Assembly (NCBI GenBank): GCA_030144725.1
Contig: JASKMD010000018.1
Location: 5,193,552 to 5,257,551, forward strand
DNA: 64,000 bases
Reading direction: 5' to 3'
Source of the DNA: Haematococcus lacustris
Taxonomy: Eukaryota; Chlorophyta; Chlorophyceae; Chlamydomonadales; Haematococcaceae
Positions 1 to 64,000 of this stretch are shown piece by piece. Every line of letters begins with the position of its first letter. Positions within the stretch are counted from its first letter, which is position 1. The translations under genes and the position numbers were made by a program. Below the pieces are notes generated by a model that saw only the letters and a program-made list of their open reading frames with translations, did not search any database and had not been told where the DNA came from.

Positions 1-5
1 TTGGA

Positions 6-95
6 TATGAAGTGCGTCGCGAAAAGTCCCAAACATCCCTAGGGGATGGCGGCCAAGCATTATTGCGGCTGACAGCTTAAGCACTCTCATAACCG
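6..95 (+). repeat. Dispersed repeat, copy 1
   Basis: This stretch matches 10,084-10,161 with scattered substitutions. Both contain GAAGTGCGT, AAAGTCCC, GGCGGCCAAGCA and GGCTGAC.GCTTAAGC in the same order. The second copy lies inside the hAT-like element at 8,946-10,640, so this one is probably a piece of a related element cut by the window start. No gene is recognised in 1-700. The rest is simple sequence: GGAGGA near 240-270 and CCCA tandem repeats at 667-702. Confidence 0.5.
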
Positions 96-718
96 ATTTA
101 TCTATTTCCTTGTTCGGTGCTTTACATTAAGAACGTTTCAATATATAACCATTAACTCTGCCAAAATTATGGTGGTGACAAAATTGGTCGCGCCTTAGTG
201 ACCATCACACATTGCACATCACACTCAAACGACCCCGCGGAGGAGGAGGAGGAGGAGCAGGAGGAGGAGAGCGGTCATGCAATGCCTCCAGCGATGCGTG
301 TCGACATAGCATTAGCCCTGTCCCAATGAATAGCCATCCCCCGTCCTGCTTCCCCGACATGCGACTGTCCACACCCCGAGCCTGTTGCACAACCAGCACC
401 GCAGGAATGGAGCGCTGCAGCCTCAACCTTGCCGCCTCCCCGCCTTCCCTTCGCCCCTTCCCTTCCATCGCTTACACCACATGCCAGCCCCTTACCGTTA
501 TGCCCCCTTTGCTGCAGTGCTAGCTGGCCATTGGTGGTCTCTGGACGACACAGAGCAGTGCAGGGGTGGAAGGGGTGATATGGAAGTAGGGGAGACTGCG
601 GGAGTGCCCTACTTGTTTCCCGGCTCCCTACCCAACCACAACCGCCCCTTACCCCAGCACCTCTGCACCCACCCACCCACCCACCCACCCACCCACCCAC
701 CCACTCGCCTGCCCCGCC

Positions 719-3265
719 TCACCCCCCTGTGTGCAGCCCTGAGGCCCCCCCCCACCCCTGCATGCCTCCAGCCTTGGGGAGCAGCACCCCTGCGCCCTCG
801 CTGCTGACCTCCCCCCCAGACCCCCAGCGCTGCCCCCCACTACTGCTGGACAGCCCGCACAGAGCCGCTGCCCCCACAGCTGCCTGCTGCAGCAGGTCAC
901 CCCCTCCTGCTGCTGCTGCTGCTGCTGTGCCTGGCTCCTGCCCCTCCTCTGCCTCCCCCGCAGTGCTTTCTGCGCTACGGCTGCGGAAGAGTGTGGAGGT
1001 GGAGGGGGGTGCTGTGCAGGGGCGGCAGGGGGGGGCAGCAGGCAGGGAGCAAGGAAGCTGGTTGGAAGCTGGGGGAGGGTGGGAAAGGGTGGGGGGCAGT
1101 GAGGGTGGGGAGGGGTAAGGAGCAGCTCCTGGCTGATGCTGCTGCTGCTGCTGGCCTTTACACCCCCTTGGCAAGAGGCCTGCCAACTCCTGCTGCTGCT
1201 GCTGCCGACCAAGCTCCTGCTGCTGATCAGCATGCTGCTGCCGCCTGCCCAGAGCTGTCTGACGCTGCTGCTGCAGCTGAGCCTGCTGCCGCCCCGACGC
1301 CTGCAGCATGACTGCCCCTGCTACCCGGTTCTCCCACGCCTGGTGCTCCTTCTGCTCCTGGTTGACCGGCACATGGACCTCTACACCCAGACACCCCTCC
1401 CCCCCCACCCCTGGCCCCTCCCCCGGCCCTGCCTCCCCGCCCTCCCCCACTCCCTCTCCTCCCTCCCCCTCCTCCCCCACATCATCATCAACATCGCCCC
1501 GCACAGCCACCCCAGCGGCCTGCCGCCCCACCCAGCTGACCAAGCCCCCAGCCGCCCTCACCCTCCCGGGGCTGTGGCCCTCAGTGCCCTGCCCAGCGCT
1601 GTTGCCCACTGCCCTCGACTCATGCACTGTGTGGGTCAAGTTTGTGGACTCGCCAGCAGCTGCGGTGGACAGGCACGCAGGCTTGACGGAACGCACCCTC
1701 ACCCCTGCCCCTGCCCCTGCCCCTACCGCCCCTGATGCCACGCCCGCAGTCTCAGCTGTTGCTGCCCCTGCCCCAGCTGTTGGACCTGCTGCTGCTGCTG
1801 CTGCTGCTGCTGCCTCTGGCTTAAGAGCTGCCAGGGTTGCTGTGCTCAAGGGAGGGACCGGGGGCAGGGGGTGCCTAACCCAGCCCCCAGCCTCCCCCAG
1901 GGCCTCAGCAGGAGCTGAGTGGTGGGGGAGGGTCAAGCCTGCGGCACATGGGGCAGCAGCAGCAGGGTAAGCCGCTGAGGTCAGCAGCCGCAGCCCCCCC
2001 CGCCCAGGGTCTGGGCCCGGGGGAGGGGGGGTACCTAGCCGGCTTGGTTCCAGCGGCAGCCCGCCCCTGTCCGTTCCTGGCTGACTCGTTGGGGAGGTGG
2101 CTGCTGGAGGAGGGGCTAGGGCTTGTGGCTGCTGCTGCTGCGCGGCTGGGGGCCCCGTGGAGGGGGCCACTAGCAGGTCAGGCCGGTAGCCTAAGGGGTC
2201 TGCAGTGGCTGCCTCTAGCTGCCTGCTGCTGTCCTGGTGCAGCAGGGCGGACCAGTCGATGTCTGAACCGGCGCTGGCTGGGTCGCTGCCGCCACGCCTG
2301 CCTGCCCCCCGCCTCGCCCCACTGCCGCTTGCCTCTCTGCTCTCACTGCTGCTTCCACCGCCACTGTCGCTGCTGCTGGACCCAGGGGCGCACCCATAGG
2401 CGGCAGCAGGGGGCGCAGCCACAGGGGCTAGGGGCCCTAGAGGAGGAGGAGGGGCTGCAGCTGCCCCTCCTCCCCCCCTGCCTCCCTCCCCCCTGCCTCC
2501 AGTCACCCCCCCTGTTGCTGCCCTGCTGCCCCCCTCCCCCCCCTGGGCCATGATCTCCTCCCTGAGCCTTGCAAGGCCTGTGGCTCCTCCTGCTGCTGCT
2601 GCTGCTGCACCATGAGTCACACCTCGGCTCTCACTCTGTGCCTCCCCCTCTTGCAGCCCCTGCAGCTCCTGGTCAACGCCCTGACCAGCCTGACCCACCC
2701 CCCCACTGCCTGTCAAGTGCCCACCAGCTTTGCCTGGGTAGGGGTGCGGGTCCACCCCGCTGCCGCAGCCGCAGCCACTGCCACACTGCCCCCTACGCTC
2801 AGAGCCCCCAGCCCCGGGACCCCCCTGCTGCTCCTGCCCTTGCCACACCTGCCTCCCTTCCCTGCCCTCCCCTCCCTGCTGCTGCTCCCGCTGTGGGCTC
2901 CTCGAATGGCATGCTGGCTGCCAGAGTGATGCATGACCTTCAAAGCAGCAAGTGTGACCCAGGCCAGGGTCTGACAGCTGATCCACAGGCTGGGGTGGTA
3001 GGTCCGGCCCCGAGCAGCTGAGTTGGAGGATGTGGGAGGCCACTGGGCTGGCTGTAGGGCAAGGGGAGGAGCCTGCCCGACGGCTGCCCTGACCCTGGCC
3101 CCCGCTGGCAGTGGCACCCTCCCGCCCCCTCTCGCCTGACTCAGACACCCCCCTAGTAGCCAGCGGGGGCGCCCCCCCTGGAGCTGCAGGCGCATGGTCT
3201 GGGGAGGGGGGAGGGGGAGGGGGCACGGGAGGGGGGCTGCCACCGCGTGAGCATGAGGCAGGCAC
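719..3265 (-). other. Low-complexity open frame downstream of the bZIP exons
   Basis: A minus-strand frame of 848 codons without a stop. It is made almost entirely of Ala, Gly, Pro, Ser and Gln runs, with no domain I recognise. It begins about 90 bases beyond the last bZIP frame (which stops at 3,352) on the same strand, so it may be a further exon or the 3' untranslated part of that gene. The sequence is so GC-rich and CTG-repeat-rich that long frames arise on both strands by chance. I do not claim a separate gene here. Confidence 0.3.
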
Positions 3266-3351
3266 CAGAGGCCTGGGCAGCAGCGCAGGGCCACTGGGGA
3301 GGGGGACCAGGGCCAGCGGGGGGGGGCCCCACAGGGCTTGACTGCCCTTGG

Positions 3352-6300
3352 TCAGGTGGGGGGGCGGCAGGGCCTGGTGGCAGGGGGGGTAGGGGGGTGA
3401 GCCGGGGTGGGGCAGGCGGCGACTGTCTTCTGCTTTGGCCTGGTGGGGGAGGAGGACGGGGGGGGGGAGGGGGGGAGAGGGCCAGAGGAGGGTGGCAGCA
3501 GGGGTGCCAGTGGCGTATGGGGTAGGGTGGCGGGGGCTGAGGGGGCTGAGGGAAGGGTGGCGTTTGTGCTGCTGAGGGGCTGGTGGGTGAAGAAGGGGGA
3601 GGGGCGGGGGGCGGAGGCAAAGCTGGGTGGAGGGGGAGGAGTCGGGGGGATGGCAGCGAGAGAGGTTCCTGGCTGCCCGCCTGCAAGGGCCTGTCTGGGA
3701 GGTGGACAGGGGGGGTGTGGGAGGGGAGGGGGAGGGGGCCCATGTGCGGTGCGTGCCAGCAGCTCATCCCACGGATCCACCTCAGTCTGTGGTGAGGGGG
3801 GCTGAGGCGGGCCATGTGGGTGTTTGTGTGGTGGGCAGGAAATGGCTTGCCAGGACTGGCTGCCTGGCAGCAGGACTGCCTGCCCCTGGCCCTGCCCCTG
3901 GGTAAGCCCCTGCCCCTCATGACCCTCCTTGGACACGTCCACACAGCGCTGCTGCTGCTGCCCCTGCTGCCCTTGATGCTGCTCTTGATGCTGCTGCCCC
4001 TGCTGCTGCCCCTGCTGCTGCTGCTGCCCCTGCTGCTGCCCCTGCTGCTGCTGCTGCCCCTGCTGCTGCCCCTGCTGCTGCCCCTGCTGCTGCTGCTCCT
4101 GCAGTGTCAGGGACTTGAGCTCTGGGTGGACCCCCCTCTCCACCCCTCCGTCTCTGCCAGCCCGCTGGACCACCCAATGCTGAACTTGACCACCTGCAGC
4201 ACCATCCTGCTGCCCTGCTACCCCTCTGAGCCCCCCAGCTGCTGCTGCTGCTGCTAAGGACACACCACTGGCTGACCCCACTGCTCCTGCTGCAGTGAGG
4301 CTTGTCACAAAGGGGAGAGCAGCAGCAGGAGCAGGGGGGGCGGCAGCAGCAGCAGCTGGAGTGGTGCAGCACCCTGATGCAGCCCCATGCACTTGCCCAC
4401 CCTCCAACTCTGCACCTGCTCCAGCTTGGGCAGCTGCTCTGCGGGAGGCCGCAAGTGCTGCCTGGACCTCGGCCAGCTGCTGCATTAGGGGGTGCAATCT
4501 AGCAGGCTGCGAGTAACACCCGACGGCCTGCATCGCACCCACACCCGCGCTGTCATGCACGACGCTCAGCATCTCGCGCAGCAAGCGGTTGCTGCTTTCA
4601 ATGTGTGTCGCAGTTTGTTGCAGGGCGGAAACTTGCTCTGCTAATTGGGCGTTGCCGGACTCCAGCTCGGCCACGCTCTCGCACACATCGGCCATCTCAG
4701 CCTGCGCAGGCGGAGGAAGGCATCCACACTAGTATTTCGCGCAGCCTGATCGGCATTGTATTACTGCGGTACAACTAATACTGAACAGCGGTTAGTACAG
4801 CGGTTGTTGGACTCGAAAGAAGAGCGGCAGTAGCTCAGCTGGGGCCGTGTTGCCCATTCGAAGGAATGCCCGCTCGACGCCGCCAATTGTCAGCGCGGTC
4901 AACGCTGCAGCCTTTTCCGCGAAGAGGCGGCAAGCAAACGGCGTTCCAAGGTTCTGTGCCCCATCACACGCACCTGCTTGCGAAGCCTGCTGCGCCTGGC
5001 GCTCTCGCGGTTACTCTGCTTCCTTTTCAACCGCCGGCTGCCAGGATCCGTTTCGTCACTATCCTTTCCCTCCGCTTCCACGCCGTCCATGCCACGGCAC
5101 GCCGCCTCGAGCACGTTCGCCGCGTCCCCTGCCAGTCCCGCAACGTCCACTTGCATGGGCATCATCGCTCCAGAAGGGGCTAGCAGCAGTGGATGGCCCA
5201 CCGCCGGTGTGCAAGGAGCTGGCGGCACACAGGCTGGTGCCGAGCCTGATGATGTGGGCATGGGTAAGAGAGTGGTTGGGATGAGGGAAGGCGCAGGGCA
5301 GAGGGCAGGCAGCAAGGCCATAGGGCAGGGAAGGGGGGGCATCAAGGAATTGGGGCAGGAGGGCAGGGGGTTTGGTAAGGAGAGTGAAGGCTGGATGGAC
5401 GGCTGGCATGTAGCATGGGGGGTGCTGGCCTTGAAGTGAGGGGCGAGAGGAGGGGCAGGGGGCAAGCCTGAGACGCCTGGGGTCAGGGAGAGGAGGCTGG
5501 CTGCAGCAGGTTGCACGGTGCCATCTTGTCCAGGCATCTGTAAGGTGGGCAGCATGAAGCAACACACTCATGGAGGCGATCATGGCCAGGAGGCGAGCTT
5601 GGTTACGCTACCATCCTCCTGACCAGCCCCCCTGCCCTGCCACTGACTCTGGGCCCAGCTGGGCCTGCTGGTCAGACAGGGCTGCCGCAGCCCCCCTGCT
5701 GCCACCCTTGCAGCATTGCCAGCCCCCCTTGGATCCCATGCTTGCCTGGAGCGGGTTGGGAGGGAGGCCTTGTGGAGGCGGCACGCCCCAGACACCTAAG
5801 CTGGGCAAGGCTCCAGGGCCACTGTGGGCCCCCACAGGCACAGCCCCACCTGCTGCTGCTGCCTGAGGGGGAGGGAAGGGAGGCCAGGTGCAGGCATCGC
5901 CCCCTCCTGCCAGCCTGGCTCCGCCCGCAGCGCCCTGGGCTGTCAGGGCCTGCAGGGCATGCGCCCAGGTGCTGCTGCTGCTGGCGCTGCTGGCGCCGCC
6001 CAGCATGTCCACAGGTTGGGGTCCCTGGGCCCAGCCGCTGACCCCCGACCCCGTCCCCAACCCAGTTCCCACCGTGGGTTGTGTCCATGCAGGGCCCGCC
6101 TGAGGGAAGCTGGCTGGCAGCTGCCAGGCAGCTGCTGGGTGGAAGGTGGGGCCAAAAGGAGGGTACACGGCCCATGGTAAGGCGGCTGAGCCTGGCTGTG
6201 CAGGGGCCTGGGGGAGGGCTAAGGAGGGAGGTGGACCTGCCGGGGTGGTGGCTGGCAGAGAACAGGGAAAAGGGGGAGGCGGAGAGACCAGGTGGCTGCC

Positions 6301-8390
6301 AGGTCCCACGGCCAAGCCGGGGTAGGGGAGCAGGCCCGGGGGGGGAGGGTAGCCAGGCCCAAAGGCCCCACCGGGTGGCTGGCTCAGCCCGGGTGGGGGT
6401 GGCACAGCCCATGGCCAGGGTCCTGGGATTGTCCCTGCCATTGCGGTGGGAGGCGGAGGGTCGGGGGGCTGGAGGGGTGCAACAGGCGGGCTATGACCCT
6501 GGCTGTTGCTGGACCCTGGCACGGAGCAACGCTTGGGGCGGCTGGTAGGGGCGGCGGTACGAGGGGGTTGCAAGGCGGGTGCGGTGAGCTCTGCCTGGGT
6601 GCCTGGAGCTGTGGCTGCTGTGCCCCCCTGGTGAGAAGCTGTGCCCCCTGACCCGCCAGAGGTTCTGGGCAACCCAGGGGGTGCTGCTCCTCCCGCCGCT
6701 GCCACTGGGGCGGTTGGGGCAGCGCCTGCCCACAGGCCCTCCCCCCACGTCAGCCCTGGTGGTAAGCAGGGGGGCGGCAGGGCAGAGGGCTGCTGACCCT
6801 GGCCCTGTGCCAGGGCAACACCGAGGTTGGTGTGAGGTGGGGGGAGTGAGGGAGGTGGGGGGAAGAGGTGCTGGGGTAGCAGGCCATGAGGGGGAGGGGG
6901 GAGGGGCAGGAAGGCGTGGGGGCCGCAGGCTCCTGATCCCTGAGACCCGGCTGGCCTGCGAGTCACCCACGGGCAGCCAGTGTGAACAGGTGTGTGATAC
7001 ACGAGATGTTTTTGAAAGAAGTGGGGACACCATGTTTGATGGGAGTGGGTACACCATATTTCATGGGAATGGGGACGAGAAGGGATGAGGTCAGAGATGA
7101 GAGACGGAGGGGTTGTGGTAGGAAGGCGAGGGTCAGTGTCAAGGGTCAGGGCAGGGTTGAGATAGGAGTCAATGGGGTGAAGTGGTTTGGATCAGGGGAA
7201 GGGGGCATATAAGTCTAAAGGAAACAGGGGGCTGCAAAGGAGCCGCAAGGGAGGGGAGGAGCATCCTGAATGTCTGAGAGTCTCCTGAATCACTGGACCA
7301 GGAGTGAGGCTGGCAAAGGAGGTGGACAGTTGACAGTGGTGACTGGGCAGCCCCAGCCCCTCCTCCCCCCACCCCCCGCTGTGCCCACCCGCTGCTGCTT
7401 GGCTGCGTGCCCACCACTGCCAGGCGGCTGGCTGTTGCGCCGTAGTACGCCATTGTCTGCAGTCCAGGGTTGCACAGCAGCAGCCCAGTGACTAGGGGGT
7501 GTCCTATGTGCACCGTGTGGATCAAGGTGGCGAACAGTGGTGTGGCTGGGGCAAAGAGATGCTAGGTGTGACAAGCAAGGTGTGACAAGCAGCAGGGATG
7601 CAGCCCACAGGTGGAAGGGCGGCCCTGGAGCCCCACACCCTGATGACGGGTGCTCTGACGGCTGATGGAAGCTGAGTGACCACACAGACCGCACGCGGCC
7701 TCACAGCGGCACGTTGGGCAGCTGGTGCACACAATGGGTGCAGTGTGGTGTGCTGGGGAAGAGTACCCTTTATGAGGAGTATGACATGGCCAGGTCTGTA
7801 ACCTGGGGCCGGGTGCAGGCAGATGGGCGGGCGGGCCGGGCTGTGCCTCAGGCCCTAACCCTGCAACATCTGGTCTGGGTTGGCGACTGTGTGGCACATG
7901 GGAGCCAACCCCAAGGAGCCCCTAGGACTATGCAGCAGCTACAGGATCCAGGGCATGACCCAGCCCTAGAGCCAGGTGAAGCACTGTGCTCTGAGGTTGA
8001 CCTCCTCACACCAAGTCAACTGCCAGCCTCTGTTGCAAGTGGCATGGAGCACTGCGCATGACTAGAGCAGCATGGGCTGCTAGGTTGTGGCTGGTACCTG
8101 GTAGTACGCCATGAGCTGGTGCGCTGCAGCTTCCTGGGGGCAAGGCATGAAGCCCCCTGCTCCAATTGCTGGATAAGGCAGGCTCCCGAATAAGGGGTGG
8201 CCGTACAGCCCTAACATACCAGGAGGTCCTGCAGTGCGTTAAAAAGATATTGTAGCCGGCGTCACACGCAGATGCATGGGGACAGCTAGACACGACGCGC
8301 ACCTGCCCTCGGAACATCCTGCTCCTTTGCTGCCATCCCGCCAGCCGTTTGGCCAGTTTGCAATCCATCAAAAACTCCGGCCTGCTGCAT
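3352..8390 (-). CDS. bZIP transcription factor, plant GBF-like (multi-exon)
   Basis: Predicted nuclear DNA-binding protein. Clear exons on the minus strand are 8,390-8,303 (start ATG at 8,390, with an in-frame stop just upstream), 8,228-8,098, 5,537-4,974 and 4,701 downwards. The 5,537-4,974 exon ends in a bZIP basic region, NRESARRSRLRKQ. It has the invariant N-x7-R spacing, as in G-box-binding factors. The next exon continues in phase as a leucine zipper with heptad residues L, L, L, I, L (near 4,660-4,560). The first two exons are rich in Gly, Pro and Tyr (MLGLYGHPLFG, MAYYQ), like the GBF N-terminus. A possible small exon ends upstream at 7,456. A long Pro-rich exon lies within about 6,980-5,610, but its borders are not fixed. 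After the zipper the protein becomes a GQQQ-repeat and Pro-rich tail, and the 3' end is uncertain. The bZIP assignment is secure; the gene model outside the named exons is not. Confidence 0.85.
3946..4106 (-). repeat. CTG/CAG trinucleotide-rich tract encoding GQQQ repeats
   Basis: Imperfect repeats of CTGCTGCCC and CTG. Read on the minus strand they code for GQQQGQQQ-type repeats in the C-terminal part of the bZIP protein. Their length probably varies between strains. Similar CTG tracts recur at 1,134-1,280 and 1,785-1,812. Confidence 0.7.
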
Positions 8391-8945
8391 TTGTTGCAGT
8401 CCGCTGCTGTTGCAGTCCACCTAGACGACTCCCGTGTCACCTAGTCGCCGGCTTAGCTGGGTGTACATATCCGCCAGCTTTTGTCGCTTTTAGATACGGA
8501 TAGCTTGAATTGGGGTGTCGAGCTAAGGATAGTATGTTAGACTACTCAATTGCGCGTGAAGAGTGCAAGCTGCGCAACAAAACTGCTCACAGCAGGGAGC
8601 CAGAGCCGCACGTATCAGCACGTCTCCTTTCAGAGTGATGAATGCGCGCACAGCTAACTATCTGTGTGCTTTTTGAGCGAAGAAATATCTGACGGCATGC
8701 GAGTAAATTGAACGCCACGCCACCCCCGCTGCAGCCCCTTGCATTGCTTTCACTCAATAACATGTTCAGCTGGGCAGTAGCCAGCGTGGATCAGGGTCAG
8801 CAAGCACAACCGGCCCCAGGATATTTGAGTTCCTGCGAGGTGCGTTTCAAAGATTGGCCTCAGGCCATACACTCGCATGAACTGTCGCGAGGTTACATTT
8901 CCTGATGAGAGCTTGATGATTCCTAACTCTGCAGACACACCCAAC

Positions 8946-10640
8946 TAGGCCTGGCCCGATACAATGTAAGATACAGAAATACAGAACTGTATCCCTGTAT
9001 GAGTAACTGTAGCTTCGCTGTAAGTATAATACTGTGAGTCTGTATCGACATCTTTGGTCAGGTTAGACAAGCCCTCTTGTAAATAGGGTACCATGCTGTT
9101 CTCCACATCCTGACCATCATTTGCTACCGCGATTACACCGTCAGATTCAGCGTGCTGACCTAGTGAGCGGCGTCGAAGAGCAAGCCCGCAAGCTCAATAC
9201 GGGTGTTGGGGCGTAAAGTTGTGTCCACGCAACAAGGTCGCTGTAGGGAGCGGTACACATACGTATAAAGACTAAGGCCGGGGCCCGTCTCTCTCGCTGG
9301 CCAGGTCCGTTCAGTCGGTTGTACATCGACATCTTTGGCCAACCGACTGGCCGATTGGATACTAGCCGCGATGGCAGGTGCTCACCCACTGAAGGGCCTG
9401 GCACTCGGCAACAGCGAATTAGTGCACTTCTGCGTCGAAGAACCTTAAACGAGAATCAGCAGCAGCAGCAGGGGGGCCTAACCAGGCACCAGCCGGCAAG
9501 GCTCCGGGGAAGACAGCTGCGCCGGGCAGCCGCCCCGCCTCGCCTAACCAGGTGCAGCGCGGTGCAGCAGCAGCAGCAGCAGCAGCAGCGGGCCCCAGCC
9601 AGACAACAGCCAAGACTGTGGCACCAGGTCGCCCCACCCTGCCCAACCAGACACAGCGCAATGCAGCAGCAACAGCAGCAGTCCTCAACCATCTGCCCCC
9701 CCCCCCGCCCTTCCCCCTGGGGGGTGGCGGCCACTCGGCCCCAGGCTCCCCAACCAAGAGCCGCCCGCTCTCTCCCCCTTTGGGGAATCACCGCACAAGG
9801 CATCAAGCGGGGTTAGGTGCGTCTGGGGAGACTCCTACGGGTAAGCTCAGGGCGGTGGGGGCTCAGGGCGTGGGAGAGGGCCGGGGCTAGGGACTCGGCC
9901 CCCGAGAGCTCAGGTTAGCGTCAATGGCCTACAGCATGACACAGTGGATGACGCCATGCTTTTTATCCTTGAGTGCACTGCCACGAGATCCATCAGGGAG
10001 CAGCCATGTCTTTTCAGAACAATAATGAGATCTTGCATGACTTCATTTTGAGCCCATGGGCACCTTTGTTTGTACACCTTAGATTGAAGTGCGTTACAGA
10101 AAGTCCCGAACCCCTAGAGGGGGAGGGCGGCCAAGCAGCCTAACGGCTGACGGCTTAAGCGGTGTAAGCCACCTATCTCTTAAACGAGAATCACGCGTGC
10201 AACAAGACGCGCTTGTCCTCCTGGGTGACGCTCGCAGAAGCAACGGACATTGCTACTTGTGGTCTTATATCATCTAATGCAAGTGGCACTGCTGTTCCCC
10301 ATCGCACTAAACACCAGACCAAGGCACAGCGCGCAAGCACATGCACTAGCAAAGGTATTCAAAGCACAGAACAAGAAGAGGCAAGCAAAGCAGCAAGCAA
10401 ACTTGCAGTAAGCAAAGACATTTACGCCAAGTGTGCACTAATCCTTCAGCGCTTCGACATGGCTAGCTTGCTAAGCTAGGCTTAGCCCATCCTGCAAGAG
10501 ATCGGGCTGGGCTGGGCTGGACTGGGCTGGGCAAAAGAAAAGAAGTACGGGAAGGAAAAAAGGTTCCCCGCATACAGAAACGGAAGCTACAGGAACTGTA
10601 TCTGTATCTGTATCTCTGTATTGCTGTATGCCCAGCCCTG
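8946..10640. mobile_element. Non-autonomous hAT-like DNA transposon, 1,695 bp
   Basis: The element is bounded by a perfect 8-bp target duplication, CACCCAAC, at 8,938-8,945 and 10,641-10,648. The left end reads TAGGCCTGGCCCGATACA. The right end, reverse-complemented, reads CAGGGCTGGGCATACA. Both are followed by several short GATACAG motifs. An 8-bp duplication and YAGGG-type ends are the hAT signature. No transposase is encoded. Inside are a CAG-rich frame at about 9,319-9,816 with runs of Gln, a copy of the dispersed repeat also at 6-95, and a short GGGCT array near 10,504-10,530. It must have been moved by a transposase supplied elsewhere. Confidence 0.85.
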
Positions 10641-10648
10641 CACCCAAC

Positions 10649-11289
10649 ACTGCAGCCCATGCACCCGGTGCATGGTGCTTCACAGCACGCACCGCCCTGG
10701 CCCATACCATAGTCTGGGATTGGCTCCATGCGAGACCTGTCCAATTTTCCTTCGTTAAGTTTACTGATGATGAGTTTATAAGTCAGGCATGTCACTCGCT
10801 GCGTGCACCCCACCCCACCCCACCCCACCCCCTCGTTTTGCGCCTTGTTTTGGCTTGCACCGCACCTGATCCTCCACCTCATGCAGGAACCCCGTCCGTG
10901 CCGCTGCATTCGTTATGAGAGGACCAACATGGGCAACGCCAGTTTAGTAAACATAATAACCACGGGTATTACGGGCAGCAATGACTTCATCTCCTTGCAA
11001 CAATGACAGTGCCTCCATCACCTTGCGCACGAAGACCGAGCCATTCAGGAACATAAACTGCTGCACACTTTCCCCTGCTGGCCCTGGCCCATGACTCCCT
11101 GCAGCTTCTTCAGCCATGTGTCGTGGGGTCACAAGTGTGGCTGAGCTGCAGGAGGGGGCAACTTCCCACCTGCATGCCATGCCATGCCATTCTACTTATG
11201 CCCAGTGCCATGCGAGGCGCATGCATGTGAACCGCAGCTGCAGGAAACATTAAAGCCTCCCCAATACAGTTTAAGGGATTAGCCGGGCC
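10649..11289. other. Intergenic stretch, no gene recognised
   Basis: This lies between the hAT-like element and the stop codon of the methyltransferase-like gene. It holds a CCCCACC-type simple repeat near 10,807-10,832 and short frames in both strands without a recognisable domain. Confidence 0.5.
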
Positions 11290-14200
11290 TTACCACCACC
11301 TGCTGCGCCGCTTTCCCTTGCGCTCCAACACCCACAGCCTCTCATAGCCCTCTGCAATGCACACGAGGCAGCAAGGGTCGGTGAGGGTCAGTGAGATTCA
11401 ATGAGGGTTGGTGAGGGTCGGTGAGGGGCAGTGAGGGTCGGCGAGGGGCAGTGAGGGTCGGTGAGGGACGGTGAGGGGCAGCGAGGTCATGAAGGGTCAG
11501 TGAGGGGCAGCGAGGCGCAGGAGCACATGGCTTCAACATTTAATCACACAGGTCATGTCGCAGTCAAGCCTGGCTGTGCTGTCCCTCTAGCCAGGATCCC
11601 TCCTCTGCCAGCTTGCCCCGAAGCATAGCTGCATCTACAGCCCAATCTAGACAAACACCAGCCATACCCCATGACGGCCAGCCCAGAGGAGCAAGAACGC
11701 ACAGGCACAGCATCAACGGCACTGGCCTGCACCTGACAATCGAGCAGCTGGCTGGTTGGCGGGTGTGCTCTGAGGTCTGCCTCCCTCGTGCCCCTCTGCA
11801 GCCTCACCAGGAAAGGGCTCCACCTCCTCTGTCGCCACCACTTGCCACTCGTCTTGCAACGCTTTGAAGAACTCGTCAGTGGCATTCACGCCCCCACGAG
11901 GCTCCCCTGAAATTTCACAACATCGCATCTTGCAATTCCACGACATCACATGAGGAGGGCTGGGTGAAGGTCAAGCCAGCCAGGCGTAGATATAGGGTCA
12001 AGCCAGCCAGGGGCATAGCTGGTGCCGGGCCAGCCATGGGCAGACGCGCAGCCCAGAGACCACAGTTTGCCCAGGGCAGGGTAGGCTCACCACACCACAC
12101 AGGGATGGCTGGGCAGGGCAAAGCAGACGAGGAGGGTAAGGCCGGGCCAAGCAAGCCAGGCGCATTGGTGGGAGGGACTTGTTTTCAGTGTCCAGAGACA
12201 ACACCAGGCTGCTGGCTGGTCTGGGAGGGCACGCTCTCCCCACCATACTGCCCACCAGCACACAGCTGGCAGCGCCCCCACCAACTGCTGCTGCTGCTGC
12301 CTGAGGGGGAGGGAAGGCGTCGCCCCTCCTGCCCTCCCTGCACACTCTGCACATCCACAAGCTGCAGGCATTGGTATCAAGCACACTGGCCCAACTCACA
12401 ACTTGGAACAACTGAACACACTGGACCACAGCCAGCATACAGCAGGCAGCTCCACATGTCAGCGGACAGACAAACACAATTTCTTTGACTGTGGGTAATC
12501 TCACTCAGCTATGCCAATTGAGTTGAAGCATCCTCGGTCGCACTCTTGATGAGTAAGGTGGGGTTACATGTCAATCGACAGACGGCAACCCTGCCCACCA
12601 CTATACACTAGGCAGCTGCACAGCCAGCAGCTTTGCCCACAGCCAGCAGAGTCTTTGGCCACACACCAACATACAGCAGGTGGCAGCCGTTGTAGAGCTT
12701 GAGGGCAGCTGCTGCCATAGAGTCAGGGCCAGGGTACACGATGAGCAGCGTGCGGCCGGGGTGTTGAGCCACCACCTGCTCGTCACCCTTGGCCACCTGC
12801 AGCCAGCCAAGGGTGGTGGTGTGCCCGCAATAAGTGAGCCAGAGGCGCTATGGGCTCTAGGTTGTTTTCCTGTGCTGCAGCAACGCCAGCGGGATCCAAT
12901 TGGGTCGCATACCTGCGAATGCCATGTTATGATGCTGATGCTGATGAATGGGGTAGCAGTATGTGTTGCACTGAGGAGGGACGGGTCTTGGGTGAAGATA
13001 ATCCTAGGCAAGCCAGGTGGGTTGTGCAGGCCACCTGGCCGGCGACCCTTTGTTGTCGAACCAGTAGACAAGCGCTGGTACAATACTTGAGGTGTAGGGG
13101 AAAATATAGGCGTCAATAATTTTCCATAACTCGGGTCAGTTTACCAAGGCCGCAAAGTGCTAGCAGCCAGATCCGCGTGTTCCGCAAGTGCAGCGCAAGT
13201 CGCGAGTGTGCTAGTTGCATGTATGGCTTGCACGTCGCAACTTGCAAGTCGCGAGTTATTCTAAAAAAAAAAAACTTCCTTCCGCAACTGATGCAACCTC
13301 AACGTAGCCTATGCGACGCTACGCGATAGCTTAGCGAACATATTGCCAGGCTGGCATGTCTACTTATAAGTGCCAGCCTGGCATGTTGACTAGAAGCTAC
13401 GTCTTTCGTCGTTTTTCAGGTCGGAGTAAGCCGCTTAGGAGAGGGATGAGGTTATAGGCTAGTTGAGGCAGTCGATATGTGTCGACCGGCAAAGCATAAT
13501 GGTCGAGCGGCAAAGCATAATGGTCGAGCGGCAAAGTGCACTTTTTGATAATTGTCGAGCGGCAATTGATAATTGTCAAGCGGCAAAGTACGGTTCTCGC
13601 AATCAGTGTCGGGAAGCGTTTATAGAGCAGCTGTGTTGAGAAGGGTTGGTAATAGTGTTGGTCAACGGGAGATATGGTGTTGGTCAACGGGGGAGGGGGG
13701 CGGTTACGGGATTGGGGAACCTCAAATATACTCTTGACCACGCGCACCTCGGCCTCGGTCATTATTTTCGCATAATGCTCTCGGACCGCCAATTATCTAC
13801 TACATACGCCGGTACAAACTTTGGCTCAGATTAGGGTTTTGGCTCACATTAGGGTTTTGCCTCAGATTAGGATTCTGGCTCAGACTAGGATTTTGGCTCA
13901 GGTGAGGGTTTTTGCTCAGGGTACACAGTGTGGAGTAGTAGGGATAGGGCCACCTGGGTGTGCTGCACTGGGCTGCACCATGGTGCATGGGTTGCGCCAT
14001 AGCCAACCCTGGCGCGTCTTCAGCAAGGGTCAGGGCCAGGATGAGGGTTGGCGAGGAGAAATGGCCAGGGCTGGAAAGCATGGCGGGGATGAAGGGGGAG
14101 GGTGGTTCATTTCGCAGCAGCATCAAGCGACAGCTTTCCTGTGCCGCTGGTGCTGGCGCTGGCAGTGGTGGGGATGATGATGATGATGACGATGATAGTA

Positions 14201-15314
14201 ATGATGTTGGCGGTGGCGTTGCTGCTGGCGTTGCTGCTGACGGTGCTGCTGCTGCTGATTATGATGGTAGTGATGGTGGTGGTGGCAGTGATCATGGTGA
14301 TCATCCAGGAGGTTGTCGCCCACCTTGCCTACGAACACGGGGTCCTGGGTGCGCACGTCATGGACAGGCAGCTGCTGGCCGTTGTCAAAGGCCAGGCAGT
14401 CTGCACCCCGCGCCTCCAGCTGCTGCTGCCAATGGCCCAGGCCTGCGCCCAGCTCTAATAGAGGCGAGTAGCGGGCCACAACAGCTAGCGCCTGCAGGGT
14501 GACAGTACAGGGGGATGGATGATGATGAAGAAGAAGAAGACTACACCAGCAAGCTATAGTGCATAACAGGAAGCAGAAGAAGAATAAGAAGAAATAGAAG
14601 AAGAATAAGAATAAGAAGAAAAAGAAAAAGAAGAAGAAGAAGAAGAAAAAGAAGATGATGAAGGAAAATAGGAAGAAGAAGAAGGAAGAAAGTAGAAGAA
14701 GATGAAGACTACTCCGGCGAAGGTACTGACGTGCATCAAGGGAGGAGCTCCTGCCTGATCCCACCACGTTGGTAGCGGGGAGGCTAAGGGAGGTAGATGG
14801 CGTGCAGCATTAGCCTGCTATGACGGCTTAGCTCTGCCCATTGCAGCTTGGGGATGGGTTGATGAGGGGGCTAGGAGGCAGAGCACCAGGCTGATTACGC
14901 CCAGCCAGGGCCTGCCCCTGCGTGGGTGACCCAGCAGGTAGCGTGCTTTGTGGAGGGATGGGGGAAGGCCAGGCAGGATACGCCACCGCCGCCACTACCA
15001 CCACCACTATTGCCACCACCATCACCACCACCGCAACCATCACCACACTACCATCCTTGCAGTGGCCTTCGACCCTGTCAGCACCACCACTATCCTTGCA
15101 AGCTCCTGCAAACCCATCATGACCGCAACCCTCATCAACACCACCGCCACTATGAAAGTCATGATGCCTGGTGCTGCACTGTAGCTGGTGCTGCCATGTG
15201 CCATGTGTTCCCCACCTTCTCACTCCATTTGCTGCAGCCATATTTTTGCAGGTAATCCCGGCGGGCATTGGGGTCAGCGACTTGGTACAGGATCAGGTTG
15301 GTCTGGAAGTTGAC
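11290..15314 (-). CDS. SAM-dependent methyltransferase-like protein (5' end not found)
   Basis: Five minus-strand exons join in phase: 15,314-15,216, 14,491-14,324, 12,796-12,667, 11,906-11,808 and 11,351-11,290 (stop TAA). They give about 185 residues. The first exon contains RRDYLQKYGCSKWSEK. The second holds a Rossmann-type glycine motif, LLELGAGLGHW, followed by ADCLAFDN, as expected of an S-adenosylmethionine-binding fold. The third has RTLLIVYPGPDSMAAAAL and LLYVG. The last two give DEFFKALQDEW and ERLWVLERK. This order matches a family of small algal and fungal methyltransferase-like proteins whose substrate is not known to me. The start exon lies upstream of 15,314 and was not identified; tandemly duplicated sequence at 15,285-15,345 confuses that edge. 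The large introns carry GAA, GAT and 20-bp repeats. Confidence 0.75.
11376..11513 (+). repeat. Tandem GGTGAGGGTC-type repeat in intron
   Basis: Short imperfect repeats of about 10 and 20 bp (GTGAGGGTCG, GTGAGGGGCA) within the last intron of the methyltransferase-like gene. Confidence 0.7.
13343..13593. repeat. Inverted repeat followed by 21-bp tandem repeats
   Basis: TGCCAGGCTGGCATG near 13,344 is repeated with inversion as TGCCAGCCTGGCATG near 13,371, around a TA-rich spacer. From about 13,480 there are several copies of a GGTCGAGCGGCAAAGCATAA-like unit. All of it is intronic. Confidence 0.6.
13818..13920 (+). repeat. About 20-bp tandem repeats containing TTAGGGTTTT
   Basis: Five imperfect copies of a unit reading TTGGCTCAGATTAGGGTTT. 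The unit contains a telomere-like TTAGGGTTTT. The same unit reappears at 21,697-21,730, at the 5'-side edge of a Fanzor-derived insertion, so it is more likely part of a transposable element than a telomere remnant. Confidence 0.6.
14524..14706 (+). repeat. GAA/AAG purine tract
   Basis: About 180 bases of GAAGAA, AAGAAA and related purine repeats in an intron of the methyltransferase-like gene. A GAT- and GCT-rich tract lies just beyond the neighbouring exon at 14,164-14,300. Confidence 0.8.
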
Positions 15315-15437
15315 CTGTGGTACAGGATCAGGTTGGTCTGGAAGTCTGACTAGCCTGGCTCAGTCTGTATACCCAAGGCTCCAAGGCTCCTAGCCAGTTC
15401 ACTAGTGTTTACTAGTGCAACGGGCTGGTAGCCATGT

Positions 15438-16705
15438 AAGCGTAAAGCTGTTAGTTTTGATGGTGTGCCCAGTGGTCGGGGGGTTTGCCCCCGGAACGTG
15501 CCATCGACTTGGGGTTTGTGTTCATCAAGGGTGCGACCGAGGATGCTACAACGTGTTTGTAGTAGCTGAGTGAGATTACCCGCAGGCAAACATGTTGTTC
15601 CTTGTTGAATGAGTTTTGTTGTTCTGTATACCCAAGGCTGCCTCAGTCAGGCATAGACTAGCCCACACCTCACATGCCTTGTAAGCCACTATACCGACGC
15701 GCTCCGCTGCACTTCACTGTAAGCTGTCTCCGCTGCAGGTCTCATGACAGCACGCCTCTAGTCCAGGTCCTCCTGTCAGGACCTAACTAGCAGCTAAGGA
15801 CGTGTCCTCAAATGCAACGGCTGTCAAAGGACGGACACGCGCACAGTGTGACAGTTGGTTGGTTTCTGTCGCCAGGCTGTTAGCCTGTAAGCAATTAAGC
15901 TGTTAGTTTTGGTGGGGAGCCCAGTGGTCTGTCCCGGGAAAGTGCCATCTTCGTGGGGTTGGCAGTCATCAAGGGTGCGACCGAGGATGCTTCAATATTG
16001 ATTGTAGCGGAGTGAGATTACCCACAGGCCAACATGTTGTTCCTTGTTGAATGAGTTTTGTTGGCCTGAAGGACTGAACGCCCCCACGAGGCTCCCCTGA
16101 GCATTCCCAACACCACACCTTGCAATTCAGCTCCAGTCCTTCAGACCTCCAAGTTTCATTCAGTCCAGGTCCTAATTCAGGACTTAGTCCAGGACTTAAG
16201 TTTCATTCAGTCATTCGAGAGCTAGCCAGCACCTTGGCCCTCAACCTTGAGCCTTCATTGCAGTCGAACACACTTCCTAAGGACACTTCCAGAGGACACT
16301 TCCAAAGGACAATTTTCAAGGACACTTCCAAAGGGTTACTGCCCACCAGCACACAGCTGGCAGCTGGCCAGCATCATTGAGCTAGCCAGCAGCGAAGGGC
16401 GCGTGATCAAAAGCAACGGCTGTCGAAGGGGTTGGTGTGACAGCGGACACTATAAAATGCTCAGTTTCAAGCATAACATCCCTTGGTCATAGCAGGTACT
16501 TCTGCCAGTTTCGAGGTCGGCTGGGCCAGGCTAGTAGCCTTACAAGCATCCCGCTGTTAGTTTTGATGGGGAAAGTGCCACTGGTGTGGGGTTTGTTGTC
16601 ATCAAGGGTTCGACCGAGGATGCTTCAAATTGATTGGAGTAGCTGAGTGAGATAACCCACAGTCAAACAAGGTGTCCCATGTTGAAAGAGTTTTGTTTGT
16701 CTGGA
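15438..16705 (+). repeat. Three dispersed copies of a repeat of about 165-190 bp
   Basis: Direct copies lie at about 15,438-15,625, 15,890-16,070 and 16,545-16,705. Each begins near GCTGTTAGTTTTG and contains ATCAAGGGT.CGACCGAGGATGC. Each ends with TGAGTGAGAT.ACCC and a TTGTT...GAGTTTTGTT tail. Copies differ by substitutions and small indels. They code for nothing obvious and flank the short insertion at 16,231-16,378. Apart from these copies, 15,315-17,207 holds no recognised gene. Confidence 0.7.
16231..16378 (-). mobile_element. Short retroelement-like insertion sharing a tail with the Fanzor copies
   Basis: A 148-bp insert lies between 12-bp direct duplications GAGCTAGCCAGC at 16,219-16,230 and 16,379-16,390. 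Its first 40 or so bases (ACCTTGGCCCTCAACCTTGA and onward) are nearly identical to the left ends of the Fanzor-derived insertions at 20,830, 24,145 and 28,031. The rest of its body, with repeated GGACACTTCCAAAGG, is unrelated to them. A shared tail on different bodies, plus a long target duplication, points to mobilisation by reverse transcription from one end. Confidence 0.7.
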
Positions 16706-17207
16706 AGCTGACATGTTGTCTAAAAGTTGCAGCAGCAGTTGCAGTCAACCAAGTTGTTCCAAGTTGTTCCAGTGGTGAGGTAGGCCGGTGTGGTCGTCAC
16801 CAACACCTGCAACTTGGCTGGTGTGTCTGTACCACTCCGTTGTAGCTGTGCCAAGACAGCTCACCAGGGCAGCTGGAGTGGCAGCAGCAGCAGTAGCAGT
16901 GGCAGCAATGGCGTTGGCAGTCATGACAGTGGCAACATCAGCAGTAGTGGCATTAGCAGCAGTTTGGCAGGAGCGTTGACAATAGCAGGGCCAGTGGCAG
17001 CGGTCCCAATGACAGCAGCAGCAGCAACAGCAGCAGGAGCAGCAGGAAAGGAGCAAGAGAAGGAGAAAGAGGAGCAGCAGGAGCAGCAGCAGCAGCAGCA
17101 GGGGCAGCAGCAGCAGGCGCAGGAAGAGGACCACTCTATTTCACCCTCCCTTTGCCTCGCACACCCTTCCTCCCCTGCACCTCCTACCTCCTGCCTACAC
17201 CCTAACC

Positions 17208-18795
17208 CTAACTCCAACCGCTTGCAGGCTGACGCACTGACTGCCCAGCGCACCAACCCCTAGCCCCTCCACCCACAATGTCCTCCACCCGCCTCATCTC
17301 CGCTTCAAACTCTTCGCGTGACAGCCGCCCAAACCTCTGCGTCTGATCCAGCCTGCAGCAACAGCAAGGAAGGGTGCAGTGGTAATGAGGAAGAGCAGCC
17401 AGGAGGGTATGGGAGTGTAGCTATGATGCTACAGAGGTAAGTATTGTGCCGCACGTCTGCAAGTGGTGATGATAATGGTGGTTGTCGTGGTGGTGCTACT
17501 GCTGCTGCTGCCGCTGCTGACGATGGTGATGGTGATGATGGTACTGTTGCTGGCGAAGGTGATGGTGGTGGTGCTGCTGACGAGGGTGATGGTGACAACG
17601 GTGCTGGTGCTGCTGCTGCTGCTGCTGATGGTGAGCATCCAGGTGGGATGGTATGCAGCAGGCTTGGTCCAAGAGGCCCATGCCCCAAGCTGTCAGCTGG
17701 GAGGTGCTTGCAGGTGAGTGCCTGGTATAGGTGTAGGTGCAAGGAGTCAAGAAGGATGTGGGTGCATGACACGGCCCCTGCTCACCATGCCTGCACCTCC
17801 CGCTGCTTCGCGTGCAGGTAGCCCCGCAGCCTATTCTCCGCCAGCTCCCTGCTCAGCACACCACCACAGCAGGGCCAGAGCATGCGGCCAAGGACACGGG
17901 GCGGCCCAGTAGGTGTGCCAAACAACAGCTGCCCCGTCATGGTGCTACTGCACCCGCTGCTGCCACTGGTGCTGTCACTGCTGACGCTGTCAGCAGCATT
18001 GGAAGGATGTGTGCCGCTTGCAGGCCAGCAGTCACAGGCAGTTGCGCAGACACCCAGTTCTGGCTCGGGCAAGGCTGACATGCCCTTCTCCTGCATGAGA
18101 CCTCCTGGGCCTGGGCCTGAGGGGCTTGCTGACAGCCTAACAAACTGTCAGTGGCACATGGAGCATGCATGGTGCATGGGGTGCCTTAGGCCCCCAGTTG
18201 CGACCATGACATGAGGCATGAGAGCTATCGACCAAATCCAAGGGGTTAACTCATGTCGGCAACCACACTACCAGCTGAATGGCTGGAGGGGATGCTCTAC
18301 AGTCGAATACTGTGTAAGCCATGCCCTGTCAACATGATAACGAAAAGCCATGCTGGCTCACCTTTTCTGTTGGATCTGGTCTGGGAGAGGATCCCAGGGT
18401 ACAGGGCCGGTGTGTTTGTTACCAACGCCTGCAGCTTGTGTAGATGTGCTGAGTTTGCGAGCATCATGCGGGAGGGACACATGTACTTGTGCTGGACTAC
18501 TCTTGTGCGTGCTGGGTTGATCCTCTAGTGAATCCTCTTGTGAGTCCTCTTGTGAGGCAAGGAAGGCTTGCACCAGGGGATCTGCTTGCAGCTTGTCTGA
18601 CACGCCCTTTGGTGTCTGTACCACTCCGTTGTAGCTGTGCCAAGCTGCTGCTGCTGCAGCCACCGCAGCTGCTGCTGCAGCTGCCGCAGCAGCTGCTGCA
18701 ACAACCGGTCTACGACTGCCGGGTGTGCAAAAGCATCGACGGTCTGCCGCTGACACTGATAAAAGGCTTCGCAGGACGCCGACTAAGCTACGCAT
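17208..18795 (-). CDS. Unrecognised protein with organelle-targeting-like N-terminus
   Basis: The minus-strand start ATG is at 18,795 and begins MRSLVGVLRSLLSVSAADRR. This is an Arg/Ser/Leu-rich amphipathic stretch like a mitochondrial or plastid presequence, and a long Ala run follows it. Probable further exons are within 18,105-17,808 (ending GYLHAKQRE before a GT donor) and 17,352-17,208 (LSREEFEAEMRRVEDIV, stop TAG at 17,208). The middle of the gene was not fully resolved; GCT/GAT repeats fill the intron at 17,460-17,630. I recognise no family. The gene is divergent from the H-NOX kinase gene, with only about 240 bp between the two starts. Confidence 0.5.
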
Positions 18796-19034
18796 GGGAG
18801 GTCGGCGGGGTGTCCGGGTTTGGCGACGGAAGCGACGTGTGAGCTTAAAATAAAGTTAGACTTCGCAAGCTTGCTGTATCTGTGTTTGCTAGTCTGTATT
18901 CCTTAGACAGGAAGTCACAGGTGGCTAGCGGCATAGTAGTAGTGTGCACGAGGGCCACAAGTTTCCCGCTATCGCGCTGCAGCTGCAGTGAGCGGTGCTG
19001 CAGTGGTCAGAGGCTTCCAGTAGCCTACAGCAAT
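18796..19034. promoter_or_regulatory. Putative bidirectional promoter region
   Basis: This is the gap between the start of the minus-strand gene at 18,795 and the proposed start of the H-NOX kinase at 19,035. It must hold both 5' untranslated regions and both promoters, unless an upstream exon is missing. It contains an AT-richer stretch (AAAATAAAGTT near 18,846). No specific element was identified. Confidence 0.3.
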
Positions 19035-22000
19035 ATGATTGGGTGCGTGGAGACCCGCTTGGGCCTGGTCTGCCTACTTCTCTGCATTAGACTCCGTTGC
19101 GGGCGTTGACGGTAGCGCCCACCTGATACTTGATATTGCGTCGCAGGTGGATCAATTTATCGGTATGGCTTGTGCAAGCTGGCCAGATGTGTTGTGTGGT
19201 GCTTGTGACACGGCTTGTAATGCTTGCACAACAGGTTCAATGCTTCATAGTGAGAGCCTTTGGGGAGGATGCTTGGAATAAAGTAATTGCAGAAAGCAAT
19301 GTGGAGGTGGGCTGGGTATCCAGCTGCCCATATCCAGACAAAGTCACATACGAGTGAGTCGTGCAGCCAAGCCAGCCTTAACACGTGCATGGAACACATG
19401 TGTGTTGAACTGTCGTGCCAAGAAAGTATGGTTAGTGACACAGCATTTTTCTTGCTTCCACCTTTTGCAGCCTGGTCATCACAGCAGCAGGTATCCTGGG
19501 TGTCACAGTACAGCAGGCTCTTGAAGCCTATGGTGTCTTCTTTGTTGAGTGAGTGCTATAGCATTCAACTGGTTTGCAGTGGTGAGCAAGGCTGTGCTTC
19601 AGCCCCAGTCATCCTACCAAAAGCTAATTATGCCCTTGGCCCTCGTTAACCTTTTGCTGCAGTTACGTGACAGAGCAGGTACGGAGTGGATGCCACCTGG
19701 GTAATGTCACACTGTTTAATCCTTGCCTGCATGCATAGGCCGCTTGCAGAACATCACATGCTGTACAGCACATGCTGTACAGCAGATGCGAGCAATGCTT
19801 GATGCTGCACAGGGCTACACGAAACTGCTAAAAACGCTGGGCTCAACCATTGTTGAGTTGATGGCCAACCTGAACAACCTGCATCTCCATTTGAGCAACG
19901 GACAGCCTGCAATGGATGCCCCTGCTTTTCGAGTGGACAATGTGCGTAAGGCCAGGGGCAACCTGTGTGTGCTAGAAGGGCTTTGCTTCTGACGGTCTGT
20001 GAAAGAAACCTGCCTCTGACATGGCAACGAATGCATTCTGATGCATCAGATTCTAGCCATGTGCCGTGTGCAGGTGACAGAGGTCAGCTGCCACTTGCAC
20101 TACTACAGCAACCGTCCAGCTCTGTGGCCCATCGTTGTGGGTGTGCTCAAAGTAAGCAGAAGGCAACATCCCATCCGATCCCATCCAAGGACAAGTGTAC
20201 TGCAAGAATGCTATGAAAGCTGAAGACCTGCCCTTTCAATCACAGGGTCTGTCAAAGCAATACTTGAAGTATGACTTGACGGTGGAGCTGCTGCAGAGCA
20301 GGGACGACGGTCATGACCATGAGGTGGGCATGGCAGACTTCACCCCTGGCATGGAGTGACAGCCACAACCATGTGTCAATGGCATGGCTTAGAAGTTGAC
20401 CTGGTCATGGATCTGTCCGCTCGTGTCAGCCAAGATGGGGTTGCTCTGCGTGTGCAGGTCTTCTTGGTGGGCTACCCTCGCCAGACGCTCAGCAACCGAG
20501 TCAATAACTGTGGGGACAGCCAGCCGGAGGCAGCTGCAGCAGTGTCGCCATGCGCCTTCACCTTGTCCCCTGATCTGTTTGCGGAACTGCACCCCTTCCA
20601 TCTACTGCTGGACTGCAACTGCTCAGTGCTGCAGGTGAATGTGCCTTCCCCTTGTTTGACCAGCCTCATCATTTGTGCTGAACAGCATGCCCAAGTTTAC
20701 TCATGTCCATGCACCAGATGCATAGCCAGACTGTGTGTCCCTGCTGCAGTTTGGCAGCGTGCTACCACGGCTGGTACCTGGCATCGCTGTGGGCGCGCCA
20801 GCGGCGTCCTTGTTCAAAGTAAGCTCAGCACCTTGGCCCTCAGCCTTGAGCCTTCATTGCAGTCGAACACACTAATTGTGGACCACTACAAAACAGTGTT
20901 TTATCTGTGTGGTGTTCCCATCGCATGGCATGCTCATGGCCTACACATGGTATACACATGGCATACACATGGCATACACATGGTCATGGTCGCCTACCAC
21001 CTGCAGCATTGCCTGACCCGTTAGGGCTACACCGTAGAGTTGGCATGACAAAACATGCACTAATTGAAAGATGATGACAGCTTAAAAGGGGGGGCACACA
21101 CTACTGTGCCTCAGCAGGCTGCTGCTGGGCCTTGGGAGGCTTGTCTCGTAGCCGCTTGTAGCCCAGGCCAGGGTACTCCTTGCCCTTGGCTGGCAGCTTC
21201 CCCTGCTCTGGCCACCAGCACAGCTCCAACGGCCGCCACTTGCTCTCCCCAATGCGCTGCATGTTCAGTGCTGCATTGCAGTCCCTGTCCAGCCACCTGC
21301 CTGGCTGTGGGGCTGGCTTGGCTTTGGCAGCCTTGCCTTTGCCTGTGCCCTTGCCCTTGGTAGGTTGGGTGGGCTCTGCTGCCTCTGGCTCAGCCTTGGT
21401 GCGCTTGCTGCGCTTGGCTGGCATGGGACTGCTGGGCCCTGGCTCTGAGGCTGCAGGCTGTGTGGCTTGCTGGCTACTGCGTGGGGCCTGTGGGGGCTTG
21501 CGGGGGGCACAATCATTCTCTCGTTGTGCAAACCAGCGGTCAGCTACCCCATGCTGCTGGGCCAGTGACACCGTGCCAGTGTCCTGGCTGTTGGCAGTTG
21601 GTGCGGTTGCTTCAGGCTGGTGCAGGTGAGGGTCAAGTGGGGGCCAGAGCCTGAGGGTACGGGTGGGGTCAGGGGCTGGTGAGCTCGCACTCATGGGCTC
21701 AGATTAGGGTTTTGGCTCAAATTAGGCTCAATGTACCTCAAAGTTAGCTCAGCATCATGCGAAAAGTGTGGTAGCCACGTGACAAAGCAGCCTCACCAAT
21801 GCTGTATGTTCTATTGTAACCTCTGCCATACCCTTTACCGTCTGTGGTCATGCAACACATGGTTCTACTCCACATCTGCTGTCTTGCATGCCAGCACACA
21901 AAACGAAAGTTGCATGCATTGCACTCGTTGATGCCTTCTAGACACAGAGCTGCTGGCCTTGATCAGGCTGCTCTATTGTTCCTCCTGCACAGGTGCGCCA

Positions 22001-25000
22001 CCCCCACACTAAGCTGACCTGGGAGGGTATTGCCAAGGAGGTGGCATCTAGTTTTGTGCTGCAAGTTCCCTCTACCGGACTGGAGCTCAAGGGCCAGATG
22101 ATCCCCACACACATGCCAGTGCCTGGTAGGTGGTTTTGGCTGCAGACACTACCAGCTCAAAGCCCATGGTCGTGAGCAGCTTGAAACGTGCTAGTCTCAT
22201 GGCTTTCTCACCAGTGCTTTTCTGTGCTGGGCCTCCAGTACTACGCAAAGATCTAATGCGGCCCTGCATTTTCCCGCGACTCCAGGCATACTCAAGTTGT
22301 GCCTCAGCTAATGCTGATCCTAATGCTATATTAACTATGAACATTGCAATACACTTGGTGGCCCAATTGCTCGACTGGTGGGCATCATGCAGGCTGCCCT
22401 GTCCCTAAGCCCGTCATGCTGTTCATGGGGTCCCCTCGCTTGGCAAACCTCGACGAGATGATGCGCCACAAGCTGTACTGCTCTGACATCCCACTTCACG
22501 ACCTGTCGCGAGACTTTGTGCTGCTGGCAGAGCAGCGCCAGGCAGAGGCAGATCTGAAGGTGCGCTTGGCATGCAGCAGCATCTTTGCGCAACTGCACCT
22601 TGACTTCTACAAAGTGCCTTTATTAGAGTTCATATCTTCAAGCTGCAGTTTTGCAACGTCACACTTGCTTACAAGCCATGCCCCTGCAGGAGAAGTTTGA
22701 GAAGCTGACGGTTGAGATCCAGGCTGAAAAGATGCGCAGCGATGCATTGGTCCAGCGCATGAGCGGGCTGCTGGCCTGCTTCCCATTCAAGGGCGAGAAA
22801 GCAGCAGGTACTGTGCAGCAAATCAGGGCGGTAGCCCAGAACAAGAGCCGCAGGATGCAAGGCCCAGCTGGACCGCAAGCCGCCAATGTGGCGGATCATC
22901 CAGTGGCCAGTGATGAGACCAGCGAGGATGATGACCTGAACACAAGCAACTCCATGTCTATGACAACAATGCTGCATGGCGGCGATGAGTCACTGGGTGA
23001 GTGGCTGCTGTTGGGTGACATTGCTAAGCCACCAGCCTGCTATGGCCCCTGGACATGGAAGCCTTCAACAGTTTGATTGGCTGCATCAATACGGCAAGGT
23101 GCTCAGAACTCTGACATTATGGGGATGGCTGTCCTCAGAGATCAAGAAGGCAGTTCAGGGCTTCCTGCCTAAGGATACAATTGCACCACCATGCAGTGGG
23201 ACTGTGTTTGCCACTGTTTGTGTGCTTCAAACTTGGAACGCACATGACCGTCGCACATGATCTTAGTCTTACAAATTGCACCCTTTGACGGCGAGGCCCC
23301 CAACACATCCCCCGTCACATGCCTTGAGCTCTGCCTGGTGCCCTGCCTAGTCCCAGCCCAGCCAGCTTCCCTCGCTCGAGTCTGGGTGTGTAGATGGCAG
23401 TGTGAAGGCTGCACTGCTGCAGCACTTGCCCCTCCCAGCTGTTGAGAACGCTGGGATGGGTTCGGCAGCCTGTAGTCAGCTGGCTAGCCGGTTTGACAGC
23501 AAAGAGGCTATATGGTGAAGAGGCTATATGGTGAAGGCTCTTAGCCAAGCCCTTAACTAGCTTGCATAAAAATGCACCAAGGCAGGTTTGCAGGAGGCAG
23601 GTGTACAGCAAGTGGGCAGGATCCAGCTTCCCTCTGGGATGAGGATGTGCGCAGCAGCAGCTGCACCATTTGTCTAAGAGCTCATAGGCTCTGCCGTATG
23701 CCCCTGCCCAGGGCGCATGGAGGTCATTGAGGCAGTGCGCCGAACCCTTGGCAGCATGAACCTCAAGCAGAGCGAGCAGGACACCATCGAGTTGGTGCAA
23801 GCCATTGGCGAGGGCAGCTATGGGAAGGTGTGGCCTAGCGTACAATGTGCAACGTGTGCCCTGCGGTGCACGCTGAGTCCTTGCAATGTGTGTTGCAAAC
23901 TGGGCAGGTGTACAAGGCACTGTGGCAGGGCTCGGAGGTTGCTGTGAAGACAATCATGCTGCCCGCTACAATGAGTGGCAGCCAGAAACGCGAGAAAATG
24001 GTGGGGCCACCTCGCGCACCCTGTCCTGGCTCTGCATATTCTGCAAACCTGGGTGCTGGCAATGACTGCAGGCAATCATGGAGGCTGCCATCAGCAGCAG
24101 CTTGAGTCACCCCAACATCGTACAGGTTCGACTCGGTTTACAGCACCTTGGCCCTCAACCTTGAGCCTTCATTGCAGTCGAACACACTAATTGTGCACCA
24201 CTACAAAACAGTGTCTTTGTCTGTGTGGTGTTCCCATCGCATGGCATGCTCATGGCCTACACATGGCATACACATGGTCATGGTCGCCTACCACCTACAG
24301 CATTGCCTGACCCGTTAGGGCTACACCGTAGAGTTGGCATGACAAAACATGCACTAATTGAAAGCTGATGGCAGCATAAAAGGGGGGGGCACACACTACT
24401 GTGCCTCAGCAGGCTGCTGCTGGGCCTTGGGAGGCTTGTCTCGCAGCCGCTTGTAGCCCAGGCCAGGGTACTCCTTGCCCTTGGCTGGCAGAGCTCCCTG
24501 CTCTGGCCACCAGCACAGCTCCAACGGCCGCCACTTGCTCTCCCCAATGCGCTGCATGTTCAGTGCTGCATTGCAGTCCCTGTCCAGCCACCTGCCTGGC
24601 TGTGGGGCTGGCTTGGCTTTGGCAGCCTTGCCTTTGCCTGTGCCCTTGTCCTTGGTAGGTTGGGTGGGCTCAGCTGCCTCTGGCTCAGCCTTGGTGCGCT
24701 TGCTGCGCTTGGCTGGCAGGGGACTGCTGGGCCCTGGCTCTGAGGCTGCAGGCTGTGTGGCTTGCTGGCTGCTGCGTGGGGCCTGTGGGGGCTTGCGGGG
24801 GGCCACCACAGGGCACCACATCATGCCCCGCACCGGCAGGTCACGCTGCTGGCTCCAGGCTGGGCGCAGCAAGCGCTGTTCCACCTGCCCTGCTGGGGGC
24901 TTCCAGTTTGCAGGCCTGGTGGCCCTGCGCTTGTTCAGCTGCCTCTCACAGGGCTGCTGGCCATTCACCGCTGAGCTGACCCGGCTGGTGCGGTGCTCAT

Positions 25001-28000
25001 CCACAAGCACCACCCTACCCCGTCGCTGGTCTGTGCCCCTGGGCCTGACACCACCTTGCAGCAGGCACGCAGCACCGCATCAGCACCCCAGCCTCCCCTT
25101 GTGCCAATGCCAGCTGCTCCAAAGAAGACCACCAGCTGCTTGGCATGCCCATGGCGCTGCATGGACACCTCCAGAGGGCCGCACCTCTCTGTACAGCAGC
25201 TCAGCGAGTCTTCAGCAAGGGTCAGGGCCAGGGCAAGGGTCTCTCGGTTTATAGACTGACTCGGCGACTCGGTTTACAGCGGCAATAGATGTGCAACAGG
25301 AGCGCACCACACTCTTTAACATGCAAGAAGTTACACTGCAGCCTATGCCCTAACCCTCACGCATGAGAGTGCCTTCCTCATGTCTCCAGTGTGTGTGTCT
25401 TACCCTGTAGACGTACACCTACACCATCCAGCCCCTTCGTGAGACAGCAGAGTCCAAGCTGCAACGCATCAATGAACAAACACCATGTCAGCCCAATGCC
25501 AGGTGAACGGGCTCATTCCTCTTCACCGCTGCACTACACAATTGCCACAGTCTGTAAGCCTGCGCTTGACGCTCCGCTCTTCTGTGCAGTAGCCTCACTG
25601 ACAGCGCCTCCAAGGGAGCCATCACCAGCTATGAGGTGAACCTCCCCAACACAGCTTCCCACAGGTTTCCACCATGCACATGCACTGAAGGAATGAGCAA
25701 TTGACCCGGGTGGCATGGTGGCGGTGTGGGTACAGGTGAAGCTGGTGCTGGAGCTCTGTGACAGCGGCTCGTTGCGAGATGCCCTTGAGCAGGTGTGCAC
25801 TTCTGTGCCCTTACTGCTCCCTTAACCAGTGCCACCTGTACATCACAGCTGATTTCAACCGTGCTTGGAGTTTGCCTGCTGCTGTCACATCATGCGTCAC
25901 CGGCCTAGCTGAACACAGTGGTAAATCTTAACTGGACAGGCCCACACATTGCTCTGGCCACCTCCCATGCCTCCAATGCCAGGCAACCACTTGCGCCAGT
26001 CCTGCATGTGTTGATGGGTCCTGTGAGATGCCGTTGTCTGCTGTCAGGGTGCTTTCATCTTGCCAGACGCGACGCTGAACTACGCAGCAGTCCTGGACAC
26101 CGCAGCCGACCTGGCAAAGGCCTGCATTCACATGCACCGCCATGGTGTGCTGCACTCAGACATCAAGGCCAGGTCAGTTCATCTCAAGGCCACCCCGAGA
26201 ATAGCCACGTGTACACACTTCTTCCCGTCACTGCAGTGCATCAATAAATGTGATGCATCGGTAGCTGTGATACATCGTTCAATACTGCATTTATAAAGAG
26301 ACAAAAACTGCGTTGCAGGAATGTGCTGCTGCGGGGGTCTGGAGGGTCTGTTGGGCGTGGTGTGACTGCCAAGGTACAGTGCAAAGTTCCATTGGACAGG
26401 TCTGCTACAATGAAGAGGCTTGCATGCTGAAGCCAGCAGCCTGCCTGCCTGCCTGCCTCCCTCATTGCCTGTCTAGCTGGTTGTTGACAACTCTGCAAAT
26501 AGTGCCAGTCCGGTGTGATAGCTGACCTCATGTGTCCACAGTGCCAGGCCCTGAGGAAGGTGTTGGTTAGAGCTTTGTCGTACAATGGCTGCAGATCGCG
26601 GACTTTGGCTTAGCAGTCAAGCTGCCTCCTGGAGAGTCTTGCATTAACAACCTGTTCCAGGTATGTCCTGCAGGTCCTGCCAGCTTGCAGCAGATGTGGA
26701 CAATGGAAACTAGTGACAAAGCATACCTTGCCCTGCCAATGCAGGGAACCATCACCCACATGGCCCCCGAGGTTCTCAAGGACGGCTGCATCAGCAAGCA
26801 GAGCGATGTCTATGCGTTTGGAATCACGCTGTGGTGAGGTCAACAGGGGGTTACATGAAGCAGGCACGCCTTGCCATCGCACCTCTCTGGACATGAGTTG
26901 ATATGACGATGATGATGCTGACAATAATTGGACAACTTGCAGGGTTTGGGCTATATGCTGTCAGCAAATGCCTTGCTGGATCGCATGGGGAGGATGCCAC
27001 CCCTAGCAGACCTCTTAGGCAGGGTGTGATGTGGTGGCTCAGGTTCTGTCCACCACCCTGCCTGGTGCCATCCAGGGAGCTGTTCACAGGGGGCCATGCG
27101 TTCAAGGGCGTGCCCAAGTCCCTGCTGGGCCACCAGGTCATCAATGAGAACAGGTGAGGTACTGGCTGAAGTGGCCAGGATGGCAAGGGTGGTGGGGCAG
27201 GGAAGGGAAGGCCAGGGTGGGCCATGGCAAGGCAGGTGCAGCAGGGCGGAGCATTCTCAAGTATCACGAGACCTCCAGTGCCGCCCTTCACTGTTGTGTG
27301 CAGACGGCCTGAGTTTCCTCCAGGGACGCCTGTGCGGTACAAGCAGCTGGCAGAGTGGTGCTGGAACAAGGATGTCAACATCAGGTGATGCCACAAGCAG
27401 ATACTGATGTTGTCATAGGCTAGTCACTGAGAAACATGCTGAAGATGAAGGACACTGCTCAAGCAAAATGCCTGCACACCCACGGGGGCCACTGCAGTTG
27501 AAAGGCACCCAGTGGATGGGGACGACATGTGCAGCTGTGTTGCAGCTCTGTTGGTGCTAGCCTAGGCAGCGTATGCGTTGAGAACTTACCGTGAGTTTCC
27601 ATGGGCAGAAGGCACATGGCACACTGACATTGCACTTAACAAGCCGGGTATGGTTTGCGCAGACCCACCTTTGAAGAGATCCTAGCCCTGCTACTGTCCA
27701 TCCGACGTGAGATTGAGGGCTCCACTGCCCCCCTGCAGCCATTCCTGACGCCAGCTGACCAGCAGGCTGAAGAGCAGGCAAGGCAGGCGGAGCAAGCGCA
27801 CTCCGCGGCCACAGCTGCTCCCGCTGGCCATGCCGACCCTGCCGGCCTCGCAGTACGTGATTTTGTCAGCCACCTAACACATGATCGGCCATCTGGCAGC
27901 CACACAGCCACGGCAGCTGGCATCCAGGTTGGCCGCACATCCCTGTCTCAAGTCAGCATGAACCAGCAGCCACGGCAGACGCCAAGCCTCCTTGGCCCTG

Positions 28001-29663
28001 GGGTAAGTGGGCTACAGCATCAGGTACAGCATCTTGGCCCTCAACCATGAGCCTTCATTGCAGTCGAGCACACTAATTGTGGACCACTACAAAACGGTGT
28101 TTTTTCTGTGTGGTGTTCCCATCGCATGGCATGCTCATTGCCTACACATGGCATACACATGGCATACACATGGCATACACATGGTCATGGTCGCCTACCA
28201 CCTACAGCATTGCCTGACCCGTTAGGGCTACACCGTAGAGTTGGCATGACAAAACATGCACTAATTGAAAGCTGATGACAGCTTAAAAGGGGGGGCACAC
28301 ACTACTGTGCCTCAGCAGGCTGCTGCTGGGTGGGGGGAGGCTTGTCTCGCAGCCGCTTGTAGCCCAGGCCAGGGTACTCCTTGCCCTTGGCTGGCAGCTT
28401 CCCCTGCTCTGGCCACAGGCCGCAGTGTGGGTGGTGCTGGGGCAGGCTCTGGCTCAGGGTCTGGGTCTGGCTCAGGCTCCCAGTCCATAGCCATGCTGGC
28501 TGGCTGGGCAGGGGCACGCAGGGGGAGTGGGGGTAGGGGTGCAGCACCAGGGGCTAGGGGAGGCTGCACGGCTGGAGGCTGAAGGGCGCTGCGGAACCCC
28601 GGGGTGGAGTAGCCCACCAGGCACGTTAGGAAGAGTTTGAGCACACATAGCGACGCAATCACGCGGAGCTGAGAATGGATCTCGGCCCGTAGCTGGAAAT
28701 GTTCCTTCAGCTTGCGTCGGGTTTTCTTGCACCCTCGCAGCACGGCGCCACCCGGGACTTTGATGACCTGCGGCCAAGCAACATGACAGGCAACATTGAC
28801 AGGCCGGGAAACAATGCGGGGACACAAACAATGCAGGGGCAGTCAAGGCAGGGGCGCGTGGGCACCTGTCGGCGCTGGGTCTTCCATTGAGCCCTTCGCT
28901 TCTCGCGTTGTTTGCCTGGAGGGGTGCTAGGACCTATGCTGGCATGAACAGTAGCGATGTGAGCAGCAACATGTGTAGTGTGACCCATACATGTATGTTT
29001 TGTGCTGCAGGCGAGATCCATCCCTGTATCATTTCCTGAGTGTGAAGCAGACACCGGGGACGCCATGGGTGCCAGCGTCAGCTTCATCCCCAGCGACAGT
29101 GACAGCGGCTACAGCAGTGATGGCCAGCCCACGTCCAGCATGCCCTTTGCCTCCATCACCTCCCAGTCTCTCCCCCGGCAAGGTCATACGCAAAGCGTCC
29201 AAGCAACGGTGAGCTGGTGTGTCACATGTCAAGGTGGAGGCTTCATGCAACTTTCTAAGACACCCTATTGCCTGAAACTCATGGCAGCAGACAGTCTGTA
29301 CTCGGTGGCTACTGGGAAATGGCATGCGTGCTCAACACTCACTCAAGCCCCCTCTCACTAGCAAAGCACTGCGCTCGCTCTATGTAGCTACAGGAATGCT
29401 AGGAGCAATATCAAGTTCATCACAAATCTTGAGTACAACCGTTTGTTGTAGCTTCCCTCAAGCTCATCATGAGGATGTGTCAGGCTATGCATCAAACACC
29501 TCTTGCATACGTCCTCGTGCTCCTGTCACTGCCTGCTGCTGCCTCTGCACCCTGCCATGTGTAGCAGGTGCGACCAGCCATGGTGGCAGTAGGACTGGCG
29601 CCTAGAGACGAGCTAGAGAAGAGTTTGAGCTACATGCCAAGCGACAGCGAGGACGACATGTGA
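19035..29663 (+). CDS. H-NOX / HNOBA / protein kinase fusion: candidate heme-based gas-sensing kinase
   Basis: After a tentative first exon at 19,035, 26 exons join in frame from 19,235-19,353 to 29,568-29,663 (TGA), giving 978 residues. Residues 1 to about 180 form an H-NOX domain: EAYGVFF; the proximal heme-ligand histidine in NNLHLHLS; and a YxSxR heme-contact motif in LHYYSNRPALWP. About 200-400 is the HNOBA domain of soluble guanylate cyclases (LFAELHPFHLLLD, LELKGQMI, SDIPLHDLSRDFVLLAEQ), then a helical linker (EKFEKLTVEIQAEKM). Instead of a cyclase there follows a kinase of TKL/Raf-like type at about 475-765: glycine loop GEGSYGKV, lysine in EVAVKTI, catalytic loop LHSDIKARNVLL (HSD in place of HRD), IADFGLAVKL and HMAPEVL. 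The tail is acidic and serine-rich (PSDSDSGYSSD, PSDSEDDM). The key joint is exon 22,690-22,996 to 23,712-23,827, phase 1 on both sides. The kinase exon also has an ATG at 23,717, so a separate kinase gene is the main alternative. Likely ligand, NO or O2, is inferred from the family. Confidence 0.85.
20830..21738 (-). mobile_element. Fanzor-derived insertion 1 (antisense, in intron)
   Basis: A 909-bp insert with a 15-bp target duplication, CAAAGTAAGCTCAGC, at 20,815-20,829 and (one mismatch) 21,739-21,753. On the minus strand it encodes the C-terminal part of a Fanzor protein: a Lys/Pro/Ala-rich linker, then WLDRDCNAALNMQRIG and YPGLGYKRLRDKP, stop TAG near 21,100. The RD-C-N motif corresponds to the RuvC-III block of TnpB and Fanzor nucleases. 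Everything upstream of that is missing or unrelated. The duplication spans the exon end and splice donor at 20,818/20,819, so the donor survives on the left copy. Confidence 0.85.
24145..25264 (-). mobile_element. Fanzor-derived insertion 2 (antisense, in intron)
   Basis: A 1,120-bp insert with a perfect 16-bp target duplication, CGACTCGGTTTACAGC, at 24,129-24,144 and 25,265-25,280. It starts with the same left-end sequence as insertion 1 but reaches further into the gene. The minus strand codes for HAKQLVVFFGAAGIGT, WGADAVLRAC, VLVDEHRTSRVSSAV and WLDRDCNAALNM, with at least one frame change near 25,010. It lies in a kinase-domain intron, 19 bases after the 5' splice site. The right end (CAGCAAGGGTCAGGGCCAGG) resembles sequence at 14,023-14,042. 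Confidence 0.85.
28031..28420 (-). mobile_element. Fanzor-derived insertion 3, short (antisense, in intron)
   Basis: It begins with the common tail (ATCTTGGCCCTCAACCATGA) directly after CAGC, 28 bases past the 5' splice site at 28,002. It keeps only the last part of the Fanzor frame, minus strand (GKEYPGLGYKRLRDKP, at about 28,312-28,417), and then changes to unrelated sequence. The sequence from 28,420 to about 28,890 is open on the minus strand (a KTRRKLKEHFQLRAEI-like segment and a D-P-E-P repeat) and may belong to the same or another element. I could not find a right-hand target duplication, so the far boundary is unknown. Confidence 0.65.
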
Positions 29664-29798
29664 GGGTGTAGCAGGCTGGCAGCGGTGGCCCAGCAGGCCC
29701 ATACCTGCCCATTTCGCCGCACTAAAACCGTGGCCTAAGCATTAACTTCAGCTAGCTGACACACAATTCTGCTCTCAAACACTGGGCTACAGCATGAC

Positions 29799-30801
29799 TA
29801 GGGTTGGCCAGAACCGTAGCGGCGTATATACGTAGGTACGTATATACAGTATATACGTAGCGTACCCCGACCACCGTGTATCCGTAGGCAGCCGTAGGTA
29901 CGTCGGTTGACCGTACAATACCGTAGGTTTGACCGTAGTTTTCACGCTTGAACCGTACACGCGACGGCAAAATCGCGAGATTGCAAAGGACGCAGGACGC
30001 ACAAGTCACCGTTACTGCCGGTTAGGCCGTAACCGCGGGTCATATATAAGTCGCTGCGATACCCGATGGCATTCATTGCGTTGTATGATGCATACGAGAG
30101 ATGTGGCGACCGTATAAGTGCTAGCCGAGCTCACAGCCATGAAGCGGAAGGGCAGCGCCAGCTTCTGGAATAAGCTTGAGCCTGTGCTGCACCAATCGCA
30201 TACGAGGGCCCAGCCAGCACAGTTGCATACGAGGGCCCAGCCCAGCCCAGCCCAGCCCAGCCCAGCCCAGCCCAGCCCAGCCCAGCCCAGCCCAGCCCAG
30301 CCCAGCCCAGCCCAGCCCAGCCCAGCCCAGCCCAGCCCAGTGCTGTTACAAGCATGCCTGGAGGTGGAGGAGGAGGAGGAGGTGGTGATGTTGTAGAGAA
30401 AGCTAGCGCGAGGGGATTAAACCGTGCACACATGTTTACAGAGTAGGCACACATGGTTTACACATGGCCACACATGCGTGGCACACATGATTGGTCGAGT
30501 AGGCCCATGGCTGACTACACAACTGCACCCACGGCTGGCACATGCTTGGCGCACAGAGTAGTTCTAAGCACATTGCTAACGGCATGCATGGCTGGCTGGC
30601 ATATAGATGTGTCATGACACTGCTATTGGTTATGCTTACCCCTAGCGGGCGTTTCTATAGTTGTTGTGCACCAAACTACATACTCACTTTCGCAAAATGA
30701 TGACCCTGCCCCTACGGAATACCCTACGGAACTACGAATACAGTAAATACGTATGTATATACCGTCTTTCTAGCCGCCACATACGGATCTGGCCAACCCT
30801 A
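29799..30801. mobile_element. Non-autonomous hAT-like transposon, 1,003 bp
   Basis: The perfect 8-bp target duplication AGCATGAC is at 29,791-29,798 and 30,802-30,809. Terminal inverted repeats read TAGGGTTGGCCAGA(A/T)CCGTA, and both ends are followed by repeated CGTATATAC-type motifs. No transposase is encoded. The element contains an AGCCC pentanucleotide array and lies 135 bases after the stop of the H-NOX kinase gene. Confidence 0.9.
30236..30340 (+). repeat. (CCCAG)n pentanucleotide array, 21 units
   Basis: A pure tandem array of CCCAG inside the hAT-like element at 29,799-30,801. Confidence 0.95.
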
Positions 30802-30928
30802 AGCATGACACTCGAATAGGCGGGACAGCTCAGTAGCTTTACACAGTTACTAAAGTGCAAGGTGGTGAAGTGCAAGTTACTTAGCCACGACATAGCAAGA
30901 TTCTGTATGCAGCAGGTACTCAATCCAT

Positions 30929-31176
30929 TAGGGCACGACTGTTAACGTTAACATCCTGATGTTTGGGCCTGTTAACGTGGTTTAACAAATGTTTAACATA
31001 CCCGTTTTGCTACCCTGGGACTGCGTCTCACTGGCCACTTCTGCCTGCATAGTGTCGCTGGGTGCATTGCCGTCTCGCGACCAGAACTACAGCAAAAAAT
31101 GAGTCGTATCACGACCAAGCGGTCAAGTTCAACAAAACGGTTTAACATTAACATTAACACGTCCGGTCGTGCCCTA
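30929..31176. mobile_element. hAT-like MITE, 248 bp
   Basis: The perfect 8-bp target duplication CAATCCAT is at 30,921-30,928 and 31,177-31,184. Terminal inverted repeats begin TAGGGCACGAC, followed by GTTAACGTTAAC-type subterminal repeats on both sides. There is no coding capacity. Confidence 0.9.
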
Positions 31177-31184
31177 CAATCCAT

Positions 31185-33234
31185 GCATCACAAAAAGACC
31201 TCGTGCAACTTTCAAGTCCTAATTGAACACAGGCTGCAAGCTCATCACTTTGTTACGGCTGTAGCTCTAATGCCCACTTCAGCTCAGCCATTCTGGTGTG
31301 TGTGCCTGTAGCTAGAGCCCTAGCTAGCCCTAGCTAGCCTGTAGTCAGGTTAGACAAGCAAGTCAAAAAGGCCCCATTTTCGGACGGACCTAACTAACTC
31401 TATGCACCACTCACGATGTTGCACGCCTTGCCGCAGCGCCGCACACGCTAGCTTCGGCTTACAGGGACAGGACTACGGTGATCGACTGGTCCGCGACCCC
31501 GTCCAATGTTCGACGCAGTGGTACGCAATGTCAGAAGCACTCCATCTCTCTGGTTATGCGCCCTGGAGTAGGTGTGCTGTCGCGGCGATGTCAGGGTGCC
31601 TCCTGGGTGTCGAGCTCTGTGAGTTGCATGCTGCTTGCTAGGGGCTTGTCTCATGGCCGGGTTGAGGGGGTACGCCACGAGGCTTTGGACCTAAATTTTT
31701 TCTCAGCAGCTAGCTGTACCACACACTTACACCCTGGCGCTGATTTGACCTCGTCATGCATCATCTCGGTCAATAGCGAGGGTGGTGAGGGACACACTGC
31801 CAGAACACACTGCGCTCGGTTTCCTCGATGTTCTATGCGGTAAAAAAGTTTTGCGAGGTCCCATGCAGAATCGCAGGCCATTTCGAGCACATTTTTCATT
31901 TTGCCCCCATACTTTTTATATAGATGAAAAAAGCTAAGACTCGGCCATGCTAGGGACCTTTTCCCCGAACTGAAGTCGTTTCAGCCCGCCATAACTATAA
32001 CAATAGTAGCGACGACCCTACTCCTGCCGTCGGAGTCGGCGATGGACCTTTCGGTCAATGATAGCCGCACTTGAAGCATTTCAAGCTATGACCCATTGCT
32101 CGAAGCGAATCCTTGCTGGGTCCGCGCGTATGGCTGAGCGTTTAGCCACTGGCCGTGCTCCTTGGTCCCGTACTGCTGGCTCCATCGCTGAACAAGCCCA
32201 GGCAAGGCAGCCCAGCCCCAGCTCCACCGTCATCAACAAGCATATGTCCTCACCTGTCCTTGTCCAGCCCAGCATGATGTGTTGCATTGTGTTCTCATGC
32301 GCTTCACGCTACAGAACAGCATCTACAAGCAGTGCTGGAAGAGCATGCACGGGAGAAGCGAGACTGGCAGCAGCAGCATCAGCAGGACTGGCAGCAGTGG
32401 CATTATAACCACATCATCGCCCTGGGTGTTCGGGTGTCTCCTGGGTGTCCTGCACTACCCTGCCCTGTCTCTTCAGGCCCCGCCCAGCCCCGCCCAGCCC
32501 CGCCCCGCCCCGCCCAGCCCAGCCCAGCCCAGCCCAGCCCAGCCCAGCCCAGCCCAGCCCAGCCCAGCCCAGCCCAGCCCAGCCCAGCCCAGCCCAGCCC
32601 AGCCCAGCCCAGCCCAGCCCAGCCCAGCCCAGCCCAGCCCAGCCCAGCCCAGCCCAGCCCAGCCCAGCCCAGCCCAGCCCAGCCCAGCCCAGCCCAGCCC
32701 AGCCCAGCCCAGCCCAGCCCAGCCCAGCCCAGCCCAGCCCAGCCCAGCCCAGCCCAGCCCAGCCCAGCCCAGATTATACAGGAGAAACCTCACCCCACTA
32801 TGACTCTGTGCATAAGCAGATGCAGCCTTAAGCTACTGCTAGTAACTTCCCAACATGCCGTGATGATGACATACGGAGCAGTATCAACCTCTGTGCGCAC
32901 GCCGTGATGCAAACACTGAAATGTTGCTGGGGAGTGTGGTTTCGTTCGATGAAGGCGTCGGCGGCGGCTGGAAAGTGGACTTCCATGCATCTATTTTCTC
33001 TTTTCTCCGTCCATTGGAGACGCGTTTGAATTCATGCACATGGGCGATCTCTTCTCTCTTTTCTCCGTCCATTGGTAACGCGCTGATAGGGCTATGTGCA
33101 AATCCGCAGGCGGCGCTTCTCAAAAACGCTGTTATTGATTTGCCTGAGTGGACATGGCGTGAGTCAATCTCTTGGTGTAGTAACGTGGCTCGGTAGCATG
33201 GCGCACTGCGATGGCCTGCGGCGCACTACGAGGC
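31185..33234. other. Region without a secure gene; one possible exon
   Basis: Frames here are short and no domain was recognised. A plus-strand stretch at 32,313-32,430 has an acceptor (CGCTACAG), codes for [20 protein letters not shown] and ends at a GT. It could be one exon of an unidentified gene, perhaps from a transposon. The rest contains the long pentanucleotide array described separately, and two ATCTCTTCTCTC/TTTTCTCCGTCCATTGG repeats at about 32,996-33,080. Confidence 0.4.
32511..32772 (+). repeat. (AGCCC)n pentanucleotide array, about 52 units
   Basis: A nearly pure AGCCC array of about 260 bases, preceded by degenerate CGCCC units from about 32,478. It has no stop codons in several frames, so the long Pro-Ser-Ala and Gly-Leu-Trp-Ala frames here are artefacts of the repeat. 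Confidence 0.95.
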
Positions 33235-33565
33235 TGCCTCTTTAGTGCGAACTTTGCTACGGATGCCACAGAGCGCCTCGCCACCCTGCTCTTGGAGGTG
33301 GGTCGCTGCTTGTTTGCGCTATCTCAATTTTTGACCTGGTGGCGGGCGGTGATTTGGGACAAGGCTTTAGGGCAAAACGCGAGTTGTAGCGCGAGTTGTA
33401 GCGCGCGAGTTGTAGCGCGCGAGTTGTAGCGCGCGAGTTGTAGCACGCGAGTTGTAGCGCGCGTGATTACCGCGATAGCCTCAGCTCCCCTCCACTAGCG
33501 CGTGGTGCGATGCGCAGGCCTGGCACGGATTGGCGGGTCCAATGGCCGGGGTCAATGACCAGTAG
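33235..33565 (+). repeat. Single arm of the foldback element found at 51.5-52.6 kb
   Basis: Sequence from GCGAACTTTGCTACGGA to GGCCGGGGTCAATGACC matches, in opposite orientation, 51,535-51,770. It also matches directly the right arm at 52,500-52,637. Within it GCGCGAGTTGTA is repeated in tandem at 33,378-33,462. No opposite arm was found nearby, so this is a solo or decayed copy. Confidence 0.7.
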
Positions 33566-33951
33566 CAGCTCCAGCTTTGCTGCTTCGCTCACTCGCATCA
33601 CAAAATCCTCTAAATCCGCTTCATTCCAGCTGCTAGTCCACCACCTCGCACGCAGTGTACATCGACATGTCCATGACTATGAAGGTGCGCGCTGCGGGTC
33701 AGGTCTCTGCGGGGCGTCCCACCAGGTGTGCCAATGATACCATGGTACCGCGTGTCCAGTGCGCCACACCCGACAGCATGTAAAGATAGTGGACAAGCGC
33801 CAGCATGTAAAGATAGTGCCTGTACTGCCTATCTCAGGGCTCGCGCCATGGTGTGCAAGGCTCAGAAGGTGGAGTTCGGCCAGGTTGCCGCTGCAATCGC
33901 AGCTTCGACGAAAATTGCCGGGGTGCGTTCTATCAAAGCTCCGGAGCTGAT

Positions 33952-33954
33952 TAC

Positions 33955-33997
<43 letters not shown>

Positions 33998-33998
33998 G
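33952..33998 (+). repeat. (ATT)n microsatellite
   Basis: Fifteen or so ATT units upstream of the AlkB-like gene. A TAG microsatellite lies in one of that gene's introns at 35,693-35,725. Confidence 0.95.
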
Positions 33999-34215
33999 CT
34001 GTTATTAGTATTAACATCATCATTCGAATATAGTACAACCAACTGGCTGCCTCTAATGTGAAGCTGAAGCAAGTTACACACAGATAACCGTGGAACTTGC
34101 ATGCAGGGAGATTGTTTGCTTAGGAGGTGTGTTGAGCTGCGACAGCCCTATTTCTCCATGCAGCAGGTCCTCCATCCATGCAGCAATATCTCTTGCAGCT
34201 CAGACTTTAAAACAT

Positions 34216-37200
34216 ATGCGACACTACCGCAGCATGAAGTGCTCTGAAATGTGCAATGCGGGCAGGCACGGTGCAGCATCGGCTTTACCACTTCGATTGC
34301 GCGCGGCATCCTGCTGCCGCGCTATCTCAGCTCCTTCCGGAACCACCAGTGCACCGCAGGTCCATGTTCAGTCTCGGAGCGGGCTGGCTAGCAAGCTCGA
34401 GGCTCTGCCTTTTGTGATGCCCGCCATGTCGATGCTCGGTGCAGCTGGCATTTCCCACTTCGTGAGTTGTGCAACGCCAGCCCGAGCTAGGGTTGTGGCC
34501 CGCCCAGCAGGTTCCTCCCAACTCACAAGCTGCCCGCTGCCGCTCTTCCCTACTATCAGGCGCAAGTGGTGCAGAACTACCCAGGCAACAGCCTTCCACC
34601 CTGGCTTGCAGCTCTGCTCCTCGGCCCACCCCTAATCATGTTCGTGGCCAATCCTGCTTTGGACAAGCTGCTTGGGCCTGTGGAGCTGCCAGCTCACACT
34701 CAGGTAGCTGCAGCCTGTCTAGGACTATGGCAGGCCAAAGGAAGGGTGGGTCTGGTGTAAGACTGGAGGTATCACACCGACGTGCACCATCAAAATCCCT
34801 CGAGCTGCCTTGTGCTGCGAGCTGCCCGTGCAGGCAGTTGCTGATGGGCCAGCCGGTGCGGTCAACCCCACCAGTTCTTCCCTCTCTGGCTTTGCTGCTC
34901 GTGCTCTGCCCACTGCCTGGGTGGCCGCCTTCTGTACAGCCAGCCTACTCACCGCCTGCAGCTTAGGGCAGCTGGGGGCCTCAGGCCCCGACCCCTTGGC
35001 TCAGGCGCAACTGCTGGGGCTGCTGGTGTTGGGGCTAGGAACAACAGGGGCGGTTGGTACCGCAGCGGCCCATGAGCTCATCCACAGCCGCCACCCTGTG
35101 CACCAGACGGCTGGGGAGCTGATGCTGGCATGGGTTTGGTTTTGGCCTTACTCCAGGTGGGTGAGTGGCGCAGGCAGGGCATGGGTAGGCAGGCAGACAG
35201 TGCAGGCAAGGTAGAATTGAGCTGGGTAGCCACGCAAGTGGGGCCAGTGGGCCTGACCCTAAACCTGTGGGCAGGGTAGCCGAGCCAAAAAGTGTGAACA
35301 AGTGAGGCTGGCAGCACCCCCTCGCACCTGCCCTCTGCTGCCTCCTCACGCCTTTGTCGTGCATTGTGGGCCTGCAGATCCCATCACCACCACCATCTGA
35401 CCGTGGGCACCCCTGACGACCACGCTTCAGCCCCATTGGGTCAAGCCCTGGGACCCTTTTTGTGGCAGTGAGTGGCCTGCCTGCCTTCTCCTCCACCTGC
35501 CCGCCCACCTGCCAACCTGCCCACCTGCCCACCTGCCTTTGTTTAGGTACTTTGTCGGCAATATGACCATTGCATGGGAGATGGAATGCAAAGAGACTGC
35601 ACGCAAGGGCCACCCTGCTTGGTCGCCATACAACAGGTGAACAACCCCTTTGACCTGGGCCTGGGCCTGGTCAGGGTGAGAAATGTAGCAGTAGTAGTAA
35701 TAGTAGTAGTAGTAGTAGTAGTAGCATGTGTAGTACACCCCCTTGCCCCTCACACCTTTGGGCCAGATAGATGGTCTAAATGAGAAGTAGACCAGAGCCA
35801 AAAACCAGCTACTGTACTGCTACACTATCACTGTGTGTTGGATGGATCACGACATCAGAAACACGGGTTCATGTGGTAGCGGATGTCTCACTTGCACAGT
35901 ATTGGTGAGTGTCAGGGAATGCAGAATGCTGGGTGACACACATTTGCGGGGCTTTGAAACTACACTGTGGACGACACCGCTGCATAACAAAGTGAAGAAG
36001 TGAAGATCAAGCTTAGCTGTTGTTCATGATATTGCTCCCGCTTTGACCCTAGCGTTGCGGAGTGTGCATGACTGGATATATCCTTTCTGTGCTCCATGCA
36101 ACAGATTGGTTGCCCAAGCCTGGAGGGGGACCGGCCCCTTCATTTCTTTCCTTTGCATCATCGTGGTTTCAGTCTTAGAACCTCCACGTTGTTGCGGCCA
36201 CCCAGCACCATTTGAGCCACTTCATCGCATGATGGGGCAGGATCTGATGGTCACATCTAGAATAAATGAAAACGTATTGTGAGAGGATGGCAGGATTCCA
36301 CACCGCGTATACAAACATACAAAATGTCAGCATCAAGGCCAAGGTTACAATCTGCAAAGAAGGATGAAGACCAGGGGTTAGGTATACCTCCTCAGCTGAA
36401 ACGGTTACATATTGCATGCTGGTTGTGCATGCAGGTTCTTGTGGGGCATGGCAGCCCAGCTGGGTATCACTGCAGCTGTGACCTGTGAGTCAGGCTGCGT
36501 GCGCTTAGGTTGCTGCAATAGCCATGGCAGGGGCAGGAGTAAAGCAGAGGGAAGGGGTGGGATCAGTCTTGTAGATGTTGGGCTCTGCTGTCGTCCTACA
36601 GTGGGACTGGCTATTGTTCAACTGACAATCCTTTCAAACAATTACACCATCCACTTCAGCATCATTCTTGCATTCATCAAAAGATGAACGCTGTTGACTC
36701 AGCAAAGGCGTCAAGGCTGATGGCACTGAAGCCACCCATGCCTGCTGCTGCTGTCACGCTCAGGTTTGGGCGGGTGGGCAGCCCTGGCAGTTCATTGTGC
36801 GGCTGGTACTGTGGCGCAACTGCAGCTGGGCGTAGTAGACTATGTGCTCCACTACGGCCTGCAACGCCCCCGCAAGGTGGGCAAGCAGCGGAATGGAGCT
36901 GGGTGGAGCTGTGCACAAGCAGCCAGCTGCTTCTGACGCAGCCCCTGCCTTTGCTAGAAATAGGGGCATGGCATGTCCAATGGACCAATGCTATACAACT
37001 CTATTTCTGAGGGAACACCCAATGTCAGGGCTCGCCCTATGAGTGCTACGCTTGACCATGGCGTCACATTCCTGCCACGGTTGACCACCTAACCATGCAA
37101 TGAATGTGTGTGACATGTTTGCTGGCCCTTCCTTAGCAGGCGGATGGGCAACGCTGGTCGCCAGTCAGTCACCACAGCTCCTACAACTCTGGTTATGCTC

Positions 37201-37658
37201 TAGAAAATGCCATGCTCTTCAAGGTGAGAAGTAGCACTTGGCCAAGGTGCATGTTATGTAATGCCCCACCCACGCGAAGGTGTGTGTCCTAATGCGTTGT
37301 GAGGGTGCTAGTAGTGGATTTGGCAGGAATGAGTGTGACACGCATGCTTGCATGCCCCACTGCCCAGGTGTTGATGCACTCTGACCACCACCTCACTGCT
37401 AGCAAGCCCTGGGGATCCTTGGGCCTGTTGGGCCAAGCTTCCCCTGCAGCCCTGGCCTCCAACGAGGTGGAGCAGGGCCAGGTGGAGGTGGAGGAAGGAG
37501 CTGAGCTCAGCCAACCGCTCTTGCTGCCAAAGTGGCCCATGAGCGGTGTGTTGGCGCTTGCCTTGGTGCCACCGCTATGGTTCAATGTGGTGGACCCAGT
37601 GTCCCGCCATGCAAACAGCTTGCACGTCCGGCAGCAAGAGGTGCATCCAGCGAAGTGA
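34216..37658 (+). CDS. AlkB-like membrane di-iron alkane/fatty-acyl hydroxylase
   Basis: Nine exons join in phase: 34,216-34,461, 34,560-34,703, 34,834-35,156, 35,378-35,467, 35,547-35,636, 36,435-36,484, 36,764-36,876, 37,140-37,223 and 37,368-37,658 (TGA). The product is about 476 residues. The three histidine clusters of the AlkB/desaturase di-iron centre are present: HELIHSRHPV, SHHHHHLTVGTPDDHASA, and SHHSSYNS...MHSDHH split over the last two exons. VDYVLHYGLQRPRK matches the HYGL-x-R block of alkane hydroxylases. Hydrophobic segments such as LPTAWVAAFCTASLL, LLGLLVLGLGTTGAVG and SGVLALALVPPLWF suit a polytopic membrane protein. The N-terminus is Arg/Ser/Ala-rich and could be a plastid transit peptide. 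Bacterial AlkB oxidises the terminal carbon of alkanes with rubredoxin; here the substrate and electron donor are unknown. The start could also be the ATG at 34,234. Confidence 0.85.
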
Positions 37659-40225
37659 ATTGCCGACCGAAGGATGACAGATGTATAAATGGGACGGATG
37701 GATGGATGCGATGTAGTAGAAGAAACGCCTCCTACATGGCCACCATCGTGAGAGTGCACTCATCACTGAGTTGTTGCCGCCTGCACTAAAAAGAATGAGC
37801 CAGCTACTAGGTAAGGTATGAGGCTTTCCTCGGAAACCGAGTCAGCTCAGCAGAGTCCGCAGACATCAAGATTGTAACAACAAATGCGCCACCGTGTCAC
37901 ATTACATGAGACACTCATCACTGATGTGTGTGTGGTGTATGAGGGTGGAGGCATCGAGTTAGCGACATATTCGTCGGAAAGTTTCGGACCTCTTCCGAAC
38001 CACTGATTCGCGACTGATCAGGACTTCTAATTGTGCACTGAATGTGAGGTTCGGGGTCGCTCTGAAAACCGCAATTTGGCATTGGAAATGACAGGTTGCC
38101 CGACCTCTAAACATGGTCTGATTCACAGGTAGTTCAGAGGGGTCTGAATTAGTGCTGAATGTAAGCCTGGAAAGCTATGTTTCTGTGTGGAATCATAGCT
38201 GATTGATAGGGCTCTAAATCCCCTCTAAAAAGCGGTGTATTAGAGGTAATCCAGCTGTAGTTTAGTGGTATATCAGAGATGAAACAGCTGTGCGTGTGTG
38301 TTGTTTTAGAGGTGATTTAGTTAGTGATTTGGTGGCGTATTGGAGGTGACTCAGCTGTCAATCTGTGGTGGATCAGAGGTGACTCAGATGTGAATCGTTA
38401 CTGGTTACTTGCACAAGGAAACTGCAAAGTACAACGCAACGCAACACCTCGCAAAGGCACTACAGTACATACGTCACCACGCTCAAACACCTTGCAAAAC
38501 TCCGCAAAGGTACTGCAAAGTACATATTTCCACGCACAAACAACTCGCAATACAACTCACTACACCAATACAAAGTGTAGGTATTGACCTACCTCGCACA
38601 CCACTATAAAAGACATGTATCGGTGTTAATCCCTCACTACCTCCACACAAGGTGACAAGGTGACTACATCGCAACAAGGTGACAACACAACACAACAGTA
38701 ACACAACAACAACACAATGGGGCTTGGCTTGGCTGGGCCGGGCAAGGAGAGCGTGGTTGTATGGCTGCAGTCCCCTGGCTGCACCTCCCCACTATACCTC
38801 CCCACTATGGCTGCAGTTTTATTCATGCCTTGCTGCCCCTGCCCCATAACACCAAACTCATGCCTGCTAGCACCACACTGGTTGCTGCTCAATGCTGCAC
38901 CTCTTTGCCTCGCGTCTTGGCTGCTCCCCTTGGCCCCTTGGCTGGCTCCCGGGTATGGGAGGAAAAGGTGGGGTAGGCAGTCTCAGGTTGGAGTCTCAAC
39001 CAGCTTGTCATGGTAGGTGAAGGGTTGCCTCTCATCGCTGATGTCAGCTGGCTGTTGTTGGGTGTTGGAAGGTTAGACCTGCAATGAACAGGGGGTGTGG
39101 CAACGGTTTGGCTGGGTAATGGGTGCAACATACTGGTAGTGGGCTAGCCACTCACCACTTGCTGCATTCTACTCCATGCTGTATAATATTGACTGGCTCC
39201 TTGTTGACTCTTACCTTAGCGGAATGGGAAGTGGGACAGAGGCTGAGATAGGGAGGGTAGGGGGGAGGGTTAACTTGAAAAGAAGGGAAAGGGAGAGAAA
39301 GGGGGGAAGGGAGGGAAGGGGGGGACAGAGGGGAAGGGAGGGAAGTGGGGATGAGGGTGCTTGCTGGTTCATTGCTGGCTCCTTGTTGGATGCTGCTCTA
39401 CTCCGTTGCCGCCATGCTTGCCATCACTGGGCCATGCTACACTGTCATGTTCCAGCTGTCTCCAACTGCAAGCAATCATCAGTCAGCTAAGGCTCAGCAA
39501 GCAGACGAACAAGGGCATGCATGACCACAACTGCGCAGGCTGGGCTGACACTACAGCAGCATGTATGCTCACCTGAAGTCCTGGCTGCTTGCGTCCTCTT
39601 GCCCCACCTTGGCTGCGCCTCCTCTCTTGGCAGCTGCTGATTGGTGTACTTAGTACTTTTACGTTTTTTGGTATTAAGTAAAACATTCTGCACCCAGCTT
39701 CGTCTCCTTCATGGCTTCCGATTGCCTCTCCAAGCTCCTCCACTCCTCCTCGTCGCACAGGCTACAGGCTATACCTCCTGGTTATGCCTTCTAGCTGCAG
39801 CATTCCTTTGGCTGCATTGCTGCATCGCTGCGTCGCTGCACCTCCTGTCATTTTCTGTCCCTGCCTCTTGATCCTATCGCATCTTGCTGTGGCTGTTGCA
39901 TCGTTGCTGTGGCTAGTCGCGAACGCAATGGTTGCTGGCTAGCGATGGCTGGCTGGCTCGCAGCTGGCGATATGCTCCTGGCTGCTCCCGACTGCTACGT
40001 ACAACAAACCTGTATGGCGCGCATTCCTTCGCAAAACCTTCATTGGATGCACACGCAGTGTAGCGGGGCTCGAGGGGACCCTCCAGGCCACCCTCCAGGG
40101 CACCCTCCAGGGCTTGGTGTACTGCTTCTCGCTGCTCCTGGCTGCTCCTGGCTGCCCCCGGCTGTTTATGTGTAACATACTTGTATGAAGGTGCACGCTA
40201 CGACATTCTTCGTGATTCCTTTGGT

Positions 40226-41592
40226 GGTCTTTCCAATGCGGGGTAACGGGGTAGAGGGGAACGGGGGAATGCACTTTTTTCCAATGCGGGGGAATGGGGG
40301 GAAATGGAGGTTGGGTTCGGTTATATTGCGAGTTGTGGCGAGTAGCCGCGAGCTTAACGAGAGCTTCATCCCTTTGCACGACCACGACATCCACCTTTGT
40401 CCATCCAAATGTTCGCTTTTGGTGATCGTCGTCGGCGCGAGGCTGAGGATGAGCTAATGATTGCCGTAGTGATACGCCTTATTGGTGATCCGAAACCGGA
40501 CCCAAAGTCGGCACACATTCGGTGACAGCTCCTGGCTCAAACATTGAAGTGATGCGTGTTTGGTGACCCTCTGTCTTTCACCTAGCAATAGCACATTGTC
40601 CACACATGCATTTGTTCACTACACGCAGCCGCCTTCGAGCACTGAAGCGTGTGGTTGCTTCCATCACAACCTCATCAACCTTACCATCACTCTCGCCCTC
40701 TCCTGCCCCTACACCTGCCCTTGCCCCTGCCCTTGCCCCTGCCCTCCCCACGCCCTGTGCACCTCTCGCCCTCCTTAGCCTGCAATCTTTCTAGGTGTAT
40801 GGCGGCCTACATGCTAGCCTCCACAGTTGTCGAGCTGGTGGTGGTGGTGGTGGTGGTGGCAGCAAGAGGGGTGATGGTGTCTTGGCTACAGCTGCTGGAA
40901 GGTGGTGGTAGGGCAGCTGCCCCTAGTGGTGGTGATGGTGGTTGATAGCTACTCTGGGTCATGCTCCAGGGCACATGCAGCAGGGCTGGCACCTGGTCTA
41001 GGCTGGTGCAAGGCAAGGGCACATGCATTAGGGCTGGCACCTGGTCAAGAGGGCTGGGCTGGGCTGGGCTGGGCTGGGCTGGGCTGGGCTGGGCTGGGCT
41101 GGGCTGGGCTGGGCTGGGCTGGGCTGGGCTGGGCTGGGCTGGGCTGGGCTGGGCTGGGCTGGGCTGGGCTGGGCTGGGCTGTTACATCGGTTTTGCAAGC
41201 CATGTGAATCGTTTCACCGCGGAGACCTGACTCCTGGGCGGTGGTCGGTCGCTACAATAGTCCTGGTCACGCTCTATGCGTGAGCCTCCTGGCTGCGTGC
41301 CATCTGGCTGCGAGCCATCGGGCATCGAAGTCTTCGAAGTACCCCCTCATTTTTCCCCCGAGCACTTTTTTTGCTACCGCGGGGTTCGGCTGGGGTAGCA
41401 AAAAGCGAGGAGGGGAGGGCGGTTAGGGACTAACCACCGCCATTCCCCTGGGGGAATTTCCAACGGCGCAAACGGACTCGCAGGGGAACGGCAGTTGGAC
41501 GGCAGTTAGAGGGGGAATAAAAATTCCCCCGCTGCGCTTTTCCCCTCATTCCCCCGTTACCCTCCGAAAAATTCCCCCGCATTGGAAAGACC
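40226..41592. mobile_element. Inverted-repeat element, 1.37 kb
   Basis: GGTCTTTCCAATGCGGGG at 40,226 is matched inverted at 41,592, with further GGGTAACGGGG and GGGGGAAT similarity inside each end. It contains the GGGCT array at 41,051-41,180. It ends only 37 bases before the next element. No clear target duplication was seen. A plus-strand GTGGTGGTGG tract lies near 40,840. Confidence 0.55.
41051..41180 (+). repeat. (GGGCT)n pentanucleotide array, 26 units
   Basis: A pure GGGCT array, the reverse complement of the AGCCC arrays at 30.2 and 32.5 kb, inside the inverted-repeat element at 40,226-41,592. Confidence 0.95.
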
Positions 41593-43526
41593 CCGAAGCT
41601 TCATGCAAGCATCATTTTCATGCATCTAAGGCCCCTATTCCAATGTCGAGGCGAGGCGAGGCGAGGTGCATGGGGTGCTTTTTCGAGGCGAGGCGGCGAG
41701 GCGAGGCGGCGAGGTCTCCATGTCCCTCTAACCGCCCCCAACCGCCCTACCTCGCCTCGCGCGATTCCAATGGCGAGGCGAGGTCGAGATGCCCATGCCA
41801 CCAGATTTGCGTGCATGGGGCCTCGCCGCCTCGCCAAGCCAGCCTCGCCCCCAGAAATGGCAGCTTGGCGAGTATGGGGGTGGCGAGTGGCTGCGCGATG
41901 CTCAGCTAGCAAAACAGCAGCTAGTAGACAAACAGGAAATCCTGGCCAGGATAGAGGACTGATAACTGCAATAGAAGAGGGCGGAAAGACAGCGACTGAG
42001 AGGAGATTGGCAACAATCCTGAGGAGACAACGGCAGATGTCCCTCATCCGCAGTTTCAAGCCTTCCCAGCCTTCCGCTTGTGCATCTGCGTGCTTGCACC
42101 TGCTGTGCTTTGCTTGGCCCGCTTTGACTGCTTTGCCCGCAGAGGCGTGTACTTGCATTGTCCCGCTGACGTTCCGCAGCCAAAACGAGTTCCGCAGCCA
42201 AAACATAACCTGCTCCAAGCAGAAGAGCACCACAACCTGCAATAGGCAGAGATCATAGCCTTGCAGAGCACCAGCCTACACCGCTTTGCAACCTTGTAAA
42301 AATGCAGCCAACCCTACACATACAACCTGCTCCTAGCAGAGTCCCAACATAGCCTGCCCAACGCAGAGCATCATCATCAACACACGTCCAACACCTTGCT
42401 GACAATTATCAACACACGTCCAACACCTTGCTAATGCCCAAATACTTCAGCCTAGCAGAGGTGCACAAACACAACCACATTTTGCCAACGACGGCAGCGG
42501 CAACAGCAGCGTGACTATGGCCCTATTCGCGACTTTTTTGGTATTCTATTTTCTGTTTTCTCCCCAACCGCTGCACTTTTTGGCCGCCCCGCCGACTGGC
42601 TGCACCGATGCGAGTGTTAACCATACACGGTTCTCCTGTGTACCAGCTTCTGCCCGGGGAGTGTCTCAACGTTGCAAATACACGCTGTTAGAAGCCGTCA
42701 CTCGCGCCGTCAACCGCCCAACCGCGGAGAAAGTTCAAACTTTATTCAGGCCCCTAGAAAACGACCCGAGGCCCTGTTCGCACTCGATTCGTTTTTCTAT
42801 ATTCGATGTCGTTGACGGTTAATTGGTTAACTGCCGCGCTTTAGTTGGCTAGCTTCGTCCGCGGGGGCTGCTGCGTCTGAGTCCGCGGGGCCTGCAACAT
42901 CTGCAGCAACTGGGCCTGTTGTAGCTGCATCCGAGCCTGCGAGGCCTTTAACATCTGCAGAAACTGGGCCTGCTGTAGCTGCGTCCGAGCATGAGGGCCT
43001 GTTGCGTCTTTGTCTGTGCTTGGGCCTATAAGAAGAGACACAGGTATGCCTACATCTGTGCCAGAGTTGGCGGGTTGGGCTGAGATTGATGCATTTGTCG
43101 CAACAGACTTCCCGCTCGGCTACCCTGCTCCCCGCTCGGCTAGATGGCGGGACAGAAGGCACGGTGACTCCTGACGCCTGCTCGGCTCCCTGCTTGAAAG
43201 ATGCCTTCACCAGAATCAACTGACCCGTCATTCTTCATCATTCTAGCCCCGATTCAAACGCGGCGAAAAGCAATCAATCCTCTCGGTAAAATGTCCACCG
43301 AACTTGTGGACATTTTGTCCACCAGTTAGGTGGACATTTGAAACACGCACCAAACAGCTAACGCTGCATCAACCCTGCAATGTCTTAGTACCTGTGTGCC
43401 AACCGTAGGTCGTACACTGCGATCGACGCAGCCACCCAAACATGTGACCGCTCACTCCCTGCCAGGCCCGGCTTGGGCCCTGTGCGATATCTCGACTTGG
43501 GCCCCTGTTGTTGTTGATGTGTAGTA

Positions 43527-46500
43527 ATGGGGAGATTGAACGTGAAGTCAAACGCACCAGGCCCGTCTCCAAAGCGAGAAAAACAAACGCGAAGGAAGCG
43601 AATAGGCCAGCTTGCTCCAGTGCGGAGAGCTTTAAACAATGGCAGTAACGACTCAGCGGACGACACATGCGGTTACGAGTTTGAGCCAGCACCTCAGCCA
43701 GCTAGCTCATGTCCTAGCTGGAAGCACAGACAGGAAACAGCTGCCAAAGCGTGGATAGCTCGTGCTCTTCATGACAAGCAAGCCATTATCGACAATGCCC
43801 CAGCGGCTGCAGCAGCGGCAGCCGAGGAATGCGAGTTGCTTCGTCAGCTCATGCAAGCCCGTCTTGACGCAGCCATCCTTAGCTGTTGCTCTAGAGCACA
43901 GCTAGAGGAGCTCCCTGCTACTGTGGTAGAGCGTGTCGGCATGGCACACCGCTTCCAGCTAACCGTGCGTCACTGCACCTGCAGCTCATGCAAGCAGTCT
44001 GTGTCAGCCTCCCCTTTGCAACATGGATGTTGGGGCAATTCCCCTGTCCAGCCCAGCATGTGGTTTGACCAGACCTTGCTACAGGTCTATGTACGAGCCT
44101 CTGTAAAAGGATTATCAATGGACGGTAAGTGTTGGGTGCCAACACGTCGTCATTATCATCATCATCACCACATCTCATGCACCAATCATTAGGAAGCAAC
44201 TACCTGCTAGCAACTACTAGCAACTGCCTTCTTGCAGAGTTTCTGGAGATCTTGAATGTAAGCCATCATCCATTTCAGCTGTATCCAGAGCGGCGCCCTA
44301 TCAGACCTGATATCTTCAGCTCAGCCTACTTCTCCTACCTGGCAGTGACACACCGGGCTACCACCCTAGAAGGGCTGGGGTGTGAGGGGGTGCCTGGTGG
44401 CCCTCTGGCTGATTGCCCCATCTGCGTCGCCACACCAGGTAGGTGGGCATGATCAGGGTTGCATTCCATATCCATGCTAGGTCAGGTTGAACATGCTTGT
44501 GCCTTGCATGTTGTTGCATCAGGTGTCGTTGACAATTACCCTGTTGCCATCTGCACCGATGCCATGACCAAGCTGAACCACCATGCGGGGTGTGGCAAGG
44601 CCAGCCGGGACATTCCTCCCCGACTCAACAGCGACATTGATGCACGGCAGCAGGAGGAAGGGTTTGACTGGGAAGTGGAGCGGAGGTTCAAGGAGGAACA
44701 GCTCAACCTGCAGTACAGCATGGCTGGCGCTGGTGCAGATGATGTCCACACTTGCGCATCATCATTGTCATGCTCACGGCCGACCGCTAGCTGTGCCAAG
44801 CGCAGCTGTGACATCACGGGGTTGTGCGGTTTTGTGTGCTGCCATGGAGTGCCCGCGCTTGGCCTCTTCTGCAACATGCGGACGCCTGAGCAGTTCACCT
44901 ACTACCTGCTTGGACTGGAGCGACTGCTGCTGCGTGCACACAACGTTGTGCACATCTACGTGGACATCGCATGTCGCTTGAAGATCACCTGGGATCGCTA
45001 TGTGTGTGTCCATGGACTGGATCCCTCATGGTCTAGCGTGAAGATGATGGTGCCCATGATGCACGCCGCCTCCCATGACAGAGCTTGCCAGCTGGCCAAC
45101 AATGCGCGCTTTTTGAAGGGCACCGCCTTCCGAGTGGGCGAGCAAACTGAGCAAGCCTGGAGCAGGCTGAAGGTATGGAATGTTCTGATGCATGCTGTGA
45201 GAGAGGATGTGTCCTTGCTCGAGCGATTGTTGGTGTGCCTTGGCTTCACCTGGTGTGCAGCCCTTGGGCAAAACAACCCGGTACATGACCTTGGGCCACC
45301 GCAGTGATGTCATCCAGAGCGCATTATCCGCCATCGCCTTGGAGAAGCAGAGCAAGATGGTGGAGCTCTTGGATGGGTGCCACACTAACATGGTCACAAA
45401 GCAAGGTAAGCACATCATTCTGCTTGGCACCCAGCAATGTGCCTCCTAATGGATGTGGTTGTTGTTGCAGAGGAGGTGGCCAAGAAGTTGAGCAAGCTAA
45501 GGGAGCAAGCATTGGCTGAAGGTGTGACGAGCGGTGAAGAAGCTTCTATCAAGTACCAGTCTCAACACCTGCTAGTTGGCGCCAAGGCCTCCAGGGTGCC
45601 ACATGCATGGCCAGTGAGTGGAAGAAGCTACTAGTGTTGCTTGCGCTTGCACGATAGCTTGCGCATTGTCCTTGTGCATTGTGCAGGCTGAGTATGTGGA
45701 GTTGAAGCTAGTGGCATCAGCCATACGTTCAGAGACTGGTGTGACGTCCCTTGACCTGTGCCATGACCGTCTACCCCCGTTGCTGCCGGACATGGCTAAG
45801 CTGCTCACAAGGGGGAGGACGCTGCCTCAGCTGACCGGCATTGAGACCAAGCTCCTTGACCTTGAGTTGGAGCACGGCGTGCACAACACAACTGGGTCTT
45901 GGCTCTGCCCATCCCTGCCAGGCGTCTCTGTCCACGCACATGGCCTTCAATCGCTGAAGACGGCCAAGATTTCAGGGTGAGCAGCTAGTCAAGCGCACGC
46001 CATGCAACACATGTCATGCATGTTACACAGTGTATATGTTGTGGTGTGCGCTTTGCAGCCTGCGGGACCAAGTGTGGCATTTAGCCATGATTGTGGCACA
46101 GCTCGAGACAAAGAAGGACAACTGGGGCATAGCGGAGAAGGACACCCGCGCCCTAGCCAAGCAGGCCAAGGCAAAGATGAGGCTGGCCCGCCAAGCGCTG
46201 GATGACCTTGCCCTTTGGGAGGTGTTAGGCACCAACCAAGTGCTTGACCAGGTCCAAGTCAGCCACAGCCAGCTCCGTGACATGGTTCAAGGGGGTCCAG
46301 CGCCTTGGGAGGAGGAGTGCCAGTCCACCCCACTCGGCAAAGAGCTCTTCTTTGGTCGGCAGTTTCTTCACTTGCTGAGCGATAGTGAGCGGTGCCTCGA
46401 GCAGCTAGCTGTCCTCCATCTCGAGCGTGCACGGTTGCACGCATGGCTGGAGCACATGTGCGGTGTGTGTCAGGCTGCATGCACAAAGCTAGAGGTGCAG

Positions 46501-46596
46501 CCCAGTATTGCCATGGCAGGGAAGCTCTTCTACTTGCAGCAGCATTTGGCTCATTTCAAGGCTCAGATATTGCAGCTGCATGGTCTGCTGTGGTAA
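43527..46596 (+). CDS. KDZ (Kyakuja-Dileera-Zisupton) transposase
   Basis: Seven exons in phase (43,527-44,124, 44,238-44,438, 44,523-45,172, 45,261-45,405, 45,471-45,613, 45,687-45,976, 46,059-46,596) give 854 residues and no interruption. The protein starts with a basic, NLS-like stretch (PKREKQTRRKR). A CxC-type cysteine cluster of the kind associated with KDZ transposases follows (HCTCSSCKQSV). The RNase H-like catalytic domain has the expected DDE residues: D in VAICTDAMTKLNHH, D in HIYVDIACRLK, and E in RVGEQTEQAWSRLK. DITGLCGFVCCHGVP and FCNMRTPEQFTYYLLGL are family blocks. The C-terminal half is helical, with two cysteines in HMCGVCQ. It should cut and paste the element whose repeats surround it. 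The start ATG lies 58 bp inside the left repeat. Confidence 0.92.
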
Positions 46597-46890
46597 CTCC
46601 ATGAGAATATGGGCATGCGAATATGGGCATTTCAACTCCATGCGAATATGGGCATTTCAAGGCATAGATCTGGCATGGTTTGTTGTGGTCTTGGTGACTC
46701 CATGCAAATAAAGGCATGCAATTTGCGGTTGTTCAACCATGCCATTGCTTGTGTAGCCGCATATGGACACCACATTGGTTGTGTAAGACAATTCTCCCGG
46801 TGATGGGCAATTGCAACTCAAAAATCAAGGTCTACAATAGGCATAGCGTACTTGGCCGTGCTAGTTGCAACGTTAATGTAATACTGCTTG

Positions 46891-47813
46891 GTGGTGTTGT
46901 CCATACAAGGGGCATGTGGCACACCACACCCAAGCATATGGCTAGATCTGGTGAGCCTCCACCATAGGTACCATCCGTAGTCTAGCTGGCTGTGACGCAT
47001 TGGGTGTGCAACACTGCCAGGCTTGCACCTGCTAGGCATGACCGTGATGCATACATGCAAGGGGGGTATGTAGCAGGTGGCAACCACGTTTGCAGCGTTA
47101 GCGCATCACCGCGTGGTGGTGTTGTCCATACAAGGGGCATGTGGCACACCACACCCAAGCACATGGCTAGATCTGGTGAGCCTCCACCATAGGTACCATC
47201 CGTAGTCTAGCTGGCTGTGACGCATTGGGTGTGCAACACTGCCAGGCTTGCACCTGCTAGGCATGACCGTGATGCATACATGCAAGGGGGGTATGTAGCA
47301 GGTGGCAACCACGTTTGCAGCGTTAGCGCATCACCGCGTGGTGGTGTTGTCCATACAAGGGGCATGTGGCACACCACACCCAAGCACATGGCTAGATCTG
47401 GTGAGCCTCCACCATAGGTACCATCCGTAGTCTAGCTGGCTGTGACGCATTGGGTGTGCAACACTGCCAGGCTTGCACCTGCTAGGCATGACCGTGATGC
47501 ATACATGCAAGGGGGGTATGTAGCAGGTGGCAACCACGTTTGCAGCGTTAGCGCATCACCGCGTGGTGGTGTTGTCCATACAAGGGGCATGTGGCACACC
47601 ACACCCAAGCATATGGCTAGATCTGGTGAGCCTCCACCATAGGTACCATCCGTAGTCTAGCTGGCTGTGACGCATTGGGTGTGCAACACTGCCAGGCTTG
47701 CACCTGCTAGGCATGACCGTGATGCATACATGCAAGGGGGGTATGTAGCAGGTGGCTACCACGTTTGGAGCATTAGCGCATCACCGCGTGGTGGTGTTGT
47801 CCATACAAGGGGC
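46891..47813 (+). repeat. 225-bp tandem repeat, four copies plus a partial
   Basis: Units start near 46,891, 47,117, 47,342 and 47,567, with a partial fifth from 47,792. The copies are almost identical; visible differences include GCATATGG versus GCACATGG. The array sits between the 3' ends of the two convergent KDZ-element genes and could hold both polyadenylation regions. The short frames within it repeat once per unit and are not genes. Confidence 0.95.
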
Positions 47814-47902
47814 GTAGGTATCAATTGAAAGAAGAGGACACACGGCTAATCACCATCACTCTCTTCATCATTACATCATGACCATTCACTGCATACAAAT
47901 CA

Positions 47903-50628
47903 CGGTGTGTGGCATGGAACTGAACGAAAGCTGAGGACAGCCTTGTGAAAGTTTTTGTACCATGCAACATTCTTCTCAGATGGGCTCAGAATTGTTGCTG
48001 ATTGCTGGTACAAGGCTGTCATCAGCTGGCGGTTGTTGAGGTCTTGTTGATTGGCCTGAAATTGACGAAGCGCCGCCATTGCCCTCTTCTGCAGTGCTCC
48101 CTTCCCCAAAGATAACACATCTGCAATCAGAGAGGATACATAAAGCTTTACACAAACAAACAATGTGGTATGGGTTACTCATGTACACAGACACACACAC
48201 TAACACATCCACAATCTGACCTTGGATAGTCGTAAGGCCGCTGTGCAGGCCTGTGTGCAAGGGGAGGGGTGGCTGCTGCTGCAGCCCTGGGCTGGTGAGC
48301 AGGGCAGAGGGCAAGGCTGGGGGCTGCTGCTGCTGCAGCCTTTGGCTGGTGAGCAGGGCAGAGCACAAGGCTGGGGGCTGCTGCTGCTGCTGCTGCAGCC
48401 TTTGGCTGGTGAGCAGGGCAGAGGGCAAGGCTGGGGGCTGCTGCTGCTGCTGCTGCAGCCTTGGGCTGGTGAGCAGGGCAGAGGACAAGGCAGGGGGCTG
48501 CTGCTGCTGCTGCTGCAGCCTAGGGCTGGTGAGCAGGGCAGAGGGCAAGGCTGGGGGCTGCTGCTGCTGCTGCTGCAGCCTTGGGCTGGTGAGCAGGGCA
48601 GAGCACAAGGCTGGGGGCTGCTGCTGCTGCTGCTGCAGCCTAGGGCTGGTGAGCAGGGCAGAGGGCAAGGCTGGGGGCTGCTGCTGCTGCTGCTGCAGCC
48701 TTGGGCTGGTGAGCAGGGAAGAGGGCAAGGCTGGGGGCTGCTGCTGCTGCTGCTGCAGCCTTGGGCTGGTGAGCAGGGCAGAGGACAAGGCAGGGGGCTG
48801 CTGCTGCTGCTGCTGCAGCCTAGGGCTGGTGAGCAGGGCAGAGGGCAAGGCTGGGGGCTGCTGCTGCTGCTGCTGCAGCCTAGGGCTGGTGAGCAGGGCA
48901 GAGGGCAAGGCTGGGGGCTGCTGCTGCTGCTGCTGCAGCCTTGGGCTGGTGAGCAGGGCAGAGGACAAGGCAGGGGGCTGCTGCTGCTGCTGCTGCAGCC
49001 TTGGGCTGGTGAGCAGGGCAGAGGGCAAGGCAGGGGGCTGCTGCTGCTGCTGCTGCAGCCTAGGGCTGGTGAGCAGGGCAGAGGGCAAGGCTGGGGGCTG
49101 CTGCTGCTGCTGCTGCAGCCTTGGGCTGGTGAGCAGGGCAGAGGGCAAGGCTGGGGGCTGCTGCTGCTGCTGCTGCAGCCTTGGGCTGGTGAGCAGGGCA
49201 GAGGGCAAGGCTGGGGGCTGCTGCTGCTGCTGCTGCAGCCTAGGGCTGGTGAGCAGGGCAGAGGGCAAGGCTGGGGGCTGCTGCTGCTGCTGCTGCAGCC
49301 TAGGGCTGGTGAGCAGGGCAGAGGGCAAGGCTGGTGGCTGCTGCTGCTGCTGCTGCAGCCTTGGGCTGGTGAGCAGGGCAGAGGGCAAGGCTGGGGGCTG
49401 CTGGTGCTGCTGCTGTAGCCCTGGGCTGGTGAGCAGGGCAGAGGGCAAGGCTGGGGTCTCCATCTGCAGCCCTGGGCTGGAGAGCAAGGCAGAGGACAAG
49501 GCAGGGGTCTCCTGTTGCAGCCCTGGGCTTATGAGCAGGGCAGAGGACAAGGAAGGGTGCTGCTGCTGCTGCTGCAGCCTTGGGCTGGTGAGCAGGGCAG
49601 AGGGCAAGGCTGGGGGCTGCTGCTGCTGCTGCTGCAGCCTTGGGCTGGTGAGCAGGGCAGAGGGCAAGGCTGGTGGCTGCTGCTGCTGCTGCTGCTGCAG
49701 CCTTGGGCTGGTGAGCAGAGCAGAGGGCAAGGCAGGGGGCTGCTGGTGCTGCTGCTGTAGCCCTGGGCTGGTGAGCAGGGCAGAGGGCAAGGCTGGGGTC
49801 TCCATCTGCAGCCCTGGGCTGGAGAGCAAGGCAGAGGACAAGGCAGGGGTCTCCTGTTGCAGCCCTGGGCTTATGAGCAGGGCAGAGGACAAGGAAGGGT
49901 GCTGCTGCTGCTGCTGCTGCTGCCCTGGGCTGGTGAGCAGGGCAGAGGACAAGGCAGGGGGTTGCTGCTGCATCCCTGGGCTGGTGAGCTGGGCAGAGGA
50001 CAAGGCGGGGGGCTGCTGTTGCTGCAACCCTGTCTCTGTGTGATGGTCAATGTGAGTGGTGAAGGGAGTATCAAGAGGGAGGTGCTCATGCTGCAGTTCT
50101 AGGCTAGTGGGCGAGTCTGGGAGGGGGTGGAGTCCTGGCTGCTGCATTGCTACCCTCTTTTGCCGCTTCTTTTCTGCACTCTTTCCAGGCCTTTCTGGGC
50201 AGTTGGCCTGCAGGGAAGAACATGTTGTCATGATGATGCGCTGGATGGGGCTGCTACACCAAGCCCACCTTCTTCTTTTTCAGTAACAGGAGTGTTTCCA
50301 ACCCCGTCTTGCCCTCATGAAGCATTTGGGCGATGAACGCCCAGCCCTCAGGCTCCTCACTACTAAGCTGTGTCAACATGAACAGTATGTCATCAAGCAC
50401 ACTTGGGTGTTTCTCGTGCACTTTGCTGAGGACTGGGCCGCGAGCAATCAATAAATCGCAACTCCTATTCTTGGCTGCGGAAAAGCCGATGAGCTCAAGC
50501 AATGGGTTGCGTTCACTGGCTCTTATAATGAAATCCTCAAATGAATTCCGCTTCCGGCTTTCGGCTTTCAGGCGCCTCCTCCTATCCTGCTTTTTGGCCT
50601 CGCTAGTACCACAACCATCTACTTCCAT
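47903..50628 (-). CDS. Gln/Pro-rich repeat protein of the KDZ element
   Basis: Minus strand, three exons: 50,628 to about 50,271 (ATG; KKQDRRRRLKAESRKR basic stretch; then a helical segment ending in LLLLKKKK); about 50,211 to 48,226 (ANCPERPGKSAEKKRQKR, then the repeat region); and about 48,121 to 47,903 (KGALQKRAMAALRQFQ, stop TGA). Splice junctions keep the frame. The middle exon consists of some 28 copies of a 20-residue unit built on LQQQQQQPPALPSALLTSPR. No known domain was recognised. The gene converges on the transposase and its start lies only about 40 bp inside the right terminal repeat. A role as accessory or DNA-binding protein of the element is inference from position and basic ends only. 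Confidence 0.65.
48270..49995 (-). repeat. 60-bp minisatellite inside a coding exon
   Basis: About 28 tandem units of 60 bp, with a few shorter ones at 49,450-49,560 and 49,795-50,010. The unit has no stop codon in the coding frame nor in at least two plus-strand frames. This produces opposite-strand frames of about 600 and 400 codons with no coding meaning. Confidence 0.95.
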
Positions 50629-51170
50629 AGCAAGGGCTCAAGTCGGGTTATCGCATAACAGGGCCTGGCTGGGCCTGGCAGGGAGTGAGCGGTCACATGT
50701 TGGGTGGCTGCGTCGATCGCAGTGTTCGACCTACAGTTGGCACACAGGTACTAAGAAATTGCAGGGTTGATGCAGCGTTAGCTGTTTGGTGCGTGTTTCA
50801 AATGTCCACCTAACTGGTGGACAAAATGTCCACAAGTTCGGTGGACATTTTACCGAGAGGATTGATTGCGAAAAGGAGGCTAGAATGATGAAGCGTGACG
50901 GGCGGGTACTGTCGTTAAAGTGCACGAACCGACGAAACCGACCGCCCCTCGCTGTCTCCTTTTGGGCTGCTGAGCAGCTCCCCTGACTGCTGTGAATGCG
51001 GGGTCTAATCGTGCTGGGTCACAACGAACAGCTACGCAGCCAGTGGCTCGGAACGGGAAAAAGTGCGTCGGTTGGCCGCGAATAATTCAAAATACAAAAT
51101 TTGCGAGTGCGAACAGGGCCCGAGTAAACTTAAACTTGCTCGGGGGTTGGGTCGTTGAGATACTCTCGAT

Positions 51171-54100
51171 GTCCCACTTCACGGAGCTGGCTGCACGAGC
51201 GTTCGCTTCAGTAGGCTTTAATTTATCCACCGTTGGGGGCGAGGAGCAAGCCCGTTTAGTCGCCCTCTACGTCCAAGCGCTGCAAACGCTGCCAGCGGCA
51301 CAACATGTGCAAGCGCAGCAGTCTCAAGCGCAGCTACAGGCGCAGCTTCAAGCACATGCACGGGCTCAAGCGCAAGCGCAAGGACTGCGATCTCATCTGG
51401 GGCATGTCGCTGGTGCTGGTGGCAGCCCTATCCTTGCAGCTATTGGCAGCCCTCTCCCTGCCATCCCGTCTACACCCCGCACCCCGCTTGCCCCGGGCAG
51501 CTTACAACCCACCACCTCCGAGGGTCACCCCGGCCATTGGCCATGCCAATCCGTGACAGCCCTGCCGCTCGCACCACGCCCTAGTGGAGGGTAGCGAAGG
51601 CTATCGCGGTAACTCGCGCGCGCTAAAACTCGCGTTTTAGACTGAAGCCTTGTCCCAGTACACCGCCCGCCACCAGGTCGAAACTTGAGATAGCGCAAAC
51701 AAGCAGCGACCCACCTACAAGAGCAGGGTGGCGAGGCGCTCCGTGGCGTCCGTAGCAAAGTTCGCACCATGGAGGCAGCAAGGTATATGTTCCCGCCACA
51801 GTGGGGGTTCCCGCCACAATGGAGGTTTCCGACACTGCCAAGGCAACTACTTACCAGCTTGGCACGTATCGCTTTATGGTGTGCCAGAGCAGCGCGACGT
51901 CGGGGTCCAGGAGGGCTCATCGCATTTTTCGGTATCAACTTCGCGCACAGTGCGAGAAGTGTAGCGATGAGGGCGCCTAGCGACTACACAGGGTCAAACC
52001 TGTCGGGGATACCCCCGAGGACGCCGCCAATCGCCCCCTGTGATGAGCTCGCCCCATGCCACAATCACCCTCTGTCACATGTTGTCATTGTATGTAACAC
52101 ACAAGGTGATGGAGCATGTCTTGGACCGCATCCCGGAATATAGACCCGCCCAGCTATCAGTGAAAGGTGGAAGCACGTGGAAAGGACCACTGGCCAAAAA
52201 GTTAATGGTCTTGACAAAAGCCCCGGAATGATGGGGTCTAGGCTTCAGCAGAGTGCACGGTAGCGAATTAAAGTCCACGCACGGTGCTGCTGACACCTTA
52301 GTGAGATGCTCTGCTTGCTTGGAGGGAGGGTTAGGCAGGTCTCGCGCCAGGTGTCAGGAAGGGCCCGGGCCATGAGGGGTCCCGACCCAACCCAGGGAAT
52401 CTTGCGCTTCGACCTGCGACCCACGTACGGTGGCACCCAGTTGAGCCCCAGGCTGCAGCGAGCGACCATGTTCACAGTCCGCGGGAATGGCGGGCGGTGA
52501 TCAAGTACAAGGCTTCAGTCCAAAACGCGAGTTTCAGCGCGCGTGACTTACCGCGATAGCCTCAGCTACCCTTCACTAGCGCGTGGTGTGAGCGGCAGGC
52601 CTGTCACGGATTGGCATGGCCAATGGCCGGGGTGACCCGAGGCCATCCTAACTCCTTCTGCTGGCAAGGAGAATCATGGCGGGTAGGGTAGAAGGGCCGC
52701 CCTAGGGTGCATTGTGCATTGCAGGACTACTAAATGTGCATTGCTCATTGTACAATGCAGGCTTACTGAAGAGCATGCCAAGGTCCACAAGTGAGAAACG
52801 TGTTCCAGTGCTTTTCTTGAGCCCACCAGTTGACCTGTTTGCCATGCCATATCCCACTTGCCTGTCTGCCTCATCTCTAGGTTTGTTGAGAAGGACTTGC
52901 TGCAGCTTGTGGAGCTGGTGACCGATGCTGTGTCACAACATGATGAAATAGAGAAGAATAGCCCCTGCTGGAAGCGCATTGGTGCAAGCATGAAGAGGGG
53001 TGCTGATGTGGTGTACAAGAAGTGGGCATGCCTCAAGCATGCCGCCAATGAGGTGAGTAGTAGTTTGCACGCAACATGGGGAGGCATGTGCTTTCATCTT
53101 CATCTAGTGGTGTGCGCCGGTGTTTGCATGTGTGCAATTCCTGCCCTTGGCTTCCGTGCTTTCTCTGTAGGTCAGCCATCCTAAAACTGGCCAGAACATG
53201 CCCTTTTTTAAGGACACAGCGGCCATGAAGGCGCTGAACATGCAGGTGAAGGACAAGTTCACTGCTCCGCTTGGAGCTGGGTTCACTCAGGCCGTATATG
53301 AAGGTGTCTTGGTGGCCACCGGCATGTCCAAGGATGAGGCGGTGAGTGTATTCCTTTAACCCTCCCACCGCTGCCAAGCCACCCACCCCTCCAAACCCCA
53401 CCCACTTCCAGCCAGCCCCCACAGCCAGAAGCCACAGCCAGAAGCCCCCACAGCCAGAAGCCACCACAGCCCCCACAGCCAGAAGCCACAGCCAGAAGAA
53501 AGTGGGCAATGACACTGTTTTTGGTCATAGGCAAAGCATGGCAAGATTGCGCTTGGGCTAAGTGACTACATGCCTCCCGGCGGCGGTGTCAAGGCGGTTG
53601 CTTCAGCAGTCAAGGCTGTGAAGACCAGCGAGGAGAGCGGCACGCCCACAAGCCTGCTGCAAGCCAAGCGTGCAAGCAAGCGCAAGGCGTCTCAGCCCAA
53701 CATGGGTGACCTTCTCAACATGTATGCTGACCGAACAGAGGCGCGTCGTGCACGGGTGAGTGTTTGTTGCACAGGCAGCCCACATGCTGCGCACATGCAG
53801 CCCACATGCAGCCTGGTCCAGCCCCTTGGGCTGATGCATGCACAGAGGGACATCATGGAGGACTACCAGCGTTCCATGGGGGCCTGGAGGAAGGAGTGTG
53901 CGCGTGTGCGCTCTGAGGATGCCGCTGCTGACCGGGCTGCTCTGCTGGAGCACATGAAGAGCGCCCGAGAGATCTGCCAGCAGGACCCTCTGAAGGTGTA
54001 TGACGACGAGATGGATAAGATGCAGAAGACCTGGCAGAAACACAAACCCAAGCTAGAGCTTCCAGAGAAGCCTGTGGAGCCGCACATGCCAGATGTGCCT

Positions 54101-54292
54101 GAGGAGGCCCCCAAGCTTAACGTGCCTGGACGGGGTGCTGGCAGTTCCAGGGGGAAGCGGGAGCAGGAGGGGTTTGATAGTGACGGTGATGGTGAGCCCT
54201 TGGGGATCCATGCCACGGGTGGTTGCCTCCAACCGCTCCAACCGCAGAGAATCAGAGAAAAAGAGAATACCAAAAAAGTCGCGAATAGGGCC
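51171..54292 (+). pseudogene. Myb/SANT-like transposon gene, interrupted by a foldback insertion
   Basis: Exon 1 starts at ATG 51,171 (MSHFTELAARAF, later Gln/Ala-rich) and is broken at 51,522 by the foldback element. Its end continues at 52,642-52,674 before a GT donor. Further exons are about 52,880-53,053 (ending KKWACLKHAANE), 53,172-53,340, 53,532-53,754 and 53,848 onwards (MEDYQRSMGAWRKE). They are in frame with each other. The W...I...KW spacing in the second exon suggests a Myb/SANT-type DNA-binding fold, which Harbinger elements commonly encode beside their transposase. No stop codon appears before the right terminal repeat at 54,292, so the 3' end is missing or reads into the flanking element. 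The family assignment is tentative. Confidence 0.55.
51523..52637. mobile_element. Foldback/MITE-like element inserted in an exon, 1,115 bp
   Basis: Long inverted arms start GGTCACCCCGGCCATTGGCC at 51,523 and end with the reverse complement at 52,637. They stay similar for over 100 bp. The element is flanked by CGAG at 51,519-51,522 and 52,638-52,641. The middle has no recognised gene. A single arm of the same family occurs at 33,235-33,565. Confidence 0.8.
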
Positions 54293-54771
54293 TATGCAAG
54301 GCGCGGGGTGGTCGGCAGTCGCGGTTCGCTGTTACTGTTGCTGTTGGTCCGACTGTCATCAGATGTGGAATTCATTGCAATGGGCGCACGCAGAGAAATC
54401 AGCGAAGAGGTTGGTCAAAATTTGAACACCTCGCCTCGCCTCGCCTGTCTCGCCGCATTGGAATCGCAAAATTCAAAATCGCCACATGCAGCCACATGGA
54501 GCCTCGCCTCGCCTCGCCTCGCCCCATTGGAATAGGGCCCTAAGGTGACAGGCTCTATGGTGACAGGCTCTATGGTGTGCCTCTATGGTGACAGGCTGCC
54601 CCACCCTTGGATGTACAGCTAGTCTCAGCGACACTTCAAGGTACAGCACTATGGCACTTGGTGTACTTAGTAAGATTAGACAAAAAACGCATCATGTGCT
54701 CTTGGACCGCGCAAATCATCGATGTTTCAGTCCTAACAAGCCTCTGATTCACTACAAATTGGCCCCCCATG

Positions 54772-55571
54772 TAGGGCGTGCCGGGTCTTAAGACCTGCCT
54801 GATGTTTTGGGTCCTAAAGGTCTTAAGACCGGTACTAGAGGTCTTAAGACCTGAAAGTAGCACTTATGCGAAAGGTCCCTAGATCGATTCCTGTCAGGGT
54901 CGGGTATGCTCACCTTCGGAGTGACAGAATGAAGTATCGCTAGTGGATTGGGCCAGTCTATCGGGGTTACAGGGTTAGGGATTACAACAGTGGCAGAGCC
55001 CGCAACGGCGGCTTGTGCAACATGCAACACACAATTTTACTGACGGTCGAGTGTGAGGGAGTGAGAGAGTTTGCGGCCTGACGCTGTGGCGCCCGTTCTT
55101 TGTAGAAACGGCATCATCGCACTGCGCTGAACAGGATGGGCGCCACAGCTCGGATCATGGCCGAGTTTGCGGCCTGGTCACTCGCTTACTGTGAGAGCAA
55201 CCTTGAAGCAAGGCGTGACTGCGGCTATGGTATATGGGTACTGTAAGCCTCATCACACTGTAAGCCTCATTTCGGGCGCTCCGGCGTGGTCGCGATATTT
55301 CCGATGGGTTGCCCTGGTGCACATCGACACTCAGACAATTACATCCGGCATAGGCCACTGCACTCTACTCATAGGTACTCATTTGTACTGCGAGCTTCGG
55401 CTGGAGGATGAGTGTCTTCGGTGTCGGGCGGTGTAAGACTGACAGGCGTAGTCATAGCGCTAGTGGCGCTGATGTGTGCCGCCGGTGGGCCGGTGAGGTC
55501 TTAAGACCCCGTTCAAAATCCTCAGGGTCTTAAGACCCGGGTCTTAATAGGACCTGGCCGGGAACGCCCTA
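54772..55571. mobile_element. hAT-like MITE, 800 bp
   Basis: The perfect 8-bp target duplication CCCCCATG is at 54,764-54,771 and 55,572-55,579. Ends start TAGGGCG, and several GGTCTTAAGACC palindromes lie near both ends (54,785-54,855 and 55,497-55,545). No coding capacity is recognised. Confidence 0.85.
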
Positions 55572-55992
55572 CCCCCATGGCCCCCCCGCGATTCACTACA
55601 TATTGGCCTCTGATTTACAGGCCATGTATGTTGCCTTGAATGCCTCTAAAGTTGCTTTGATTCATCTCTAATTCAGCGTTGATGGACCTCTAAACCACCC
55701 CACATTCAGAGCCCCATGAATCCCACGTAATCAGTACTGTATTGACTGCCATGAAACACCTCTGAATCGCCGCGTATCAGCGACCGCTGAAATTCCTCGC
55801 AATTACAGCGCTCTGAAAAAGTGCTAAGCTGCGGGTCATTAGAGGTACGAAACTTTCCGACGTTCATGACTCAAAGCCCTTTATTGAATACCGTATGCTC
55901 CTACTTTCCTCCAACCTCTTGTCTTCTGTTTCCGTGTTCCTCTTGCCTTCTGTTGGCTGTTGCTTCCTACCTCGACGGCGCTGCCCTCACCT

Positions 55993-56117
55993 CGTCGGAA
56001 AGTTTCGGACCTCTAAAAACCGGCGTTTAAGAGGGTTTTTGAGGCTTTTTAGAGGCTTTTCAGGGAGGCTTTTAATATGAAAAGGCTCTGATAAGGCGCA
56101 AATCAGAGGTCCGAAAC
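55993..56117. mobile_element. Short MITE sharing the outer element's end
   Basis: It starts with CGTCGGAAAGTTTCGGACC, identical to the 37,972 end, and closes with the inverse of GTTTCGGACCTCT at 56,117. CCCTCAC occurs on both sides and may be the target duplication, although the two ends are not the same length. CCACTAGCAG is repeated in tandem at 56,184-56,216. Confidence 0.5.
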
Positions 56118-56391
56118 CCCTCACAATCTCAGCCCCCTTGTCCCTCACTGAGGCCTCCATTTGAGCCGGATCAGAAGTACCCACTAGCAGCCACTAGCAG
56201 CCACTAGCAGCCACTAACTGGATCCGACTCAAACAGTGTTATTGGGCTGTGTGGAGTAAACCCAGTGCACATGGCACATGAGCCCGCCTACCACCTACAT
56301 TATTGCCTGACCCGAGGGCTATAGCGTAGAGTTGGCATGACCTGCATGCACTAATTGTAAGCTGATGACAGCTTAAAAGGGGGGGCACACA

Positions 56392-59207
56392 CTACTGTGC
56401 CTCAGCAGGCTGCTGCTGCTGCTGGGCCTTTGGTGGCTTGTCTCGCAGCCGCTTGTAGCCCAGGCCAGGGTACTCCTTGCCCTTGGCTGGCAGAGCTCCC
56501 TGGTCTGGCCAGTAGCACAGCTCCAGCGGCCGCTACTTGCTCTCCCCAATGCGCTGCATGTTCAGCGCTGCATTGCAGTCCCTGTCCAGCCACCTGCCTG
56601 GCTGTGGTGCTGGCTTGGCTTTGGCAGCCTTGCCTTTGCCTTTGCCCTTGGTGGGCTCAGCTGCCGGCTTGCTGCGCTTGGCTGGAGGGGGAGTGCTGGG
56701 CCCAGGCTCTGAGGCTGCTGGCTGTGTGGCTGCCTGGCTGCTGCGTGGGGCTTGTGGGGGCTTGCGGGAGGCCACTACAGGGCACCACATCATGCTCCGC
56801 ACTGGCTGGCCACGCTCCTGGCTCCAGGCTGGGCGCACCAGGCGGAGGTCCACTTGCCCTGCTGGGGGCTTCCAGCCTGCAGGCCTTGTGGCACTGAGTT
56901 TGTTTAGCTCATCCTCACAGGGCTGCTTGCCATTCACTGCTGAGCTGACCCGGCGGGTGCGGTGCTCATCCACAAGCACCACCCTGCCCCCATCCTGGTC
57001 TACGCCCCTGGGCCTGCACACCACCTTGCGGCAAGCACGCAACACCGCATCAGCACCCCAGCCTCCCCCAGTGCCAATGGTAGCTGCGCCAAAGAACACC
57101 ACCAGCTGCTTGGCATGATTGTGGCGCTCCATGGACAGCTCAGCCATCTTTTCCTCCAGCTGCAGCCATGCACACAAGGCACATACATGGTGGCTGACAT
57201 GGTGGCACACGGTTAGGCATGGCACAATCAAGTACTCTTTCGTTTCGTGCCCGACCCACCACCTCCCAGTCCCTAACCCTCCCTCCCTCCCTCCCTCCCA
57301 GTCCCTTACCCTCCCTCCCCCACTCTCACCTTGTTGAAGAACTGCTCCAGCGCCCGGTCCTGGGCTCCGTACAGCCTCAGCCGCTGCCGTGCCCACTTGG
57401 GGTCCAGGTGCACCTCCCACACCGCATCCCAGGTGGCCAGGGTGACGGTGATGTGCTTCAGGTTGGCCTCCAGGGAGGTGCCGGCTGAGCTTGCTGCTGC
57501 CAGGTGCTGGAGGTGGGGCTTGATCGGTGCTAGCCACCGCTCTGTGTCACGCCGGTCATTGTTCAGGCCGCTGGCATGCTTCACCTCGCCCTTGGTCAGC
57601 TCCCACCGGCGCAGCTGGTCTGCCATCAGCTGGCCTGACTGCGGATCCCACACCCCAGAGGCTGCGCTGACTGCCTGGGTAACGCCGGGGCCCGATGCCC
57701 ACCCCAATCTGTGTGTCTGGGTCAAACACAAACTCACGCATCTCAGCTATGCCCCTGCCTATGTGGGGGAGCCCCACTGCATGAGCCGCTGCTGCTGCTG
57801 CTGCACTTGGGCGGCTGCTGGTGCTGCTGCTGCTGGCAGCTGGAGGTGGGGCTGGAGAGGGGGGAAGTGTAGTGCACGCACACGCTGACACCATCTGTGT
57901 CCACCAACCTCTCGAAAGCAACCCCCTGGTCGCGAAGCTTGTTGGTGTTGAACCACCTGGCCCAGTGATGGCTCAGTGCTGGCTCTGAGGTGAATGTTGC
58001 CCGGGTTTCCTTGGTTAGGCCCAGCTGCTTGCACACCCCATGCAGCACCCTGCTGTCCACCTTGATGAAGTGCACCCCCACCCTGGCCATGGGGGTGAGG
58101 GTGAAGGGAGGTGGGCAGGTCAGGGTCCGGGGACCAACCCCACGCCTCTTGCCGCGCTTTGGCTGCCCTGGTGCGGGTGGGGTGTGGGGCTGCTGCCACC
58201 GCTCTAGCCACCGGCACACATACACTGCATGGCGCATGCGGCAGGGCAGGGGCAGGGTGTCCTGCAGGGAGCCTTCCTTGTTCATGCCCAGTAGACGGCG
58301 GTGCGTGTTGGCCTCCTCTATCAGGTCCGCCACATGGCCCTTGTCCAGGGTGGCGGCCTTCAGCTCCGAGCTGTGGGCGTTGATGCCATACCCACACGCC
58401 ATCCTGATGAACAGCTGGCCTCCTCCCCGCTCCAGCCTAGCTGGGCCCTGGCTGCCTTGGCGTACAGCTTGACAATGCGCTCTGCAGGTCAGGTCAGGTC
58501 AGGTCAGATGTAAGGTCAGGTCAGGTCAGGTCAGGTCAGGTCTAGGTCAGGTCAGGTCAGGTCAGGTCAGGTCAGGTCAGGTCAGGTCAGGTCAGGTCAG
58601 GTCAGGTCAGGTCAGGTCAGGTCAGGTCAGGTCAGGTCAGGTCAGGTCAGGTCAGGTCAGGTCAGGTCAGGTCAGGTCAGGTCAGGTCAGGTCAGGTCAG
58701 GTCAGGTCAGGTCAGGTCAGGTCAGGTCAGGTCAGGTCAGGTCAGGTCAGGTCAGGTCAGGTCAGGTCAGGTCAGGTCAGGTCAGGTCAGGTCAGGTCAG
58801 GTCAGGTCAGGTCAGGTCAGGTCAGGTCAGGTCAGGTCAGGTCAGGTCAGGTCAGGTCAGGTCAGGTCAGGTATAGGTCAGGTCAGGTCAGGTCAGGTCA
58901 GGTCAGGTCAGGTCAGGTCAGGTCAGGTCAGGTCAGGTCAGGTCAGGTCAGGTCAGGTCAGGTCAGGTCAGGTCTACGTCAGGTCTTGGTCAGGTCAGGT
59001 ATAAGGTCAGGTCAGGTCAGGTCAGGTCCAGGTCCAGGTCCAAGTCTAGGGTCTAGTCACCACCATTACTTGCCTGTTGGAGTAATGCTGCTGCATGGCC
59101 ACCGCCAGCTGCATGGAGTGTGCGTCGAGGGTGTTGTGGAAACCCGCCAGGTTGATGCTGCACAGCTCCTGCAGCTTGGCCAGCAGCGCCTGGTTGCTGG
59201 GGATGGT
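56392..59207 (-). pseudogene. Fanzor (eukaryotic TnpB-like RNA-guided nuclease) gene, degraded
   Basis: Minus-strand segments in order: an exon ending at 59,070 (LLAKLQELCSINLAGFH); from 58,481 a long region with GYGINAHSSELKAATLDKG, HFIKVDSRVLHGVCKQLGL and FERLVDTDGVSVCVHY; 57,737-57,330 (KWARQRLRLYGAQDRALEQF); and 57,159-56,392 (HAKQLVVFFGAATIGT, WGADAVLRAC, VLVDEHRTRRVSSAV, WLDRDCNAALNM, stop TAG). The order and blocks match Fanzor proteins: N-terminal helical part, TDGV block, and RuvC domain ending in RD-x-N. Damage includes a frame change at the GGGGCCC run (57,687-57,693), where the first RuvC aspartate would be Gly; another near the CAG run at about 57,790-57,840; and loss of most zinc-ribbon cysteines. 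It may extend further upstream of 59,207. It is probably inactive as a nuclease. Confidence 0.8.
58485..59035 (+). repeat. (AGGTC)n array filling an intron of the Fanzor gene
   Basis: About 110 AGGTC units with a few short interruptions (near 58,510, 58,542, 58,872, 58,973 and 59,000). It lies wholly between the donor at 59,070 and acceptor at 58,482 on the minus strand. On that sense strand every unit reads CTGAC. Confidence 0.95.
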
Positions 59208-59363
59208 GCTTGGGGGAAGGATGGGAGGGCTTACTCCAGGCTGCAAGATAGGTAGAGGGTGTTGAATTGTAGCGGAAGAGGGCGAGAGAGAAGGTGAGTG
59301 TGGTGGTTGTGGGAACGTGGGATGGTAGTGACCACGCATATTTGCAGCAAAGAAGGAATGCAT

Positions 59364-60087
59364 GTGGTCAGGCTAGGTACACTTAGCCACACGACTGCAA
59401 ATGCGGACCACTCACTACCTGCAGGGTGGGGTGTGTGCGGGGGAGATTGGGGTGGATGTGAGGCGAGGGTGGTGGTGGAGGGGTTGGGAAGGGTGCCGGC
59501 TCATTGTTGCCGCTCATTGATGCCGCTTCTCACTGCTCCTGGCTGCTTCTTGCTGCTCCTCGATGGGTTGATGCCGCTTCTCACTGCTCCTGGCTGCTCC
59601 TTGCTGCTCCTACCCACCCCACTTAGGACAGAGTCAGGCCCACCCTCTGATGACCCTCTGTTCTCTAACTGGCCCTTTTAACCCCTTACACCCTCGCAGC
59701 TCTTCGCAGACCCTTCCGCAACACGGATCTCCGGTTCGCTACCAAAAAGCGACCGGCATCCAGCTTGAGGGGCCGCGAGCAAACAGCCGCGACCCAACAC
59801 GGCACACTCACAGATAACGAGCGTCTTGCTGCGCCCATGCAGTGCCAGCTGTGCCAGCTGTGCCACGTTGTGTACTGCACACAACGTGTCGGTGCCAACG
59901 CACAAGATTTGCTCGGCGCTTCAGCAAACTCACCAACACGGAGCCAGCGCAGCTCGCACATGCTGTGTCTCAACCAACACACGCGATTGTGCGCTTGCCA
60001 AATCTGCCCTGCCGACCCAACTCCCAACCGAATAGTGCACAGAGCCGCTCCCATCTCGCACATGCACAGTTCTCATTTGCAAGCAAG
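59364..60087. other. Intergenic region upstream of the permease
   Basis: This gap separates the divergent Fanzor remnant and the permease start. Imperfect direct repeats of TTGATGCCGCTTCTCACTGCTCCTGGCTGC type lie at 59,516-59,610. The permease promoter and 5' untranslated region should be within 59,700-60,087; no specific motif was identified. Confidence 0.5.
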
Positions 60088-63000
60088 ATGGCCGCAGCTA
60101 AGGAGCGTCTCAGCAACATGAGCGACATCGTGGATTGCGACTGCGCTGCCGTGGGCTGGAGGAGGCCAGACCGTCCCTGGCGGGAGTTTTTTCTGGGCAC
60201 TGGCTTCCATTGGGGCTTCCTGTGCACGTAAGGCCATTTGCGGGACAATTAAACGACAATCCCTGAGCACGTGGCTCAACCTGCGCTCGTTAGTGTGTTG
60301 CTGCTGCATTGCAGCATCGCAGTCTCAACCGGCACACATAGCTGCCGTGTCGCTGGCTGTGTGCGCCTGCAGGCCTGCCAACCCCTTGAAGCTCTACAGC
60401 AAGCACAGCCAGCGCCAGCCTCCTCACTTCTTCGGTGCGCAGCGGCACAGGGTGTTGGGTGCGGACTTGGGAAGCCATGTCACGTGGAACCCAACTGCAT
60501 CGCCATTCAAGTCTAGTTGCTGCACTGGCATGATGCGAGCACTGGCAGCAAATGTAGCGTCTTCGAGTTAATTGGCATGTCAAGGTTTCCTCGACGCTTG
60601 CGATTTCGCTGGCACTTGCAGGTATCAACGACTGGCTGGGCATCGCGACTGCGGCCATGGTGGGGGCGCAACACGCACTGGTAAGCGCACGAGACTGATC
60701 CCTAGGCCAGCGGCATGTAGGGTTTGTTGCACCATGTCTGCCGACCATGCGCCTGCCGTTCGGTGCAGGCCATGGTGGGCGGTCTGATCGTGCCGCCCCT
60801 CCTCATCGTGCCCTTCGGCACCCCCAATGGCGATGACTACAAGCGCTACCTGGTACAAGCCGCCCTCATTGTCACTGGGTTGATGACCCTGGTGCAGGTG
60901 AGGATGCTGAGACTGATTGACCCCTTGGCTCCTGCATTGCCCAACCCAGCTGACCCCTGGCGGCCAGTACACTACATTACCTTGCCCGAGCTCACCTGTG
61001 TTGCAAAGCACAGCACAATGAACCCAGCGCATCTCCTTGCGGCACAAGCTGATGCCAGTGCTGCCATTGACCTGCACACTGCGCCCTTGTCCCTGCAGGT
61101 CACTGGCATCAGGATTGGTGGCAAGTTCATGTGGGGCGCAGGCGTGGTGAGTGGCTGGCCAGCACAGCCAGCAACTGGTGCACCCCTTGGTTGCCCTGGC
61201 TTGACTGCTGCTTTGTGTGGTGTGCTGTCCGGCTGGTTGCAGCTGAGCGTCATGGGCGTGTCCTTCACCAGTGTGGTGAGTGCCCTCCCACACAGCCTCC
61301 ACCACCGCTCCAGCATGCTCAGCATGCCATGGCAATCTTGTCGTGCAGCTACTGGCCATGATGTCACTGACCCTGCCTTGCCTAGCCTTGCTTGCGCAGC
61401 CCATTGTGCAAAGCACCCTGGCCAAGCTGATGAAGGGCGAGGGCATGAGCTTTGACGAGGCGTATGGCCATGTGCTGGGCACACTCTGTGTGTCCACCCT
61501 CACACCCATCCTCTTCTCCTTCCTGCCCATCAAGTGAGTCCATCCTGACCAGGTGCAGCATCAGCGGCAGACCAGCAGGCACTGGAGCTGCTACAGCCGC
61601 CCTGTGCTGCTGCTGAGCCTGCTGGCCTGGCCCTGGCTGCAGGGTGCTGCGCAAGGTGTTCCCCCCTGTGGTGTCAGGCGTGACCATCCTGCTGATTGGC
61701 ATCCACCTGACGGGCGCTGGCCTGGCGGTGAGCAGCGTGGTGGCGGCTAGTGCAGCATGATGGCGGCTAGTGCTGCGCAGTGTGTGCGGATGCGGGGCCC
61801 AGCCTCTGCCCCTGCCCCTATGCACGGCCCCAGCTGCAATCAGCCTTGCTGCTGCTGCTGCTGCTCAGTTCTGCTGAGTGGCTCCTTTGGTGCTGCCTGC
61901 CCCCTACAGAACTGGGGCGGTGGCTCCTTCTGCAGCCAAACAGGCAACTACAACAAGCTAGTCAACGGTGTCCCTGCCCCTGTGCTGTGCACTGGCAACG
62001 GCCAGGTCATGTATCCTTATGGTGGGTGGCCAGGGCCAGGCGGCAGTGCACCACCCTCCAGCTGCCCTGCATGATCCTGCAGCCCCTGAACTGGGTTGTT
62101 GCCTGGCTGCCTGCAGGTGATGGCCACTATGTGGGCATGGGCTTCCTGGTGTTCAGCACCATCATCCTCATTGAGGTGGGCTGCGGCTGTGAGCACCTCA
62201 ATCTGCCTGGTCTGGCTTGGCTTGGCCTGGCTTGGCCTGAGCCTGATCTGGCCTGTTGCTGCCTTCACAGATCCTTGGCAGCCCCTTCATGCGCAACTGC
62301 TCCGCCATCATTGGCCTGCTGTTTGGATACTTCATCGCTGTGAGTGGCCTGCTTGCCCCATGGCGTCGATTGCCAGCTGCATAGCCACAGCAACGGCAAC
62401 AGTGCTCCTCAGCCTCACATCCTGCAGCCGTGTGAGGTCTGGGTCAGGGTGCTGTGGCAGCAGTCAGAGGCTGCAGGCTGTCTGCAGCTACATCACAGGC
62501 ACTGCTCTGACCACCTCTGGTACTGCCCTGCCTGGTGCTGCAGGCCATCATTGATGTGGATGGCAAGCGCTTTGTGACCAGCGCTTCTTTTGAGTCTGCC
62601 CCCGCCATCACGTGAGCGGCTTCTTTAGGCTTTGCCTCACCCCCCTACCCCTTAACCATACACCCTGACCTTGATTCTGCAGCGGCTGGCTGCTGCCCCC
62701 TGCCGCCTTGCCCCTCCACAGCTGTGTGCTGGCCTGCAGTGTGGCAGCAACTGGTGGGTGGTGCTGGCTGTGGCTTGCAGGTTCAACTGGACCAAGACCT
62801 TCCCACTCAAGTTCTATGGCCCAGCCATCATCCCCCTCATTGTTGTGTGAGTGGGTGTGATGCTGGGGTTGTGAGGCTAAGGGTCTGTGGTCGTCAGACG
62901 GTGTCACAATCTGGCACGAGTAGTGGTGTGTCTTGCTGATTGCTTGAGGAGGGTGGGCAGTGGTGTCTGCTGTACACAAGCCAGTGAGATGCCCTGTTGC

Positions 63001-64000
63001 AAGCCACCTCCCGCAAAGCAGTTTGCAAGGCCCAAGACCAGCAATGGGCAGTATGTCTCTCATCACATGCTACTTCCCAACCTGTCTGCATCCCCATGGC
63101 TGCAGTTCCATCATCACAGCCATTGAGAGCGTGGGCGACACAGCGGCCACCATTGAGGCCTCACGCATGGCAGTGACTGATGATGAGGCGTCCCTGCGCA
63201 TCAAGGTGAGCAGCAGCAGGGCAGCATGCGCACCTTCCCTGCCTGACTTTGGGCTGTGGAGGACTTGGATTCTTATTTCTGCCCCTGTGCCCCTGCTGCT
63301 GTGCAGGGCGCTCTGTTCAATGATGGTGTGTCCGGCCTGTTCTCTGCCCTGGCCACCTCCCTGCCCCTGACCACGTTTGCCCAGAACAACGGCGTCATCT
63401 CCCTTACCAATGTGGCAGCACGTCAGTCAGGCTGGGCATGTGGTCTGTGGCTCATCCTGCTGGGCATCCTGGGCAAGGTGGGCAGCTGCAGGGGAGGGGA
63501 TGCTAAGGCAGCAGCAGGAAGGCTGCTGTGATGTTGCATGCTAGCTTGGTCCATGCGTGGCCCAATCTGGCTGGCTGCCATGAGCTGGTAAGGGTGCTTA
63601 TGGTGCACACAGCACAGCCCACACAGCTGTCAGTTGAGCAGGGAAGGCCAGCTTGCTCCAGTGAATGAGTTGGTGTTGCCGCCCTTTGCTGCTCTCAGGT
63701 CGGTGCTTTTGTGATCAGCATCCCCAACTGCGTGCTGGGCGGCATGACCACCTTCCTGTTTGCCAACGTCATGTCTTCTGGCATCAAGGTGGGCCACCCC
63801 CACCAGCTGCCTGCACTGCCCTCCCCTGCCCTCCACTCGCCACTGGGCTGGCAACAAGCACAGCTTAGCTGCAGGGGGCATGGCCTGCAGCTAGGGCCAC
63901 CTGGGCCACACTGCCAGGCACTGACCCGCTGAGCTGCCAGCCTGCCTTGCTGCTGCTGTGCAGATCATTGTGAGTGAGGGTAACCTGGACCGGCGCACCC
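60088..64000 (+). CDS. UapA-like xanthine/uric acid permease (NCS2/NAT family), 5' part
   Basis: Seventeen exons are in phase from ATG 60,088 to the window end: 60,088-60,227, 60,373-60,458, 60,622-60,680, 60,769-60,897, 61,099-61,146, 61,243-61,275, 61,400-61,533, 61,643-61,727, 61,910-62,021, 62,117-62,175, 62,271-62,339, 62,544-62,611, 62,781-62,846, 63,106-63,205, 63,307-63,477, 63,699-63,788 and 63,964 onward. It encodes an integral membrane purine transporter. Family blocks are VGAQHALAMVGGLIVPPLL (first transmembrane region, with the QH substrate-site motif), SIITAIESVGDTAATIEAS and the NAT signature QNNGVISLTN. The signature is closest to fungal UapA/UapC. Membrane segments include VVSGVTILLIGIHLTGAGLA and GMGFLVFSTIILIE. 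It should import xanthine and/or uric acid across the plasma membrane as a proton symporter; that substrate is inferred from the signature. The ATG is the only one in its frame for 240 bases upstream. The C-terminal part lies beyond the window. Confidence 0.93.

What the first reader, a model, noticed from the sequence alone, without database searches (positions are those of the whole stretch)
19035..29663. Single gene fusing H-NOX, HNOBA and a protein kinase: a gas-sensing kinase built like soluble guanylate cyclase
Seen: 26 exons with perfectly compatible phases encode an H-NOX domain (proximal His in NNLHLHLS, YxSxR in YYSNR), an HNOBA domain, a helical linker and then a complete TKL-like kinase (GEGSYGKV, AVK, HSD, DFG, APE). 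Known: in animals H-NOX and HNOBA are followed by a guanylate cyclase; in bacteria H-NOX acts on separate histidine kinases. I know of no described eukaryotic protein in which a Ser/Thr-type kinase takes the cyclase position. Inference: binding of NO or another gas would control phosphorylation directly. The first, roughly 11-residue exon is uncertain.
Basis: partly seen in the sequence, partly recalled or inferred. Interest (0 to 1): 0.93.

Follow-up and report, generated by a model that had tools for sequence, protein, structure and literature searches.

The report
Nitric-oxide receptor wired to a kinase
A green alga's gene joins the sensor half of the animal nitric-oxide receptor to a protein kinase, so its product would likely pass on a gas signal by phosphorylating proteins instead of by making cGMP, and relatives of the gene occur in at least three other green algae.

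Summary
The window lies in Haematococcus lacustris. At 19035-29663 (+) there is one gene of 28 exons, 986 aa, with H-NOX, HNOBA, a signalling helix and a protein kinase. Three genomic copies keep all exons open (dN/dS 0.07-0.10). Conservation falls exactly at the splice donor 22996 and returns at the acceptor 23712, which argues against two genes. Eleven related proteins, three from named green algae and two from transcript collections, join the same sensor to the same kind of kinase. The kinase sits where sGC has its cyclase, joined within the signalling helix; similar kinases are membrane receptors with a like helix. The sensor tree rejects a single origin: Chlamydomonas eustigma gained its kinase separately. 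H-NOX/HNOBA-phosphodiesterase fusions also exist, one of them in H. lacustris, where I found no H-NOX cyclase. Nine literature searches found no description of an H-NOX kinase. Heme binding, ligand (NO or CO), direction of regulation and substrates are untested. I rate it a real and surprising new variant of the sGC-type receptor, not a new category.

The parts
19035..19042 (+). exon 1 (coding part, 8 nt; ATG, phase 2 out)
   Evidence: GT donor, identical in 3 copies
19147..19162 (+). exon 2, 16-nt microexon; with exon 1 gives MIGWINLS
   Evidence: AG/GT, identical in 3 copies; matches N-termini of P0009, P0017
19235..19353 (+). exon 3, H-NOX
19471..19548 (+). exon 4, H-NOX
19663..19678 (+). 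exon 5, 16-nt microexon, H-NOX
19813..19941 (+). exon 6, H-NOX with proximal His H103
   Evidence: PF07700 exon hit
20074..20151 (+). exon 7, H-NOX, YxSxR heme motif
20246..20323 (+). exon 8, H-NOX end
20458..20634 (+). exon 9, H-NOX/HNOBA link and start of HNOBA (PAS-like)
20750..20818 (+). exon 10, HNOBA
21993..22125 (+). exon 11, HNOBA
22393..22559 (+). exon 12, HNOBA core (SDIPLHDLSRDFVLLAEQ) and start of signalling helix
   Evidence: PF07701 exon hit
22690..22996 (+). exon 13, signalling helix and linker
   Evidence: helix compared
22997..23711 (+). intron 13, between HNOBA/helix part and kinase part; in-frame stop at 23074 lies in diverged sequence
   Evidence: divergence step at both ends; reading frames
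23712..23827 (+). exon 14, pre-kinase helix (VIEAVRR) and glycine loop
23908..24000 (+). exon 15, kinase, catalytic Lys K511
24072..24125 (+). exon 16, kinase, helix C Glu (MEAA)
25411..25502 (+). exon 17, kinase, insert
25590..25635 (+). exon 18, kinase, insert
25736..25792 (+). exon 19, kinase hinge
26048..26172 (+). exon 20, kinase, HSD catalytic loop
26319..26373 (+). exon 21, kinase
26595..26660 (+). exon 22, kinase, DFG
26745..26833 (+). exon 23, kinase, APE
27076..27153 (+). exon 24, kinase C-lobe
27304..27384 (+). exon 25, kinase C-lobe
27663..28002 (+). exon 26, end of kinase and variable tail (24 nt shorter in the 3.06-Mb copy)
29011..29208 (+). exon 27, Ser-rich tail
29568..29663 (+). 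exon 28, tail and stop codon

Best explanation
This locus holds one 28-exon gene whose spliced reading frame joins an sGC-type H-NOX and HNOBA sensor, through a signalling helix, to a complete protein kinase, and its product likely works as a cytosolic dimeric nitric-oxide (or carbon-monoxide) receptor in which gas binding would switch protein phosphorylation instead of cGMP synthesis. Shown by sequence: the single conserved reading frame, the domains, an intact heme-ligand motif, intact catalytic kinase residues, and the same sensor-kinase joint in 11 related proteins (10 with H-NOX; one lacks that end). Inferred: heme binds at H103; NO or CO on the heme rotates the H-NOX/PAS block and straightens the helix pair, as seen in sGC; the paired kinase domains are thereby brought into, or out of, a conformation in which they phosphorylate each other and a Ser/Thr substrate. 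A kinase with HSD in place of HRD (a non-RD kinase) would not need activation-loop phosphorylation in the usual way (recalled), which suits control from its N-terminal side. Direction of regulation and substrates are unknown.
Against: No RNA, heme or kinase data for this protein. The helix is followed by a variable stretch of about 75 residues before the conserved VIEAVRR helix and kinase, so rigid helix transmission is not assured. The model is of modest confidence (mean pLDDT 62.6, pTM 0.33; parts of the helix and the linker below 50) and the match to whole sGC beta1 has rmsd 17 A, so domain placement is not predicted. The algal cyclases CYG12 and CYG56 showed no NO response in vitro and CYG11 responds to CO (PMC8728061 passages), so NO is not assured. 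The HRD Arg is missing. Of the 11 relatives several are cut: P0004 and P0020 stop in the first part of the kinase, P0016 in the second, P0021, P0027 and P0032 start inside H-NOX, P0151 after it. Monophyly of the main kinase group has only 86/83 support, only after four long-branch cyclase rows were left out, and the kinase tree does not show it.
Confidence: 0.72

Rival explanations
1. Same fused receptor kinase, but the physiological signal is not NO: it is carbon monoxide, or heme availability/redox state.
For: C. reinhardtii CYG11, an H-NOX cyclase, is activated by CO and works as a homodimer, and CYG12 and CYG56 showed no NO response in vitro (PMC8728061 passages).
Against: The residue aligned with human beta1 I145 is I142 (numbering of human beta1 recalled); lack of a distal Tyr is the recalled mark of NO-selective, O2-excluding H-NOX; sGC beta1 is the best solved relative. 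None of this separates NO from CO.
Confidence: 0.25
2. The kinase is a scaffold or is constitutively active, and the H-NOX part only localises or dimerises it.
For: HRD Arg replaced by Ser; long variable linker between helix and kinase.
Against: Lys, helix-C Glu, catalytic Asp, DFG and APE are all kept; dN/dS of the kinase part is 0 to 0.04 and of the sensor part 0 to 0.047 in the three pairs, so both ends are constrained; heme-ligand residues are invariant in the 11 aligned rows.
Confidence: 0.12
3. Two neighbouring genes: an H-NOX/HNOBA gene ending near 23,000 and a kinase gene starting at the ATG 23,717.
For: A 715-bp gap with an in-frame stop at 23,074 and a possible ATG just after the acceptor.
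Against: Conservation stops at the GT donor, 77 bases before that stop, and the stop lies in sequence diverged 12%; no TGTAA (recalled algal polyadenylation signal) in the gap, though none follows the gene to 31,500 either; fused relatives, two from transcript collections.
Confidence: 0.03

Closest known systems
Soluble guanylate cyclase beta1 subunit (animals) and H-NOX/HNOBA cyclases of C. reinhardtii and its relatives (CYG11, CYG12 type)
   Same: H-NOX, HNOBA and signalling helix in the same order; human beta1 matched over aa 1-368; 56% identity to the C. reinhardtii cyclase P0003 over the whole sensor
   Different: A protein kinase stands where the class III cyclase stands; no PF00211 match
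Membrane receptor kinases of green algae, several with a CHASE domain (e.g. P0061, P0066, P0074), TKL-like
   Same: Kinase domain 54-55% identical over nearly its whole length in e.g. P0037, P0039, P0046, like helix motif before it and an IExxRR element
   Different: Sensor between membrane-like segments instead of H-NOX/HNOBA
Bacterial H-NOX with separate histidine kinase, and cyanobacterial HNOBA-histidine kinases (2p04 type)
   Same: H-NOX or HNOBA coupled to phosphorylation; HNOBA of a histidine kinase matched at 1.7e-12
   Different: Histidine kinase, in the H-NOX case a separate protein (recalled); here a eukaryotic-type protein kinase in one chain
H-NOX/HNOBA-phosphodiesterase proteins (P0030 of C. 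eustigma, P0026; H. lacustris C127)
   Same: Same sensor with a non-cyclase output
   Different: Class I PDE as output; none of my searches listed a paper on these
HRI, the heme-regulated eIF2alpha kinase (recalled, not tested)
   Same: Eukaryotic Ser/Thr kinase influenced by heme and its gas ligands
   Different: No H-NOX or HNOBA domain (recalled)
Acanthamoeba H-NOX proteins without cyclase (PMC4053784, passages)
   Same: Eukaryotic H-NOX not joined to a guanylyl cyclase
   Different: No kinase fusion is described in the passages read

Membership tests
H-NOX (heme-NO/O2 binding) domain | HNOB profile over the whole domain | tested here: met
H-NOX (heme-NO/O2 binding) domain | proximal His and YxSxR heme-carboxylate motif | tested here: met
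   H103, Y132-S134-R136; invariant in the 11 aligned rows
H-NOX (heme-NO/O2 binding) domain | binds heme and a gas | not testable with these tools
   needs protein
Soluble guanylate cyclase | H-NOX, HNOBA (PAS) and coiled coil in this order | tested here: met
Soluble guanylate cyclase | C-terminal class III cyclase domain | tested here: not met
   no PF00211 match in the 986-aa protein at E 0.01; protein kinase there instead
Eukaryotic-type protein kinase, TKL-like | kinase profile with Lys, helix-C Glu, catalytic Asp, DFG, APE | tested here: met
   PF07714 5.3e-47, PF00069 4.9e-43; residues
Eukaryotic-type protein kinase, TKL-like | nearest solved kinases are TKL group (MLK, TAK1, ZAK, CTR1) | tested here: inconclusive
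   MLK4, MAP3K9, TAK1, ZAK and CTR1 are among the best by sequence, but EGFR ranks first and Src family members are close
Eukaryotic-type protein kinase, TKL-like | phosphotransfer to Ser/Thr | not testable with these tools
   needs assay; DxKxxN is recalled as the Ser/Thr pattern
Signalling-helix (S-helix) linked receptor | helix of about 40 residues between sensor and effector, as in sGC | tested here: met
   motif shared with the 8 algal cyclases looked at; one helix 338-396 in the model of P0017, partly at low pLDDT
Signalling-helix (S-helix) linked receptor | parallel coiled-coil dimer | not tested
   no dimer was modelled
Bacterial H-NOX/HnoK two-component system | histidine kinase | tested here: not met
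   protein-kinase families only; no histidine-kinase family at E 0.01

The most novel reading that the evidence does not exclude
In chlorophycean algae the sensor of the animal-type NO receptor has been unplugged from cGMP synthesis and plugged, inside the signalling helix, into other outputs: into a receptor-type protein kinase at least twice, and into a cyclic-nucleotide phosphodiesterase. In H. lacustris both detectable H-NOX genes have these outputs and no H-NOX cyclase was found, so NO (or CO) would act there by phosphorylation and by cGMP breakdown: gas signalling without a gas-sensitive cyclase.
Probability: 0.45. Interest if true: 0.92.

Novelty: new variant of a known kind. Interest (0 to 1): 0.82.

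Why it matters
In animals the NO receptor speaks through cGMP. A survey cited in PMC8728061 (passages) found none of more than 1000 green-lineage species with all parts of the classical NO/cGMP cascade, so how algae read NO is open. A one-protein H-NOX receptor kinase gives a direct candidate and a testable prediction (NO changes phosphorylation without cGMP). It would also show that the sGC sensor-helix block is portable: the same block stands before a cyclase, a kinase and a phosphodiesterase, which makes natural swaps available for asking how the helix transmits the signal.

Tried and rejected
Two-gene reading: rejected on the divergence steps and the fused relatives. Chance or pseudogene: rejected (3 of 3 copies open, dN/dS 0.07-0.10). 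Independent paralogs: the window runs collinear, with gaps, with the 1.56-Mb place over nearly its whole length (116-63990) and with the 3.06-Mb place over 98-37910 of the window (no piece of 500 bases or more in order beyond that within the 66 kb fetched). They are not three separate gene inventions. Single origin of all H-NOX kinases: rejected, p-AU 6.5e-11 with 32 rows and 9.7e-71 with 38 rows.

Rows dropped: of 41 proteins with the sensor, one search used 38 (left out P0001, a cut duplicate, P0002, a double protein, and P0036, no H-NOX). One search used 32 (left out also P0023, P0024, P0025, P0029, P0034 and one of two identical Haematococcus rows). With those four cyclase rows in, they joined the Haematococcus rows at 91/89 and the kinase group needed 3 changes, a result against a single main group; they have a full-length helix without the 14-residue loss and a long branch, so I think that join is false but it is not excluded. 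Kinase tree (quick method): 9 H-NOX kinases, 3 kinase-PDE proteins, 71 others; the H-NOX kinases fall in three places (Haematococcus with P0016, P0069, P0077 at 94; P0009, P0017, P0021, P0027 at 99; P0032), 3 changes, of which starred branches force only 1. This too is against a single main group and would allow three fusions. P0004, P0020, the cut P0001 and the two other Haematococcus copies were not used there; P0151 was found later and is in no tree.

TGTAA signals: uninformative. Structure: only P0017 was modelled, since the tool admits only proteins read from the window or fetched loci or returned by search and the spliced protein is none of these; no dimer, no heme.

The H-NOX cyclase absence rests on exon-by-exon searches of one assembly: (3 matches; 6 matches; 6 matches) and with a C. 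reinhardtii cyclase sensor (28 of 28 matches at E up to 1 lie in the C74 kinase or C127 phosphodiesterase genes). PF00211 exons are plentiful elsewhere (128 matches, 150 of 307 candidates scored). A gap in the assembly could hide one.

Literature: 10 searches of the held library, nine of them on H-NOX/HNOBA/NO with algae or kinases, one on Haematococcus ploidy; by title and start of abstract none of the listed papers describes an H-NOX kinase. Long result lists were cut, and most subscription journals are not held, so this is not proof. Papers: passages read of PMC7617258, PMC4858519, PMC2828450, PMC4053784, PMC2576301, PMC8728061, PMC6839917, PMC1592074; all others only as search listings.
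Full report
WHAT IS THERE. The window is part of a 7.15-Mb contig of a 308-Mb genome; a protein record on a contig of the same length, QJQ45_009127, names it Haematococcus lacustris, a chlorophycean green alga. On the + strand, 19035-29663, I find one gene of 28 coding exons with GT-AG introns and matching phases, 986 aa. The NCBI model P0001 lacks this start and begins at the ATG in exon 6, but makes the same sensor-kinase joint.

DOMAINS. Pfam gives HNOB (aa 3-162, 1.7e-37), HNOBA (best stretch 284-380, 4.1e-28) and protein kinase (485-783, 4.9e-43; PK_Tyr_Ser-Thr 5.3e-47), and no cyclase. Human sGC beta1 matches aa 1-368 at 1.3e-51. Heme-site residues H103 and Y132-S134-R136, and kinase residues K511, E532, D649, D674 are present. 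The catalytic loop reads HSD, a non-RD form; 9 of the 11 rows aligned reach this loop and all 9 read HSD or HGD.

IS IT ONE GENE. The genome holds three copies, within the gene mostly 91-97% identical. All three keep the frame (986, 978 and 986 aa) and 27 of 27 GT-AG introns. dN/dS is 0.070, 0.095 and 0.081. By part, window against the 3.06-Mb and the 1.56-Mb copy: sensor 0 and 0.047; helix plus linker 0 and 0.053; kinase 0 and 0.040; tail 0.128 and 0.284. The sensor-kinase joint is marked by sharp steps: 2.1% difference up to the donor at 22996, 12.3% in the next 81 bases, about 10-14% through the intron, 0.9% from the acceptor at 23712 (window against the 1.56-Mb copy). With the closer 3.06-Mb copy the steps are weaker (1.6%, 4.9%, then 2.2%, 0.5%, 0.9%), too few changes to decide alone. 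The in-frame stop at 23074 lies beyond the conserved stretch.

RELATIVES. (sensor query) lists 36 proteins: 24 with a cyclase, 7 with a kinase domain by Pfam (one of them the Haematococcus P0001), 2 with a phosphodiesterase, and 3 with neither by Pfam, of which P0004 and P0020 carry the first part of the kinase by a profile comparison and P0034 does not. (kinase query; 120 of 886 listed) adds P0069 and P0077; (120 of 187 listed) adds P0151 (HNOBA and kinase; the H-NOX end is missing). So 11 proteins outside Haematococcus have the fusion, 10 of them with H-NOX; several are cut at one end. P0017 and P0077 come from transcript collections (EukProt/GHUV and MMETSP by their labels). All rows named C. 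reinhardtii, C. schloesseri, C. incerta, Volvox, Gonium, Pleodorina, Astrephomene or Edaphochlamys carry a cyclase.

ORIGIN. On the sensor tree with 32 rows the 11 kinase rows other than C. eustigma (9 relatives, 2 Haematococcus copies) form one side of a branch (86/83, not starred), and C. eustigma's kinase (P0032) pairs with its own phosphodiesterase fusion P0030 (100/99); one clade for all 12 kinase rows is rejected, p-AU 6.5e-11. With 38 rows four long-branch cyclases join the Haematococcus rows and the kinase group needs 3 changes. A shared loss of 14 residues in the helix in Haematococcus, P0004, P0016, P0020, P0069 and P0077 (6 of 11 rows aligned), absent from those cyclases, favours the kinase grouping. 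The kinase tree (83 rows, quick) sets P0032 apart and also splits the main group in two, mostly without starred support. I read this as at least two fusions; three are not excluded.

THE JOINT. Cyclases and H-NOX kinases share the signalling helix up to the LLYxM or ALxxRM position; the 8 cyclases looked at continue LPxxxA, the H-NOX kinases SGLIACFP or a variant of it (P0032: RQYELIACIS). Of 15 other kinases that I picked from the 120 listed, 15 have membrane-like windows (14 two or more, 1 one) and 12 show a like motif, such as ...EEKLRLDALLVRQYNL, before their kinase by the pattern used; 0 of 11 H-NOX kinases have such a window. So the swap was probably made inside a helix that both parents shared. 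The 14-residue loss equals two heptads and would keep register. Signalling helices were described before histidine kinases, phosphatases, cyclases and others (PMC2828450, passages); the terms protein kinase, threonine kinase and tyrosine kinase do not occur in the held main text of PMC1592074.

HOW IT MOST LIKELY WORKS. [quoted passage not shown] The same sensor and helix here stand before a kinase. I infer a homodimer in which gas binding re-sets the kinase pair. Which gas is open: I142 stands at the human I145 position (human numbering recalled), but C. reinhardtii CYG11 is CO-activated and CYG12/CYG56 were not NO-sensitive in vitro (PMC8728061 passages).

WIDER SETTING. H. lacustris has a second H-NOX/HNOBA gene on C127, followed in order on the same strand by phosphodiesterase exons (1523580-1533838 in one copy; a PF00233 exon hit beside each of three copies). 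No H-NOX cyclase was found although cyclase exons are common. If the search is complete, both H-NOX genes of this alga bypass cGMP synthesis.

NOVELTY. Nine literature searches on this subject listed no paper that by title or start of abstract describes an H-NOX kinase; public records hold such proteins unremarked. Modular sensor swaps are known in bacteria, so I call it a new variant of a known kind, with high interest.

Noticed in passing
G000:C127:1523580-1533838 (+), with further copies near 7.534 Mb (+) and 0.497 Mb (-): A second H-NOX/HNOBA gene in H. lacustris leads into class I phosphodiesterase exons, like P0026 and C. eustigma P0030, with a shared SPAxKxxxxLxKxxxGxxV linker. The third copy was not fetched.
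   Followed up: partly
window 24129-25280 (intron 16): An insertion of about 1.1 kb, absent from both other copies and flanked by the 16-bp repeat CGACTCGGTTTACAGC; its minus-strand frame has DRDCNAALNMQRIG and a sub-threshold Cas12f1-like TNB match (PF07282, E 0.015), which recalls Fanzor/TnpB-type elements (recalled).
   Followed up: partly
window 20826-21720 and 28027-28966 (introns 10 and 26): Related repeat copies of the same family lie in two more introns of this gene.
   Followed up: no
window 116-63990 against C74:1521000-1588500; window 98-37910 against C74:3024000-3089999: The window is collinear, with gaps, with two other stretches of the same contig, about 87-99% identical in pieces; the assembly seems to carry three homologous versions of the region on one contig.
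   Followed up: partly
P0117, P0128, P0141 (C. eustigma): Proteins that join the same kind of kinase to a phosphodiesterase (PF00069 with PF00233), so kinase and phosphodiesterase outputs are also combined in one chain.
   Followed up: no
window 30235-30340 and 32463-32772: Short tandem repeats, apparently of 5-base period from the shifted matches, also near the other copies.
   Followed up: no
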